The translations under genes and the position numbers were made by a program. Shown one piece after another: positions 1-59,698 of a stretch of DNA of 59,698 bases; within the stretch, counting starts at the first letter, position 1; each line of letters starts with the position of its first letter. Under the pieces are notes generated by a model that was not told where the DNA came from, searched no databases, and saw only the letters and a program-made list of their open reading frames with translations. Source of the stretch: Halorubrum californiense DSM 19288 (GTDB taxonomy: Archaea; Halobacteriota; Halobacteria; Halobacteriales; Haloferacaceae); assembly GCF_000336875.1 (NCBI RefSeq), contig NZ_AOJK01000008.1:73995-133692 (forward strand), read 5' to 3'.

Positions 1-2630
1 GCCGAACCGGAACCGCCTGCCGTACCGGTCGAGCCCAATGCCGCCGAGCCGGTGGCCGCGCTCGCTTCGGTCGAGCCGTCGCCGGTCCGGGTGTCCGTTC
101 CCCCATCGGTCGGGTCGGGGGCGGCGTAAGTCAGCCGAGTCGTCGCGCGGTGTCGGTCGTCCGCCGCGGTTCGACGCAGTCGGTCGTCGTCAACCCGGAA
201 CCCGGCCGCGAACGTCTCGCCGGGCTCGGGGAGCGTCTCGGTGCCGAACGCGCGTTCGCCGTCCGCGACGAGGTACAGCCCCTTCCGGTCGAGGTGGACC
301 GCGGATCCGTTCGGCGTCCGACCGAGCGCGTCGCCGCCGGCGGACTCGTTACCGTCGTCCGTCCCGGTCGGCGCCACCCCGAACGAGAGGCCGTCGAGCG
401 CGTCGAGGTCCGCACCTCGCTCCAGCGACGCGTTCGCGGCCGCCGGGAGGCCGGTCAACCCGGTCGCGTTCACGGCGTACACGACAGTATCGTTCGCGGC
501 CGCGGTCGTGGCGGGCGCAAGCGTTCCGTCCTCGATCGCCTCTCGGACCGCAGTCGCGTTCTCGAATTCGCCGGGAGCGACCGCCCGCGTAGTGTACGCG
601 GTCAGGTCGCTCGTCGAGCGCGGTTCCACGGTGACGGTCGCGGTGTCGTTGGCGACTTCGGTGCCGTGTTCCGACCGCAACGTGAGGTTGTACGTCCCGG
701 GCGAGAGCGGGGCGGTATCCCCGCTGACCGATTCGACGGTGATGCCGGACCCGGTTGTGACGAACTCCGACCGAGAGTCGGGCGACGCGTACGTGTTGAC
801 CGTAACTGGTGTTGGACCCGTCTCGGTGGTCGCCAGTTCGAGGGTTGTGGTGGTGGTATTGTTAGTTGAAGTCAAGGATATAGAGGAATGTTCATATGTC
901 GAATTAAGAACCGTGCTGAGGTGGCTACCAATGGACAATCTTTCGGGGATATCAGGACGGAGAGTAGGAGTTCTATCTTTGACAACTTCCACATTTTGGG
1001 TAGTTTTGATTTTGGTATTCAAATCACGTACTTGTACAGTATACGAACCGGGTTGAGAAACAGGAATGTATCTACTGGTATTGGAGGCATTGTTCAACAT
1101 AATCTCCATCCCAGAGATCACCGTGCCATCTGAATTTAGGAGATTAAGAACCCCAGTCCGATTAGTTCCATCCGATCCGACATGAATCGGGATTTGAGAT
1201 CCATTTACTGTCCCGGATGTTTCAAGATGAATAGAGGGTTTGACCAATTGAATAGTACCTTTTTTATTTTCAGAATCGGAATTTAGCGAGTAATAACCGG
1301 GAGAAAGATTATCAGTGTCTATATTATGTATGGAGTCTGAGCTATCCGGATTTATTTGTCTAACTGAACTACCATTGGGCTTTGAAATTTCATACTCATG
1401 TTGTGGATCTAGTCGAAATCCAATATTTGAATCCTGATTAACTGTATATTCTTCTCTATTAGAGATCAGGTTATCTACACGCACAGGGGATATCAACCGC
1501 TTTGTGAACGGAGAATTATTTGAAGTGGAGACAATATTCTCGACTTTGGTCCCCTCGATCTCTGGTTGTATATTCTGTGTCGAAATATTGCTATTTTTCA
1601 GTGGATAAATATACAAAAATTCACCATCCACCTCATATGACTCAGAGTGATTAGTAAGATGAATACTTACTGTATGATTATTGGAGAAATTAGTAGTTAT
1701 AGATCCTTGTGAACGGGAGATGTTCGTGTTAAATTCGAACAGGAGAGTACTATTAGAGTCCATTCCTCCACTCGATCTGCGATAATATAATGGACTATTT
1801 ATAACCTGAGCAGGTACTGACACATCAATAGTTGTTGTATCTAAAGCGTAGATTGTGTCAGAACCATGCTTATCTGGTGAAGAATGAAGACCGATTATTA
1901 TCTCCGTCTTACCCCCTATATTCGTATTCTTGAGTGATATTTCTTCTTTGCGCGCTCCTACAGTCTTGATCTTTTTGCCGACGCCTCCATTTTGGTTCTT
2001 CTCCCAAATTGTTACAGAACTGCTAATATCTGTGTCTCCATTTGTGGAGTAATCGTAGAAAACATATCGTGATGACTCATTATACGTGTCAGATTTAAAT
2101 CTAACAGAGTCAGGTGACGATATGCCAAATTCAACAGTTGCGTTCTTTCCTCCCTGTTTGGCAGTGTAAGAGATGGCGCGGTTTACTTTCGACCCCTCGT
2201 TGTATAAGCTAACATTCGTCGTGTCAAGATTTTCGATTGTTAGGTCAAATCGTCCGGGACTGGGGATCGCTGAGGCGGATATTACGATTGTCGCATTTGA
2301 GCTATTCGGATTTTGTATATACACTTCTGAACTGTTTGTTTTCTTGTCAACATTTATTTTGTAGGATGACGCGTTGTGATCTAGCTTCGCTCCGGAGTTG
2401 ACAAGATCCCCGACATGAAGTTTAACGGGCTTGTTAGAACCAAGAACTTCGATATTAGTAATCACCTGCTGTTGCTCGGTTCCAATCTCAAGATCACTCG
2501 CACTGTCCATATCCCATAACTGTGCTGAAACTGCGAGTGTCCCTGAGATGATGAATAAAACAACAGCACCTATCACCACACAAAGCACGATGCCGACCCA
2601 CAGCCATCGAAGCGATCGCGTCCGGATCAT
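1..2630 (-). CDS. Large secreted/surface protein, N-terminal part (C-terminus off window)
   Basis: From an ATG at 2630 an open frame of about 876 codons reads leftward and leaves the window without meeting a stop. I read it codon by codon and checked the frame at several points along its length. Residues ~8-30 form one hydrophobic segment (around WVGIVLCVVIGAVVLF) after a basic start, so it is a signal anchor or signal peptide. The rest is Ser/Thr/Asn-rich, with roughly two dozen N-glycosylation sequons. Residues ~590-830 resemble a beta-rich domain seen in haloarchaeal surface glycoproteins, followed by a Thr/Ser/Gly/Asp tail typical of the stretch before a C-terminal anchor. The first ~590 codons are AT-rich with AT-ending codons; from about base 870 leftward the gene has normal high GC. 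Function unknown; an extracytoplasmic role is inferred from composition. Confidence 0.85.
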   Translation of the reverse strand, partial: MIRTRSLRWLWVGIVLCVVIGAVVLFIISGTLAVSAQLWDMDSASDLEIGTEQQQVITNIEVLGSNKPVKLHVGDLVNSGAKLDHNASSYKINVDKKTNSSEVYIQNPNSSNATIVISASAIPSPGRFDLTIENLDTTNVSLYNEGSKVNRAISYTAKQGGKNATVEFGISSPDSVRFKSDTYNESSRYVFYDYSTNGDTDISSSVTIWEKNQNGGVGKKIKTVGARKEEISLKNTNIGGKTEIIIGLHSSPDKHGSDTIYALDTTTIDVSVPAQVINSPLYYRRSSGGMDSNSTLLFEFNTNISRSQGSITTNFSNNHTVSIHLTNHSESYEVDGEFLYIYPLKNSNISTQNIQPEIEGTKVENIVSTSNNSPFTKRLISPVRVDNLISNREEYTVNQDSNIGFRLDPQHEYEISKPNGSSVRQINPDSSDSIHNIDTDNLSPGYYSLNSDSENKKGTIQLVKPSIHLETSGTVNGSQIPIHVGSDGTNRTGVLNLLNSDGTVISGMEIMLNNASNTSRYIPVSQPGSYTVQVRDLNTKIKTTQNVEVVKDRTPTLRPDIPERLSIGSHLSTVLNSTYEHSSISLTSTNNTTTTTLELATTETGPTPVTVNTYASPDSRSEFVTTGSGITVESVSGDTAPLSPGTYNLTLRSEHGTEVANDTATVTVEPRSTSDLTAYTTRAVAPGEFENATAVREAIEDGTLAPATTAAANDTVVYAVNATGLTGLPAAANASLERGADLDALDGLSFGVAPTGTDDGNESAGGDALGRTPNGSAVHLDRKGLYLVADGERAFGTETLPEPGETFAAGFRVDDDRLRRTAADDRHRATTRLTYAAPDPTDGGTDTRTGDGSTEASAATGSAALGSTGTAGGSGS

Positions 2631-2745
2631 AGCGAGCGAGCCACGGATGCCAGAGCGATCGCTTCGGGGTAGCGCGGGGTCAGTAGTCGGCCCGGCCCCG
2701 CGAAGCGGCTCTTGTCACACCGCGGGATCTCTCACTCGGGTCGAT

Positions 2746-2757
2746 CGATTATAAGTG
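2746..2757 (-). promoter_or_regulatory. Candidate TATA element upstream of the surface-protein gene
   Basis: Read on the minus strand, this stretch gives CTTATAATC, a good archaeal TATA-like box in an otherwise GC-rich 268-base gap. It lies about 120 bases before the ATG at 2630, so a 5' leader of roughly 90 bases would follow if this is the promoter. I see nothing else recognisable in 2631-2898. Confidence 0.4.
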
Positions 2758-2898
2758 GCTTACGGACGTGAAAGCTTCCGCTCGGAGAAATAATCGCATG
2801 ACCGCGTTGCCCCGTAGCCGGATCGTGGCCGGATATTTTCGGGGGGGACGACCGGAGCCTGACGAGAGAGAAGAGCAGAGACGGGGGCGCCGGGCCGG

Positions 2899-3579
2899 TC
2901 AGTGTTCGACCGCTTCCATCATCGAGAGCAACTGGTCGCGCTGGCCCACCTGTTCCGGGTGGAGACCGACCATCGCGATCACGTCTTCGCTGTCCGCGCT
3001 GTCCGCGGTGTGTTGGACGGTGGCGATGTACAGCAGAACGGGTACGTCTTCGACGGATCCGCTCGAATTGCCCGTGCCCTCGACGTCGGCGCTGATCGTG
3101 GTCTCGAAGATCGGGACGGTGGTCTCTTCGTCGAGGATCGTTCGGGTCACCTCGCCGCGCTCTTCGATGTCGTCCGTCTGGATGTCGGTGTTGCCGCCGC
3201 CGACGTCCTGCTGATTGATCTGGTTGAGGAGCCGTTGGATGAGGTCCGCGCCCTCCACCCTGACGAGCGGATTGACCGACTGTCCGGCAACCGAGGCGTT
3301 CGGCGTACTCGCCACGAACAGCGCCGACTGGGTCGTCGGATTAGTGTACCGGGCGACCCAAGTCGTCGCCGTGACCTCCGCGTTCACGCCCGTGACGTTG
3401 AACTCGCGGTCGACCGTGTACGACTCCGGATCCTCTCCGGTGTAGCCGTTCGCGTACGCGGACTCGGGAACGCGCGCCGGTTCCGCGTCGAACTCGTAGC
3501 TTCCGTCTTCGCCGGCGCACCCGGCGATAGCGACCGAGGTCGAGGCCGCGAGCGCCGCGAGCAGTCCACGTCGTTTCAT
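2899..3579 (-). CDS. Haloarchaeal lipoprotein of unknown function
   Basis: A protein of 226 residues. It begins MKRRGLLAALAASTSVAIAGC, which is a twin-arginine-like basic start, a hydrophobic stretch and a lipobox ending at Cys21, so it is probably exported and lipid-anchored at the outer face of the membrane. The mature part is acidic and mostly soluble, with no repeat or catalytic motif that I recognise. I chose the ATG at 3579 because the longer frame starting at 3666 adds 29 residues that would bury the signal peptide. It resembles haloarchaeal lipoproteins of an uncharacterised family (DUF6517-like from memory, not verified). It is divergent from the membrane protein at 3693. Confidence 0.85.
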   Translation of the reverse strand: MKRRGLLAALAASTSVAIAGCAGEDGSYEFDAEPARVPESAYANGYTGEDPESYTVDREFNVTGVNAEVTATTWVARYTNPTTQSALFVASTPNASVAGQSVNPLVRVEGADLIQRLLNQINQQDVGGGNTDIQTDDIEERGEVTRTILDEETTVPIFETTISADVEGTGNSSGSVEDVPVLLYIATVQHTADSADSEDVIAMVGLHPEQVGQRDQLLSMMEAVEH

Positions 3580-3692
3580 GTGCTTCGGTAGCTCTGTACA
3601 GTTCTTTAAGCCTATCGGCGCGGATATCGGTCGCGAGAACCCCGCAGTCGAAGGCACAAAGTTCACGTCGGGCCGCGAGCGACGTGAGGCAA

Positions 3693-4460
3693 ATGGAACG
3701 TCGAGGACAAACCGGGCTGGTGGAAGCGCTCTTCTTAGACGTGGTTCGCCTCCACGAGACGTGGATGGAGGTGGTCTTCCCGCGACAGCTCGACCCGAGC
3801 GCCGTCTTGGGGAAGTGGAAGCCCGAGACGGCCGTCCAGTCGGTCGGCTACTACCTCTGGGCGGTGCTGGGCGCGCCGCTCGTCGCGGTCGCGTACCCCC
3901 TCTTGCTCGTCGGGTTCGCCACCCGCTACTACGCGGCGAAGCTCGACTCCGCGGTCACGCGCTTCGGCGTGCTCGGCGCGGTGATCGTCGCGACCGTCGT
4001 GTGGGGTTCATTGACACTCCTCGCCCATTTCCAACTGCCGACGGACATCATGCTCGTCATCGGGCTAGCCAGCATCGTTGCAGTCGTCTCTGCCGGGCTT
4101 GCGGCCGGCTTCTCGAAGGTCGGCGGTCGGTTCGTCAGCGTCTTGCTCGCCTATCCGTTCGCGATGACGGCGATATTCCTGCCGCCGGTCGTCGCGGCAG
4201 TGATCACACCGGCAATCGGTGAAATAATCCTCCCACCGAGCTCCGAACTCGCGCAGTGGATCCTCGACACGTTCCTTACGGTCGGCGGGATCAACGAAAC
4301 GCTTCAGGGCGCGTTCGATCTGGACACGTTCGGACAACAGTGGGGTGCTCCCGGTCTCGGCTACGTGCTGATGTGGATCGGCATCTCCGTTCCGCTCGGC
4401 TGGTTCCTCGGGCTGCTCGTCGCGCTGGCGAACCTGATCCGGCCGAAATCGGACAACTGA
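3693..4460 (+). CDS. Multi-pass membrane protein, unknown function
   Basis: A protein of 255 residues with about five hydrophobic segments. Pairs can be seen near residues 50-75, 90-110 and 115-135, then further segments in the 150-175 region and near the C-terminus (YVLMWIGISVPLGWFLGLLVALANL). An amphipathic N-terminal part of about 45 residues precedes them. The ATG at 3693 is preferred to a GTG nine bases upstream. I recognise no family with a known role. It is divergent from the lipoprotein gene at 2899-3579 with a gap of about 110 bases; a joint function cannot be inferred. Confidence 0.8.
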   Translation: MERRGQTGLVEALFLDVVRLHETWMEVVFPRQLDPSAVLGKWKPETAVQSVGYYLWAVLGAPLVAVAYPLLLVGFATRYYAAKLDSAVTRFGVLGAVIVATVVWGSLTLLAHFQLPTDIMLVIGLASIVAVVSAGLAAGFSKVGGRFVSVLLAYPFAMTAIFLPPVVAAVITPAIGEIILPPSSELAQWILDTFLTVGGINETLQGAFDLDTFGQQWGAPGLGYVLMWIGISVPLGWFLGLLVALANLIRPKSDN

Positions 4461-4501
4461 GTCGACGCGTCGGCCGGCGTTTCCCTGCCCGTTCTGTCCT
4501 G

Positions 4502-5065
4502 CTACTCCTGCCGGTCGAACCGCTCGCTCGCGGTCTCGAACGCGGACTCCGACTGCTCCTTGCTCCGGCGGCTCTCGCGGGCCGCGATCGCCTCGGGATC
4601 GGGGACGGCGTCGTCGTCGATCCGTGCGAACGACTTGTGAACCTTCCTGTGACACCAGCGACACAGCGCGACGGTGATCTCGTGGGGGCCGGCGCCGTCG
4701 GATTCTGAATCGTCTGATTCTGAGGCGCCGGGTGCGGAGGAATCGGCGTCACCGTACGAGAGGTGGTGCTCCTCCACCAGCGGTCGGGCGTCGTCGTGCG
4801 CCAGCCGGACCTCCGCCAGTCCGCATCGGTGGCACTCGCGCCCGTCCGTCGTCGACCGGTAGTGCGGGCACGCGTGCCACTCACCGTCGGCGCCGACGTG
4901 ACAGTCGTAGCCGTCGGCGCGACGGGCGGCCGCGAACTCGGAGTCGTCTCCTGCCCGCGTCAGCGCGAAGCGGCACCGACCGTCGTCGGTGAGGTGGTCG
5001 CAGACGCCGGCGACCGCGTACGGGTCGTCGACGCCGACGGGAGTCCCGTCGGGGGTGCGCTCCAT
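4502..5065 (-). CDS. Zinc-binding HNH-like protein
   Basis: A protein of 187 residues. Cys/His pairs occur along its length: an N-terminal cluster (CDHL, then CRF), a middle region (CHVG, ACPHY, CHRCG) and a C-terminal LCRWCHRKVHKSF. Together with VEEHHLSYG, the last motif looks like the His-His and C-x2-C-H parts of an HNH nuclease fold. An acidic Ser/Asp linker separates these two parts. Start taken at the ATG at 5065; an upstream GTG would add eight residues, mostly proline. It may cut or bind nucleic acid, but that rests only on the fold-like motif. It stands alone. Confidence 0.8.
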   Translation of the reverse strand: MERTPDGTPVGVDDPYAVAGVCDHLTDDGRCRFALTRAGDDSEFAAARRADGYDCHVGADGEWHACPHYRSTTDGRECHRCGLAEVRLAHDDARPLVEEHHLSYGDADSSAPGASESDDSESDGAGPHEITVALCRWCHRKVHKSFARIDDDAVPDPEAIAARESRRSKEQSESAFETASERFDRQE

Positions 5066-5159
5066 ACCGGGCGGTGGGGGCGGACTCACTTCAATTCGGT
5101 CGACCGTCTCGGTGGGAGGGCGAGGAGAGTGGAGAGAGCGGACGACGACGGAGAGGGAG

Positions 5160-6506
5160 TCAGACTAGGCTGGCGCCGTCGAAGTCCGTGCGGCCGTAGT
5201 CGACGTCGAGCAGCCGGAGGATGGTGGGCGCGACGTCGAGGAGGTCCGCGTCCTCGACCGTCGCGTCCGGGTGGTCGACGAACAGCGCGGCGTCGTCGAA
5301 GGCGTGCATCCCGGTGCGGGGGCCGTCGGGGTCGAACACCCTCTCCTTGGGGCGGAACCCGGACTTGAGGTCGAACCCGTCGTTGGGGAGGACGACGAGG
5401 TCGGGCGCGATGGCGGCGTGGTCGCCCCGGAACACGGTCTCGCGGTCGACGACTCGGTCGGCGACCGGGTTCCCGTCGGGGCCGGTCCACGACTCCAGCG
5501 CCTCGCGCAGCTCCGCGCGCGTCTCCTCGTACTCGGCTTCGGGGACGACCCCGTTCGGTTCGCGACCCTCCACGTTGAGGTAGAAGCGGCCCGGGACGAG
5601 TGAGTACGCGCGGGCGTCGTCGTCGACGTCGGCGAGCGCGTCGTGGTCGTCGTCCTCGTAGGAGAGCCACCCCTCGCGTTCGAGCCACTCGTTGCAGTAC
5701 ACGTCGTACCGCAGCCGTCTGAACCCGTGCGTCGAGCCGACGACGAGCGTGACGTCGTCCGGGAGCGCCTCGCGGATCGTCCCGATGTGGTCGTCGAGCG
5801 CGGCGTGGAAGTCCAACAGCGCCTCCCGGTACGTCCCGGCGTCCTCGTAGTCACCCCATAGGAAGTGGTCGACGCGGTCGGGGGCGGTGAAGACGCCGAC
5901 GAAGAGGTCCCAGTCGTCGCGCTCGACGTACCGCTCGAAGGCGGCGGCGCGGGCGTCGAGGGTCTCGCGGGCGTGCTCTACGAACGCGGTCTTGTCCTCC
6001 TTGTGGCCGAGCTTGGCGTTGACCGACAGGCGGTAGTCGCTCTCCGTGAGGTACTCGCGCAGCTCCTCGGGGTGCGCGGCCGCGTCGAGGTCGGGCGAGA
6101 GGTAGCCCGAGACCATCCGCTGGACGGTTCGCTGCGGCGGGAACGTGACGGGGACGTTCATCACGGTCGCGTCGAGCCCCGCGTCGGTCGCGCGGTCCCA
6201 GACCCGAGGAGCCTGGATGTCGCGGCCCATCGGCACGTACGTGTCGTAGGATCCGACCTCGCGGTCCTGGAACCCGTACACGCCGGTTTCGCCCGGGTTC
6301 TTCCCGGTCGTGAGGCTCGGCCAGCACGCGCTCGACTCCGCCGGGACGATGCTGTCGATCCGTCCGCCCTCGCCGTCGTCCGCGATCGCCGACAGCGTCG
6401 GGAACGTCCCCGGGTTGTCGGCGACGAGCCGGTAGGAGAGGCCGTCGATCCCGATGAACGCCACGCGGGGAGTGTCGTTCCCTCGCAGCCGGTCGAAGAG
6501 GCCCAT
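5160..6506 (-). CDS. Alkaline-phosphatase-superfamily phosphodiesterase-like protein
   Basis: A protein of 448 residues with the type I phosphodiesterase/nucleotide pyrophosphatase layout. The metal-binding Asp is in FIGIDGLS (Asp21), the nucleophile region is around ESSACWPSLTTG (residues 57-68), DRVDH follows at 210-214, and a C-terminal His is in GMHAFDDAALFV. The usual second metal motif SDHG reads STHG at 258-261, so one expected Asp ligand is missing. There is no signal peptide, so it is likely cytoplasmic. Start is the ATG at 6506 rather than a GTG six bases upstream. The substrate is unknown; such haloarchaeal enzymes are usually annotated only as alkaline phosphatase family. Confidence 0.88.
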   Translation of the reverse strand: MGLFDRLRGNDTPRVAFIGIDGLSYRLVADNPGTFPTLSAIADDGEGGRIDSIVPAESSACWPSLTTGKNPGETGVYGFQDREVGSYDTYVPMGRDIQAPRVWDRATDAGLDATVMNVPVTFPPQRTVQRMVSGYLSPDLDAAAHPEELREYLTESDYRLSVNAKLGHKEDKTAFVEHARETLDARAAAFERYVERDDWDLFVGVFTAPDRVDHFLWGDYEDAGTYREALLDFHAALDDHIGTIREALPDDVTLVVGSTHGFRRLRYDVYCNEWLEREGWLSYEDDDHDALADVDDDARAYSLVPGRFYLNVEGREPNGVVPEAEYEETRAELREALESWTGPDGNPVADRVVDRETVFRGDHAAIAPDLVVLPNDGFDLKSGFRPKERVFDPDGPRTGMHAFDDAALFVDHPDATVEDADLLDVAPTILRLLDVDYGRTDFDGASLV

Positions 6507-6643
6507 ACACACCCATCCGCGGTCGAAGGCAAAAGGATTGACATCGGCGGTCCGGGAGACGGGGGCCGGAACCCGGCGGTCGGCGCGGCCCGCCCGCGAC
6601 TCGCTCGGGAGGCTTTTTGTCCGTGACCCGCGGAGGGTCCGAC

Positions 6644-7588
6644 ATGGAGACCCGACGCGCGCTGCTCGTCGACGCGTTCGCCGCGGAGCCGCTTTCCGGG
6701 AACGCCGCCGGCGTCCTTCTCGACGCCAAGGGGCTGAGCGACGGTCAGCTGGCCGCGGTCGCCGCCGAACTCGGCGCCTCGGAGACCGCGTTCCTGACGG
6801 ACGGGGACGGAGCGACCGACGGGGACGGCGCGGCCGACGGCGACGACGCGGTCGACGACCGGCTCCGCTACTTCTCGCCGACCACGGAGGTCGACCTCTG
6901 CGGGCACGCCACGATCGCGACCTACGGCGCCCTGTTCGCCGAGGGAACGGTCGACGGCGGCGAGCGAACGGTCCGCACGAACGTCGGCGACGTCACGGTC
7001 GCGGTCGACGACGACGGCACCGTCTGGATGCGACAGCAGGCACCGAGCGTCGAGGTCGTCGACGTCGACCTCGACCGGGTCGCGGCCGCGCTCGGCGTCG
7101 ACCCCGCCGCGCTGCGCGACGTCGGCGCGGACCTCCCCGTCGCGGTCGCGTCGACCGGGCTGCCGTTCCTCGTCGTCCCCGTGAACTTCCTAGAGCGGCT
7201 CGGCGAGGCCGACCCGGACGACGAGGCGGTCGAGCGCCTCTCGGAGGAGTTCGACGTCGCCGGCGTGTACGCGTTCACATTCGACGCGCTCGACGCGGAA
7301 TCGACGCTCCACGGCCGGGCGTTCGTCCCCTCGCTCGGCATCTCGGAGGATCCGGTCACGGGCACCGCGAGCGGAGCGGTCGGCGGGTACCTCCGGCACG
7401 TCGCCGCCTTCGACGGGGACGAGCCGGACGAACTCCGGTTCGAACAGGGCCACTTCGTCGACCGGCCGGGGATCGTTCGCGTCGACGTGGAGTCGGACGG
7501 CGTCCGGGTCGGCGGGCGGGCGACGGTCGCGCTCGACGGGGAGATCCGGATCCCCGACGACGAGGACGACGAGATCATCGAGGCCTGA
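6644..7588 (+). CDS. PhzF-family isomerase
   Basis: A protein of 314 residues with the family's two-half fold. Visible signatures are DAFAAEPLSGNAAGVL at the start, ASETAFL carrying the catalytic Glu, YFSPTTEVDLCGHATIAT, and EDPVTGTASGAVGGYL in the second half. Characterised relatives isomerise or epimerise small metabolites, but the substrate cannot be predicted here. An acidic Asp/Gly insertion (near residues 50-68) is a haloarchaeal adaptation. The ATG at 6644 is chosen over an upstream GTG because it puts the conserved DAF motif close to the N-terminus. It is divergent from the phosphodiesterase-like gene. Confidence 0.93.
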   Translation: METRRALLVDAFAAEPLSGNAAGVLLDAKGLSDGQLAAVAAELGASETAFLTDGDGATDGDGAADGDDAVDDRLRYFSPTTEVDLCGHATIATYGALFAEGTVDGGERTVRTNVGDVTVAVDDDGTVWMRQQAPSVEVVDVDLDRVAAALGVDPAALRDVGADLPVAVASTGLPFLVVPVNFLERLGEADPDDEAVERLSEEFDVAGVYAFTFDALDAESTLHGRAFVPSLGISEDPVTGTASGAVGGYLRHVAAFDGDEPDELRFEQGHFVDRPGIVRVDVESDGVRVGGRATVALDGEIRIPDDEDDEIIEA

Positions 7589-7671
7589 GCACCGGCGACG
7601 GACCCGCCCCCGCCTCCGGAAGCACCCCTCCGAGACCGAACGTTTAGGATCGCTCGCGACGTACGAACGAT

Positions 7672-7866
7672 ATGGAGTTCGACTTACCACGCGCGACAGC
7701 GATCCTCGTACTGATCGTCGCGATCGGCGCCGGCGGCCTCATCGGCGCGGAGATGATGCCCCTCCAGACGACGCTGATGATGGTCGTCCCGTCGATGCTC
7801 GTCTTCGGTGCGCTCGCGTTCGCGATCGGCGTGAAACACGGCGAGTTCCGCTCGGCGCACGCCTGA
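7672..7866 (+). CDS. Small two-helix membrane protein
   Basis: A protein of 64 residues with two hydrophobic segments, about residues 10-27 (ILVLIVAIGAGGLIGAEMM) and 33-52 (MMVVPSMLVFGALAFAIGV), joined by a short loop. The ends are short and charged. No cysteine or catalytic motif is visible. Its codon use matches its neighbours and it fits neatly between the PhzF and exchanger genes, so I regard it as real. Function unknown. Confidence 0.75.
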   Translation: MEFDLPRATAILVLIVAIGAGGLIGAEMMPLQTTLMMVVPSMLVFGALAFAIGVKHGEFRSAHA

Positions 7867-7941
7867 TCACGGGACCGTAACGGGACGAGCGCGCGGTTCG
7901 GAATCACGACCCTTTTGAAACCCGCCCGCGAACCCGGAGCC

Positions 7942-8892
7942 GTGCTGCCCGGGTCGCCACTCGCCGAACTGCTGTTGATCGTCGGCGGCGTCGCCCTCCT
8001 CTACGTCGGTGCCGAGCTGCTCGTGGCGGGGGCGAGAGACCTCGCGCTCGCCGTGGGACTGAAGGCGTCGACGGTCGGCGTCACCGTCGTGGCGTTCGCG
8101 ACGACGGCCCCGGAGCTCTTCGTCTCCCTGCTCGGCGCGGTCACGGTGTCGACCGACATCGGACTCGGCGCGATCGTGGGCTCGAACATCGCGAACATCG
8201 GTCTCGTGTTGGGTGTGTCGGCGTTGATTCGCCCGCTCGAGGTCTCCGACACGGTGTTCCGCCGGGACGTCCCGTTCATGGTGTTGGCCGCGCTGCTGCT
8301 GGTCGGCCTTGGCTGGGACGGTCGGATCGGGCTCGTCGACGGGGTCGTGCTGCTCGTGACGCTCGTCGCGTTCACCGCCGCGGTGCTTCGACGCGTTCAG
8401 GGGAACCAGTCCGCGATCACCGACAGCGAACGGGACGAGATGCCCGACGCGAAGGGCCGCGACGTCGCGATCGTCGTCGCCGGGATCACGGCGCTCGTCC
8501 TCGGCTCGCGCTGGCTGATCGACGGCAGCGAGTCGCTGCTGGCGGCCGCCGGCTTCTCGGACATCTTCATCGGACTCACCGTGCTGGCGCTCGGCACGTC
8601 GCTGCCGGAGCTGGCGGCCAGCGTCGTGGCCGCGGTCCGCGGCGAGGCGGAGTTCAGCGTCGGCAACGTCGTCGGCTCGAACATCTACAACATCCTCGCC
8701 GTCATCGGTATCGTCGCCGTGGTCACCCCCATCCGCGTCGCCCCGAGCGTCCGGGGCTTCGAGTTCCCCGCGCTGCTCGCGTTCACGGCCGTCATCGTCG
8801 GCATCATGGCGTACAGCGAGCGGATCACCCGAATCGACGGCGCGGTCCTCACCGTCGGCTACGGGGTCTTCGTCTACCTGTTGCTCCCGTAG
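7942..8892 (+). CDS. CaCA-family Na+/Ca2+ exchanger-like antiporter
   Basis: A protein of about 316 residues made almost entirely of membrane helices. It shows the two inverted alpha repeats of the cation/Ca2+ antiporter superfamily: [14 protein letters not shown] with [12 protein letters not shown] in the first half, and [13 protein letters not shown] with [12 protein letters not shown] in the second. The acidic residues in the two PEL motifs are the expected ion ligands. It most resembles the YrbG branch, for which the physiological ion is often unproven. The start is uncertain: I favour the GTG at 7942; a TTG at 7915 would add nine residues. Confidence 0.92.
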
Positions 8893-8999
8893 CGCGGGGG
8901 GCGGTTCGGGATGGCGGCCCCGGAGTGACGCGCCCGGACGGAGCCGTCTCGGTGACCGGAACCGACGGGTATTCGGCCGCGGGCGGCGGAGGCCGTGGC

Positions 9000-10454
9000 G
9001 TGATAGCGATCGTCGTCAGCCGGGCCGACAGCGCCTCGGCGCACATCGGCGAGCGGCTGCTGGAGGTCGGCGACTGGGAGTCGCGGGAGGACGACTCGCG
9101 GCCCGACGCCGACGGAGGCGGAACGTACTACCGGACCTCGGGGTTCGAGCTCCGCAAATTCGACGACCTCCACATCCGCCTGTCGGATCCGGTCGCCGCG
9201 TTCGACTGCGACCCCGAGTTCCTCGCGTTCGTCTCCAGGCACTCGGGCGAGAGCGGCGAACTGCTCACCGCCCACGTCACCGGGAACTTCGGCGGCGCCG
9301 AGTACGGCGGCGACCCCGAGTCGCTGGCGCGGGCCGCGCCTGGCGCCGAGAAGCGCGTCGTCGACGCGCTCGCGCGGCACGCGCCCGAGGGGTACGAGGT
9401 CGGCATCGAGTGTACGCACCACGGGCCGACCGACGTCTCCGTCCCGTCGCTGTTCGTCGAACTGGGCTCGGACGAGCCGCAGTGGGAGGACCCGGGGGCG
9501 GCCCGGGCGGTCGCGCGGGCGGTCCTCGACCTGCGAGGGACGGGCGCGGATCTGGTCGACGAGGACGTCGCCGACGCGGAGACAGAGACGCGCCCCCGTC
9601 ACGTCGTCGGGTTCGGGGGCGGCCACTACGCGCCGCGGTTCACCCGGATCGTCCGCGAGACCGAGTGGGCGGTGGGGCACGTCGGCGCCGACTGGACGCT
9701 CGCCGACCTCGGCGCGCCCGACGCGAACCGGGACGTGATCGAGGCCGCATTCGAGCGGAGCCGCGCCGAGCGCGCCGTGATCGACGGCGACCGCCCCGAC
9801 CTCGCCGCGGTCGTCGAGGACCTCGGGCACCGAGTGGTGAGCGAGACGTGGGTCCGCGAGGTCGGCGACGCCCCGCTCCCGCTCGTCGAGCGGTTGGAGG
9901 CAGAGATCGGTTCCGTGGACGAGGGACTGCGGTTCGGGGACGTGGTCGACGAGGCGGGCGCAGGCCCCGAAGACGACGGCGGTGCCGGCGACGCGTCTCC
10001 CGGCGACGCCGGCGACGCGATCCGCGTCCGCGACCTCCCGGCGGACCTGCTGGCGCGGGCGCAGGGGCTCGACGCCGACGCGGCGCGAGAGGCGGTCGAG
10101 CGCGTCGCCGTCGCCTTCGACACGGGGCAGGGCGGCACCCGGGCGGCCGGGCGCGTCGCGCTCGCGACCGCTCCGGAGACGCCGGGGTACGCGGACCTCG
10201 TCGAGGAGTTGGCGGCGGTGCTGGAGGCGGGCTACGACGACGTCGAGGTGGCGCCAGACCGGAACGCGGTCGTCGCCGACGAGACGGCGTTCGACCCGGA
10301 ACTGGCGGCCGAGCGGGGCGTCCCGGAGGGACCGGCGTTCGGACGGCTGGCCGACGGGGAGGCCGTCGAGGTCGACGGCGAGACCGTCAAGCCAGAGGAC
10401 GTGTCGCGGACGCGGACGGAGCGGTTTCCGATCGACCCCGGCTCGCACGACTGA
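9000..10454 (+). CDS. dtdA: D-aminoacyl-tRNA deacylase (GEK1/DtdA type)
   Basis: A protein of about 484 residues. The N-terminal ~280 residues form the archaeal D-aminoacyl-tRNA deacylase domain, with [13 protein letters not shown] at the start, [16 protein letters not shown] and the hallmark [11 protein letters not shown]. The enzyme removes D-amino acids wrongly attached to tRNA. A further ~200 residues follow, acidic and low in complexity near residues 315-345 and then a folded-looking part ending in [13 protein letters not shown]; such extensions occur in haloarchaeal members. The GTG at 9000 starts the conserved domain directly; a GTG at 8925 would add 25 Gly/Ser-rich residues. Confidence 0.9.
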
Positions 10455-10563
10455 TTTATAAGAATCGTCGCGTTCGACGGCCGGACGCGTGGCGCCCGTA
10501 CTCACGGCGGTCGGCGGCGGACGCCGGTGATTTCGGCGTCCGACTCGCGTCAGACGAACGGGC

Positions 10564-10573
10564 AAAAATAAAT
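10564..10573 (+). promoter_or_regulatory. TATA element of ftsZ1
   Basis: AAAAATAAAT lies 28-37 bases before the ftsZ1 ATG in a GC-rich background. That spacing predicts transcription starting at or just before the start codon, a common leaderless arrangement in haloarchaea. Confidence 0.55.
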
Positions 10574-10600
10574 ACGTCCGGGTCGCAACCACACCACATA

Positions 10601-11755
10601 ATGGACTCCATCGTTGACGACGCCATCGACGAAGCCGAAGAGGCCCCCGCAGACGACGCCGGGGGAGCCGGCGAGAGCGCCGCCGGAGGGAGCGCCGGCG
10701 CGCCGCCGCAGACCGGGACGATGACCGACGACGAGCTACAGGACGTCCTCCAAGACCTCCAGACGAACATCACGGTCGTCGGCTGCGGGGGCGCCGGCGG
10801 CAACACCGTCAACCGGATGACCGAGGAGGGGATCCACGGCGCGAAGCTGGTCGCGGCCAACACCGACGTCCAGCACCTCGTCAACATCGAGGCCGACACG
10901 AAGATCCTCATGGGCCAGCAGAAGACGCAGGGCCGCGGCGCGGGCTCCCTCCCGCAGGTCGGCGAGGAGGCCGCCATCGAGTCCCAAGAGGAGATCCAAG
11001 ACGCCATCGACGGCTCCGACATGGTGTTCGTCACCGCCGGGCTCGGCGGGGGCACGGGGACGGGCTCGGCGCCGGTCGTCGCGAAGGCGGCCCGCGAGTC
11101 GGGCGCGCTCACCATCGCCATCGTCACGACGCCGTTCACGGCCGAGGGCGAGGTCCGACGGACGAACGCCGAGGCCGGCCTGGAGCGGCTCCGCGACGTG
11201 AGCGACACGGTCATCGTCGTCCCCAACGACCGCCTGCTCGACGCGGTCGGGAAGCTCCCCGTCCGGCAGGCGTTCAAGGTGTCCGACGAGGTGCTGATGC
11301 GCTCGGTGAAGGGGATCACGGAGCTCATCACGATGCCCGGGCTGGTCAACCTCGACTTCGCCGACGTTCGCACGGTCATGGAGAAGGGCGGCGTCGCGAT
11401 GATCGGCCTCGGCGAGTCCGACTCCGACTCGAAGGCGCAGGACTCGGTGAAGTCGGCGCTGCGCTCGCCGCTGCTCGACGTCGACATCTCCGGCGCGAAC
11501 TCCGCCCTCGTCAACGTCACCGGCGGCACCGACATGTCCATCGAGGAGGCGGAGGGCGTCGTCGAGGAGATATACGACCGGATCGACCCCGACGCGCGGA
11601 TCATCTGGGGGACCTCGGTCGACGACGAACTCGAAGGCGAGATGCGGACGATGATCGTCGTGACCGGCGTCGAGTCGCCGCAGATCTACGGCAGCAACGG
11701 CGAGCCGCCGGAGGGCACCACCGCCGACGTCGAGGACATCGACTACGTGGAGTGA
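10601..11755 (+). CDS. ftsZ1: Cell division protein FtsZ1
   Basis: A 384-residue tubulin-superfamily GTPase. An acidic N-terminal extension of ~40 residues (starting [14 protein letters not shown]) is typical of haloarchaeal FtsZ1. It is followed by [12 protein letters not shown] at ~61-72 and the tubulin signature [13 protein letters not shown] near 148-160, with PNDRLLD and NLDFADV further on. FtsZ1 polymerises with GTP at mid-cell. In Haloferax FtsZ1 acts mainly as a scaffold for assembly of the division machinery and FtsZ2 has a role in constriction. The gene order ftsZ1-secE-spt5, conserved in haloarchaea, supports the assignment to FtsZ1 rather than FtsZ2. Confidence 0.96.
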
Positions 11756-11856
11756 CGCCCGCCGAGCGCGCGGGCCGCTCGCCGCGCGGCGCGCCGTCAC
11801 CGCTCTGGGGCCGCATCAAAAGGTAAAAACCGTCTCGTCTCGAATCCGCAGCTAAC

Positions 11857-12033
11857 ATGGACGTTCCGTACGACCTCAACAGTTATATTCGGGTGCTGAA
11901 GCTGGCGAGCACGCCGAGCACCGACGAGTTCCTCCAGGTGTCGAAGATCGCCGGCGCCGGGATTCTGCTCATCGGGTTCATCGGCTTCCTGATCTTCGCG
12001 ATCATGAGCCTGATCCCGGGGGTCGGCGCGTAA
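11857..12033 (+). CDS. secE: Preprotein translocase subunit SecE (Sec61 gamma)
   Basis: A 58-residue protein beginning MDVPYDLNSYIRVLKLA. It has an amphipathic N-terminal helix and one C-terminal membrane helix (ILLIGFIGFLIFAIMSLI), the normal form of archaeal SecE/Sec61 gamma, which clamps SecY. Its TAA overlaps the spt5 ATG by one base (TAATG), implying translational coupling. A TATA-like AGGTAAAAACC lies about 30 bases before the ATG. It is easily missed because it is short. Confidence 0.93.
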   Translation: MDVPYDLNSYIRVLKLASTPSTDEFLQVSKIAGAGILLIGFIGFLIFAIMSLIPGVGA

Positions 12034-12485
12034 TGCCGATCTACTCGGTCAAGACGACGGCGAGCCAAGAGCGCACCGTCGCCGACATGATCGCCGAGAA
12101 GGAGGCGCCGGAGATCCAGGCCGTCATCGCTCCCGACCAGCTCACCAGCTACGTGATGGTCGAGGCGACCGACGGGACCGCATTCGGCCGGATCCTCGAC
12201 GAGATCCCGCACGCCCGCGGCGTCATCCAGGGCGGCGGCGGCCCCGCCGAGAGTCCCTTCTCCGAGGTGGAACACTTCCTCTCGCCGACCCCGGACGTGG
12301 AGGGGATCGGCGAGGGCGACATCGTCGAGCTGATCGCCGGCCCGTTCAAGGGCGAGAAGGCGCGCGTCCAGCGGATCGACGAGGGGAAAGATCAAGTGAC
12401 CGTCGAGCTGTACGAGGCGACCGTCCCGATCCCGGTGACGGTCCGCGGCGACCAGATCCGCGTCCTCGACAGCGAGGAACGGTAG
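12033..12485 (+). CDS. spt5: Transcription elongation factor Spt5 (archaeal NusG)
   Basis: A 150-residue protein with an N-terminal NGN domain (MPIYSVKTTASQERTVADMI, then DQLTSYVMVEA and IPHARGVIQGG) and a C-terminal KOW domain (IVELIAGPFKGEKARVQRI). It binds RNA polymerase with Spt4 and promotes processive elongation; the KOW domain can contact the ribosome. It is the last gene of the ftsZ1-secE-spt5 cluster. Its stop codon sits in the loop of a perfect hairpin (12473-12492), a likely transcript end. Confidence 0.96.
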   Translation: MPIYSVKTTASQERTVADMIAEKEAPEIQAVIAPDQLTSYVMVEATDGTAFGRILDEIPHARGVIQGGGGPAESPFSEVEHFLSPTPDVEGIGEGDIVELIAGPFKGEKARVQRIDEGKDQVTVELYEATVPIPVTVRGDQIRVLDSEER

Positions 12486-12557
12486 TTCCTCGTATTGAGC
12501 GAGCGGCGCAACGCGCCGCGAGCAGACAACGAAGAGCGGTAGCTCCTCGGGCCGGAT
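12473..12557 (+). terminator. Three consecutive hairpins at the 3' end of spt5
   Basis: Hairpin 1: CGAGGAAC, loop GGTA, GTTCCTCG (12473-12492), perfect over 8 bp and containing the spt5 stop codon. Hairpin 2: GCGGCGC, loop AAC, GCGCCGC (12503-12519). Hairpin 3 (about 12531-12551) has the same GGTA loop with stem GAGC/GCTC and looks like a diverged copy of the first. No long T tract follows, so this may be a processing or stability structure rather than a classic archaeal oligo-T terminator. Confidence 0.5.
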
Positions 12558-12652
12558 AAGCGGGCGACGCGCGGCGGACCGACTCGGCGCTCTGACGCCG
12601 GATTCGCACGCAACGACAAGGGCTTTATTCGACGACGACGGACGAGGCGGAT

Positions 12653-13615
12653 ATGTTCGGCCACGGCGCGCCGGCGGTGTTGAGCGTGATCCCCGACACG
12701 TTCACGTTCGCGTGGATCGTCGCGATCCTCTTCGCGACGGCGTGGGTGCTCGACAGCCGCGGGCTGGCCGCGGGGCGCACGCTCGCGGCCGCGACGTGGG
12801 CGCTGTTCGGGCTGTTCTGGCTGTCGACGGTGCCGTACTTCGCGTTCGAACACCAGAGCTACGTCGAGTCGATCCTCGCGCTCGTCGGCTTCCCCGCCAG
12901 CGTGTACGCGGGGTACCTCCTGTACGACGGGCGGGCGTCGCTTTTCACCCTCACCCGGGCCATCGCGATTATGCTGTTCATTTACCTCCCGTTCGAGACG
13001 ATTCCGGCGTTCACGTTCGCCGGGATCGCCGTCCCGGAGCCACGTCGGATCCTCATCGAGGTCGTCGCGACGCAGACCGGGATGCTCATCGACCTCCTCG
13101 GCTACGCGCCGGAGGCGGTGACGAGCAGCGAGGGGTACGACGCGGCGTACTCGTGGACGCTCGACGACGGCCACACCGTCATCATCCACATCGTGCTGGC
13201 GTGTACGGGGCTCGGGAGCATGGCCATCTTCGGCGGCCTCGTGGCCGCCGTCGAGGCGCCGCTCTCGCGGAAGCTCCGCGCGCTCGCGGTGTCGATCCCG
13301 CTCATCTACGTCCTGAACATCTTCCGAACGGCGTTCATCTCGATCGTCGCCGGCAACCAGTACATGCACTGGTACCCGGACCTCGTGTTGACGATGTTCG
13401 GCGCGACCGACCCGTACCGGGTCTCCTTCCTCATCTCCGACCGCATCATGAGCCAGCTGCTGGCGGTCGTGGCGCTCATCGCGATCACCTTCCTCGCGGT
13501 GCGCCAGCTACCCGAACTCGCGGTGATCTTGGAGGACGTCCTCTACCTCATCACCGGCGAGGAACACGACCTGACCGAGGCGCTCGACCTCCCGCGCGAG
13601 CCGACGAACCGGTAG
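12653..13615 (+). CDS. artA: Archaeosortase A
   Basis: A 320-residue multi-pass membrane protein of the exosortase/archaeosortase family. The catalytic Cys is in LACTGLGSM (Cys184), followed by Arg in NIFRTAF (Arg225) and Arg in ISDRIM (Arg264). The spacings of 41 and 39 residues equal those of the known Cys/Arg/Arg residues in Haloferax ArtA. ArtA recognises C-terminal PGF-type signals, cuts them and attaches surface proteins such as the S-layer glycoprotein to lipid at the outer membrane face. A TATA-like CTTTATT at 12623-12629 suggests a leaderless transcript of its own. Confidence 0.96.
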   Translation: MFGHGAPAVLSVIPDTFTFAWIVAILFATAWVLDSRGLAAGRTLAAATWALFGLFWLSTVPYFAFEHQSYVESILALVGFPASVYAGYLLYDGRASLFTLTRAIAIMLFIYLPFETIPAFTFAGIAVPEPRRILIEVVATQTGMLIDLLGYAPEAVTSSEGYDAAYSWTLDDGHTVIIHIVLACTGLGSMAIFGGLVAAVEAPLSRKLRALAVSIPLIYVLNIFRTAFISIVAGNQYMHWYPDLVLTMFGATDPYRVSFLISDRIMSQLLAVVALIAITFLAVRQLPELAVILEDVLYLITGEEHDLTEALDLPREPTNR

Positions 13616-13670
13616 TTCGGTACCCGGTCGACGACCCCGCCGGGGCGGTCGAGTCTCCGGGTATTGCCAG

Positions 13671-13700
13671 AAATATATAGTTCTATATAGCAAACTATAG
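13671..13700 (+). promoter_or_regulatory. AT-rich block with three TATAG-type units phased at 10 bp
   Basis: Three adjacent 10-mers AAATATATAG, TTCTATATAG and CAAACTATAG all end in TATAG at exactly 10-base intervals in very GC-rich surroundings. The first or second unit could be the TATA box for the leader frame and MgtC-like gene downstream. The helical phasing also suits a protein bound to one DNA face. Confidence 0.5.
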
Positions 13701-13725
13701 ACGTGGGCGACGGGTACGAGCGACT

Positions 13726-13797
13726 ATGACTGCGAGGACGCGAGAGGAAACGCCGGGGTCCGGCCGCAGAGCGCGGCTGCGGCGGGGTGATCGCTAG
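13726..13797 (+). CDS. Candidate 23-residue arginine-rich leader peptide
   Basis: The ATG at 13726 opens 23 codons (beginning MTARTREETPGSGRRARL) with eight Arg, several encoded in the last ten codons. Its TAG ends at 13797, and that last base is also the first base of the GTG of the next gene (TAGTG). Within its 3' end lie a 7-bp hairpin (13763-13769 with 13777-13783) and a strong Shine-Dalgarno sequence GGGGTGATC (13784-13792) placed for the downstream GTG. This arrangement suggests translational coupling or an attenuation leader. Expression is unproven, and it could be a chance frame. Confidence 0.4.
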   Translation: MTARTREETPGSGRRARLRRGDR

Positions 13798-15044
13798 TGT
13801 TGAGCGCGGTCGACCCGTTCGTCTACCTGGAGACGAACGTCGCCAAGCTGGTCTTGGCGACCGCGCTCGGCATGTTCCTCGGGCTGGAGCGGGAGTGGTC
13901 GCAGAAGTCGGCCGGGATCCGGACGTTCGCGCTCGTCAGCCTCGCGGCCGCGGTGTTCTCGCTGCTCGGCGAGTCGGGACTGCTCGTCGTCGGCGGCGTG
14001 CTGGTGGTCGCCAGCGCGGTGCTGCTCGCCGTCCGGAGCTTCGTCGAGCCCGAGGTCGACGGGCTCTCGCTGACCACCTCGGCGTCGCTGCTCGTCGCGT
14101 ACGGGGTCGGCGTGCTCGTCGCCGAGGGGCTGTTCATCGAGTCGGTGACGGTGGCGGTGCTCTCGTCGCTCCTGCTCGTGTTGAAGCGAGAGCTCCACGA
14201 GTTCGCGTGGGGGCTCTCCCGCGAGGAGGTGCGCAGCGCGGTGGAGTTCACCATCCTCGCGTTCGTCGTCTTTCCGCTCCTCCCGGCCGAGACGATCGAC
14301 CCGTGGGACGCGGTCCAGCCGCGGCTCGTCTGGTCGCTCGTGGTGGCGGTCAGCGCCATCGGCTTCGTCAACTACGTGCTGGTGAAGCGGTATCAGGGGC
14401 GCGGCTACGCGGTGACGGGCTTCTTCGGCGGGCTCGTCAACTCGACGGCGGTCGTCGCCGAGATGGCGAAGCGCGCGAAGGGGCGCGCGGACCTCGGCGA
14501 GATAGCGGTGGGGTCGATCCTCCTCGCGAACGCGGCGATGGCGTTCCGGAACGCCGCGGTGGTGGCCGTCTTCGTCCCGGAGGCGGCGCTCGTCGTCGGG
14601 GCGCCGCTCGGCGCGATCACGCTCGCGGGGATCGGCGTCGCCGTGTGGCGCAGCGACTGGCGGACGACGATGGAGGCCGAACTCACTTCCCCGTTCAGCC
14701 TCGGCAACGCGCTCACCTTCGGCGCGCTCTTCATACTCGTGCTGCTCGTCTCCGCCGTCGCCGAGCAGACGTTCGGCGCGGGCGGGTTCGTCGCCACCTC
14801 CTTCCTCGCCGGGTTGGTGTCGTCGGGGACCTCGACCACCACGGCGGTGTCGCTGCTCGGGACCGGACAGATCGGGGTCGACACCGCGGTCGCGGGCGTG
14901 GTCGCCGGCACCGCCGCCAGCATCCTTATCAAGACCGCCTTCGCGGCCAGCATCGCGCGGGAACTGGTGCGGCCGGTGTTCCTCTGGAACCTCCTGCTGA
15001 TCGTCGTGGGAGTGGTCGCCGGGCTGCCGCTGTTGCTGCTGTGA
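13797..15044 (+). CDS. MgtC/SapB-like (DUF4010) membrane protein
   Basis: A 415-residue protein of about 11-12 membrane helices. The N-terminal part has the MgtC/SapB signature (LGMFLGLEREWSQKSAGIRTFALVSL) and the remainder is the DUF4010 type (GFFGGLVNSTAVVAEMAKRAK, then SGTSTTTAVSLLGTGQIG). Bacterial MgtC is tied to Mg2+ limitation and ATP homeostasis; the role of this longer archaeal form is not known to me. The GTG start at 13797 is supported by GGGGTGATC, nearly the full complement of the 16S rRNA 3' end, ending four bases upstream. A short leader frame overlaps this start. Confidence 0.9.
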   Translation: MLSAVDPFVYLETNVAKLVLATALGMFLGLEREWSQKSAGIRTFALVSLAAAVFSLLGESGLLVVGGVLVVASAVLLAVRSFVEPEVDGLSLTTSASLLVAYGVGVLVAEGLFIESVTVAVLSSLLLVLKRELHEFAWGLSREEVRSAVEFTILAFVVFPLLPAETIDPWDAVQPRLVWSLVVAVSAIGFVNYVLVKRYQGRGYAVTGFFGGLVNSTAVVAEMAKRAKGRADLGEIAVGSILLANAAMAFRNAAVVAVFVPEAALVVGAPLGAITLAGIGVAVWRSDWRTTMEAELTSPFSLGNALTFGALFILVLLVSAVAEQTFGAGGFVATSFLAGLVSSGTSTTTAVSLLGTGQIGVDTAVAGVVAGTAASILIKTAFAASIARELVRPVFLWNLLLIVVGVVAGLPLLLL

Positions 15045-15110
15045 GCGGCGTCGACCGCGGCGCGCGGTCGGTCTCGTGAGAGGGTCCGCCTCGAAAGGCG
15101 TGGACCCGGT

Positions 15111-15485
15111 TCAGGAGAGGTGTTCGGCGATGTCCGTCGAGGAGACCATCCCCACGTAGTCGTCGTCGACGACCGGGAGGTGTTTCACGCCGTACATCGT
15201 CATCATTGCGGCGACCTCCTGCAGCATCAGGTCGGGCGTCACCGTCTCGACGTCCTCGGTCATCACGTCGCGGACCGTCGTCGCCTCGGGGTCGTGCCCG
15301 TCGGCGACCGCCCCGACCACGTCGCTCTGCGTGACGATACAGCCGCCGCCGGTCGTCACCACCAGCGCGCTGATGTTCTCGTCGCGCATCCGGCGGGCGG
15401 CCTCCCGAACGGGCGCGTTCGCTCCGACCGTCTCCAGCGGCGTCGACATCACGTCCGCGACGCGGGTCCTGTCGTCGAGATCCAT
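15111..15485 (-). CDS. Two-CBS-domain protein
   Basis: A 124-residue protein consisting of two CBS motifs in tandem: VADVMSTPLETVGANAPVREAARRM to SDVVGAV in the first half, and VRDVMTEDVETVTPDLMLQEV to HLPVVDDDYVGMVSSTDI in the second. Such stand-alone pairs usually bind adenine nucleotides and regulate a partner, which is not identifiable here. It is a paralogue of the next gene (15600-15986), in the same direction with about 114 bases between them. Confidence 0.93.
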   Translation of the reverse strand: MDLDDRTRVADVMSTPLETVGANAPVREAARRMRDENISALVVTTGGGCIVTQSDVVGAVADGHDPEATTVRDVMTEDVETVTPDLMLQEVAAMMTMYGVKHLPVVDDDYVGMVSSTDIAEHLS

Positions 15486-15599
15486 ACCCCGTCATGTGCT
15501 ACCGTGTCTCATTACTCTTCCGGAACGCACAACGCGGGGCGGGCGGGCCTCGGTTCGAGTCCGACGGACGCCGGCGAGACCCGAAGCGCGGCCGGTCCG

Positions 15600-15986
15600 T
15601 CACCTCGCCTTCGAGAGGTGCGCCGTGAGGTCCGTCGTCGACACCATCCCGATCGGCCTCCCGTCGCCGTCGGTCACCGGGAGGTGGGTGTAGCCGTGCG
15701 CGGTCGGCTCCGCCAGTTCGGCGACGGTGTCGTCGCGGCCGACGGTGATCACGTCGGTCGTCATGAACGCCTCGACCGGCGTCCGGTCTTTCGGGTCATT
15801 GTCACGGACGAGCGCGACGAAGTCCGTCGCGGTGATCAGCCCGGCCAGCGTCTCGTCGGGTTCGACGACGAGGAGCGAGCCGACCCCGGTCTCGCGCATC
15901 TTCTGCGCCGCCTCGGCCGCGGCGGCCCCGCGTTCGATCGTGGTGAGGTCGGTCGACATGATCCGAGCGACGGGCACGTCGTTCAT
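15600..15986 (-). CDS. Two-CBS-domain protein (paralogue)
   Basis: A 128-residue protein with two CBS motifs: VARIMSTDLTTIERGAAAAEAAQKM to TATDFVALV, and VEAFMTTDVITVGRDDTVAELAEPTAHGYTHLPVTD to GMVSTTDLTAHLS. It has the same architecture as the neighbour at 15111-15485, so the pair probably arose by duplication and could form mixed dimers. No catalytic domain is attached. Nucleotide binding is expected from the family but the partner is unknown. Confidence 0.93.
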   Translation of the reverse strand: MNDVPVARIMSTDLTTIERGAAAAEAAQKMRETGVGSLLVVEPDETLAGLITATDFVALVRDNDPKDRTPVEAFMTTDVITVGRDDTVAELAEPTAHGYTHLPVTDGDGRPIGMVSTTDLTAHLSKAR

Positions 15987-16074
15987 GTATCGTGGTAACG
16001 CGAAGCACAGTAATCAAACGTGCGGTCGGTGTGGGGGCGGTCGCGAGCATCGCGGAGTCGGACCGCGGGCGGCC

Positions 16075-16872
16075 TCACTCCTCGACGAGCGACTCCGGAG
16101 CGCCGGCGAGCCCGGCGAGGGCGTCCGCCTCGACGTGATGGAGGTCACCGGGGATCGCGATCAGGTGGAGCGGGTCGCCGAACTCGCGGTCCGCCAGCGC
16201 GCTCAGCCGGTCGGCGGCGACGACCGCGTCCGGGGAGCCGGCGCGCGCGACGACGACCGCGAGTTCGTCCGCCCACTCCGCGGCGAGCAACCCGGCGGCG
16301 ACGTCCGCGGTCATGTACTCCTCGTGGTCGGGGTCGCGGCCGGACGGCCCCGTCCCCACCTTGATGTCGAGGTAGACGACGGTGTGGAGCCCGCGCTCGC
16401 GGTTCGCCTCTATCGTCTCGACCACGCTCGCGGGCACGTCGTCGCCGCCGTGTGCGTACGGGAACGGCAGCGTCGTCGCCTTCCCGAACCGGTAGTTCTG
16501 GAGTCCGGTCAGGCTCGACGCCGCGGACTGGGCGGTCACGCCGTGGATCACCCGCGTGTCGATCCCGCGCTCCTCGGCGCGGAGGCGGAGGTCGGTGTGG
16601 GTCGTCGAAATCATCGTGTCGCCGGCGGTGAGGAACGCCGCGTCGCCGGACGCGGCCGCGTCGAGGATCGGCTCCGGGTCCCGCTCGACGCCGTCGCGGT
16701 CGCGGACCTCGACGTCGACGCCGTGGTGTGCCTCCAAGTCCGCGACGTCGGCGCCGACCAGCCGACTGGTGTAGAACTCCGCGAAGACGCGGTCGGCCTC
16801 GCGCAACGCCTCGCGCCCCTCGACGGTGACGGAGCGCTCGTCGTAGAGGCCGAGTCCGATGAACGTGAGCAT
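16075..16872 (-). CDS. dphB: Diphthine synthase
   Basis: A 265-residue SAM-dependent methyltransferase that methylates the modified histidine of elongation factor 2 on the route to diphthamide. It opens with MLTFIGLGLYDERSVT, as members of this family do. AFLTAGDTMISTTHTDLRLRA and VIHGVTAQSAASSLTGLQNYRFGKATTLPFP are strongly conserved. Length is typical of archaeal DphB. It stands divergently from the oxidoreductase operon at 17046, with 173 bases between them. Confidence 0.95.
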   Translation of the reverse strand: MLTFIGLGLYDERSVTVEGREALREADRVFAEFYTSRLVGADVADLEAHHGVDVEVRDRDGVERDPEPILDAAASGDAAFLTAGDTMISTTHTDLRLRAEERGIDTRVIHGVTAQSAASSLTGLQNYRFGKATTLPFPYAHGGDDVPASVVETIEANRERGLHTVVYLDIKVGTGPSGRDPDHEEYMTADVAAGLLAAEWADELAVVVARAGSPDAVVAADRLSALADREFGDPLHLIAIPGDLHHVEADALAGLAGAPESLVEE

Positions 16873-16963
16873 GCGAGCGCTCGGCGCGCGGCGCCCTAAA
16901 AGGGCGCGAAACCCCGGTCAGTCGGATGTGACGGTGTGACTCCCTAATAGATCTTCATGATTG

Positions 16964-16997
16964 TCCCTTGGGATTCCATAGCAAGCCCTAAGAGGGA
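16964..16997. promoter_or_regulatory. Imperfect inverted repeat upstream of the oxidoreductase operon
   Basis: TCCCT..GGG (16964-16972) can pair with CCC....AGGGA (16986-16997) across a short loop. The region 16930-17010 is less GC-rich than its surroundings and lies in the divergent gap between dphB and the alpha-subunit gene. It may be an operator or transcript leader structure; no TATA box stands out clearly. Confidence 0.25.
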
Positions 16998-17045
16998 ACC
17001 AGCACAACTTCAGGCCACGAGGCCCACTCGGGCTCACACACCACT

Positions 17046-18941
17046 ATGACTGACGACGAACTCATCTGGCGGATATCGGGGGGGTCCGGTGACGGGATCG
17101 CTTCGACCAGCCAGAACTTCGCGAAGGCCTTGATGCGATCGGGGCTCAACGTCTTCACGCATCGGCACTACCCGTCGCGGATCCGCGGCGGTCACACGTA
17201 CACCGAGGTCCGCGCGTCGGCGGGCCCGGTCGAATCCCGGGGCGACGGCTACAACTTCCTGCTCGCGCTGGGCGACTCGTTCGCCCGCAACCCGGAGGAG
17301 GAGGCCGTCTACGGCAACGAGGAGATCAAGCCGCTCTCGGAGAACCTCGACGAACTCCGCGAGGGCGGAGTCATCGTCTACGACGAGGGGCTCCTCGACG
17401 CCTCCGAGATTCCGAACTTCGACGAACGCGTCGAGGAGAACAACTGGCACGTATACCCCCTCGACCTCCGCGGGCTCGCCCGCGACCAGGGGCGTGAGGT
17501 CATGCGGAACACCGCCGGCGTCGGCGCGACCTGCGCGCTGACCGGGATGGACCTCGATCACGTCCAGGACCTCATGCGCGACGCGATGCCGGAGAAGATC
17601 CTCGAACCGAACCTCGAGATCCTCCAGATCGCGTACGATCAGGTCAGCGAAGAGTACGACGTGGACGCCCCGGACGTGTCGGTGCCGACGGGCGAACACG
17701 ACGAGGAACAGCTGCTCATGTCCGGCTCGGACGCCATCGCCTACGGCGCCATCGACGAGGGGTGCCGGTTCATCGCCGGCTATCCGATGACGCCGTGGAC
17801 CGAGGTGTTCACCATCATGACGCAGAACCTGCCGAAGCTCGGCGGGATCTCCGAGCAGGTGGAAGACGAGATCGCCGCGGCGGCGCTCGCGGTCGGCGCC
17901 TCGCACGCCGGCGTCAAGGCGATGTCCGGCTCCTCCGGCGGCGGGTTCGCGCTGATGTCCGAGCCGCTCGGGCTCGCGGAGATGACGGAGACGCCCGTCG
18001 TCCTCGTCGAGGCCATGCGCGCCGGCCCCTCGACCGGGATGCCGACGAAGCCGGAGCAGTCCGACCTCGAACACGTCCTCTACACGTCGCAGGGCGACTC
18101 CCAGCGGGTCGTGCTGGCCCCCGGCACCGTCGAGGAAGCGTACGAGCAGTCGCGGCTCGCCTTCCGGCTGGCCTACGAGTACCAGATCCCGTCGATCCTC
18201 CTGTACGACCAGAAGCTCGGCGGCGAGATGAAGAACGTCCCGAAGAGCCACTTCGACCGCGAGCCGAACCCGGACCTCGGGAAGACGCTCTCGGAGGACG
18301 CGCTGTCCGAGCAACCGCACAGCGAGGACGGCAAGTTCCACCGCTTCCAGCACGACGTCGACGACGGCGTCTCGCCGCGGTCGATCCCCGGCCAGAAGGG
18401 CGGTCGCTTCCTCGCGACGGGCAACGAGCACGACCCGACCGGCCACATCAGCGAGTCCCCGGAGAACCGGGTCGCGCAGATCGACCGGCGGGCCGAGAAG
18501 CTGGCCGCGATCCGCGAGGACCTCGACACCGAGGACACGGGGTCGTACGCCGGTCCCGAGGACGCCGAGTACGGCATCCTCACGTTCGGCAGCCAGCAGG
18601 GGACCGTCGAGGAGGCCGTCGGTCGCCTCAATGACGCTGGCGTTTCGGTGAAGTCGTACGGCGTCTCCGACATGCTCCCGTTCCCGACCGAGCAGGTCAG
18701 GGAGTTCGTCGAGAGCGTCGACGAGGTCCTCGTCGTGGAGATGACGGCGTCCGGACAGTTCCGCGGGCTCGTCCAGAAGAACCTCGGCCAGTACGGCGAG
18801 AAGCTGTCGAGCCTGCTGAAGTACAACGGGAACCCGTTCGAGCCGGCGGAGATCGTCGACGGGTTCGAGACGGCGATCGTCGAGGGCGACGGCGACGCCC
18901 CCGGCAACCAGACCACCTTCGTCCCAGCCGCAGGTGACTAA
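17046..18941 (+). CDS. 2-oxoacid:ferredoxin oxidoreductase, alpha (fused gamma-alpha) subunit
   Basis: A 631-residue protein. The N-terminal ~190 residues are the gamma domain (GGSGDGIASTSQNFAKALM, then RHYPSRIRGGHTYTEVRAS). The alpha part follows from about residue 215 (MSGSDAIAYGAIDEGCRFIAGYPMTPWTE), with GSSGGGFALMSEPLGLAEM and a C-terminal transketolase-C-like part (YGILTFGSQQGTVEEAV). With the beta subunit it oxidatively decarboxylates a 2-oxoacid, forming acyl-CoA and reduced ferredoxin. Haloarchaea have closely related pyruvate (por) and 2-oxoglutarate (kor) enzymes; I cannot separate them by eye, so no symbol is given. Confidence 0.94.
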   Translation: MTDDELIWRISGGSGDGIASTSQNFAKALMRSGLNVFTHRHYPSRIRGGHTYTEVRASAGPVESRGDGYNFLLALGDSFARNPEEEAVYGNEEIKPLSENLDELREGGVIVYDEGLLDASEIPNFDERVEENNWHVYPLDLRGLARDQGREVMRNTAGVGATCALTGMDLDHVQDLMRDAMPEKILEPNLEILQIAYDQVSEEYDVDAPDVSVPTGEHDEEQLLMSGSDAIAYGAIDEGCRFIAGYPMTPWTEVFTIMTQNLPKLGGISEQVEDEIAAAALAVGASHAGVKAMSGSSGGGFALMSEPLGLAEMTETPVVLVEAMRAGPSTGMPTKPEQSDLEHVLYTSQGDSQRVVLAPGTVEEAYEQSRLAFRLAYEYQIPSILLYDQKLGGEMKNVPKSHFDREPNPDLGKTLSEDALSEQPHSEDGKFHRFQHDVDDGVSPRSIPGQKGGRFLATGNEHDPTGHISESPENRVAQIDRRAEKLAAIREDLDTEDTGSYAGPEDAEYGILTFGSQQGTVEEAVGRLNDAGVSVKSYGVSDMLPFPTEQVREFVESVDEVLVVEMTASGQFRGLVQKNLGQYGEKLSSLLKYNGNPFEPAEIVDGFETAIVEGDGDAPGNQTTFVPAAGD

Positions 18942-18944
18942 CCA

Positions 18945-19883
18945 ATGAGCACGTTTTCAGCAATCGGAGAGGAACGGGAGATCGACCGCGACGAGTACAC
19001 CCCCGGCGTGGAGCCGCAGCCGACCTGGTGTCCGGGCTGCGGTGACTTCAGCGTCCTGAAGGCGCTCAAGCAGGCGCTTCCGGAAGTCGGGCGCACGCCC
19101 GAGGAGACGCTGCTGTGTACCGGGATCGGCTGTTCGGGCAAGCTGAACAGCTACCTCGACACGTACGGGTTCCACACGATCCACGGGCGCTCGCTGCCCG
19201 TGGCCCGCGCCGCGAAGCTCGCGAACCCCGATCTCGAAGTGATCGCCGCCGGCGGCGACGGCGACGGCTACGGGATCGGCGGGAACCACTTCATCCACAC
19301 GGCCCGGGAGAACCACGACATGACGTACATCGTGTTCAACAACGAGATCTTCGGGCTCACGAAGGGGCAGACCTCCCCCACGAGTCCGAAGGGCCACAAG
19401 TCGAAGACGCAGCCCCACGGGAGCGCCAAGGAGCCGATCAAGCCGCTCTCGATGTCGCTCAACGCCGGCGCCTCCTACGTCGCCCGGACGGCCGCGGTGA
19501 ACCCGAACCAGGCGAAGGAGATCATCACCGAGGCGATCGAACACGACGGGTTCGCGCACGTCGACTTCCTCACCCAGTGCCCGACCTGGAACAAGGACGC
19601 GCGCCAGTACGTCCCGTACATCGACGTCAACGAGTCCGACGACTACGAGTTCGACAAGACGGACCGCGTCGAGGCCGCCGAGATGATGCGGACGACCGAG
19701 GAGTCGCTGTACGAGGGCGAGGTCCTCACCGGCCGCTTCTACGTCGACGAGGAGCGCCCCTCCTACGGCCAAGAGAAGCAGACGATCGGCGAGATGCCCG
19801 AGGAGCCGCTGGCCGAGCGCTACTGGGACGACGACTACGAGTGGGAGCGCTCCCACGACATGTTCCTCGACAAACACGCCTGA
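18945..19883 (+). CDS. 2-oxoacid:ferredoxin oxidoreductase, beta subunit
   Basis: A 312-residue protein starting three bases after the alpha stop, so the two are one operon. It carries the thiamine diphosphate site (GGDGDGYGIGGNHF, then NNEIFGLTKGQ) and cysteines for one 4Fe-4S cluster (WCPGCGD, CTGIGCSGK and a later CPTW). It catalyses decarboxylation and passes electrons to ferredoxin. Whether pyruvate or 2-oxoglutarate is the substrate is undecided from sequence alone. A run of six Ts follows the stop by about 35 bases. Confidence 0.95.
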   Translation: MSTFSAIGEEREIDRDEYTPGVEPQPTWCPGCGDFSVLKALKQALPEVGRTPEETLLCTGIGCSGKLNSYLDTYGFHTIHGRSLPVARAAKLANPDLEVIAAGGDGDGYGIGGNHFIHTARENHDMTYIVFNNEIFGLTKGQTSPTSPKGHKSKTQPHGSAKEPIKPLSMSLNAGASYVARTAAVNPNQAKEIITEAIEHDGFAHVDFLTQCPTWNKDARQYVPYIDVNESDDYEFDKTDRVEAAEMMRTTEESLYEGEVLTGRFYVDEERPSYGQEKQTIGEMPEEPLAERYWDDDYEWERSHDMFLDKHA

Positions 19884-19916
19884 GCGGGGCCGGCGGCCGT
19901 TCACGGTGCGGCGAGT

Positions 19917-19926
19917 TCGTTTTTTG
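19917..19926 (+). terminator. Oligo-T terminator after the oxidoreductase operon
   Basis: A CGTTTTTTGC tract lies just downstream of the beta-subunit stop in a GC-rich background. Archaeal RNA polymerase terminates at T runs, so this is a likely 3' end of the operon. Confidence 0.5.
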
Positions 19927-19934
19927 CTTCGCAA

Positions 19935-19945
19935 GGTATTTTTTC
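19935..19945 (+). promoter_or_regulatory. TATA-like element of the Lrp/AsnC gene
   Basis: GGTATTTTTTC lies about 25-30 bases before the ATG at 19967, suitable for a leaderless transcript of the regulator. A second T run in the same element could also help end upstream transcription. Confidence 0.4.
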
Positions 19946-19966
19946 ATTGGTGACAAACGGAGTAGT

Positions 19967-20395
19967 ATGAGTACTGTATCGACGGAGGAACGGATCCTCT
20001 CCGTGTTAGAGGAGGACGCGCAGGCGTCCTGCGGAGAGATCGCAGAGCGGGCCGACGTCTCGAAGCCGACGGTGCGGAAGTACATCGACCGCCTCGAAGA
20101 GCGGGGCGTGATCGTCGGCTACTCCGCGGAGGTCGACCCGAAGAAGCTCTCGTCGCAGTCGATCGCGATGGTCGGCATGGACGTGGACTCGGGGCAGTAC
20201 GTGGAGGCCACCCGCGAACTGAAATCGCTCGACGAGGTCCAGGCGCTGTACACCCCCTCCGGCGACCACATGCTGATGGCCGAGGTCCGCGCCGGCGACG
20301 GCGACGAACTCGGCGACGTCATCTCCGAGCGGCTGCTCGGCGTCGACGGTGTCACCGCGGCGCACCCCTCGTTCCTCCAGGAGCGCCTAAAGTAA
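19967..20395 (+). CDS. Lrp/AsnC-family transcriptional regulator
   Basis: A 142-residue protein. The N-terminal winged helix (ILSVLEEDAQASCGEIAERADVSKPTVRKYIDRLEERGVI) binds DNA. The C-terminal RAM domain (MVGMDVDSGQYVEATRELK to HMLMAEVRAGDGDEL) normally senses an amino acid and drives oligomerisation. It lies about 80 bases downstream of the 2-oxoacid oxidoreductase operon in the same direction. Local control of that operon is a reasonable inference, not shown by the sequence. The ATG at 19967 gives a normal family length. Confidence 0.92.
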   Translation: MSTVSTEERILSVLEEDAQASCGEIAERADVSKPTVRKYIDRLEERGVIVGYSAEVDPKKLSSQSIAMVGMDVDSGQYVEATRELKSLDEVQALYTPSGDHMLMAEVRAGDGDELGDVISERLLGVDGVTAAHPSFLQERLK

Positions 20396-20426
20396 GTCGG
20401 CGGTCCGTTTCTCGACGTCGCGCGCG

Positions 20427-20900
20427 TCAGCCGAGCACTCTCGGATCGGCGACGACGACCGACTCGTCACCTGCCGGGCTACGGCGAGTTCCGCGCGGCG
20501 CGAACCCGTGCGCGCTGAAGAACTCCTCGGCGCTGGGGCGGTCGGCGGGCACCGTCGCGCGGAGCGTCTCGACGCCCCGGTCGGCGAGCGCGTCTCCTAC
20601 GCGGGCGAGCAGCTCGTCCGCGACGCCCTCGCCGGCGCGGTTCGGATGGACCCACAGCGCCAGCAGCTCCGCCTCGGTCCCGTCGGGGTCGGGATGTGCG
20701 ATGGCCAAGCCGACGGGTCCCTCCTCGTCGTGTTCCATCAGGAACGACCACTCCGCCTCGGCGGCGGCCTCGCGGACGCCGGCGGCGGACACGTCGAGTA
20801 AGGGCGCGCCGATGTCGTCGAACACCGTCTCCTCGCGGGCTCGCGACACCGCGGTCCGCAACGCTTCCGCGTCGTCGGGCCGAGCCGCCCGGACATCCAT
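20427..20900 (-). CDS. GNAT-family acetyltransferase
   Basis: A 157-residue GNAT protein. It begins MDVRAARPDDAEALRTAV. The acetyl-CoA-binding region is AELLALWVHPNRAGEGVADELLARVGDAL (near residues 78-106), with a Gly-rich turn weaker than the usual R/Q-x-x-G-x-G/A. ADRPSAEEFFSAHGFAPRGTRRS matches the family's C-terminal part. The acceptor is unknown. It lies convergent with the Lrp gene and upstream of ileS on the same strand. Confidence 0.9.
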   Translation of the reverse strand: MDVRAARPDDAEALRTAVSRAREETVFDDIGAPLLDVSAAGVREAAAEAEWSFLMEHDEEGPVGLAIAHPDPDGTEAELLALWVHPNRAGEGVADELLARVGDALADRGVETLRATVPADRPSAEEFFSAHGFAPRGTRRSPAGDESVVVADPRVLG

Positions 20901-20993
20901 GTTCGACCGTGAGTAAAGAACGCACCTATAGGTTTCGGGACGTGAATTGATCCCACAGTAGCCGGGAGGAGAGCCGGCGATCCGTCGGCGTCC

Positions 20994-23900
20994 CTACGCG
21001 ACGGGTTCGACGCCGATCGTGACGGTCGTCTCCTCGACCGACCACTCCTCGACGAGGCCGCCGTCGGCGTCCGCGGCGTCACTCGGGTCGTCGAGCCACG
21101 CGTCGGCGCGCACCTCGCCGGCGATCAGGTCGGCGTGGTCGTCGACGAAGCCAGCCACGCGCTCGTCGTCGACCGCGACGCCGACGCGGATCCGCGCCTC
21201 CACGTCCAGGTCGAGTTCCTTGCGCATCTCCTGGACCCGGCGGATCACGTCGCGGGCGTACCCCTCGGACTCGATGTCGGGCGTCAACGAGGTGTCGACG
21301 TATACGGTCCCGCCCTCGAAGTCGGCCCCGGAGACGTGCTCGGGGGGCTCCGCGACGTACTCGACCATCTCGTCGTCGAGGTCGACGGGCTCACCGTCGA
21401 CGGTCACCTCGCCGCCCTCGACCTCGGCGCGGGTCGCGCCCTGAACCGCCTCCATCACCTTCTGGGCGTCGCCGCCGAACGCCGGCCCGATGGCGGCCAT
21501 CTGCGGCTCCGCGGTCTCGACCAGCTCCTCGAACGAGTCGGTGACGACCACCTCGCGGGCGTTGACGCGGTCGGCGATCAGCGCTTCGAGCCGGTCGACC
21601 GCGGCCGCGACCGTCTCGTCGTCCGACTCGACGACGACGCGCGGCACGGGCCAGCGGAGCTTGCGACCGGCCTGCTGGCGCGCGTTCGCGGCCGCCTCCT
21701 CGACGTCGCGGAACACCGCCACGTCGCGTTCGAGGTCCGGGTCGCGCAGGTCGGCGTCCGGATCGGGGTACGACAGCGCGTGGACCGTCGTCGCCCCGCC
21801 GTCGAGCCGCTGGTACATCCGCTCGGTCAGGTACGGCGCGATCGGCGCGAGCAGCCGGATCACCTCGTCGAGGACGGTCGCGAGCGTGGCGTACGCGCCG
21901 CGCTTCGAGGCGGAGTCGGCCTCCTCCCACATCCGGTCGCGGACGGCCTTCACGTAGAACCGCGAGACGTCCTGCGTGACGAACTCGATGACGGCGTTGA
22001 CGGCGTCGCTGACGCGGTAGTCCTCCCAGGCGTCGGCGACCTCGGCCTCGACGGACTGGAGCCGGGAGAGTACCCACTCGTCGACGAGTTCGAGCTCGCC
22101 GTCCGCGAGGTCGGCGTCGGCCGGGTCGTAGCCGTCGAGTTCCATGTACTCCAAGGGGAACCGGAACACGTTCCAGAGGATGTTGAGCTTGCCCTGAATC
22201 TCGCCGAGCCCGTCCCACTCGAACGCGAGGTCGACGCCCTGTTGGTCGTGGCTGAGGAGGTAGGTCCGGAGCGGGTCGCGGCCGGCGCGCTCGATGGCCT
22301 CCTCCGGCGTGACGATGTTGCCGACCGACTTCGACATCTTCCGCCCGTCCTCGTCGTTGGCGAAGCCGTGCATCAGCACCTCCTCGTAGGGGATCTGATC
22401 GACCGCGGCGGTCCCCATCCCGAGCTGCGACCAGAACCAGCCGCGGGTCTGGTCGTGGGCCTCGATGATCAGGTCAGCGGGCCACAGCTCGTCGTGGGCG
22501 GTCTCGTCGCTCGGGTAGCCGAGCGTGCCCCACGAGGCGACCGAGGAGTCGAGCCACACGTCGAACACGTCCTCGACGCGGCGGTAGGTCGTCCCGTCCT
22601 CGACGATGGTGAGGTCGTCGACCGCGGGGCGGTGGAGGTCGATCGACTTGGGGTCGATGTCCTCCTCGACGCGTTCAGCGAGTTCCTCGCGGGTGCCGAT
22701 CACGATCATGTCCTCGTCGAGGTTGCCGGCCTCCGCGTCCTCCGGTACCCAGATCGGGATCGGGACGCCCCAGTAGCGCTGGCGGGAGACGTTCCAGTCG
22801 GGCGCGTCCTCGATGAAGTCGCGGAAGCGGTTGTCGCGGGCCCACTGGGGGTGCCACTCCGACTCCTCCATGTTGTCGAGGAGGTCCTCCTTCACGTCCG
22901 CGATCGAAATGAACCACTGGTCGGTGACCAGCTGGATGATTCCGGTGTCACAGCGCCAGCAGTGGCCGTAGCTGTGGTCGACGGTGCCGTGCGCGAGCAT
23001 GTGGCCGTCGGCGACGAGGTCGTCGACGATGTCGTCGTTGGCGTTGCGGACGAACTGGCCGGCGTACTCGCCGGCCGACGCCTCGAACTCGCCGTTCGGA
23101 CCGACCGGGCAGTAGATGTCGAGCCCGAGTTCGGTGCCGCGGTGGAAGTCCTCCTCACCGTGGCCCGGCGCTGAGTGGACCAGCCCGGTGCGGTCGGCCT
23201 CGACGTAGTCGGCGGCGTACACCTGCCCGGCGCCCTCGAAGTCGGGGTACTCGGCGACGCGGTCGGCGAGGGGATGGTCGTACGCCCAGCCGACGAGGTC
23301 GTCGCCCGAAAGCTCGGCCTCGACCTCGTACTCCTCGTAGCGGCCTTCCCCCAACACGTCCTCGACGCACTCCGCGGCGACGTAGAGGACCTCCTCCTCG
23401 CCGTCCTTCTCCGCGCGGACGACGTTGTAGGTGAGCTCTTCGTCGACGGCGACGAAGGTGTTCGCGGGGATGGTCCACGGCGTCGTCGTCCAGATGACGA
23501 GGCTCCCCTCGCGGTCGGCGAGCGGGAACTTCACGTAGACGGAGGGGTCCTCGACGTCCTCGTACTCGACCTCGTTGTTGGCGAGCCCGGTCTCGCAGCG
23601 CGGGCACTGCGAGATGGACCGCTTCCCCTGCTCGACGAGTCCGTTGTCGGCGACCTCGGAGAACGCCCACCAGGCGGCCTCCATGTACTCCGGCGAGATG
23701 GTCTCGTAGGGATCGTCCCATTCCATCCAGACGCCGATGGATTTGAAGTCCTCGTCCATCGCCGCCCGGTTGTCGAGGGCGAACTCCTTGCACTTCTCGA
23801 TGAACGACTCCATCCCGTACGCCTCGATGTCCCGTTTGTTCTCGAAGCCGAGCTCCTCCTCGACTTTCACCTCGATCGGGAGCCCGTGCATGTCGTAGCC

Positions 23901-24146
23901 GGGACGGTCGGTGACGCGGTGGCCGGTCATCCGCTTGTACCGGATGACCGCGTCTTTCAGGGTCTTGTTCCAAGCCGTCCCGAGGTGCATCTGCCCGGAG
24001 GTGTACGGCGGGCCGTCCACGAAGAAGAACGGCGGGTCGTCGGCGTGCGCCTCCTTCGCCGCCTCGTAGGCGTCGTGCTCGTCCCAGTACTCGTCGACCG
24101 CGGTCTCGACGTCCGCGGGCGCGTACTGGTCGTCGATCTGCTCCAT
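20994..24146 (-). CDS. ileS: Isoleucyl-tRNA synthetase
   Basis: A 1050-residue class I synthetase that charges tRNA-Ile. The HIGH-type motif is PPYTSGQMHLGTAWN near residues 50-65, and the KMSKS loop is DGRKMSKSVGN. The editing CP1 domain lies between them, containing zinc-type pairs CPRCETGLANNEVEYED and CWRCDTGIIQLVTDQWF. A tRNA-binding anticodon domain fills the C-terminal third. The ATG at 24146 gives MEQIDDQYAPADVE; a longer frame from 24233 adds 29 residues without family support. Confidence 0.97.
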   Translation of the reverse strand: MEQIDDQYAPADVETAVDEYWDEHDAYEAAKEAHADDPPFFFVDGPPYTSGQMHLGTAWNKTLKDAVIRYKRMTGHRVTDRPGYDMHGLPIEVKVEEELGFENKRDIEAYGMESFIEKCKEFALDNRAAMDEDFKSIGVWMEWDDPYETISPEYMEAAWWAFSEVADNGLVEQGKRSISQCPRCETGLANNEVEYEDVEDPSVYVKFPLADREGSLVIWTTTPWTIPANTFVAVDEELTYNVVRAEKDGEEEVLYVAAECVEDVLGEGRYEEYEVEAELSGDDLVGWAYDHPLADRVAEYPDFEGAGQVYAADYVEADRTGLVHSAPGHGEEDFHRGTELGLDIYCPVGPNGEFEASAGEYAGQFVRNANDDIVDDLVADGHMLAHGTVDHSYGHCWRCDTGIIQLVTDQWFISIADVKEDLLDNMEESEWHPQWARDNRFRDFIEDAPDWNVSRQRYWGVPIPIWVPEDAEAGNLDEDMIVIGTREELAERVEEDIDPKSIDLHRPAVDDLTIVEDGTTYRRVEDVFDVWLDSSVASWGTLGYPSDETAHDELWPADLIIEAHDQTRGWFWSQLGMGTAAVDQIPYEEVLMHGFANDEDGRKMSKSVGNIVTPEEAIERAGRDPLRTYLLSHDQQGVDLAFEWDGLGEIQGKLNILWNVFRFPLEYMELDGYDPADADLADGELELVDEWVLSRLQSVEAEVADAWEDYRVSDAVNAVIEFVTQDVSRFYVKAVRDRMWEEADSASKRGAYATLATVLDEVIRLLAPIAPYLTERMYQRLDGGATTVHALSYPDPDADLRDPDLERDVAVFRDVEEAAANARQQAGRKLRWPVPRVVVESDDETVAAAVDRLEALIADRVNAREVVVTDSFEELVETAEPQMAAIGPAFGGDAQKVMEAVQGATRAEVEGGEVTVDGEPVDLDDEMVEYVAEPPEHVSGADFEGGTVYVDTSLTPDIESEGYARDVIRRVQEMRKELDLDVEARIRVGVAVDDERVAGFVDDHADLIAGEVRADAWLDDPSDAADADGGLVEEWSVEETTVTIGVEPVA

Positions 24147-24254
24147 ACGCAGTTGGTCTGCGCGCGCGTATTTGAATACGGCGGAGTCGTGGGAACGGTT
24201 CGAACGGGACGGAACGGGACAAGACACTTCCACCGGGAGCCGAACGCTCCGGGC

Positions 24255-24530
24255 ATGGAGACGCCGCGAGTGGTGCGCGAGAACCTCGGGTACGCGCTCC
24301 TCGGCGGGCCGGCGCTGGCCGCCGTCTCGTTCGCCGTCGGCGCGCGACTCTTCGGCACCGCCGCGGGCGTCGCCGTCGCGGTCGCGACGTACGCGCTCGG
24401 GTGGGCGCTCTCGGCCCGGCGGTCCGCGTCGGAGCCGGAGCGGTCGCCGTCGGACGCGGACGACGGGCGCGAGCGCCGCGAGCGGGAGGCCGAGGCGGGG
24501 AAGGGTGGCTACGGCGGGGGCGGCGGGTAA
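24255..24530 (+). CDS. Small membrane protein with Gly-rich tail
   Basis: A 91-residue protein. It starts METPRVVRENLGYALLGGPALAAVSF and has two hydrophobic segments (about residues 12-30 and 33-51). A charged tail rich in Arg, Glu and Ser follows and ends KGGYGGGGG. The start is an ATG that follows ileS divergently by about 108 bases. The hydrophobic pattern and codon use suggest a true gene of unknown function. Confidence 0.6.
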   Translation: METPRVVRENLGYALLGGPALAAVSFAVGARLFGTAAGVAVAVATYALGWALSARRSASEPERSPSDADDGRERREREAEAGKGGYGGGGG

Positions 24531-24593
24531 CGGGCGGCCGCTCCTCGACGTTCCCGAGGGAGCAGCCGCGGTCGGTGAGGGGCTAAGCCGGGG

Positions 24594-25715
24594 TCACCGG
24601 GAGTCTGGATGGCCGTCACCGAAGTAGTCCGCGAGCCGCTCGGCGGCCTCGGTCGCGCGCGGCGTCACCAGGGCGAACCGGATCCACTCGTCGCGGGCGG
24701 TGCCGAACGCCTCGCCCGGCATCCCGGCGACGCCCGCCTCGTCGATCAGTCGCTTGACGTTCGCCATGGTTCCGGGGAACCCCTCGAAGCGCGCGAGGAC
24801 GTAGAAGGCGCCCTCAGGGCGGCTGTACTCCGCGCCGGCCGCGTCGAGCGCGTCGGTGAACGCGTCCACGCGGTCCGCGAGCAGGTCGCGCGACTCGGCG
24901 TAGTACTCCGGCGGCGTCTCGGCGAGCGCGTGGTGGACCGCGTACTGGGAGGGGCGCGCCCCGGTGACGTTCACGAGCATGTGTCGGGTCTTCGCATCGC
25001 CGACGTGCGCCTCGGGGAAGACGCCGTAGCCGACGCGGAGCCCCGTGATCGCCATCGACTTCGAGAAGCCGCTGGTGACGATGACGCGGTCCGAGTCGAG
25101 CGTGAGCGCTGACTCGAACGAGCCCGCGAGGTCGAACCGGTCGTACACCTCGTCGACGACGACGAGCGCGTCGACGGCCTCCGCCACGGCGACGACCTCG
25201 CGGACCGCGTCGAGGTCGTACACCGCGCCGGTCGGGTTGTTCGGCGTGTTCAAGACGATCAGCGCGGTGTCCTCGCTCGCGGCCTCGCGGACCGCGCCGA
25301 CGTCGAGGCCGCCATCGCGGGCGGTCGGCACGAGCGTCGGCTCCCCGCCGAGCAGGTGCGTCTTCCCGGGGTAGTACGGGTACACCGGGTCCATGAGCAG
25401 CGCCTCGTCGCCGGCGCCGCGGTCGAGCGCGCGGGCCATCGCGAGGTAGTTCGCCTCGCCGGTGCCGTTGGTGACGACCACGCGGTCGGGGTCGACGCCG
25501 CGGCGCTCGGCGATTTCTTCCCGGAGTCCGCGGAGCCCGTCGCTCGGCGGGTACTGGAAGTCTGCGGGCGGCAGGTCGGCGTACTCGCGGAGCGCCTCCC
25601 GGAGCGCGGCGGGCGGCTCCCAGTCGGGGTTGCCGCTCACCATGTCGATGACGTCGCCGTCGGCGGCCGCGGCGTACTGCATCACGTGGAAGAACTTCGG
25701 CTCCTCGTACTCCAT
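24594..25715 (-). CDS. PLP-dependent class I/II aminotransferase
   Basis: A 373-residue fold-type I aminotransferase. It starts MEYEEPKFFHVMQYAA. DMVSGNPDWEPPAALREAL and FQYPPSDGLRGLREEIAERRGVDPDRVVVTNGTGEA form the N-terminal part. NTPNNPTGAVYD follows, and the cofactor Lys is in TSGFSKSMAITGLRVGYG near residue 220. It transfers an amino group between an amino acid and a 2-oxoacid; the substrate is unknown. The ATG at 25715 is used, since the open frame further upstream lacks family resemblance. Confidence 0.93.
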   Translation of the reverse strand: MEYEEPKFFHVMQYAAAADGDVIDMVSGNPDWEPPAALREALREYADLPPADFQYPPSDGLRGLREEIAERRGVDPDRVVVTNGTGEANYLAMARALDRGAGDEALLMDPVYPYYPGKTHLLGGEPTLVPTARDGGLDVGAVREAASEDTALIVLNTPNNPTGAVYDLDAVREVVAVAEAVDALVVVDEVYDRFDLAGSFESALTLDSDRVIVTSGFSKSMAITGLRVGYGVFPEAHVGDAKTRHMLVNVTGARPSQYAVHHALAETPPEYYAESRDLLADRVDAFTDALDAAGAEYSRPEGAFYVLARFEGFPGTMANVKRLIDEAGVAGMPGEAFGTARDEWIRFALVTPRATEAAERLADYFGDGHPDSR

Positions 25716-25848
25716 ACGGTCGGGTCGGGCGCGCCCGCCGTGGCTCTTTCGACCCGGGAGCGATGCCTCGGAATGGCGGAAGTGGGGCCGTCTCACGAGC
25801 GTCGCCGCAATCCGGTGGTTTGACCTACCGACACGCACAGCGAGCGGT

Positions 25849-26349
25849 ATGAACAAACGCGGCCACGTCCTCAACGGCCTGCTGCTCGCCCTCGGGCTGG
25901 GCTTCATCGTCGAGCCGGGGCTCGACGCGGCGACCGCGAGAACCGTCGCCGAGATCACCGTCCCGGTCGTGTTGGGGGCGCTGTTCCCAGACGTCGACAC
26001 CGCCTTCGGGCGCCACCGGAAGACGCTCCACAGCCTCCCGGTGCTGGCGATATTCCTCGCGTACCCGATCCTCTTCGGGAACCTCCAGTACGTGTGGATC
26101 GGCGTGTTGACGCACTACCTCCTCGACGTGGTCGGGAGCCGGCGCGGCATCGCGCTGTTCCACCCGCTCTCGGACAAGGAGTTCGGGCTTCCGAGCGGCG
26201 TGACGACGAGCAGCAAGTACGCCGACCTCGTCACCGTGATCATCACCGCGATCGAGCTGACGGGCTTCTGGGCGATCCACACCTACGTCGTCACCCTCGA
26301 TCTCGACCTCTCGGCTGCCTCTGAGGCCGCGGCCGGATTCGGCTTATAA
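25849..26349 (+). CDS. YdjM/DUF457-type membrane-bound metal-dependent hydrolase
   Basis: A 166-residue membrane protein. It starts MNKRGHVLNGLLLALGLGF, with an N-terminal His at residue 6. LGALFPDVDTAFGRHRKTLHS holds an Asp pair and His residues, and GVLTHYLLDVVGSR a further His and Asp. These charged positions near membrane segments are the pattern of the YdjM-like family, which is predicted to be a zinc hydrolase of unknown substrate. It is divergent from the aminotransferase gene. AT-rich TTATAAATAAAT follows at its stop codon and may be the promoter of the next gene. Confidence 0.85.
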   Translation: MNKRGHVLNGLLLALGLGFIVEPGLDAATARTVAEITVPVVLGALFPDVDTAFGRHRKTLHSLPVLAIFLAYPILFGNLQYVWIGVLTHYLLDVVGSRRGIALFHPLSDKEFGLPSGVTTSSKYADLVTVIITAIELTGFWAIHTYVVTLDLDLSAASEAAAGFGL

Positions 26350-26452
26350 ATAAATCGCGAGCGAGGCGGTCGTCCGGTGATCGGCGGCCTCGCTCGCCCC
26401 TCCCCCGTCGCCGTCCCGGTGGCTTTTCGTCGTCGCTCGCGTGTCCCGAGGC

Positions 26453-27709
26453 ATGACCGAGAGAGACGAGTCCGCGCCGACGGTCGCGGTGGTCGGCGGC
26501 GGCGCGGTCGGCGTCACGGCTGCCCACGACCTCGCAGCCCGGGGCGCAGACGTGTCGCTGTTCGAGCGCGGGGCGCTGGCGGCCGAGAGTTCGGGCCGCG
26601 CGGCGGGGCTCCTCTACGACGCCTACGCCGAGGACGTCGACGCCGCGGTCGGCGCCCGTGCGCTGGAGCGGTTCCGCGCGTTCGACCGGTCTCTCCCCGG
26701 CTTCTCGTTTACGCCGTGCCCGTACGTGATCGCGGTGCGCGAGGGCGACCCCGACGCCGACGCCGTCCCGGCGATGGTGGAACGCATGCGCGACCACGAC
26801 CGCGAGGTGTCCGTCGTCGACCCCGACGCGCTCGGTGAGCGTTTCCCCGCCCTCCGCACCGACGACCTCGCCGTGGCCGCGGTCGCCGAGGGCGCGGGGT
26901 GGACCGACCCGCCGAGCTACGTCCGCGCGCTCGGCGAGCGGGCCGTGAGCGAGGGCGTCGCGGTCGAGACGGAGACCGCGGTCGCGCTCGGTCCGCGGAC
27001 CGACGGGGGTCGGGAGGTCCGGCTCCGCGACCCCGGAGCCGACGGCGACTCGGCGGCCGAGACGCGCGCCGTCGACGCCGTCGTCGTCGCCGCCGGGGCG
27101 CGCACCCGATCGCTACTCGCGGACGCCGGCGTCTCGGTCCCGGTCGTCCCCTACCGCGTTCAGGCGCTCGTCGCCCGAGGTACCTACGACGGCCCGATGG
27201 CCTACGACGCGACCGCGGACGCGTACGTCCGCCCGCACCCGGACGGACTGCTCGCCGGCGACGGCACGGAACCGGTCCCGGCCGACCCCGACGGCTACCG
27301 ACGGGAGGCGGACGACTGGTTCCGCGAGGACGTCGCCGCCGTCCTCGACGAGCGACTCGCCCGTCGCGGGTCCGCCGACCGCGCCGACCGCGACCTTGAC
27401 GACGCCCGGGCGTGGGCCGGACTCTGTACCGCGACGCCCGACGGCGACCCGCTCGTCGGGCCCGTCGATCCGGCGGAGGGCGACCCGACGCTCTTCGTCG
27501 CGGCCGGCTGGCAGGGGCACGGGTTCATGCGCGCCCCCGCTGTCGGCGAGGCGGTCGCCGAGGGGGTGCTCGCGTCGCTCGCCGGCGTCGACTTCGACAG
27601 CCCGGACTCACCGTGGATCGGCGCGTTCGACCCGACGCGGTTCGACGGCGACGAGGCGTTCGAGATCGTCGAGGGGATGTCGCTGTCGAACCGGACGGAA
27701 GAGAGGTGA
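26453..27709 (+). CDS. FAD-dependent amine/amino-acid oxidoreductase (DAO fold)
   Basis: A 418-residue protein. The FAD-binding dinucleotide motif VAVVGGGAVGVTAAHDLAARGADVSLFERG is at the N-terminus. The C-terminal part (WAGLCTATPDGDPLVGPV, then VAAGWQGHGFMRAPAVGEAVAEGVL) is typical of glycine, sarcosine and D-amino-acid oxidases. It probably oxidises an amine or amino acid, with the substrate unknown. The ATG at 26453 is preferred to a GTG 12 bases upstream. A possible TATA box (TTATAAATAAAT at ~26343-26355) would leave a leader of about 70-80 bases. Confidence 0.92.
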   Translation: MTERDESAPTVAVVGGGAVGVTAAHDLAARGADVSLFERGALAAESSGRAAGLLYDAYAEDVDAAVGARALERFRAFDRSLPGFSFTPCPYVIAVREGDPDADAVPAMVERMRDHDREVSVVDPDALGERFPALRTDDLAVAAVAEGAGWTDPPSYVRALGERAVSEGVAVETETAVALGPRTDGGREVRLRDPGADGDSAAETRAVDAVVVAAGARTRSLLADAGVSVPVVPYRVQALVARGTYDGPMAYDATADAYVRPHPDGLLAGDGTEPVPADPDGYRREADDWFREDVAAVLDERLARRGSADRADRDLDDARAWAGLCTATPDGDPLVGPVDPAEGDPTLFVAAGWQGHGFMRAPAVGEAVAEGVLASLAGVDFDSPDSPWIGAFDPTRFDGDEAFEIVEGMSLSNRTEER

Positions 27710-27736
27710 GAAGAAGCGGAGCCGGCTGACCGGCAG

Positions 27737-28153
27737 TCAGTCGTCCTCTTCGACGACGTCGACGTCGGCGGAGCCGCCGCGCTTGGGGATCTCGACGTGA
27801 AGCGTTCCGTTGCGCGTGAGCGTCGCGTTCGCGCCCTCGGGCGTCACGTCGGCGTCCTGCGGCAGGTCGACGCTCCCGGAGAGCGAGACGCCGCGGCCCG
27901 GAAACACGAGGTCGTAGCCGTCGTAGAAGTCGCGGAAGCGTTCGAGGTTCACCTCGACGGTGCGGTCGAGGAAGGTGACGTCGACGTCCTCGCCGCGGAC
28001 GCCGGGGGCGTCGAAGACGACGAGGTAGGCGTCGTCGCTCTCGAGGAGGTCGGTGGAGAGCGGGCGGCGCTCCTGGACGCGGCCCCAGCCGCGGCCGACG
28101 CGTTCGAGGACGTTCCGGAGCGCGGACCGACCGGTCTCGACGAGTCGGCTCAC
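27737..28153 (-). CDS. Hsp20/alpha-crystallin small heat-shock protein
   Basis: A 138-residue protein. A short N-terminal arm with basic residues (GRSALRNVLERVGRGWGRVQ) leads into an alpha-crystallin domain: DAYLVVFDAPGVRGEDVDVTFLDRTVEV, then VSLSGSVDLPQDADVTPEGANATLTRNGTLHVEIPK, and an acidic tail. Such proteins form oligomers that hold unfolded proteins. It follows the zinc-ribbon gene by three bases and is co-oriented, so the two are co-transcribed. The FAD oxidoreductase is convergent. Confidence 0.92.
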   Translation of the reverse strand: MSRLVETGRSALRNVLERVGRGWGRVQERRPLSTDLLESDDAYLVVFDAPGVRGEDVDVTFLDRTVEVNLERFRDFYDGYDLVFPGRGVSLSGSVDLPQDADVTPEGANATLTRNGTLHVEIPKRGGSADVDVVEEDD

Positions 28154-28156
28154 CGC

Positions 28157-28312
28157 TTACACCTCGATTTCGACGAGGTCGCTCTCCCCGCAGTACGGAC
28201 AGGAGAGGTCCTCGACCGCGTGGTCGTCGGGCACGTCGTACGTGTAGTGGTTCTCGAACATGTCGAGTTCGCAGTCGTCGCTGACGCACTTGACCTCCAT
28301 CGTCGATGGCAT
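28157..28312 (-). CDS. Small zinc-ribbon protein
   Basis: A 51-residue protein, or 47 if it starts at the second ATG at 28300. It starts MPSTMEVKCVSDDCELDMFE and contains C-x4-C near the N-terminus and C-x2-C (LSCPYCGES) near the C-terminus, a complete four-Cys zinc site. The middle is acidic. Nothing assigns a role; small zinc proteins of this kind are abundant in haloarchaea and several affect regulation or stress. It lies directly upstream of hsp20 with a gap of three bases. Confidence 0.85.
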   Translation of the reverse strand: MPSTMEVKCVSDDCELDMFENHYTYDVPDDHAVEDLSCPYCGESDLVEIEV

Positions 28313-28383
28313 GTCCGGTCGTAGTGCCGGCGAGGGCTTAAACGGCGTGGCGGCGGCGGTCGAGACGCGCCGACCACCGGCGG

Positions 28384-28779
28384 TCAGCCGCCGACGCTGC
28401 GCATCCGCTCGGGGACGACCGTTCGCTCCGCGAGCAAGACGACGAGAGTCCCGAACCCGACCCCGACGACGAAGCCCGGGCCGAACGGGAACAGGTGCGG
28501 CGCGAACGCGAGCGCGACGCCGAGCCAGCCGATCGCGAGGAGGATCGCAGCGCCCGCGGCGACGTACGCGACCGTCTCGTACCGGTCCGCCGGCAGCCAG
28601 TCTCGGGCGAGCCACGCGGCCGGGCCGACGAGGAGGGCGGTACAGGTCGTCCACGCGACCGCGACCCCCCACGGCCGCGGGTCGGCGTCGTAGAACCCCG
28701 CCGCGGCGAACGCGCAGACGAGGCCGACCGCGACGTACTGGACGATCCGTTGGTTGCGAGTCGGCTTCTCGGAGGGCAT
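28384..28779 (-). CDS. Four-helix membrane protein, unknown function
   Basis: A 131-residue protein starting MPSEKPTRNQRIVQYVAVG. It has about four hydrophobic segments, near residues 12-29, 36-55, 66-86 and 93-117. The loops are short and no metal or catalytic motif is visible. Start is the ATG at 28779; the open frame further upstream is a chance extension over the promoter region of the radical SAM gene. Unknown function, divergent from that gene. Confidence 0.75.
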   Translation of the reverse strand: MPSEKPTRNQRIVQYVAVGLVCAFAAAGFYDADPRPWGVAVAWTTCTALLVGPAAWLARDWLPADRYETVAYVAAGAAILLAIGWLGVALAFAPHLFPFGPGFVVGVGFGTLVVLLAERTVVPERMRSVGG

Positions 28780-28879
28780 AGGCCCGGATCGCGAGCGCGG
28801 CGGCATAACCGATCCGGGCCGCGGGCGGACCCGGCCGTTCCGCACGCTTTTCCCCTCTCGGCCGACTACGGAGGGTAAC

Positions 28880-30733
28880 ATGACCGATTCGCCCGCGTCG
28901 GCCCGGGGGTCGCTCCCGGCCGACCCGAACGACCTCTCCGTCACCGTCGTCGACGGGTACGTCGACGAGCCGGCCCACTTCGGCGTCCCGCCGTACCTCT
29001 CGACGTACCCCCGGTACACGGCGGGCGCGCTCGTCGACGCGGGCGTCCCCGAGTCGCAGATCACCTACCACACCATCGACGAACTCCGCGACGACCGGAG
29101 CAAGCACGCCGACGTCGCGGACGCCGATCTCATGGTGTACGTCGGCGGGATGACGGTGCCCGGGAAGTACGTCGGCGGCACCCCCGCCGAGCCGGACGAG
29201 GTTCGCGAACTCGGCTGGACCGCGGACGGCGTGACGCTGCTCGGCGGCCCCGTGCGCTTCGGCGTCGGCGAGGAGAACGCGGGCGCACAGGAGACGCAGC
29301 GAGACGACCTCGACTACGACTTCGTCGCGATGGGCGACGTGGAGGCCGCGGCCCACGACCTCGTCCGCGAGGGGCTCGAAGGGTACGGCAACCGAATGCG
29401 GACGAACGAGGAGGTCGACCGATGGGCCCGGCAGGGGGCGTTCGTCGTCGAGCAGCACCCGAACCACCCCGACTATCTCATCTGCGAGATGGAGACTTCC
29501 CGCGGGTGCGCGTATCGCTGCTCGTTCTGTACGGAGCCGCTGTACGGCGACCCGGCGTTCCGCGCGGCGCGGTCGGTCGTCGACGAGGTCGACGCGCTCT
29601 CGAATCGCGGTGTCAGACACTTCCGGCTCGGGCGCCAGGCCGACATCCTCGCGTTCGGCGGCGACGGCGAGGCACCGAACCCCGACGCCCTCCGGGAGCT
29701 GTACGGCGGGATCCGCGAGGTCGCGCCCGACCTCCGGACGCTCCACCTCGACAACATGAACCCGGTGACGATCACGGACTACCCGGAGGCGTCCCGGGAG
29801 GCGATCCGCGTCATCGCCGAGCACAACACGCCGGGCGACACGGCCGCGTTCGGGCTCGAGTCGGCCGACCCGGTCGTCCAGGAGGAGAACAACCTCCTCG
29901 TCACCGCCGAGGAGTGCCTGGAGGCCGTCCGCGTCGTCAACGAGGAGGGCGGCTGGCGGCCGGGCGACGCGCCGGAGACGACGCCCGGCGACACGAGTCG
30001 CGTCATCGGCCCCTCCACCGGGCCGGACGCCTCGCCGCGGCTGCCGAAGTTGCTCCCCGGGATCAACCTCGTCCACGGGCTGACCGGCGAGCGCCCGGAG
30101 ACCTACGAACACAACAAGGCGTTCCTCCAGACGGTGTACGACGAGGGACTGATGCTCCGCCGGATCAACATCCGGCAGGTGATGGCGTTCGCCGGCACCG
30201 AGATGGCCGAGACGGGCGCCGAGGTCGCACAGGAACACAAAGACCAGTTTCAGGCGTACAAGCGGGAGGTGCGCGAGACCATCGATAACCCGATGCTCGA
30301 CCGCGTCGTGCCGCCGGGGACGGTCCTGCCCGACCTCCACCTCGAATACCACCAGGACGGCAAGACATTCGGGCGCCAACTCGGCACCTACGCGCTCCTC
30401 GTCGCGGTGCCCGGCGAGCGCGAGCTCGGCACGACCATCGACGTGGCGATCACGGACCACGGCTACCGCTCCGTCACGGGCGTCCCGTACCCGCTCGACG
30501 TCAACGCGGCCTCGATGGACGAGCTGACTGCGATCCCCGGGATCAATCGGAGCCGGGCCGGAGATATCGTCGTCGGCCGCCCCTACAACTCGGTCGACGC
30601 CGTCGACGCGGGGGTCGCCGACCTGGCAGCGTACGCGGTCGCCGGCGACACCGACGTGCCGATCCCCGGCCGCGACCGAGCCGGTTCGGGGCCCGGTCCG
30701 GCCGCCCGCTCACCGCTCGGGCGCGGGGACTGA
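28880..30733 (+). CDS. Radical SAM protein with C-terminal helix-hairpin-helix domain
   Basis: A 617-residue protein. The N-terminal ~180 residues resemble a cobalamin-binding-like Rossmann module (FGVPPYLSTYPRYTAGALVDAG, then DADLMVYVGGMTVPG). The radical SAM core starts at SRGCAYRCSFCTEP, whose three Cys (C-x3-C-x2-C) bind the 4Fe-4S cluster. FGLESADPVVQEENNLL and PGINLVHGLTGERPETY belong to the same barrel. Near the C-terminus DVNAASMDELTAIPGINRSRA is a ComEA-like helix-hairpin-helix, usually a nucleic-acid-binding fold. The substrate is unknown. The MBL gene starts three bases after its stop. Confidence 0.9.
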   Translation: MTDSPASARGSLPADPNDLSVTVVDGYVDEPAHFGVPPYLSTYPRYTAGALVDAGVPESQITYHTIDELRDDRSKHADVADADLMVYVGGMTVPGKYVGGTPAEPDEVRELGWTADGVTLLGGPVRFGVGEENAGAQETQRDDLDYDFVAMGDVEAAAHDLVREGLEGYGNRMRTNEEVDRWARQGAFVVEQHPNHPDYLICEMETSRGCAYRCSFCTEPLYGDPAFRAARSVVDEVDALSNRGVRHFRLGRQADILAFGGDGEAPNPDALRELYGGIREVAPDLRTLHLDNMNPVTITDYPEASREAIRVIAEHNTPGDTAAFGLESADPVVQEENNLLVTAEECLEAVRVVNEEGGWRPGDAPETTPGDTSRVIGPSTGPDASPRLPKLLPGINLVHGLTGERPETYEHNKAFLQTVYDEGLMLRRINIRQVMAFAGTEMAETGAEVAQEHKDQFQAYKREVRETIDNPMLDRVVPPGTVLPDLHLEYHQDGKTFGRQLGTYALLVAVPGERELGTTIDVAITDHGYRSVTGVPYPLDVNAASMDELTAIPGINRSRAGDIVVGRPYNSVDAVDAGVADLAAYAVAGDTDVPIPGRDRAGSGPGPAARSPLGRGD

Positions 30734-30736
30734 TCG

Positions 30737-31615
30737 ATGGGAGCCGACGACGCGGCATCGGACGACCGCGGCGACGCCGACCGACCCGTGGCCCCCGCGG
30801 TCACCCGCGTCGAGGTCCCCGTCGACACGCGCGCGCCGGGCGGGACCACGAACGCCTACCTGCTCGACGGGCTCCTCGTCGACCCGGCGGCGCGGACCGA
30901 CGCGCTCGACGCGGCGCTCGCGGAGCGCGGGTCGGCCGACGCGGCCGCCCCCGCGGTCGAGGCCGTCGCTGTCACCCACGCCCACCCGGACCACGTCGGT
31001 GCGGTCGCGGACTACGCCGCGCTGACGGACGCGACCGTCGTCGCGCGCGAGGGCCACGCGGACCGGTTCGCCGCGGCCGCCGGAGTCGACCCCGACGAGA
31101 CGGCGGCGCCCGGCGAGACGGTCGGCGACACTGCGGTCCGCGTCGTCGACACGCCGGGACACGCGCCGGATCACGTCGGGTTCGCGGCCGGTGATCCGGA
31201 GACCGGACCCGAGCGGTCGGTGCTGTGCTGCGGCGACCTCGCCGTCGCCGAGGGGAGCGTCGCGGTCGCCGCGCCGGAGGCGGACCTCTCCGCGTACGTA
31301 GCGAGCCTCGAACGCGTGCGCGACGCCGGCTACGACCGACTGCTCCCCGGGCACGGGCCCGCGATCGACGACCCGACGGCGACGTGCGACCGGCTGATCG
31401 ATCACCGACTGGACCGCGAGCGCGACGTGATCGCCGCGATCGACGGCGGCCCGGCCGACCTCGACGCGGTCGTCGACGCGGCCTACGAGAAGGACGTTTC
31501 TGAGGTTCGGGACCTCGCGCGGGCGACGGTCGCCGCGCACGTCGAGAAGTTGGTCGCGGAGGGCCGGATCGACGAGGCGTGGCGCGCGCGGTTGGCGGAA
31601 CGCGGGCTCGACTGA
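30737..31615 (+). CDS. MBL-fold metallohydrolase (LACTB2-like)
   Basis: A 292-residue protein. The metal-binding motif is THAHPDHVGA (His-x-His-x-Asp-His), with further ligands in DTPGHAPDHVGF, CGDLAV and LPGHGPAI. The C-terminal ~60 residues (VDAAYEKDVSEVRDLARATVAAHVEKLVAEGRI) form a winged-helix-like part found in LACTB2-type enzymes. Hydrolysis of a thioester or nucleic acid is possible, but the substrate is not shown. It is in an operon with the radical SAM gene. Confidence 0.92.
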   Translation: MGADDAASDDRGDADRPVAPAVTRVEVPVDTRAPGGTTNAYLLDGLLVDPAARTDALDAALAERGSADAAAPAVEAVAVTHAHPDHVGAVADYAALTDATVVAREGHADRFAAAAGVDPDETAAPGETVGDTAVRVVDTPGHAPDHVGFAAGDPETGPERSVLCCGDLAVAEGSVAVAAPEADLSAYVASLERVRDAGYDRLLPGHGPAIDDPTATCDRLIDHRLDRERDVIAAIDGGPADLDAVVDAAYEKDVSEVRDLARATVAAHVEKLVAEGRIDEAWRARLAERGLD

Positions 31616-31672
31616 CCGCGTCGCGCTCGCCGCCCCGGCCGCCTCCGTGGCGCTCTCGCCCGTCGAACGCCC

Positions 31673-32305
31673 CTACGGCTCCGCTTCCAGCTCCGCGACG
31701 ACCTCGGACAGCGGCGTCTCCGTCGCGTCGACGAAGCGGCCGCCGGCGGCGACGATCCCGCCGTCGGTCTCGGGGTCGTCGCCGACGTGGACGAGCGCGG
31801 GCGTGGACGTGTCGAGCGCCTCGGCCGCGGCCTCGAACGCCGAAGGGTGGGGCTTGCGCCAGCCGCAGCCGACGCTCGTCGTGACCGCGTCGAACTCGCC
31901 GCGGAGGCCCGCGCGGATCAGCGTCCGCGGGACGAGTTCGGGCACGGCGCAGTTCGAGAGCAGCCCCACCGGCCCGCGTTCGCCGGCACCGCGGACCGCG
32001 TCGAGCGCGCCGTCGCGTCGGGTGACGTCGGGGTCGAACGCCGCGATCACGGCGTGTCTGGCGACGTTCTGGGGCGCGTCGACGCCGCGGGAGTCGAGCG
32101 CGCGGGCGACGTGGGCGGGGAGGGGAACCTCGGCGCCGGCCGGCGCCTCGACGTGTTTCTCGCCGTACGCGACGTGCCAGTCGTCGGGGACCGGCACGTC
32201 GCGGGACTCCAGTTCGCGCGCGACCGCTTCCGCCGGGTCGGACGGGTACTCGACGTCGACGAGGGTCCCGAAGAGGTCGAAGGTGACTGCCACGATACCC
32301 TTCAT
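31673..32305 (-). CDS. HAD-superfamily hydrolase
   Basis: A 210-residue haloacid-dehalogenase-like protein. Motif I is TFDLFGTLVD, motif II LLSNCAVPEL, motif III GWRKPHPSAF (Lys) and motif IV VHVGDDPETD. In motif I the residue two after the nucleophilic Asp is Phe rather than the acid-base Asp of phosphatases, a form seen in haloacid dehalogenases and some unassigned members. Start is the ATG at 32305. The substrate is unknown. It is convergent with the MBL gene. Confidence 0.9.
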   Translation of the reverse strand: MKGIVAVTFDLFGTLVDVEYPSDPAEAVARELESRDVPVPDDWHVAYGEKHVEAPAGAEVPLPAHVARALDSRGVDAPQNVARHAVIAAFDPDVTRRDGALDAVRGAGERGPVGLLSNCAVPELVPRTLIRAGLRGEFDAVTTSVGCGWRKPHPSAFEAAAEALDTSTPALVHVGDDPETDGGIVAAGGRFVDATETPLSEVVAELEAEP

Positions 32306-32379
32306 AGGGGCAAACCCGGATTGAAGCTGTCGGTCGGGGAGACGCCGCGAAACGCGGACAGTTCGCGACGGCGCCGCGG

Positions 32380-32862
32380 TCAGAACAGCGAGCCGAAGTG
32401 GAGCGTGAACAGCCGATACAGCCCGGTCACCCACGCGCACAGCCACAGGATCATGAAGCCGGCGACGCCGGCGCGGAGCCGCTTCCGCCAGTGGCCCATG
32501 TCCTCGTGGATCTCGTCGATGTCGACGTCGAGGTCCTCGTAGGCGTCCGCGTTCCGCTTCGCTTGGAAGATACGCACGATTCCGGTGAGCGCGAACGCCA
32601 GGAGGGCGTACGCCTGGACGCCGAAGAACGCGTGGAGGATCGCCATCCCGCTCACCTGTTCGAGGACGCGCGGGATCATCCACGTGACGATCGGTGTCGT
32701 CGTGAGGACCAGCCCGACGACGATGTACCGCAGGTGTCGCATCAACACGTTCCACGACACCGTCTCCGCGTCGATCATGATCCAAGCCCCGTACAGCAAG
32801 AACGGGAAACTCGCCGTCACGGACAGCCCGGCGAGCGCCGCGATGACCGACTCGTCGACCAT
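32380..32862 (-). CDS. Four-helix membrane protein adjoining the cytochrome b locus
   Basis: A 160-residue protein with about four membrane helices, near residues 5-28, 43-63, 76-97 and 130-152, linked by an acidic cytoplasmic-looking loop (ADAYEDLDVDIDEIHEDMG). Single His residues lie close to helices 2 and 3 (RHLRYIVV, LHAFFGVQ), and another occurs at the C-terminus. The pattern is reminiscent of small cytochrome-associated proteins, but no clear haem-binding pair is seen. It is divergent from the acidic protein at 33001 that leads into the petBD locus, hence a possible link with it. Confidence 0.8.
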   Translation of the reverse strand: MVDESVIAALAGLSVTASFPFLLYGAWIMIDAETVSWNVLMRHLRYIVVGLVLTTTPIVTWMIPRVLEQVSGMAILHAFFGVQAYALLAFALTGIVRIFQAKRNADAYEDLDVDIDEIHEDMGHWRKRLRAGVAGFMILWLCAWVTGLYRLFTLHFGSLF

Positions 32863-33000
32863 GCGAGCGGCTACGTGCTCCGCCGCGTAAAGCCCCGCGA
32901 TCCGCGTCCGGCGGTGCGGTCGCCGGGCGTCGGATCTCCCGAGCCGGTCGTCCGGCGCGGACGAAAACAGTTAGCGTCAGGAGCACGTAGCGCCGGGGTG

Positions 33001-33906
33001 ATGGAGGACACCTCGACGCGGTCGGAGTCGGAGTCGCCGCCGGAGGAGTCGGCCGATCCGGCGTCCGACGGTCCGGACGACCCCACGTCAGTCGACGACG
33101 GCGAGTCCGCGGCGGGCGAGGACGACGAGTCCGGAGCGGTCGACACGGACGGGACCCGGGAGGACGAGACCGACATCGAGGCCCTCCGCGAGCGCGTCGA
33201 GTCGGAGTACGACTTCGACGACTTCGGCCCGTCGGACATGGCGCAGATGAGCGCCGAGGAGTGGGACGCCGCGTTCGACCCCGACACGTGGATCACCGGC
33301 GACCGGCTCCTCGACCGGGTCGACGCCGAACTGAAGTCGCGGATCGCGACCCGCGACGTGTTCGGCGTGTTGGAGCGCGTCCGCGAGGACGGCGAGGAGC
33401 GCATCCTCGTCTACTCCGACGAGGGGTACGCGATCATCCGCCCGACCGGCGAGGTGCGCGGTGAGGGGACGGTGCTGCGGGACATCGAGCCAGTCGTCGC
33501 GCTCGCGGCGATGGAGTCGTACGAGGTACCCGAGCCGCCGGAGGACTGGTCGCTCCCGCACCCGGACAGCGTCCCGGAGGGCTCCGGTGAGTTCGGGAAC
33601 CTCGTGATACAGGCCGTCGCCGCTATTCAGGTGCTCGCCGGCGCGGCGCTCCTCGTCGCGAGCGCCGTGGCCGACCTCGGGACCATCGTCGCGCCGACGA
33701 TGGGGATCGTCTTCCTCTTGGTCGGCGTCTTCCTCTTCGCGATGGTGGCGAACGCGCGGCTCTCCGACCGGTTCCGCTCGGAGGAGTACCGGGACCGGCT
33801 GCGCGCGCTCCGGGAGGCGAAACAGCGCCCCGAGTTCGTCCCCGTCGAGGACGGCGTCGCGGCCGACGAGGACGCCGACGCAACCGAGCGTGACCGAAAG
33901 GAGTAA
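33001..33906 (+). CDS. Acidic protein with two C-terminal membrane helices, cytochrome b locus
   Basis: A 301-residue protein. The first ~60 residues are low-complexity, Asp/Glu/Ser-rich and probably disordered. A soluble domain follows (MSAEEWDAAFDPDTWITGDRLLDRV, then ERILVYSDEGYAIIRPTGEV), then two adjacent membrane helices (about 200-222 and 227-248, NLVIQAVAAIQVLAGAALLVAS to GIVFLLVGVFLFAMV) and a charged tail. No family with a known role is recognised. It lies about 95 bases upstream of the halocyanin gene in the same direction, so it may be an accessory factor of the complex. Confidence 0.8.
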   Translation: MEDTSTRSESESPPEESADPASDGPDDPTSVDDGESAAGEDDESGAVDTDGTREDETDIEALRERVESEYDFDDFGPSDMAQMSAEEWDAAFDPDTWITGDRLLDRVDAELKSRIATRDVFGVLERVREDGEERILVYSDEGYAIIRPTGEVRGEGTVLRDIEPVVALAAMESYEVPEPPEDWSLPHPDSVPEGSGEFGNLVIQAVAAIQVLAGAALLVASAVADLGTIVAPTMGIVFLLVGVFLFAMVANARLSDRFRSEEYRDRLRALREAKQRPEFVPVEDGVAADEDADATERDRKE

Positions 33907-33968
33907 TCCGACGATTTCGACGGTTTCAGACCCCGAAGCCTCCTCCACGTCGGCGGTTTCAGTCGGTG

Positions 33969-33977
33969 GGTTTAAGC
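33969..33977 (+). promoter_or_regulatory. TATA-like element upstream of the halocyanin gene
   Basis: GGTTTAAGC lies about 25-33 bases before the ATG at 34002, a spacing that predicts a leaderless transcript beginning the halocyanin-petB-petD operon. Confidence 0.4.
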
Positions 33978-34001
33978 GAACCCCGTCCCGAGTGAGACTG
34001 T

Positions 34002-34649
34002 ATGAAAAGGCGGGACTTCGTGCGGACGGCCGGCGGCGCGACCGCCGCCGTCGCGGCCTCCGCCGGGGCGACCGGAACGGTGGCCGCACAGGAGGTACAG
34101 CCCGACTGGCCGAGCGGGGCAGCCGACGGAAACGTCGGGTCGTACACCGACGCCCGCGGCCAAGACTCGGTGACCATCTCGGTCGGCGCCGGCAGCAACG
34201 GGCTCGCGTTCGACCCGACGCTCGTCTGGGTCGACGAGGGGACGACCATCGTCTGGGAGTGGACCGGTAACGGCGGCGACCACAACGTCCAGACGGTCGA
34301 GGACGGCGGTCCGGCCGCCCTCGACAGCGGCAACCCCGTCGGCGAGGAGGGAGCCACCTACGAGTACGAGACGTCGAGCGAGGACGCCGGCATCACCCAC
34401 TACCACTGCGTCCCCCACACCGCGGTCGGCATGCACGGCGGCATCGCCGTCGGCGAGGACGTCGCCACCGTTGAGGTCGGCGGCGGTGCCAACACCGGGT
34501 GGCCCGAAGACATCGCCAAGGTAGGCGTCCCGCTCCACGCCCACTGGGTCGGTATCTCCGCGATGCTCGGTATCGGGATGACGTTCGTCTTCACGTTCTA
34601 CATGCTCAAGTACGGCGAATCCGCCCACACCGGGCATGGTGCAAGATGA
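34002..34649 (+). CDS. Membrane-anchored halocyanin (blue copper protein)
   Basis: A 215-residue protein. It starts MKRRDFVRTAGGATAAVAAS, a twin-arginine signal, so it is exported folded. The plastocyanin-like domain carries the copper ligands: His in GNGGDHNVQ, then Cys, His and Met in THYHCVPHTAVGMHG. A C-terminal helix (WVGISAMLGIGMTFVFTFYMLKYG) anchors it in the membrane. It stands where a Rieske gene would be expected before a cytochrome b gene. It probably carries electrons out of, or within, the cytochrome b complex. Its stop overlaps the next ATG (ATGA). Confidence 0.93.
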   Translation: MKRRDFVRTAGGATAAVAASAGATGTVAAQEVQPDWPSGAADGNVGSYTDARGQDSVTISVGAGSNGLAFDPTLVWVDEGTTIVWEWTGNGGDHNVQTVEDGGPAALDSGNPVGEEGATYEYETSSEDAGITHYHCVPHTAVGMHGGIAVGEDVATVEVGGGANTGWPEDIAKVGVPLHAHWVGISAMLGIGMTFVFTFYMLKYGESAHTGHGAR

Positions 34650-35035
34650 GCTCCGGAAACTCCTCGTACGGCGACATCCACCGGTACGAGCCGGCCCGCG
34701 AGAGCACCGCCGCCGCGATCGCGATCGTCCTGCTCACCGTCATCGAAGTCGTGTTCGTCGCGCTGTTCACCTACGGACTGATGTCCGCGTGGGCGTCGAC
34801 GGAGGCGGGGAACATGTACGTCGGCGCGCTGCTGGCCTTCATCTTTATTGATCTCGCGTTCATCCTACTCCTGTACCGGAAGGAGTTCCTTCCAGACGTG
34901 ATGATCGTGAAAAAGCGTCGCCGCAAGTGGGAGGACCTGTATGTCCGCGAAGAGGACAAGGAGGGGAAGGGCATCGACACCGGCGGCCTCGCAGACACCC
35001 TGAAGCGTGCGGTGTACCCGTACTACAAGAAGTGA
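34646..35035 (+). CDS. Small two-helix membrane protein of the cytochrome b operon
   Basis: A 129-residue protein starting MSSGNSSYGDIHRYEPARES. Two membrane helices lie near residues 22-47 and 55-74, followed by a strongly charged C-terminal half (KKRRRKWEDLYVREEDKEGKG) ending AVYPYYKK. It overlaps the halocyanin stop and ends eight bases before petB, so it is translated in step with both. No cofactor motif is seen. It is probably a structural or assembly subunit of the complex; that is inference from position only. Confidence 0.88.
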   Translation: MSSGNSSYGDIHRYEPARESTAAAIAIVLLTVIEVVFVALFTYGLMSAWASTEAGNMYVGALLAFIFIDLAFILLLYRKEFLPDVMIVKKRRRKWEDLYVREEDKEGKGIDTGGLADTLKRAVYPYYKK

Positions 35036-35042
35036 TTCGACA

Positions 35043-35852
35043 ATGAGTCTGAAAAAACAAGACGACATGGACCACAACGCGTGGCTCAAGAGTCAGGACC
35101 TCACGGCCATCGAGACGGCGTTCCTGACCACGCTCATCTGGCTGGACAAGCGGCTCCGCATCGTCGACTACCTCGAGCTGCTGGAGACGATGTACTACCG
35201 CGCGAACCTCCAGATGCCGAAGAGCCACACCGAGCAGTACGACCTCGACAACAAGTTCTGGTACTGGTACCCGCTGTACTCGCTCGGGTCCCTCTCCATC
35301 ATCGCGTACCTGCTCGCGGCGGTGTCCGGCGCGCTGCTCGGGTTCTACTACGCGCCGTCGACCGCGGGCGCGGCGGCGCAGGGCGACCCGACCGCCGCGT
35401 ACGACTCGATGGTGATGATCATGAAAGACGTCCAGTTCGGCTTCATGCTCCGGTCGATCCACCGCTGGGCGGCGCAGTTCATGGTGGCCGCGGTGTTCCT
35501 CCACATGCTGCGCGTCTACTTCACCGGCGCGTACAAGGAGCCGCGGGAGGTCAACTGGATCCTCGGCGTCGTACTCATCGCCCTGACGCTGCTGTTCGGC
35601 TTCTCCGGGTACGTCCTCCCGTGGAAGCAGCTGTCCTTCTGGGCGGCGCAGATCGGCGTCGAACTGGCGCTCGCGACGCCGATCATCGGCGAGTGGGCGG
35701 CACAGCTGCTGTTCGGCGGCTTCACCCTCGGACAGGCGACGCTCGTGAGAATGTACATCCTGCACGTGTTCGTGCTGCCGTTCGTGGTCACCGCGCTCAT
35801 CGCGATCCACGTCGGCATCGTCTGGGTGCAGGGCATCGCGGAGCCGCACTAA
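35043..35852 (+). CDS. petB: Cytochrome b, N-terminal subunit (b6-like)
   Basis: A 269-residue protein with four main membrane helices. Four haem-ligating His are visible: His140 and His154 (RSIHRWAAQF, VFLHMLRVY), and His241 and His256 (ILHVFVLP, AIHVGIVW). The pairs are separated by 13 and 14 residues, the second as in cytochrome b6 rather than mitochondrial cytochrome b. It oxidises quinol at the Qo site together with the C-terminal subunit encoded next (five bases on). The ATG at 35043 is chosen because the longer frame from 35007 overlaps the previous gene's tail. Confidence 0.96.
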   Translation: MSLKKQDDMDHNAWLKSQDLTAIETAFLTTLIWLDKRLRIVDYLELLETMYYRANLQMPKSHTEQYDLDNKFWYWYPLYSLGSLSIIAYLLAAVSGALLGFYYAPSTAGAAAQGDPTAAYDSMVMIMKDVQFGFMLRSIHRWAAQFMVAAVFLHMLRVYFTGAYKEPREVNWILGVVLIALTLLFGFSGYVLPWKQLSFWAAQIGVELALATPIIGEWAAQLLFGGFTLGQATLVRMYILHVFVLPFVVTALIAIHVGIVWVQGIAEPH

Positions 35853-35856
35853 TCCA

Positions 35857-36645
35857 ATGACCGACGACACCACACCCATGACCGACGGAGGCACCGACGA
35901 CGAGGCGCGGACCGACGGCGGTCCGCCGGCGACGGTCCCGCCGGACGACGAGACGCCGACCTGGTCCGAGCGGAAGGAGCACAGCCAGGGGCTCGCACAG
36001 CTCACCTACCAGTACTTCGAGCGCTCCCGGCGCGAGGACGAGGACCTCCGCACGGAGTCGACGTACGTCGAGCGCGACGTGCTGGGCTTCCCGACGTGGC
36101 CCCACGAGACGATCCGCAACCTCGCGATCACCTCGTTCTTCCTCGGGATGATCCTCCTCGTGGCTTCGATCCTTCCGTCGCACTTCGGCGACCCGGCGAA
36201 CCCCGGTTCCACGCCGGCGATCATCCTGCCCGACTGGTACCTCTACTGGTCGTTCGGCCTGCTGAAGCTCAGCCCGATCAACCCCGAACTCGCGGTGTTG
36301 GGCGGTAACATCATCGTGTCCAACGAGCTGTACGGGCTCATCGCTCACGGCGCCATCTTCGGCGTCATCACGCTCGTCCCCTTCCTCAACAAGGGTAACG
36401 CCCGGCGCCCCGTCGAGGAGCCCGGGTGGGCCGCGCTCGGCGTGACCGGCGTCATCCTGGCGATCACGCTGGCGGTACTCGCCATCCAGAACTTCTTCCC
36501 GGTCCCGCTCGAGCTGCTGTTCTCGCTCGTGTTCATGCTCCCGGTCGCGGGCGGTGTGATCACCTACGCGGTGCTGAAGACGATGCGCGAGGGGTACATG
36601 TACGACCTCAACCGCCGGTACTACATGCTGCGGCCGCCGAAGTAA
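35857..36645 (+). CDS. petD: Cytochrome b, C-terminal subunit (subunit IV-like)
   Basis: A 262-residue protein. After an acidic, disordered N-terminal stretch of ~80 residues come about four hydrophobic segments: ETIRNLAITSFFLGMILLV, then YGLIAHGAIFGVITLVPFL, AALGVTGVILAITLAVLAI and LLFSLVFMLPVAGGVITYAV. The Qo-site motif reads PDWY (residues 125-128, PDWYLYWSFG), not the usual PEWY. It completes the split cytochrome b. A longer than normal N-terminus is the only oddity in layout. Confidence 0.95.
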   Translation: MTDDTTPMTDGGTDDEARTDGGPPATVPPDDETPTWSERKEHSQGLAQLTYQYFERSRREDEDLRTESTYVERDVLGFPTWPHETIRNLAITSFFLGMILLVASILPSHFGDPANPGSTPAIILPDWYLYWSFGLLKLSPINPELAVLGGNIIVSNELYGLIAHGAIFGVITLVPFLNKGNARRPVEEPGWAALGVTGVILAITLAVLAIQNFFPVPLELLFSLVFMLPVAGGVITYAVLKTMREGYMYDLNRRYYMLRPPK

Positions 36646-36719
36646 GCGGCTGACCCTCGCACCCCCGACCGGAGCGCGGTCGTATTCCCCGCCCACCGTT
36701 CCGACGCCCCGTATCACCC

Positions 36720-37151
36720 ATGTCATCCTCAACAGACGGCGACGCCTCGCAGGCGTTCGACGAGACCGGCGATCCGATCGCGGCCGACGACGACGCTGAC
36801 CCGCGAAACGAGCCGACGGGCCCGCGAGACGGGCCGAGCGGCCGGGAGGTCGTCGTCCCCTTCCGGCTGTACAAGGCGGTCACCGTCTTCTCGACGCTCG
36901 CCGCGGTCGTCACCTACTTCGTCGGGTTCACGCTCATCGACGCCGCGACGCTTCAGATAAGCTTCGTCCGGACGACGATCGTCTACCTGCTCGACAGCGC
37001 CGGAATCTTGCCGCCGGAGGACGTGCTCGTGGCGGTGCTGGCGATCACCGGCGTCGGCTTCATCGTCCTCGGGACCGCCGTGTACGTCCTCGGGACCCGG
37101 TTCCGCGGACAAGGGATGGGAAAGTCTCAAGACGACTCCAGCGAAACGTGA
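36720..37151 (+). CDS. Two-helix membrane protein of the cytochrome b locus
   Basis: A 143-residue protein. The first ~45 residues are acidic and disordered. Two membrane helices follow (FRLYKAVTVFSTLAAVVTYFVGF and VAVLAITGVGFIVLGTAVYVLG) with a short loop between them and a polar tail. No cofactor motif is seen. It is 74 bases after petD and five bases before the next small gene, so it belongs to the same transcription unit or a near neighbour. Role unknown. Confidence 0.85.
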   Translation: MSSSTDGDASQAFDETGDPIAADDDADPRNEPTGPRDGPSGREVVVPFRLYKAVTVFSTLAAVVTYFVGFTLIDAATLQISFVRTTIVYLLDSAGILPPEDVLVAVLAITGVGFIVLGTAVYVLGTRFRGQGMGKSQDDSSET

Positions 37152-37155
37152 GATA

Positions 37156-37437
37156 ATGGCAGACGAGTTCATGAAGGGCTTCGCCCTGTTCACGATCGGC
37201 GGTCTCGGGTGGATCACCTTCGGCGGCTGGTACCGGACGCCGTCGTACTACCAGGTGTCACAGCTCGTGAACCCGGCGGAAGGCGTGAACACCGCGTACG
37301 GCGAGGTCGGCCTGTTCGCGGGCGACATGTTCTTCTGGCTGATGATCCTCGGCGCGCTGACGTTCTGGGTGCTCATCCCCGGCAGCCGGCAGCTCCGCGA
37401 CGCCCTCAACGGAGACGAGGACGCGGCCGCGAACTGA
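37156..37437 (+). CDS. Small membrane protein at the end of the cytochrome b locus
   Basis: A 93-residue protein. It starts MADEFMKGFALFTIGGLGWI, with an N-terminal hydrophobic segment at ~8-25 and a second at ~53-73 (LFAGDMFFWLMILGALTFWVLIPG). The region between is aromatic and polar (WYRTPSYYQVSQLVNPAEG). No metal-binding motif is seen. It starts five bases after the preceding gene, and a T run follows its stop. It is probably an accessory subunit of the cytochrome b complex, by position only. Confidence 0.85.
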   Translation: MADEFMKGFALFTIGGLGWITFGGWYRTPSYYQVSQLVNPAEGVNTAYGEVGLFAGDMFFWLMILGALTFWVLIPGSRQLRDALNGDEDAAAN

Positions 37438-37457
37438 ACGCACCCCTCTCGTCTCGC

Positions 37458-37462
37458 TTTTT
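37458..37462 (+). terminator. Oligo-T tract after the cytochrome b locus
   Basis: Five Ts (CTCGCTTTTTCCG) lie 20 bases after the last small membrane gene of the cytochrome b locus. It is a modest archaeal terminator candidate. Confidence 0.35.
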
Positions 37463-37548
37463 CCGTTCGTTCCGTCCGCCGAGAGCGACGCCGGCGGTCC
37501 CGCCGACGAACCGAGAGCTTTTCACCGCCGCTCGCCCCAGCCTCGCGC

Positions 37549-38292
37549 ATGAGTGAGCCGACGCGCCGCCTCGCGGTTCTGGGCGGCGGCGACCCGGCGG
37601 CGGCGATCCGGTCGGCGGTCGACAGCGCGGCCGCCAGTCTCGTCGACCGCGCCGAGGCGGACGCGGTCGTCGCCGTCGGGGACGCCGCACTCCGGGAGGC
37701 GATGCTCGCGGCCGCGGGCGAGGACGGCCGTTCGGTTCCGATCCTCCCGGTCGGAGACGGCCGTCACGCGGTCGCCCCGGACCTCGCGGCCGACCGCATC
37801 GCTGCCGCCGACGGGGCGGGCGGATCGGCGAGCGCGGTCGACGGGTTCTCTCGCGTCGCACACCCGGTGTTGGCGGTCGACGGCGCCGGCGACGGTCGGA
37901 GGCGGTTCGCGGCCGCGGACGTCGCCTTCGTGACGGCGGAAGCGGCCCGCATCTCCGAGTACGGGATCGCGTTCACCGACGGGGAGTCGGTCTCGGTGCG
38001 CGCTGACGGCGCCGTGATCGCGACGCCGCTCGGCAGCGACGGCTACGCGGCGGCGGCCGGCGGGCCGGTCGTGTCGCCCGGCGGCGGCCTCTCCGTCGTT
38101 CCCGTCTCGCCGTTCACGACTCGCCCCGACACGTGGGTGGCGAGCGGGGGCGTCCGGGTCACGGTCGAGCGCGAGGAGGAGCCGGTCGCGTTGGTCGTCG
38201 ACGGCGATCGCCGCGGGACCGTCGAGCCGCACCGCACGGTCGGCGTCGAGGTCGCGACGACGGTCGACCTCCTCTCGGCGACGGCGGAGTGA
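37549..38292 (+). CDS. Degenerate NAD-kinase homologue
   Basis: A 247-residue protein with the fold pattern of ATP-NAD kinases. The substrate-binding motif is recognisable as TPLGSDGYAAAAGGPVV (residues 159-175; the family has TPTGSTAY-x4-GGP). VVDGDRRGTVEPH resembles the following strand. The kinase hallmark GGDGT near residue 43 reads VGDAA instead, so the phosphate-binding loop is not conserved. It may be an inactive or altered paralogue that still binds a dinucleotide. Start is the ATG at 37549. It lies after the cytochrome b locus, but a link is not evident. Confidence 0.82.
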   Translation: MSEPTRRLAVLGGGDPAAAIRSAVDSAAASLVDRAEADAVVAVGDAALREAMLAAAGEDGRSVPILPVGDGRHAVAPDLAADRIAAADGAGGSASAVDGFSRVAHPVLAVDGAGDGRRRFAAADVAFVTAEAARISEYGIAFTDGESVSVRADGAVIATPLGSDGYAAAAGGPVVSPGGGLSVVPVSPFTTRPDTWVASGGVRVTVEREEEPVALVVDGDRRGTVEPHRTVGVEVATTVDLLSATAE

Positions 38293-38384
38293 GGCCACAC
38301 CCCCACGCACCTCGGCGGCCGCGACCCCGTCGCGAGCGCGCCGATCGGAAACACTCTAATACGTCGTGAACGGAAGTGGTGGAT

Positions 38385-38828
38385 ATGGACCCACTGCAGT
38401 TCCTCGTTCCCCTCGGCTGGCTGTCGGCCGTCGGGCCGGCGCTGCCGTACGCGATATTCGTGATGACCGTCGGGAACCTCGCGACGCGGCACCTCGCGCA
38501 CAGACGGCACGTCGAACAGGGACAGGACGCCGACAGCGTGGATGCGTACACGCCCCACGTGTTCACCAACGTCGGGCTCGTCCTCCTGTCGTTCGTGTTC
38601 ATCCTCGGCTCGCCCGTGAGAGGGACGATCCTGTCGATACTCGTGCTGGCGATGTTCATCGCCGACTTCTTCGAGCTGGAGGCGCGCAACGTCGAGGCCC
38701 GCAACGACATGGAGATCGAGGCGCCGAAGAGCTCGATCGCCGCCTCGCTCGTCGTGCTTGTGTGGACGTCGTACTTCGCGCTGTTCTTCGTCATCGAAGG
38801 GATCTGGAACCAGTTCGTCGTCGCCTGA
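38385..38828 (+). CDS. Membrane protein, unknown function
   Basis: A 147-residue protein. It starts MDPLQFLVPLGWLSAVGPALPYAIFVMTVG and has four hydrophobic segments near residues 2-30, 58-74, 80-95 and 117-140. It has conserved-looking polar stretches between them (THLAHRRHVEQGQD-like basic loop, EARNVEARNDMEIE). The start ATG is preferred to an upstream GTG. No function can be assigned. It lies between the NAD-kinase-like gene and the convergent peptidase gene. Confidence 0.8.
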   Translation: MDPLQFLVPLGWLSAVGPALPYAIFVMTVGNLATRHLAHRRHVEQGQDADSVDAYTPHVFTNVGLVLLSFVFILGSPVRGTILSILVLAMFIADFFELEARNVEARNDMEIEAPKSSIAASLVVLVWTSYFALFFVIEGIWNQFVVA

Positions 38829-38869
38829 CGGCCCAGATCCCGACCGCGGTTTCTCTCTCCGCTCGCCGC

Positions 38870-40192
38870 TCAGAACGTCCAGTCGCCGGTGAGCTTCATC
38901 CCCGTCGCCTTCCCCTCGGCTTCGAGCGCCGCCGCGATCTCGTCGGTGTTCCGGCGCGGGATCGACGCGTCCGCCTCGGCGAGGTCGACGACCAGTTCCG
39001 TGAGGAGGATCGCCTGCTCCCGGAGGTTCCGCGACTCCAACTTGTCGAGCGTGTCGGCGTGGGTGTGGCCCCAGCCGCGGCCGCGCCCCTCGGTCTCGCC
39101 GGAGATCATGTATCCGGGGATCCCCCGCTTCACAAACGGCCAGTGGTCGCTGTGAGGGACCAACTCCGCACCGGTCGAAATCGGGTGGTCGAAGCGGTCG
39201 CTCACGCGCTCGGCGGCCGTCGCCAGCGCGTCGAAGTCGTGGTGGTCGAGCCGGAGCGTCCGGCCGAACACGTTGCTGTCGACGTTGACGACGGCGCGGA
39301 CGGCTTCGGGGTCGGCCGCTTCGGCCGCCACCGACGAGCCGACGAGCCCGACCTCCTCGGCGCCGAAGGCGGCGAACCGCACCCGCACGTCGAGTTCGTC
39401 TTCGCGCGCCGCGAGCGCCCGCGCGACCTCGACGATGGTCGCCGTTCCCGCGCCGTTGTCCATCGCGCCCTCCGCGAGGTCGTGCGCGTCGACGTGCGAG
39501 GAGACGATCAGGTGTTCATCGGTGTCGGGCCCCAGCTCGGCGACCGCGTTCCCGCTCGTCGTCGTCGGCGTCTCGCAGTCGACCGCGACGGTCACCTCGT
39601 CGCCCTCGTTGCGCCGCGCGAGCCGGGCGCCGGTCTCCTTCGAGACGCCGACCGCCGGGATCGCACCGATCGGCGCGTCCGCGGTCCCGACGCTCCCGGT
39701 CGGCGGGAGCGTCCCCTCGACGTGGTTCGCGAAGACGAAGGCGGCGGCGCCGGCGTCAACCGCGCGGTAGTACTTCTCCCGGCGGTGGATGAAGCGGTCG
39801 ACAGAGTCGGGCGTGTCCGACGAGACCATCACGACCTTCCCCGCCACGTCGGCCTCGAAGTCCTCGGGAACGCCGTACGAGAGGTCGACGAACTCGCCGG
39901 TCGCCTCGCCGCTCGGGCTCCGCGGCAGCGCGATACACTCGTTCGGCCCGACCGCGAGCGGCTCGTCCGTCGCGGCCTCGCGGACCGCGCTGTCGCCGCG
40001 CTCCCAGCCCTGAATCTCGAACTCCTCGATCGCCGCGTTGCGCGCGCCGGCGTCGGCGAACGCGTCGCGCGTCAGCTCCAGCGCCTCGTGCTCGCCCGGT
40101 GAGCCGGCCATCCGGTCGCCGACGTCGACCAAGTCGAGGAGGTGGTTCCAGCCCGCGTCGCTCGTGAACGTCTCGCCGATCCAGTCGGTCAT
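38870..40192 (-). CDS. M28-family metallopeptidase
   Basis: A 440-residue protein. The di-zinc ligands of the M28 family can be traced: SSHVDAHDLAEGAMDNGAG (His and Asp), FGAEEVGLVGS (Glu-Glu), NVDSNVFG (Asp) and WGHTHADTLDKL (final His). An inserted PA-like domain (residues ~110-200) lies before the catalytic core. There is no signal peptide, so it is likely an intracellular aminopeptidase. Length and order fit the family well. Confidence 0.93.
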   Translation of the reverse strand: MTDWIGETFTSDAGWNHLLDLVDVGDRMAGSPGEHEALELTRDAFADAGARNAAIEEFEIQGWERGDSAVREAATDEPLAVGPNECIALPRSPSGEATGEFVDLSYGVPEDFEADVAGKVVMVSSDTPDSVDRFIHRREKYYRAVDAGAAAFVFANHVEGTLPPTGSVGTADAPIGAIPAVGVSKETGARLARRNEGDEVTVAVDCETPTTTSGNAVAELGPDTDEHLIVSSHVDAHDLAEGAMDNGAGTATIVEVARALAAREDELDVRVRFAAFGAEEVGLVGSSVAAEAADPEAVRAVVNVDSNVFGRTLRLDHHDFDALATAAERVSDRFDHPISTGAELVPHSDHWPFVKRGIPGYMISGETEGRGRGWGHTHADTLDKLESRNLREQAILLTELVVDLAEADASIPRRNTDEIAAALEAEGKATGMKLTGDWTF

Positions 40193-40319
40193 GGGTACGG
40201 GTGTCGCGGCCGCCGGTCAAGCGTTTCGGTGGCGGCGGGGGCGGCCGGAAAGCGAGCGGCGGGAGAAAACGGAACCGGGCGGCGGGGGAGGACAGAACCT
40301 GGTGACGCGGAGAAGCCGA

Positions 40320-40979
40320 TCAGACCGGGACGAGCGGCAGGAGGGCCGTCGCGGCCTCGGCGGCCGCGAACGTCGAGTCGTACAGATGGTTGAGGAGAAG
40401 GTAGGTGACGACCCCGAGGACGAGCGAGAGGATCCACGCGCTCGCCGCGATCCGCCCGACGCGCCGGTGGGGCGTCTGGGTCCGGAGCTCCTGCGTGGTG
40501 TGCGTGAGCCCGAGGACGATGGCGTAGAGGACGACGGGCACGGAGACGACGGAGAGGACGATGTGGATCGCGAGCATGAGCAGGTACGCGGGGTACACCC
40601 AGTCCCACAGCGGGACCCACGCGTACGCCGAGTCCAGCACGAACTCCTTGGTGCCGCCGCCCGCGACCTTCGGGAGGTACATCCCGAGGAACAGGAGAAT
40701 GAGGCCGAACGAGGTCGTCATCGCGACGGCGTGTTTCCGCACCTCGTCGTTGCGGATCCAGTACCAGCCGAGCGAGAGGGTGATCACGGTGACCGTGTTG
40801 ACGGCGGCGATGGCGTGCGCGAGCAGGTTCACCGTCCCCTGCGTGAGCGTCGGGAACAGCGCCTGAAACTCGGGGACGAGGAACACGCCGCCGACGGCGC
40901 CGTAGCCGACGAGGGTGAGGAGGACGGTTATCGCGGTGGCCCGCTCTTTGGCCCGCTCGCGAACGCTGGCGGTGGACAT
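40320..40979 (-). CDS. DUF420-type membrane protein
   Basis: A 219-residue protein with six membrane helices. It starts MSTASVRERAKERATAIT. The helical regions include VNLLAHAIAAVNTVTVITLSLGWY, KHAVAMTTSFGLILLFLGMYL and WVYPAYLLMLAIHIVLSVVSVPVVLYAIVLG. Histidines in LLAHAIA, KHAVAM, AIHIVL and NHLYDS occupy conserved membrane positions of the DUF420 (YozB-like) family, which is associated with cytochrome oxidase assembly, although a biochemical role is unproven. Confidence 0.88.
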   Translation of the reverse strand: MSTASVRERAKERATAITVLLTLVGYGAVGGVFLVPEFQALFPTLTQGTVNLLAHAIAAVNTVTVITLSLGWYWIRNDEVRKHAVAMTTSFGLILLFLGMYLPKVAGGGTKEFVLDSAYAWVPLWDWVYPAYLLMLAIHIVLSVVSVPVVLYAIVLGLTHTTQELRTQTPHRRVGRIAASAWILSLVLGVVTYLLLNHLYDSTFAAAEAATALLPLVPV

Positions 40980-41060
40980 ATCGGGTGTAGCCTCGGGAGC
41001 GTTATTGGCCTTTCGAGGGCGGACGCCGTCGCCGGAAGCGGGCGTCGACTCCGCGGCCGC

Positions 41061-42113
41061 TCACTCGTCGATGACGCCCGTCGCGGTCGCGACCTCTATC
41101 GCGGCCTCCTCGTTGATCCCGCCCTGGAGGATGGTGTAGCGGTCGCGGATCTCGTGGGCGCTCGTCAGGGCGGCGAGCAGCTCCGCGTCGTCGATTCCCA
41201 GCTCGCCCGCCGTCGTCGGGGCGTCGAGCTCGGCGAGCGCGTCGCGGATCGCGCCCCAGCGCCCGTTCTCGCCGCTGTGGAGGTACTCAGTCATGATCGA
41301 GGCGACGCCGACCTGATGGCCGTGGAGCGCCTTTCCGGGGGCGATGCGGTCGAGCTGGTGGGAGATGAGGTGTTCGGCGCCGGAGGCGGGCCGCGAGGAG
41401 CCCGCGATGGACATCGCCACGCCGGAGGAGACGAGCGCCTTCACGACGACCCACGCCGACTCTTCGAGCCCCGGGCGGATCATGTCGGCGTTCTCGACGA
41501 GCAGCTCCGCGGTCATCTCCGAGAGCGCGCCCGCGTACTCGCTGTACTCGACGTTGCGCAGGCGGCGGGCGAGCCGCCAGTCCTTCACCGCGGTGTAGTT
41601 GGAGATGATGTCGGCACAGCCCGCGGTGGTGAGCCGCCACGGCGCCTCCGCGAGCAGCGTCGTGTCCGCGACGACGGCGAGCGGCGGGTCGGCGGCGACC
41701 GAGTGGCGCGTGTCGCCCTCGGGGATCGACGAGCGCCCGGAGACGATGCCGTCGTGGGAGGCGACGGTCGGGACGGAGACGAAGCCGACGTCGAGGTGGT
41801 CGGCGGCCATCTTCGCGATGTCGATCGGTTTCCCGCCGCCCAAGGCGATCAGGTAGCCCGGGTCGACCGCCTCCGCGGTCTCCTTCAAGTCCTCGACCGC
41901 GGCGAAGGAGGCGTCCTCGACCACGGCGGTCGCGGGGTCGTCGAACTGCGCCCGGACGCGGTCGCCGGCGATCTCGTTCGGCGTCGGGCTCGTCACGATC
42001 AGCGGCCGCCCAGTCAGGTAGAGTTCGCCGACCGCCTCCCCGAGGTCGTCGATGACGTCGTGTCCCACGAGGACGTTCCGCGGGAGCTTGATCCACGTCG
42101 TCTTCTCGAACAT
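41061..42113 (-). CDS. egsA: sn-Glycerol-1-phosphate dehydrogenase
   Basis: A 350-residue enzyme of the iron/zinc alcohol dehydrogenase fold. It reduces dihydroxyacetone phosphate to sn-glycerol-1-phosphate, the backbone of archaeal ether lipids. Signatures include ALGGGKPIDIAKMAA (dinucleotide binding), VASHDGIVSGRSSI, ISHQLDRIAPGKALHGHQVGVAS with metal-ligand His, and an AGCADIISNYTAVKDW region. The ATG at 42113 begins MFEKTTWIKLP, as in relatives; an upstream ATG at 42152 adds 13 unlikely residues. Confidence 0.96.
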   Translation of the reverse strand: MFEKTTWIKLPRNVLVGHDVIDDLGEAVGELYLTGRPLIVTSPTPNEIAGDRVRAQFDDPATAVVEDASFAAVEDLKETAEAVDPGYLIALGGGKPIDIAKMAADHLDVGFVSVPTVASHDGIVSGRSSIPEGDTRHSVAADPPLAVVADTTLLAEAPWRLTTAGCADIISNYTAVKDWRLARRLRNVEYSEYAGALSEMTAELLVENADMIRPGLEESAWVVVKALVSSGVAMSIAGSSRPASGAEHLISHQLDRIAPGKALHGHQVGVASIMTEYLHSGENGRWGAIRDALAELDAPTTAGELGIDDAELLAALTSAHEIRDRYTILQGGINEEAAIEVATATGVIDE

Positions 42114-42217
42114 ACGGGTCGGTCGCGCCGACGGGTCAAAGCCGTTGTCCATGCGGGTCGCGCTCCGCCCGGGCAGTGTGCGCCAGCGGACGCGGGCGAC
42201 CGATTCGGGCGCGCCAG

Positions 42218-42916
42218 CTACGCGACGAGCGCCGCCAGCGTCGTCGCGGCGTCGTAGAGGAAGTAGACGCCGGAGCCAGCGAGCACGACCGCGGAGGCGA
42301 CGGCGACGAGCGGCGCGAACGTCTCGATCCGGCGCTCGGCGGCGACGAGACCGGTCGGGAACCCCGTAACCCAGGTCAACACGCCGAGGAAGAACCCGCC
42401 GATGAGCGCCGGGGAGCCGGTGGCGACCACGAGCGTCCCGGCGAGGTCCGCGCCGACGACCGGGAGCCGGGCCAGCACGTCGAGTTCGCCCGGCTGGAGC
42501 AGGCCGACGCCGATCGTCAGCCAGAACAGCACTTGGTACGGGTTCGTTAAGGCGAGCACCAGCGCCTTGCGGAACCCCTTCCCCTCCGCGGCGATCGGCT
42601 TCTCACCCGAGGTCGGGCGGAACGACGCCCGCGCGCCCCGCGCCGCGCCGACGGCGAAGTACAGCATCAGGACGCCGCCGACCGCGACCATCGCGCCCTG
42701 TAACAGCGGGAACGACTCCACGACCGCGACGACGCCGACGTACGCGAGGAGGAAGAAGATCGCGTCGGCGGTCGCGGCGCCGAGCCCGGCCCGGAAGCCG
42801 GCGAAGCGGCCGCGGAGGACGGCCTCCTCGGCGATCACCGCGTTCATCGGACCGGGCGGCGCCGCGAGCGCCAGGCCGAAGACGACGCCCGCACCGAGCG
42901 TAGCGAGGGTACTCAC
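42218..42916 (-). CDS. LysE-family exporter
   Basis: A 232-residue protein of about six membrane helices. It starts with GTG (VSTLATLGAGVVFGLALAAPPGPMNAVIAEE); the LAAPPGPMN motif is the family's N-terminal signature. FRAGLGAATADAIFFLLAYVGV and ALVLALTNPYQVLFWLTIG complete the pattern. Members export amino acids or small amines; the substrate is unknown. A start at 43009 would add a 31-residue non-hydrophobic extension, so I use the GTG at 42916. Confidence 0.9.
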   Translation of the reverse strand: MSTLATLGAGVVFGLALAAPPGPMNAVIAEEAVLRGRFAGFRAGLGAATADAIFFLLAYVGVVAVVESFPLLQGAMVAVGGVLMLYFAVGAARGARASFRPTSGEKPIAAEGKGFRKALVLALTNPYQVLFWLTIGVGLLQPGELDVLARLPVVGADLAGTLVVATGSPALIGGFFLGVLTWVTGFPTGLVAAERRIETFAPLVAVASAVVLAGSGVYFLYDAATTLAALVA

Positions 42917-43076
42917 ACCGCCCCCAACGCCGTGTTTCGTGAAAAACCTCGCGACAGAGGGGCGGTCAGTAGCGCTCGGTTCCGGGACGTGTCCCCGAGA
43001 TCGACGCATCGACGGACAGATCCGGACACCGGCGAGCGCGGCGGGACGGCGTGTTTCGATCCAGTCGACGCCCCGG

Positions 43077-43880
43077 CTACGCGTCTTGGAGTTCCGCGTC
43101 GCGGAGCGCCTCGTTGAGGTCCTCGCGGACGCGCTCGCCCGTCTCGCGGTCCATCGCCGTGGTGACGATCCGGTTCTCCTGAACGCTGGAGCCGTCGCGC
43201 AGCAGGAGCCGGACGTTCCCGTTCGTCCCCGCGCGCGTCGCCTTCGCGCGGAGACCCGTCCGTGACCCCGTCCCGCCGGCGTCGATGGGGCCGGGAACGA
43301 TCTTCTTGACGTGCGGATGTTCCGCGACCGTCTGGACGGCCTTCCGTCCCTTGCGGTCGCCGATGAGCGTGGAGTGCGACCCGCCGATCTTCTCGCGCGG
43401 CGGGGTCTCGACCACCGCCAGCGACCGGTCCCCCCGGCGGTCGAGCACCCATTCGACGACCGGGCTCACGTCCGTCTCGCGGTCGTCGTCCCGAGAGTCG
43501 TCCGCTGCCGCGTCGCCACCTCGACCGCTCCCGCTCGCGCCGCCGTCGGGGACGCGGTAGAACTCGTGGTGGAGCTGCGCGCGCGTCTCGCGGAGCGGCT
43601 CGCGCTCGCCGGCGGCGTAGACGGTCTCGGGGCGCTTCCGCCGGATCTCGTCGGCGACGCGGCCCGCGAAGTTCCGCAGTTGAACCTCGCTCAGCCGCTC
43701 GCCCTCCTCCGGGCGCGTGGTGACCGTCGTCTCGCCGACCACGTCTTCCTCGCGGAGCAATGTCAGGTGCGCGCGGTCCGTCTCGAACTCGGCGACGACC
43801 GCGTCGGCGTTGGCGGTGTTGCAGGTCAGACAGTAGTCCCCCGGCTTCTCTATCGGGGTGCCACACCGCCGGCAGTTCAT
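43077..43880 (-). CDS. DUF2103-like archaeal zinc-ribbon protein
   Basis: A 267-residue protein. The N-terminus is a zinc ribbon (MNCRRCGTPIEKPGDYCLTCNTANAD; two C-x2-C pairs). A soluble core follows, with an acidic insertion at ~118-140, and a conserved basic stretch KIGGSHSTLIGDRKGRKAVQTVAEHPHVKKIVPGPI. The C-terminal RLLLRDGSSVQENRIVTTA is typical of this archaeal family, whose biochemical role is unknown. Its basic core suggests contact with nucleic acid, which is my inference. Confidence 0.88.
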   Translation of the reverse strand: MNCRRCGTPIEKPGDYCLTCNTANADAVVAEFETDRAHLTLLREEDVVGETTVTTRPEEGERLSEVQLRNFAGRVADEIRRKRPETVYAAGEREPLRETRAQLHHEFYRVPDGGASGSGRGGDAAADDSRDDDRETDVSPVVEWVLDRRGDRSLAVVETPPREKIGGSHSTLIGDRKGRKAVQTVAEHPHVKKIVPGPIDAGGTGSRTGLRAKATRAGTNGNVRLLLRDGSSVQENRIVTTAMDRETGERVREDLNEALRDAELQDA

Positions 43881-44012
43881 ACCGGTCAGAGGGCCGTGTC
43901 GGGTAAAAGGGCGTCCGTTCGGCGTCCGATCGGCTCCGCCGAAGCGCGATTCGCGATCGCCTCCGCGATCCGGAGCGACAGGTTATAACCCGCTCCGACC
44001 TCCGTACGGGGC

Positions 44013-44696
44013 ATGGACGGAGACCGACGCCGCGACGACGACGGCTCCGAGGCGGACGTCGGTGACGCGGAGCCCGAGGATCTGAGCGACAGGCTCGACG
44101 CCGTCGAGGACCGACTGACGGAACTGGTCCGCGACGGACGGCTCAACGCGCTCGTCGCGTGGGCGATGATCGCGGTCCTGACGGGCGTCCTCGTCGAGAG
44201 CGTGTTCGACTACGACCTCCTGTCGGCGGCGATCGTCGTCGGCCTCGGTGCGGTCGTGCTCGCGCCCACGGCCGCGGCCCGGGACTGGCGGGCGATGCTC
44301 CCGGCGGAGCTGGTCGGCCTCGCGCTCCTGCCGATACTGGTCCGCGTGGTCTTCGGCGGCGAACTGGGCACGTTCGCGACGTACGTCGCCATCGCGGGGC
44401 TGGCGCTCGTCGTCGCCGCCGACCTCCACATGTTCACGACGCTGCGGCTCACGCACTGGTTCGCGGTCGTTTTCGTCGTGATGGCGACGCTGGCGACGGC
44501 GGCGGTGTGGACGGTGCTGCGCTGGAACCTCGACCAGCGCGTCGGCACCGAGTACCTGACGACGAACGACGCGCTGATGATCGAGTGGCTGTACGTCACG
44601 CTGGCTGGACTCGCGGCGGGACTCCTCTTCGACGGCTACTTCCGGCGGCGCGGCCGGCGCCTCCGCCGAGTCATCCGGCAGGTGATGCGGCGATGA
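44013..44696 (+). CDS. Membrane protein with acidic N-terminus
   Basis: A 227-residue protein. The N-terminal 40 residues are highly charged with a coiled-coil-like stretch (EDLSDRLDAVEDRLTELVRDG). About six hydrophobic segments follow, from residue 45 to 205, and a basic tail FRRRGRRLRRVIRQVMRR. Its TGA overlaps the start of the next gene (ATGA), so the two are translationally coupled and probably act together. No family with a known role is recognised. Confidence 0.85.
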   Translation: MDGDRRRDDDGSEADVGDAEPEDLSDRLDAVEDRLTELVRDGRLNALVAWAMIAVLTGVLVESVFDYDLLSAAIVVGLGAVVLAPTAAARDWRAMLPAELVGLALLPILVRVVFGGELGTFATYVAIAGLALVVAADLHMFTTLRLTHWFAVVFVVMATLATAAVWTVLRWNLDQRVGTEYLTTNDALMIEWLYVTLAGLAAGLLFDGYFRRRGRRLRRVIRQVMRR

Positions 44697-45328
44697 CGCT
44701 GCTCCCCCGTCCCTCGCTCACGTCGCAGCGGCGGCTCACGGGCGCGATGCAGGTCCTGCTCGTCGGGATCATCGCGTACGGCTTCCTCGCGGGCGAGCAG
44801 AAGGCGATAAGCAACGGGATCATCGCCTTCCTCGTCACGCTGGTCCCGGCGGCGCTGGAGCGCCGGTACGACCTCCCGCTGGACCCGTGGCTCGCCCTGT
44901 GGATCACGATGGCAGTGTTCCTCCACACGGTCGGGTCGGCCGGGTTCTATCAGCGAATCGAGTGGTGGGACCACATGACGCACGCGCTGTCGGCCTCGCT
45001 GGTCGCCGCGGTCGGATACACCACGCTGCGGGCGGTCGACCTCCACAGCGACGGGATCCGCATCCCGGCGCGGTTCGCGTTCGTCTTCATCGTCCTCATC
45101 GTCCTCGCGTTCGGCGTGCTCTGGGAGCTGTTCGAGTTCGGCCTTGATATCATCGCCACCGAGACGGGAATCGACATGCCGCTCGCGCAACACGGGCTCG
45201 ACGACACGGTGCTCGATCTCATGTACAACACGGCGGGCGCGGTCCTCGTCGGCCTCTTCGGACAGGCGCACCTCACGGGCGTCGCGGAACTGGTCCGAGA
45301 CCGACTGCTCGGGAGCGCGGCCGAGTAG
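44693..45328 (+). CDS. DUF2238/YjdF-like membrane protein
   Basis: A 211-residue protein of about six membrane helices. It has the family's charged positions: RIEWWDHMTHALSASLVAAVGY with His pairs, LWELFEFGLDI, and QHGLDDTVLDLMYNTAGA. These Asp, His and Glu residues at membrane edges suggest a metal-dependent function, which is unproven. It is translationally coupled to the preceding membrane protein gene and convergent with the ArsA-type gene. Confidence 0.87.
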   Translation: MTLLPRPSLTSQRRLTGAMQVLLVGIIAYGFLAGEQKAISNGIIAFLVTLVPAALERRYDLPLDPWLALWITMAVFLHTVGSAGFYQRIEWWDHMTHALSASLVAAVGYTTLRAVDLHSDGIRIPARFAFVFIVLIVLAFGVLWELFEFGLDIIATETGIDMPLAQHGLDDTVLDLMYNTAGAVLVGLFGQAHLTGVAELVRDRLLGSAAE

Positions 45329-45352
45329 CGACCCGGACGCGGGTCGGCGGCG

Positions 45353-45388
45353 GCAGGTCGCTCAGTTCAGGCAGGTCGCTCAGTTCAG
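45353..45388. repeat. Perfect 18-bp tandem repeat at the 3' end of the ArsA/Get3-type gene
   Basis: GCAGGTCGCTCAGTTCAG occurs twice in a row (45353-45370, 45371-45388). The copy nearer the gene includes its stop codon. As the unit is six codons, the second copy supplies a further in-frame Leu-Asn-stop. Confidence 0.95.
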
Positions 45389-46546
45389 GCAGGCCGCCAC
45401 GACCCGGAGCGCGGCCTCACCCCGCACCTCGTTCGCGAGCAGCGGCACCCGCTTCACCTCGCGGCCGCGGAACAGGTCGGTGGCCTCCCGGAGCGCGTTC
45501 TGTTGGACCTCCCAGCGGCGCGCGCAGAACTCGCAGGTGTCGGGGTTCGGCTCGACCACCCAGTCGGGATCGATCTCGGGCCCGTCACCGCCGGTCACGT
45601 CGCCGACGCCCTCCATCACGCGGTTGACGACGAGCGTGTCCACCGGAATGCCGAACTCGTCGAGGCGCGCGACGAGCCGCTGGGACTCGACGACGCTCAT
45701 CTCCTCGGGGATCATCACGACCCGGAAGTCGGTCTTCGCGGGGTCGCGCAGGACGGCCCGCAGGCGCTCGATGCGCTCGCGGAGCTCTTCGAGGTCGGCG
45801 GAGGGGTCGGGGTCGTCGTCGCCCCCGCCGAACATCCCCTTGATCCCGTCCATCATCCCGGAGAAGCGCTGGCGGAGCTTCATCACGCGCCCGAGCATCG
45901 AGTCCATGATCTCCGGCAGCTGGAGCAGCCGAAGGGTGTGGCCCGTCGGCGCGGTGTCGACGACGACGCGGTCGAACCGCGGGTCGTCGAGGTACTCCAG
46001 CAGCTGGCGCATCGCCGCCGCCTCGTCGGCGCCGGGCATCGTCCCGCCGAGCAGCCCGCCGAGCCCCTCTCCGTCTTCGCCCTCGGCGCCGCCCATCGGT
46101 CCCTCGCCGCCCATCCCGCCCATCGCGTCGCCCATCTCGCCGAGCCCCCCGAGCGGGTCGCCGTCGGCCCCGAACATCCCCTCGTCGACCGCGGCGTCGG
46201 GGTCGATCTCGGCGGCGTACAGGGGCACGTCCTCGCGGATACGCGCCGGTTCGGCGGGGATCTCGGTCTCGTAGGTGTCGGACAGCGAGTGGGCGGGGTC
46301 GGTCGAGACGACGAGCGTCCGGACGCCGCCCGCGGCCGAGGCGAGCCCCGTCGCGGCCGCCATCGTCGTCTTCCCGACGCCCCCCTTCCCGCCGTACAGC
46401 ACGTAGTCGGGCGCGTCGACGCCCGCGGGCAGGTCGGCGAGGTCGTCGTCGATGGTCAGCGCCTCGTCCGTCTCCGCGGGTTCGACGGTGGTGTCCTCGT
46501 CGCTCTCGTCGACCCGGTCGACCGGTTCGACGTCGATGTCGTCCAT
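45380..46546 (-). CDS. ArsA/Get3-family ATPase
   Basis: A 388-residue protein. After an acidic N-terminal stretch the P-loop YGGKGGVGKTTMAAA lies at ~51-65, switch I at STDPAHS (81-87) and switch II at VDTAPTGHTLRLLQLP (196-211). A Gly/Met-rich insertion occupies ~122-172. After switch II comes a Met-rich amphipathic stretch (EIMDSMLGRVMKLRQRFSGM, then MDGIKGMFGG). DTCEFCARR (Cys338 and Cys341) is the C-x2-C that bridges Get3 dimers through zinc. These traits favour a tail-anchored-protein targeting factor over an arsenite pump; the client is unknown. Confidence 0.92.
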   Translation of the reverse strand: MDDIDVEPVDRVDESDEDTTVEPAETDEALTIDDDLADLPAGVDAPDYVLYGGKGGVGKTTMAAATGLASAAGGVRTLVVSTDPAHSLSDTYETEIPAEPARIREDVPLYAAEIDPDAAVDEGMFGADGDPLGGLGEMGDAMGGMGGEGPMGGAEGEDGEGLGGLLGGTMPGADEAAAMRQLLEYLDDPRFDRVVVDTAPTGHTLRLLQLPEIMDSMLGRVMKLRQRFSGMMDGIKGMFGGGDDDPDPSADLEELRERIERLRAVLRDPAKTDFRVVMIPEEMSVVESQRLVARLDEFGIPVDTLVVNRVMEGVGDVTGGDGPEIDPDWVVEPNPDTCEFCARRWEVQQNALREATDLFRGREVKRVPLLANEVRGEAALRVVAACLN

Positions 46547-46991
46547 GGGTGCGTGTCGTCTCGGCGGGCTTGTGTACCCGTCGGTCCCGATAGGACGCGA
46601 TCGCTGTAGTGACGCGATTCGAGTTTCCAGCCGGTCAGCCATGCGTGTTCGATTACGGATCGACGGTGACCACCGCCAAAGCCCCAGCCGCGAGGGCGCG
46701 GTACGCTCGTTGCGCTCCTCAGTCGCTCGCGTTGCTCGCTCCTTGCGGTGCTCCCGTCGCCTACCGCGCCCTCGCGGCTGCCCCTTTGAGCCCGCCCGAC
46801 CGCACAGCACCGCAGCCTCATACCTCCCCAGCCTCGTCGGTCGCCGTCGCTTCGCTCGGCGACCGACTCCCTCGCGCGTGCTGTCGCCGGCGCGAAGCGC
46901 CGGCTTCCAGAGGGACCTTCGGTCCCTCGCGGCTCGGCCGCAGGGCGGCCTCGCAGGCACGCGCCACCGCACCGCCGTTCGGTATTAGAGG
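46547..46991. repeat. Gene-free stretch of 445 bases dominated by inverted repeats
   Basis: There is no convincing gene between aroA and the ArsA-type gene. A perfect 19-bp inverted repeat pairs 46685-46703 with 46762-46780 across 58 bases. A 10-bp stem pairs 46837-46846 with 46857-46866. Then an 8-bp stem (46874-46881 with 46957-46964) encloses three perfect hairpins: 46886-46904 (8 bp, loop GAA), 46910-46928 (8 bp, loop TTC) and 46936-46950 (6 bp, loop AGG). The whole resembles a mobile or dispersed repeat, or the gene of a structured RNA. The chance open frames across it have biased, Arg-rich composition. Confidence 0.8.
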
Positions 46992-48398
46992 TTACTCGTC
47001 CGCGCCGTCGCGCTCGACGTCCATCCCGAGGTCGGCCATCGCGTCGAAGAAGCCGGGGAACGAGACGTCGACGTGTTCGGCGCCGCGGACGGTCGTCGTC
47101 CCCTCGGCGGCGAGCGCGGCGACGGACAGCGCCATCACGATCCGGTGGTCGCCGCGGCCGTCGACGGTGGCTCCCTTGAGATCGCTCTGGTCACCGTGGA
47201 TCGTGAGCGCGTCCTGCTCCTCGGTGGCCTCGGCGCCGAGTTTCTCGAGTTCTTCGGCCATCGCGGAGACGCGGTCGGTCTCCTTGTAGCGGACGTGCTC
47301 GCAGTTCTCGATCCGGGTGTCCCCGTCGGCGACCGCGCCGAGCGCGGCGATAGTCGGGAGCAGGTCAGGCGTGTCGCCCACGTCGACCGTGACGCCGGTG
47401 AGGTCGGCGCGCTCGACCGCTATCTCGCCCGCCTCGCGGTCCCAGTCGACCGGCGCACCCATCTCCTCGACGACCTCGACGATCGCGGCGTCGCCCTGCG
47501 CGCTCGGCCGGGCGCCCTCGATCCGGACCGCCTCACCGGGCGCGGCCGCGACGGCGCCCGCGCCGAGCAGGTACGAGATGGAGGAGAAATCGCCCGGGAC
47601 CGCGTACGTCCCGCCGCTCGGCGCGTACGTCTGTCCGCCCGGGACGGAGAATCCCGCGGCGCCCGCGGCGCCGTCGAGGGGGTCGCCCGCGTCGTCGATC
47701 GGGGTCGTCTCGACGCCGAAGTCGGCGAGCAGTTCGAGCGTGATGTCGACGTACGGCGCCGACTTGAGGTCGGTCGTGAGGGTGACCTCAATCCCCTCGT
47801 CGGTGACCGCGCCGGCCATCAACAGCGCGGTGACGTACTGCGAGGAGACGTCGCCCGGGATGGCGACCTCGCCGCCCGCGAGCGGGCCGGCCACGACGAG
47901 CGGCGCCTGTCCGTTCGACCGCGTGGATTCGGCGCGCGCGCCGAGGCCGCCGAGCGCGTCGAGGAGCGGTCCCTGCGGGCGCGAGCGAAGCGAGTCGTCC
48001 CCGGTGAGAACGGTCGTGCCGTCGGCGAGCGCGGCCGCGGCGGTGACGAGCCGCATCGTCGTCCCCGAGTTCGCGCAGTCGATCACGTCGTCCGGGACTC
48101 CGGGACGGCCGCCGAACCCCTCGACCGAGAGCGCATCGGCGTCGGCGAGGTCGGGGCCAGCGGGGTCGTCATCGGCACTCGCCGCCGCGCTGTCACCCGC
48201 CTCGGCGGCGGGCGCGACGGCCCCGCCGAACGCCGCGACGGCGCGGCCGGTCGCTCGCGTGTCCGCGGAGATCAGCGGCGATTCGACGGTCGCGCCGTCG
48301 CTGTACCCCGCGGCGAGCAGCGCGCGGTGGGTGTAGCTCTTCGACGGCGGCGCGCGGGCGGTCCCCCGGAGGTCTGAGCCCGTGACGTGAACGTCCAT
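46992..48398 (-). CDS. aroA: 3-Phosphoshikimate 1-carboxyvinyltransferase (EPSP synthase)
   Basis: A 468-residue enzyme of aromatic amino acid synthesis, joining phosphoenolpyruvate to shikimate-3-phosphate. Conserved parts are [102 protein letters not shown] and [16 protein letters not shown]. An acidic insertion (residues ~70-95) explains the extra length over bacterial forms. Start is the ATG at 48398. Confidence 0.97.
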
Positions 48399-48545
48399 AC
48401 TCCTTCCTGCCGGCCGCGGCGACAAGTCGGTACCGACCGCGGCACGATTGCGGCCGGGGGCGGCCGGCGGGCGGTCGACGCGCGTCCGTCCCCGACGCGG
48501 CGCCGCGGCACACCCTTTATACCATCGGGAGCGTTAGCGTCGCCT

Positions 48546-49082
48546 ATGCCCCAGTGTGAGATGTGTGGCGCCGAGGAGGCCTCGCTGACGACGACGAAGG
48601 TCGAAGGCGCCGAACTGGAGCTCTGTAGCTCGTGTACGGACTTCGGCACCGAGGTCCGCGACGAGTCGACGGGCTCCGGCGGCGGCAAGTACTCCACCAG
48701 TTCCAGCACCGGGAAGTCGTCCTCGTCGTCCGGGTCGTCCGGCTCGTCGAGCGGCTCCGGGAGCTCCGGCGGCTCGACCCGTCCCCGCGACATGTTCGAC
48801 GACATGGACGAGATCGCCACCGACTACGACGAGCGGATCCGGGAGGCGCGGGAGTCGCGCGGGCTGAGCCAAGAGGAGCTGGCCGACCAGCTCAACGAGA
48901 AGGCGAGCCTCATCCGGAAGCTCGAACGCGGCGACACGCTCCCGACCGACGAGGTCCAGCGCAAGCTCGAACGCGCGCTCGACATCTCGCTGGTCGAGGG
49001 ACAGTCGTCCGACGACGCCGACTGGGAGACGAGCGACGCGGGCACGATGACGCTCGGCGACGTCGTCAAGCGGAAGGAGTAA
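48546..49082 (+). CDS. mbf1: Archaeal MBF1-type transcription factor
   Basis: A 178-residue protein. The N-terminal zinc ribbon is MPQCEMCGAEEASLTTTKVEGAELELCSSC (two C-x2-C pairs). A long Ser/Gly linker (~45-85) follows, then a C-terminal helix-turn-helix (DYDERIREARESRGLSQEELADQLNEKASLIRKLERGDTLPTDEV). This is the layout of multiprotein-bridging factor 1 in archaea, where it also associates with ribosomes. TTTATACC at 48513-48520 is a good TATA element, about 30 bases before the ATG. Confidence 0.93.
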   Translation: MPQCEMCGAEEASLTTTKVEGAELELCSSCTDFGTEVRDESTGSGGGKYSTSSSTGKSSSSSGSSGSSSGSGSSGGSTRPRDMFDDMDEIATDYDERIREARESRGLSQEELADQLNEKASLIRKLERGDTLPTDEVQRKLERALDISLVEGQSSDDADWETSDAGTMTLGDVVKRKE

Positions 49083-49208
49083 ACTACCCTACCCTACTTC
49101 GCTCACTCCGTTCGCTCCTCGAGGTCGGAGGCTCTACCTCGAAAATGCTGACGCGTCCGCTCGGCGCCCTGCCCGACCCCACCTCATTTTTATCGCCCAC
49201 GCACTCTC

Positions 49209-49609
49209 TCAGACGCGCCGCCGGATTCCGACCAGCAGGACTGCGATCAGTCCGAAGGCGACGAACGAGCGGTTCGGAATCGTGAGCCCGAGGGCCGGGG
49301 TCTGCCACTGGACGGTCGCGCACGGACCGCCGACAGTACACGTCGTCAGTGTCGCCTGAAGGTACGAGTGATAGGCGGCGAGACTCCCCCCGAGAACCGC
49401 GAGCGGTAGCGCCGTCCGGACGACCTCGGGGCGTCCCTCGATCGCCGCGACGGCCAGCACCACGACGAGCGGGTACATGGCGATCCGCTGGTACCAACAC
49501 AGATCGCAGGGCGTGAGCCCGGGTCCGAGGCTGAACCAGAGGCTCCCCGCCGTCGCGACGGTCGCGACGAGGGTGGCGGCCGACAGACGGTCGGTCGCGG
49601 GCGAGTCAC
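49209..49609 (-). CDS. dsbB: DsbB-type thiol oxidoreductase, 5' frame apparently broken
   Basis: In the frame ending at 49209 the sequence reads AGSLWFSLGPGLTPCDLCWY and on through QRIAMYPLVVVLAVAA, with the C-x2-C of DsbB. A second Cys pair (TTCTVGGPCATVQW) and about four hydrophobic segments follow. This family passes disulfides to quinone. No ATG, GTG or TTG lies in this frame upstream of the C-x2-C; the frame meets a stop near 49650. A GTG overlapping the preceding gene's stop (GTGA at 49606-49609) would be a natural start but is out of frame, so one base seems lost in about 49575-49605. The alternative is a start inside the protein at 49478, which would drop the C-x2-C. Confidence 0.75.
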
Positions 49610-50394
49610 GCCGGCTCGTCGCCGCCCGCCTGTGCCGTGGCCCCGTAGCGGTCGGTCAGGTACTCGATGATGTAATCGACCGTCTCGGGGTCGTAGCTCC
49701 AGAAGCCGAAGAACTCGCCGGGCGCGCGCTCCTCGGCGAGCAGCGCGCACTTCGCGTCGTCGTAGCCGCCCCCGTCGTACGCGACGAACCACGTCTCACG
49801 GATCTCAGCGGTCTCGCCCACGTGGACCGTGTAGTGGTCGACATCGGGCGACTCGCCCTCGTTCGCGGCGTACGCGTGGACGTCGAGCCGGTCCTTCCCG
49901 CCGAGCAGGTCGTAGGTGTCCGCCTCGCCGGTGAGCACGTCAAGCGTCTGGAACCCCGCGTGGAGTTCCCCGTCGCCGACCCGCCAGGCGCGGTCCTCGA
50001 TCTCCCGCGACGCGGCGACCATGTCCTCGCGAGAGTAGGAGGTGAACATCGTCTCGTCGAGGTGGTCCAACACCGGTCGCCCGACGCGGGCCCCGCTTGC
50101 GCCCGCGCCTCTCGGATCGTCGTCCCCGTCCTCGTTCCCTTCTCCCGCGCCCTCCGGCCCGTCACCGGCGGGCCGCGACAGCAGGTCGTCGACGGTCACG
50201 GCCGTGACGAACTCACCGTCACGCGCCAGCACGGCGAACCCCTGCGGCCCGGGGGCGGTCTGGTCGTCGACGATCCGGACGTTGCGGTCGGCGAAGTGTT
50301 CCCGGAGTTCGTCCGTCACCGCCGGATCGGCGTTGAAGACGGTCAGCGTGGCCTCGTGCGCCTCCACGCCGGCGATTAGCTCGATGAGGGACAT
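49606..50394 (-). CDS. DICT-domain sensory protein
   Basis: A 262-residue soluble protein. It starts [21 protein letters not shown] and has the DICT domain pattern ([31 protein letters not shown]). An acidic linker follows at ~75-103, then a second part with [42 protein letters not shown] and a C-terminal [40 protein letters not shown] domains occur in light- or signal-responsive haloarchaeal and bacterial proteins; the ligand is unknown. A TATA-like CCTTATAC on the minus strand (50421-50428) suits a leaderless transcript. The dsbB gene overlaps its stop. Confidence 0.87.
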
Positions 50395-50420
50395 CCCTTG
50401 CCCGGACCCACAACAGCGGG

Positions 50421-50428
50421 GTATAAGG
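50421..50428 (-). promoter_or_regulatory. TATA element of the DICT-protein gene
   Basis: CCTTATAC on the minus strand lies 27-34 bases before the ATG at 50394. The position predicts a leaderless transcript. Confidence 0.5.
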
Positions 50429-50586
50429 TCGTTTCTGCTCCCGAAACCGCGACCGCCCCGCGGAACCAGGTTCGCAGGGGTCCCGCGAGCGATCGATGCG
50501 ACCGGGGAGAGCCGCAGGAACGGGGACCACCGAGCGGCGCGCCGCGAAGCATGAAACTATTTGCGCCGCGCCGCCCGAGAAGGGGT

Positions 50587-51231
50587 ATGTTCATCCTGGT
50601 GAACCTCAAGGCGTACCCGTGCGATCCGATCGAGGTAGCGACCGCGGCCCGCGACGTCGCCGAGGCGTCCGGCGCGCGGATCGCCGTCTCGCCGCAGGCG
50701 GCCGACGTCGCCCGCGTCGCGGACACCGGCGTCGAGACGTGGGCGCAGCACGTCTCGCCGAACGCGCACGGCTCGCACACGGGGTCGACGCTCGCCGAGG
50801 CCGTCGCCGACAACGGCGCCGAGGGCACGCTGATCAACCACTCCGAGAACCGGCTGAAGCTCGCCGACATCGACGGCTCCGTGCGCGCCGCCGAGCGCGC
50901 CGACCTGGAGACGATCGTCTGCGCGAACAACCCCGCGCAGGTCGGCGCCGCGGCCGCGCTCGGCCCCGACGCGGTCGCCGTCGAACCGCCTGAACTCATC
51001 GGCGGCGACGTCTCCGTCGCCACCGCTGACCCGGGGATCGTCGAGGACGCGGTCGCGGCCGCCGAGGCCGTCGACCCCGCGGTCGACGTGTTCTGTGGCG
51101 CCGGCGTCTCGACCGGCGAGGACGTGTCGACCGCCGGCGACCTCGGCGCCGCCGGGGTCCTGCTCGCCTCCGGCGTCGCGAAGGCCGACGACCCCGAGGC
51201 CGTCCTCGAAGACCTCGTGAGCGGGGTCTGA
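50587..51231 (+). CDS. tpiA: Triosephosphate isomerase (archaeal type)
   Basis: A 214-residue enzyme that interconverts dihydroxyacetone phosphate and glyceraldehyde-3-phosphate. It is shorter than bacterial forms, as expected in archaea. Catalytic residues are Lys8 ([10 protein letters not shown]), His85 (LINHSENRL) and Glu133 ([10 protein letters not shown]). [13 protein letters not shown] forms the phosphate-binding strand. The ATG at 50587 gives the typical N-terminus. Confidence 0.97.
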
Positions 51232-51397
51232 GGACGGAGTTCGGGACCGAGAGCGCAACGCGGGCCGGGGTGCGGCCGCGAATCGCCGCTGCGTTTGCGG
51301 ATCTGTATAAAGACACCGATGTGATCGACTCACACGATCGGGAAATCGCACGACGGCAGCGGTCTGCTTCTCGGCGTTGGATGGCATCATCTAGTAA

Positions 51398-51405
51398 CCT
51401 TTAAC
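51398..51405 (+). promoter_or_regulatory. TATA-like element of dnaK
   Basis: CCTTTAAC, followed by CGAAAC, lies about 28-35 bases before the dnaK ATG. The flanking CGAAA sequence resembles elements seen at haloarchaeal heat-shock promoters (from memory). A second TATA-like TGTATAAAG lies near 51303 within the same 201-base gap. Confidence 0.4.
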
Positions 51406-51432
51406 CGAAACAAGCCGCTACATTTGTCCAAG

Positions 51433-53349
51433 ATGGCGAGCAACAAGATTCTCGGTATCGACCTCGGTACCACCAACTCCGCGTTCGCGGTGATGGAGGG
51501 CGACGAGCCCGAGATCATCGCCAACGCCGAGGGCGACCGGACGACGCCCTCGATCGTCGCGTTCGCCGACGACGGCGAGCGTCTCGTCGGGAAGCCGGCG
51601 AAGAACCAGGCCGTCCAGAACCCCGACCGCACGATCCAGTCGATCAAGCGGCACATGGGCGAGGACGACTACACCGTCGAGATCGGCGACGAGGAGTACA
51701 CTCCGGAGCAGGTCTCGGCGATGATCCTCCAGAAGATCAAGCGCGACGCCGAGGAGTACCTCGGCGACGACGTCGAGAAGGCGGTCATCACCGTCCCCGC
51801 GTACTTCAACGACAAGCAGCGGCAGGCGACCAAGGACGCCGGCGAGATCGCCGGCTTCGACGTCGAGCGCATCGTCAACGAGCCGACGGCCGCCTCCATG
51901 GCGTACGGGCTCGACGACGAGTCCGACCAGACCGTCCTCGTGTACGACCTCGGGGGCGGCACGTTCGACGTGTCAGTCCTCGACCTGGGCGGCGGCGTCT
52001 ACGAGGTCGTCGCCACGAACGGCGACAACGACCTCGGCGGCGACGACTGGGACGAGGCGCTCATCGACCACCTCGCCGACGAGTTCCAGAACAACCACGG
52101 GATCGACCTCCGCGACGACCGGCAGGCGCTCCAGCGGCTGAAGGACGCGGCCGAGGAGGCGAAGATCGAGCTGTCGAACAAGAAGGAGACCACGGTCAAC
52201 CTCCCGTTCGTCACCGCGACCGACAGCGGCCCGGTCCACCTCGAACAGTCCGTCACCCGCGCGACGTTCGAGAACCTCACGTCGGACCTCATCGAGCGCA
52301 CCGTCGAGCCGACCGAGCAGGCGCTCGCCGACGCCGACTACTCGAAGTCGGACATCGACGAGGTCATCCTCGTCGGCGGCTCCACCCGGATGCCGCAGGT
52401 CCAGGAACAGGTCGAGGAGCTCGTCGGGCAGGAGCCGAAGAAGAACGTCAACCCCGACGAGGCGGTCGCGCTCGGCGCGGCGGTCCAGGGCGGCGTGCTC
52501 TCCGGCGACGTCGACGACATCGTGCTGCTCGACGTGACGCCCCTCTCGCTCGGTATCGAGGTGAAGGGCGGGCTCTTCGAGCGGCTCATCGAGAAGAACA
52601 CCACCATCCCGACCGAGGAGTCGAAGGTGTTCACCACGGCCGCTGACAACCAGACTTCCGTCAACGTCCGCGTCTTCCAAGGCGAACGCGAGATCGCCGA
52701 GGAGAACGAGCTGCTCGGCGCGTTCCAGCTGTCGGGCATCCCGCCGGCGCCCGCCGGCACCCCCCAGATCGAGGTCTCGTTCAACATCGACGAGAACGGC
52801 ATCGTCAACGTCGAGGCCGAGGATCAGGGCTCGGGCAACGCCGAGTCGATCACCATCGAGGGGGGCGTCGGCCTCTCCGACGACGAGATCGAGGAGATGC
52901 AAGAGGAGGCCGAGAAGCACGCCGAGGAGGACGAGGCCCGCCGGGAGCGGATCGAGGCCCGCAACGAGGCCGAGGCGACGATCCAGCGCGCCGAGACCCT
53001 CCTCGAAGAGAACGAGGAGGAGCTCGACGACGACGAGATCGTCGCCGACATCGAGGCAGCCATCGAGGACGTCGAGGACGTCCTCGAAGACGAGGACGCC
53101 GACACCGACGAGATCGAGTCCGCCACCGAGGCGCTCACCGAAGAGCTCCAAGAGATCGGCAAGCAGATGTACGAGGGGCAGGCCGCGCAGGCCGGTCCGG
53201 GCGGCGCGGGCGGTGCCGGTCCCGGCGGCATGGGCGGCGCCGGCGGTCCGGGCGGCGCTGCGGGCCCCGGCGGCGCCGGTCCCGACGGCGACGACGAGGA
53301 GTACGTCGACGCCGACTTCGAGGACGTGGACGACGACGACGAAGAGTAA
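51433..53349 (+). CDS. dnaK: Chaperone DnaK (Hsp70)
   Basis: A 638-residue chaperone. The ATPase domain begins [16 protein letters not shown], with [27 protein letters not shown] and [13 protein letters not shown]. The substrate-binding domain ([13 protein letters not shown] to [15 protein letters not shown]) is followed by a helical lid with acidic repeats. A Gly/Pro-rich stretch and the acidic end follow ([17 protein letters not shown]). It works with DnaJ and GrpE; dnaJ follows by 82 bases, while grpE is not in the window. ATG 51433 is preferred to a TTG nine bases upstream. Confidence 0.97.
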
Positions 53350-53387
53350 CCCCAGCGGACCCGACCCTCGACGCCTCGACCCCGCCG

Positions 53388-53394
53388 CTTAAAT
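53388..53394 (+). promoter_or_regulatory. TATA-like element of dnaJ
   Basis: CTTAAAT lies about 38-44 bases before the dnaJ ATG in the 82-base gap after dnaK. It suggests that dnaJ has its own promoter as well as possible read-through from dnaK. Confidence 0.35.
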
Positions 53395-53431
53395 CGACCC
53401 GTCGATCAACACCACTCAACGAACGCAACGC

Positions 53432-54604
53432 ATGAGCGAAGATTTCTACGACGTCCTCGGCGTGTCGCGGGACGCCAGCGAGGAGGAAATAAAAAAGGCG
53501 TACCGCAAGCAGGCCGCAGAACACCACCCCGACGTCAGCGACGACGAGAACGCCGAGGAGCGGTTCAAGAAGATCCAGAAGGCCAAGGAGGTGCTCACCG
53601 ACGAGCAGAAGCGCCAGCAGTACGATCAGATGGGCCACGACCGGTTCACCGAGGCCGACAAGCGCGGCGCGACCGGCGGTGGCGGTGGCCCCGGTGGCGC
53701 CGGCGGTCCCTTCGGGGGCGCTGGCGGCGCCGGCGGTGCCGGCGGGTTCGAGGACATCTTCAACCAGTTCTTCGGCGGCGGGGGCGGTCGCGGCCGCGGC
53801 GGCGGTGGCGGCGGCAACCGACCGCGACAGGGACGCGATCTCAAGACGGGGCTGACGATCGACCTCGAAGCGGCGTTCGAGGGCGCGACAAAGGAGGTCA
53901 CGCTCACGCGACCGACGACCTGCGCGACCTGCGACGGCGCCGGCCATCCCCCGGACGCGGACGTCGAGACGTGTCCGCAGTGTAACGGCCGCGGGCAGGT
54001 CCAGCAGGTCCAGCAGACGCCGCTCGGGCGCGTCCAGCAGACGTCGACGTGCCCCCGCTGCGAGGGCGAGGGCGAACTGTACAGCGAGGACTGCGCCGAC
54101 TGCGGCGGCGACGGCGTCGTCCGCGAGGAGGCCACGCTCTCGGTCGAGATTCCGGCCGGGATCCGCTCCGGACAGAGCCTCCGGATGGAGCGCGAGGGCG
54201 CGCCGGGCGAGAACGGCGGGCCGAAAGGCGACCTGCTGATCGAGGTCGACGTCGACGTCGGCGACCGGTTCGAACGGGACGGCGACGACCTCCGCGTCAA
54301 CGAGGCCGTCTCCTTCCCGCAGGCCGTCTTCGGCGACACCGTCGAGGTGGAGACGGTCGACGGGAGCGTCGAGATGGACGTCCCCGCCGGCACCCAGAGC
54401 GGCGAGACGTTCCGCCTCAAGGGGAAGGGGATGCCGCGACTCCGCCGTCGCGGCCGCGGCGACCTCTACGTACAGGTCGGGGTCGTCGTCCCCGAGTCGC
54501 TCAACGACGAACAGCGCGAGGCGCTGGAGGCGTTCGCCGAGGCCGGCGGCGAGGACATCGACGTCGGCGGCGGCTTCTTCGAGAAGCTGAAGAGCTCCTT
54601 CTGA
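53432..54604 (+). CDS. dnaJ: Chaperone DnaJ (Hsp40)
   Basis: A 390-residue co-chaperone. The J domain has the HPD motif ([11 protein letters not shown]), then a Gly/Phe-rich segment with Gly/Ala runs. The zinc centre contains four C-x2-C-x-G-x-G units: [24 protein letters not shown] and [10 protein letters not shown]-terminal substrate-binding domain ([16 protein letters not shown] to [21 protein letters not shown]) completes a type I DnaJ. It stimulates the DnaK ATPase and delivers unfolded proteins. Confidence 0.97.
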
Positions 54605-54698
54605 GCGCGGGTCGCGGTCCCACGCGGGGATCTGCCCGAGCAGCCGACGTCCTTCCGCGGCCCGTAGCTTTTCCGGCCCCCGGACCGTTCGTCCACGT

Positions 54699-55019
54699 AT
54701 GGGCTACGACGCGACGGCCTACGACGACGTCGAACCGCGCGCCCCCGGGATGTACTTCCTCCGTGACGCGCTCGACTGCGAGCACCTCGGCGTGACCGTC
54801 GTCGAGGCCGACGATGGCTGGGAGGAGATGGAACACGACCACGCCGACGCCGACCACGAGGAAGTGTACGTGCTGCTCCACGGCGAGGCGACGCTCACCG
54901 TCGACGGGGACGCCGTCGACCTCGACCCCGGCGACGCGGTCCGGGTCGACCCCGGGTCCACGCGCGACCTCGCGTTCTCGGCCGACGGCTCGAAGATGAT
55001 CATCGCCGGCGCCCCCTGA
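54699..55019 (+). CDS. Small cupin-domain protein
   Basis: A 106-residue single cupin. Metal-ligand positions are in EHDHADADHEEVYVLLHGEATLTVDG (His and Glu residues), and the second motif is PGDAVRVDPGSTRDLAFS, where the usual His is replaced. No partner domain is attached; the substrate is unknown. The last codons and stop are duplicated just after the gene (see 55002-55062). Confidence 0.88.
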   Translation: MGYDATAYDDVEPRAPGMYFLRDALDCEHLGVTVVEADDGWEEMEHDHADADHEEVYVLLHGEATLTVDGDAVDLDPGDAVRVDPGSTRDLAFSADGSKMIIAGAP

Positions 55020-55062
55020 CGCCGGCTCGATGATCGCCATCGCCGGCGCCCCCTGACGCCGG
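55002..55062. repeat. Tandem duplication of the 3' end of the cupin gene
   Basis: ATCGCCGGCGCCCCCTGACG plus CCGG occurs at 55002-55025 and again at 55039-55062, a spacing of 37 bases. It includes the last sense codons and the TGA stop. Slightly changed flanking bases (TCGAAGATGATC, TCGATGATCGCC) extend the copy to about 36 bases. Confidence 0.95.
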
Positions 55063-55139
55063 GAGCGTTCGACGACCAGTCCGCGGATTTTCTCGACCGA
55101 CGCCGCAGCGTTAAGGCTCGCGCGCCCCGAGAACCACGT

Positions 55140-55892
55140 ATGGAACTCGTCGGGGATCTGCTCGCGCGCGACCGGCGCACCCGCGACACAGCGCTCGTCA
55201 CGGCGGACGGCCGGGAGCGGAGCCATCACGACCTGATCACGAACGGCTACAAGGCGGCGAACGTGCTCCGGTACCTCGGCGTCCGCGCGGGCGCGACCGT
55301 CGCCGTCGACCCGACGCCGGGCTTTCACACGACGCTCGCGTTCCTCGGGGCCGCCGCGGTCGGTGCCCCGGTCCGGTTCGACCCGGAAGCGGGAATCGCG
55401 GCCGGCGACCGCGTCGTACTCGCGCCGGTCGCGACCGCTGTCGCCCTCGATCCGGCGCCGGGCACGAACCTCGCCGCGTTCGGCGGCCCGCCCGAGCGTC
55501 CCGAGACCACGCACTGGGAGCAGGAACTGTGGAGCGAGAACCCCGGAACTCCGCCGAGCGATGTCGACCCGGACGACACCGCGACCGTCGGACCGAACGG
55601 GGAGTTCAGCCACAGCGAGCTGTGTTCGATCGCCGCGGCCGCCGTCGACGCGGCCGAGATGGACGCGGAGACGCGCGTCGTGCTCCGTCGCCCGTTCGTC
55701 GATTCGCCAGCGGCCGCGGCCGGTCTCATCGCTCCGCTTTCCGTCGGCGGGACCGCGGTACTCGCGGCGCCGGCCGACGACGGCGAGTCGGACGACGAAC
55801 CGCGCGGCGACGTGGCAGTAGCTCCGGCGGACGCGGACGTTCCGGAGCCGCAGCGGATCGATCCGGCATCGATCGCGTCGGCGGCCGAGTGA
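55140..55892 (+). CDS. Truncated AMP-forming ligase-like (acetyl-CoA synthetase-type) protein
   Basis: A 250-residue protein. Its N-terminus resembles the start of acyl/acetyl-CoA synthetases (DTALVTADGRERSHHDLITNGYKAANVLRYLGVRAG, then VAVDPTPGFHTTLAFLGAAAVGAPVRFD). The ATP-binding P-loop and C-terminal lid of adenylating enzymes are absent, and the C-terminal third is acidic. It is unlikely to be a complete ligase; it may be a regulatory or structural remnant. The 30-base gap to the convergent ABC operon is short. Confidence 0.75.
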   Translation: MELVGDLLARDRRTRDTALVTADGRERSHHDLITNGYKAANVLRYLGVRAGATVAVDPTPGFHTTLAFLGAAAVGAPVRFDPEAGIAAGDRVVLAPVATAVALDPAPGTNLAAFGGPPERPETTHWEQELWSENPGTPPSDVDPDDTATVGPNGEFSHSELCSIAAAAVDAAEMDAETRVVLRRPFVDSPAAAAGLIAPLSVGGTAVLAAPADDGESDDEPRGDVAVAPADADVPEPQRIDPASIASAAE

Positions 55893-55919
55893 CCCGTCTC
55901 GAACGAGGTCGCGTCCGGG

Positions 55920-57246
55920 TCAGTCGTCCGCGGGGTTCGGCTCCGCGGCGGCCTGCCCTTCGTGCCGGAGACAGGCGGACTCGTGGTCCGGCGTGTGGAC
56001 CGTCGTCTCGGGCTCCGTCTCGGCGCACGGCGTCGTGATCTCGTCCGAGAGGAACTCTCCCGCCATTTCGGCGTTGTCCCCCAGTAGAAGGTTCATCGCC
56101 TCCGAGAGCGTCTCTTCGAGGTCGGCGTCGTCGACAGTCTCGCTGATGTCGAACTCGCGGCGGATCTCGGCTCGGATCTCCGAGTCGCTCGGGCCGGATC
56201 CGCCGGCAGCGACGTTCTCACGGACCTGTTCGATGTCTATCTCGCCGGTGATGACCTTCTCGCGGAAGTTCAACACCCCCCGCCAGTCGTCTTGATCGAT
56301 GTCGACGCCGTCGGGCTGAATCACCTTGTGACACCGGGTGTGGAACCGACAGCCGCTCGGCGGGTTCGTCGGGCTCGGCACGGTTCCCTTCAGCTCGATA
56401 CCGCCGATGCTCGCGCGCGGGTCCGGGGTCGGAATCGACGACAGCAGCGCCTCGGTGTAGGGGTGTTGCGGGTTGGTGAATATCTCCTCGACCGGCCCGA
56501 TCTCGACGATCTCGCCGAGGTACATCACGGCCACGCGGTCGCAGATCTGACGGATCACGGACATGTCGTGGCTGATGAAAAGCAGCGACAGTCCGAACTC
56601 ATCTTGGAGGTCGTTGATGAGCGAGAGGATCTCCGCCTGGATGGAGACGTCGAGGGCGCTCACCGGCTCGTCGGCGATGATGAGGTCCGGGTTCAACACG
56701 AGCGCCCGGGCGAGCGCGATCCGCTGTTTCTGGCCGCCGGAGAACTCGTGCGGGTAGCGGTCGAAGTCGCTCGCCGAGAGCCCGACGCGTTCGAGCAGAT
56801 CCTCGACGATCGCGCGGCGCCGGTGGCGGTCGCTCATCCCGTGAACCTTGAGCAGTTCGCCCACCCCGTTCCCGACCGACATCCGCGGGTCGAAGCTCGA
56901 GGACGGGTCCTGGAAGATCATCTGAGCGCCCCGCCGGAACTGCATCAGTTCCTCGTCGTCGAACTTCGTCACGTCGTTGGGATGGGTTCCGTCGGGGTTG
57001 CGCGTCGCGCTCTCGCGGCCGCCCCCGTTGAAGATGACCTCCCCGGACGTCGGCTCTTCCAGTCGAATGACCGAACTCGCCGCGGTGGACTTTCCGCAGC
57101 CGGACTCGCCGACGAGTCCCAGCGCCTCGCCTTGGGCGATGTCGAAGCTGATCCCGTCGACCGCGCGTGCGGCGCCGACCTGTCGGTTGAACAGTCCCTT
57201 GCGGATGGGGTAGTGCTTCTTCAGGTCGCGAACCGAGAGCAGCGGC

Positions 57247-57254
<8 letters not shown>
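55920..57254 (-). CDS. Peptide-type ABC transporter ATP-binding protein (DppF/OppF-like)
   Basis: A 444-residue ATPase. Walker A is [15 protein letters not shown], the signature [14 protein letters not shown] and Walker [14 protein letters not shown], with a His-switch (FISHDMS). The C-terminal oligopeptide motif starts [14 protein letters not shown] but is interrupted by about 90-100 inserted residues (from ~325) before the closing [13 protein letters not shown] part, making it roughly 100 residues longer than usual. It is the last gene of the operon and overlaps the preceding ATPase gene by eight bases. The substrate is unknown. Confidence 0.94.
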
Positions 57255-58310
<1,056 letters not shown>

Positions 58311-58311
<1 letters not shown>

Positions 58312-59495
58312 TATTCGGTCTCCGCCTCCGCTTCGGGGTTCAGCGCGTCCAACAGCGCGTCACCGAGGAAGTTGAACGCGAGGATGGTCAGGAACAGCAC
58401 GATACCGGGCGCCAACACGATCCACGGGGCGTACGAGAGGTCACTCCGGCCGGCCGAGATGAGCTGGCCCCACGAGGGGACCGACGAGTCGCCGACGCCG
58501 AGGAACGCCAACTGCGCCTCGAACAGCAGGAAGCCGGGGATGAGCAGCGTGAGTTGGGTGATGATGCTGCTCGCCACGTTCGGAACCACGTGGCCGCGGA
58601 TCACCTGATACGTGCTCGCGCCGCTGATGCGGCTCGCTTTGATGAACTCCTCTTCGGAGATGGACAGCGACTTGCTGCGGACGTATCTGGCGGTTCCTCC
58701 CCATGCGAACAGGGAGAACACGACGATGAACATCCCCAAGCCGCCGCCGTAGATGTACAGGATGAGCAGGAACATCAGGAACGTCGGGAACGAGAGGATG
58801 ATGTCGACGAACCGCATCATGATCTCGTCGACCCAGCCTCCGGAGTACGCGCTCAGCGTGCCGAACGTGATGCCGATCGTCGCGACGATGGTCGTCGTGA
58901 TGAAGGCGATCTGCATGCTGATCGTCATCCCGTAGACGATCATGGTCAACACGTCCTTGCCGGCATTAGTCGTTCCGAGCGGGTGCTGCCAGGTCCCGTA
59001 ACAGCGCCCGTTCATCACGTCACCGACGCAGGTCGCCGGCGTCGACTCGACGACGGACGTGAACACCGGCGGCTGGTAGGCGATGAGCAGTTCCTGTTGC
59101 GGTGCGCTCATCACGAGCGGACCGACGATACCCCCGACGAACACGATCCCGAGCCAGATCATGCTCACGACCGCCGGCCGGTTCCGCTTGAACTCCTTCC
59201 AGTAGTACCGCGTCATCCGCGGGTGCTGGTACAGCGGCAAGACGAGGTACCAGAACGCCAACAGCAGCGTGAAGATGAAGAAGAAGTCGACCGTCTCCAG
59301 CGTTCGGTCGAGCCCGATGAACTCGAAGGTCGCGGTCCGCCGACCGGTGAACTGCCAGTCGTACACGGCGAGCAGCGCGACCGGGAGCGTCGTCAGCAGC
59401 ATCCCGATCGAGTTGATCGACAGATCGAACCGTCCCGACCGCGAGATGTCGCTCCAGTCGACTTGATCGAATCGTTCCGAGCCTTCAGTTGCCAT
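58311..59495 (-). CDS. Peptide-type ABC transporter permease (DppC/OppC-like)
   Basis: A 394-residue integral membrane protein, longer at its N-terminus than the usual ~300. There are two early helices (ISRSGRFDLSINSIGMLLTTLP region and VDFFFIFTLLLAFWYLVLPLY) and then a basic segment with RPAVVSMIWLGIVFVGGIVG. The transmembrane domain proper has the EAA-like motif YVRSKSLSISEEEFIKASRISGAS, contacting the ATPases. NFLGDALLDALNPEAEAE ends the protein. It forms the channel with the DppB-like subunit. Confidence 0.93.
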
Positions 59496-59509
59496 TGTTT
59501 TCGGTTGAA

Positions 59510-59698
59510 TTACCTGTCATCGTAGCTGATACGCGGGTCGAGGACGGTGAACACGAGGTCCTCGATGAGGTTCCCCACGACGGCGACGAACGTGAAGAAC
59601 AGCGTCGTTCCCAGTACGAGGTTCGTGTCCTGTGCGGTTAGCGCCTCGAAGACGAGCCGACCGAGTCCGGGTATTCCGAACACGACCTCGACGAGCAG
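59510..59698 (-). CDS. Peptide-type ABC transporter permease (DppB-like), C-terminal end
   Basis: The final 62 residues of a permease, entering from the right edge. They contain EVVFGIPGLGRLVFEALTAQ (the conserved loop before the last helix), then a helix (GTTLFFTFVAVVGNLIEDLVF), and end LDPRISYDDR. This is a typical DppB/OppB C-terminus, which usually reads TVLDPRI. The gene stop is 14 bases upstream of the DppC-like start, so they are one operon. Confidence 0.9.
   Translation of the reverse strand: MLVEVVFGIPGLGRLVFEALTAQDTNLVLGTTLFFTFVAVVGNLIEDLVFTVLDPRISYDDR

Follow-up and report, generated by a model that had tools for sequence, protein, structure and literature searches.

What is the role of a 23-codon open reading frame that ends, in a haloarchaeon, on the first base of a membrane-protein gene? 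The start of translation inside an mRNA is unsettled in haloarchaea, where most transcripts are leaderless and Shine–Dalgarno (SD) motifs proved non-functional for de novo initiation at a 5′ UTR in Haloferax volcanii, yet aid reinitiation. We analyzed a stretch of 59,698 nucleotides from Halorubrum californiense DSM 19288 (contig NZ_AOJK01000008.1; hereafter the window), which holds such a mini-ORF. Judging from sequence comparison across the genus, this conserved mini-ORF is most likely a leaderless starter cistron and, on present evidence, not a sensor of Mg2+ or arginine.

The membrane-protein gene (13797-15044, forward strand) starts with GTG, and its product carries an MgtC domain (PF02308, 1.3e-20) and DUF4010 (PF13194, 1.6e-50). 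Upstream on the same strand lies artA (12653-13615), which encodes archaeosortase A (TIGR04125, score 332 vs. a cut-off of 75) and is a conserved neighbour in Halorubrum. Between them, the mini-ORF (13726-13797, forward strand) runs from ATG at 13726 to TAG at 13795-13797 and encodes MTARTREETPGSGRRARLRRGDR, with eight Arg residues. The G of this TAG is the first base of the GTG at 13797, giving the overlap TAGTG (13795-13799). Within the frame, a 7-bp hairpin with a loop of 7 (13763-13783; GCCGCAG at 13763-13769, CTGCGGC at 13777-13783) is directly followed by GGGGTGATC (13784-13792), inside which lies the SD-like GGTGATC (13786-13792) for the downstream GTG. The first-pass annotation had described the frame, its eight Arg, the overlap, the hairpin and the near-complete SD, and all of them are present in the sequence as claimed.

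A TATA box, TATAG (13696-13700, forward strand), precedes the ATG of the mini-ORF by 30 nt. From this box, the transcript is predicted to start probably at, or a few nucleotides from, the ATG at 13726 and not downstream of it, in keeping with the earlier idea of a leader, which depended on a start no further downstream. In 39 orthologous Halorubrum loci, the spacing between TATA box and ATG is 29-31 nt, with 30 in almost every case, and so suits a leaderless transcript; in one further locus (L038), the variant box CATAG stands in place of TATAG. An AT-rich near-palindrome of the form TATAG-CAAA-CTATA, TATAGCAAACTATA (13686-13699, forward strand), overlaps the TATA box and is a possible regulator site. 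It is the sole exact copy in the genome, and a related form, TATAGCAAGCTATAG, is found in close relatives. A regulon sharing the palindrome was considered and rejected, as the genome-wide search returned one other weak match, fewer than the reversed-pattern control.

Orthologues were collected from the genus, where the gene is present in 49 of the 52 genomes searched, and from named public genomes. The sole criterion for choosing a leader ATG was a TATA motif 25-33 nt before it, whatever the reading frame; 39 loci qualified by this rule, and L038 was added by hand. The results showed that, in all 39 loci and in L038, the leader ATG has phase 2 with respect to the gene and the ORF ends at the gene start. 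Both the short frame and its overlap, for which the first-pass annotation had proposed an alignment of orthologues, are thus conserved across the genus, while the length of the mini-ORF ranges from 15 to 57 codons. The position of the stop varies, being TAG at -2 in the window and TGA at +1 or TGA, TAA or TAG at +4 in other species. At three loci (L022, L027 and L028), the mini-ORF ends at an upstream in-frame GTG that is likely the true gene start, the overlap being retained even where the gene start has shifted upstream. In several species, a TTG that follows the GTG by one codon may instead be the coupled start; at L035, TGA lies at +1 of the aligned GTG, and several in-frame GTGs leave the true start uncertain. 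An SD of at least 5 nt before the gene was found in 28 of 40 orthologues, compared with 16% of shuffled sequences.

The distance from the mini-ORF start to the gene took 20 values between 41 and 170 nt in 50 taxa, all of them 2 mod 3. On the gene tree of these taxa, this corresponds to at least 28 length changes, each by a multiple of three, through which the phase stayed constant. The spacer from artA to the TATA box in the same genomes served as a control, and both intervals could be measured in 38 taxa. In these taxa, the mini-ORF went through at least 19 length changes and kept its phase each time, whereas the control spacer underwent at least 26 length changes and at least 15 phase changes. 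At the spacer's frequency of phase-keeping changes (~11/26), 19 such changes in a row have a probability of ~1e-7, a rough figure since triplet repeats favour phase-keeping: triplet-like repeats lie behind part of the length variation (L023, L041) and favour multiples of three without selection. Because the frame and the overlap are conserved, with no phase change through at least 28 length changes, the mini-ORF exceeds chance, and the sequence comparison confirms it as a real feature. The competing view that the region is an untranslated 5′ UTR, with the ORF as a by-product of GC-rich, stop-poor sequence, draws on the fact that an open frame alone is unremarkable at this composition (79% of shuffles contained no stop), but that view does not account for a phase kept where the control spacer's was not, nor for the constant 29-31 nt between TATA box and ATG, and we regard it as highly improbable.

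Several loci lack the TATA box. In five related species (L030, L034, L045, L047 and L048), a GTG-led mini-ORF lies close behind the artA stop, and at L031 and L032 an ATG-led mini-ORF with a strong SD lies behind GGAGGTGA. Phase and overlap are the same there as in the TATA-selected loci, although these starts, having been chosen by the overlap itself, carry less weight than those picked by a TATA motif. In relatives further away (72-75% identity), the mini-ORF is replaced by a full-length HAD-type phosphatase gene, and its TGA overlaps the gene start. The 57-codon mini-ORF of a Halorubrum-like genome (L111:1331-1504) opens with the HAD-phosphatase-like AAIVDLDDT, and the full HAD gene is found at this place in Natrialbaceae relatives (L104, L106-L110 and L113 are cited alongside). 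This mini-ORF may be a remnant of a coupled HAD gene, a resemblance that is not significant alone. The L050/L111 mini-ORF outscored 500 shuffles against an HAD profile, but the E value was 0.13, Pfam gave no match and the BLASTP result was weak, so a decayed-phosphatase origin was left as a hint.

The first-pass annotation had also suggested that ribosomes on the leader would cover or expose the hairpin and the SD, and it proposed tests with varied Mg2+ and arginine. One rival reading is an amino-acid-responsive attenuator, in which pausing on Arg codons would refold the leader and expose or hide the ribosome-binding site. Pooled over 40 mini-ORFs, Arg codons are indeed in excess (323 vs. 228 expected); strong Arg runs occur at L020, L023, L041 and L044, and the GTG-led mini-ORFs of the artA-linked subclade are Arg-rich. 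However, only 4 of the 40 mini-ORFs individually fall below 0.05, the mini-ORFs of L031 and L032 are Asp-rich, that of L035 has few Arg, and Arg is absent in some orthologues. In the window itself, the eight Arg compare with 5.2 expected (P = 0.12), and enrichment as a signal there was rejected as not significant; part of the RRGD end of the peptide is encoded by the SD itself. The significant, conserved run of the sensed codon that marks an amino-acid attenuation leader is lacking. The hairpin is private to the window sequence, orthologues having none at the corresponding position, an Rfam search gave no match, and a conserved RNA switch structure as in enteric mgtC leaders is not seen. We also rejected sequestration of the SD as a conserved trait, as its mean unpaired probability is 0.33 and its pairing with the mini-ORF body is very variable. 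We consider the attenuator very unlikely, and the hairpin-based and arginine-linked parts of the earlier proposal fall away with the unconserved hairpin and the non-significant Arg count.

The peptide might instead matter in its own right, as a basic microprotein acting in trans or together with the membrane protein. An M-x-A-T-T-R-S-like N-terminus and a basic character recur in many species; among close relatives, third codon positions vary most, in weak excess, and replacements are fewest in frame 0, which is a weak sign of constraint on the peptide. A starter cistron does not need such a constraint, which counts, weakly, against a pure form of that model. Conservation of the peptide is weak overall, though: its length and sequence vary freely across the orthologues while phase and overlap do not, and a Pfam search gave no match. 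A functional microprotein is in our estimate unlikely.

With good confidence, we read the 23-codon ORF as a leaderless starter cistron that would feed the MgtC/DUF4010 gene by termination–reinitiation, a reading in which we infer translation and coupling from the conserved anatomy. Transcription from the TATA box would begin at the ATG, and haloarchaeal ribosomes would initiate on this 5′-terminal codon, make a short peptide of little importance and stop at the TAG, whose last base opens the GTG. Reinitiation at the GTG would be aided by the SD, by analogy with the coupling measured in H. volcanii. The job of the starter cistron would be to bring ribosomes to a GTG lying ~70 nt from the 5′ end of the mRNA, an internal position at which haloarchaeal initiation is poor. 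In H. volcanii, 72% of protein-coding transcripts are leaderless (PMC4983044). When the upstream ORF of overlapping gene pairs was shortened in that species, downstream translation was lost in all nine pairs tested, and in the majority of seven pairs tested the SD motif made a difference to reinitiation (PMC6728339), while SD motifs do not serve de novo initiation at its 5′ UTRs (PMC6728339; PMC7531240). Because the H. volcanii SD serves reinitiation and not a de novo start, a GTG with an SD ~70 nt inside the mRNA would be a good site for the former and a poor one for the latter. The first-pass proposal that the leader governs the gene start thus survives in its core, since a conserved frame with an SD is very likely coupled to the gene, and loses its hairpin, arginine and enteric-mgtC components.

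The same layout was found before other genes. The background rate was taken from the window together with 800 kb of stretches sampled from one relative. In this sequence, six ATG mini-ORFs lay 28-31 nt from a TATA-like motif and overlapped a long ORF, compared with one to three at each of nine control distances. A candidate pair from the genome sample (L168) was set aside, as it is not conserved in the genus. An amino-acid permease gene is preceded by a 15-codon mini-ORF of the MIHARRVTTARGGPP type with a GTGA overlap (L176:448-495, reverse strand; L179-L208). Most Halorubrum genomes have a 15-codon mini-ORF with an NTGA overlap, at 44, 65 or 83 nt where the TATA box is present and at 68 nt in a subclade that lacks the box. 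The mini-ORF of a subclade is unrelated in sequence, yet its overlap is unchanged. The mini-ORF of cdc48 (L222:6098-6214, forward strand; L234-L263, L297), of ~36-43 codons, overlaps the cdc48 ATG and is present in 31 of 31 Halorubrum loci examined, at 110-128 nt and in one phase throughout. It contains a conserved GNRLIPxPG...PREE stretch, more constrained than the leader of the MgtC-domain gene, and a mini-ORF of this kind was not found in 24 loci from other genera of the order (one with a masked upstream region). Before the dehydrogenase E2 gene (L232:4298-4366, forward strand, ATGA overlap; L264-L293), a related layout occurs in 21 of 30 loci with a less clear leaderless ATG; the lengths differ by multiples of three, often 21 or 24 nt, and in other species the E2 gene lies directly behind an upstream gene. 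We lean slightly towards the view that the Halorubrum lineage uses a class of leaderless starter cistrons, possibly some dozens in each genome. These short ORFs, set between promoter and gene, would initiate non-leaderless genes by termination–reinitiation, and they would do so even for a core gene like cdc48, whose mini-ORF is missing from the sampled genera outside Halorubrum.

The occurrence of the layout before unrelated genes also bears on the analogy with enteric mgtC leaders that the first-pass annotation had drawn. The product of 13797-15044 reaches a score of 32.5 with the NCBIfam MgtC equivalog, whose cut-off is 255; with its domain order of MgtC and DUF4010, it is not an MgtC equivalog, as the downstream gene of the enteric system is. 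Since the same layout precedes unrelated genes and this gene is not an MgtC equivalog, the starter layout is not an Mg2+-specific device, and the idea of Mg2+ or arginine sensing by the leader is unsupported.

A leaderless mini-cistron would be a simple solution to the problem of internal starts, and the idea can be put directly to the test on the conserved natural cases at several genes. It also advises caution, as short ORFs at the 5′ ends of archaeal mRNAs may be ribosome feeders, not microproteins or sensors. In the literature searched, we found no archaeal description of a leaderless starter cistron; several known systems share parts of it. The Salmonella mgtCBRU mRNA likewise holds short ORFs (mgtM, mgtP and mgtQ) in an operon with an MgtC-domain gene, but these sense ATP or charged tRNA-Pro or switch stem-loops (PMC8092293), while the Halorubrum hairpin is unconserved and its gene no MgtC equivalog. 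The sections considered here of the report by Babski et al. (2016, PMC4983044) likewise place short ORFs upstream of haloarchaeal genes in H. volcanii; these encode low-pI peptides in UTRs of 150-250 nt, and conservation or stop/start coupling is not described in those sections. The overlapping gene pairs of H. volcanii (Huber et al. 2019, PMC6728339) share the overlapping stop and start and the SD before the downstream start, but their upstream partner is an ordinary protein gene, in contrast to the Halorubrum cistron of 15-57 codons with an unconserved peptide. A synthetic leaderless bicistronic design in Corynebacterium glutamicum, with a fore-cistron whose internal SD feeds the gene (PMC10367133), is similar in plan, but it is engineered and bacterial.

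The small ORFs of mycobacteria that are leaderless and coupled to the next gene (Shell et al. 2015, PMC4633059), which a review proposes to deliver ribosomes (PMC12548453), offer a close precedent and a cross-domain parallel. They have a leaderless start, a short ORF and a stop overlapping the next start, and in them the leaderless start and the linkage are conserved though the peptide is not; in Halorubrum, the linkage and a predicted leaderless start are likewise conserved, and the peptide is not. The stop/start overlap is shared too, as TAGTG in the window instead of RTGA, while orthologues show NTGA or have their stop at +4. The mycobacterial ORFs are bacterial and were shown by RNA-seq and ribosome profiling, whereas the Halorubrum case is archaeal and deduced from sequence; the Halorubrum mini-ORFs further differ in that the SD is conserved and the overlaps measure 1, 4 or 7 nt.
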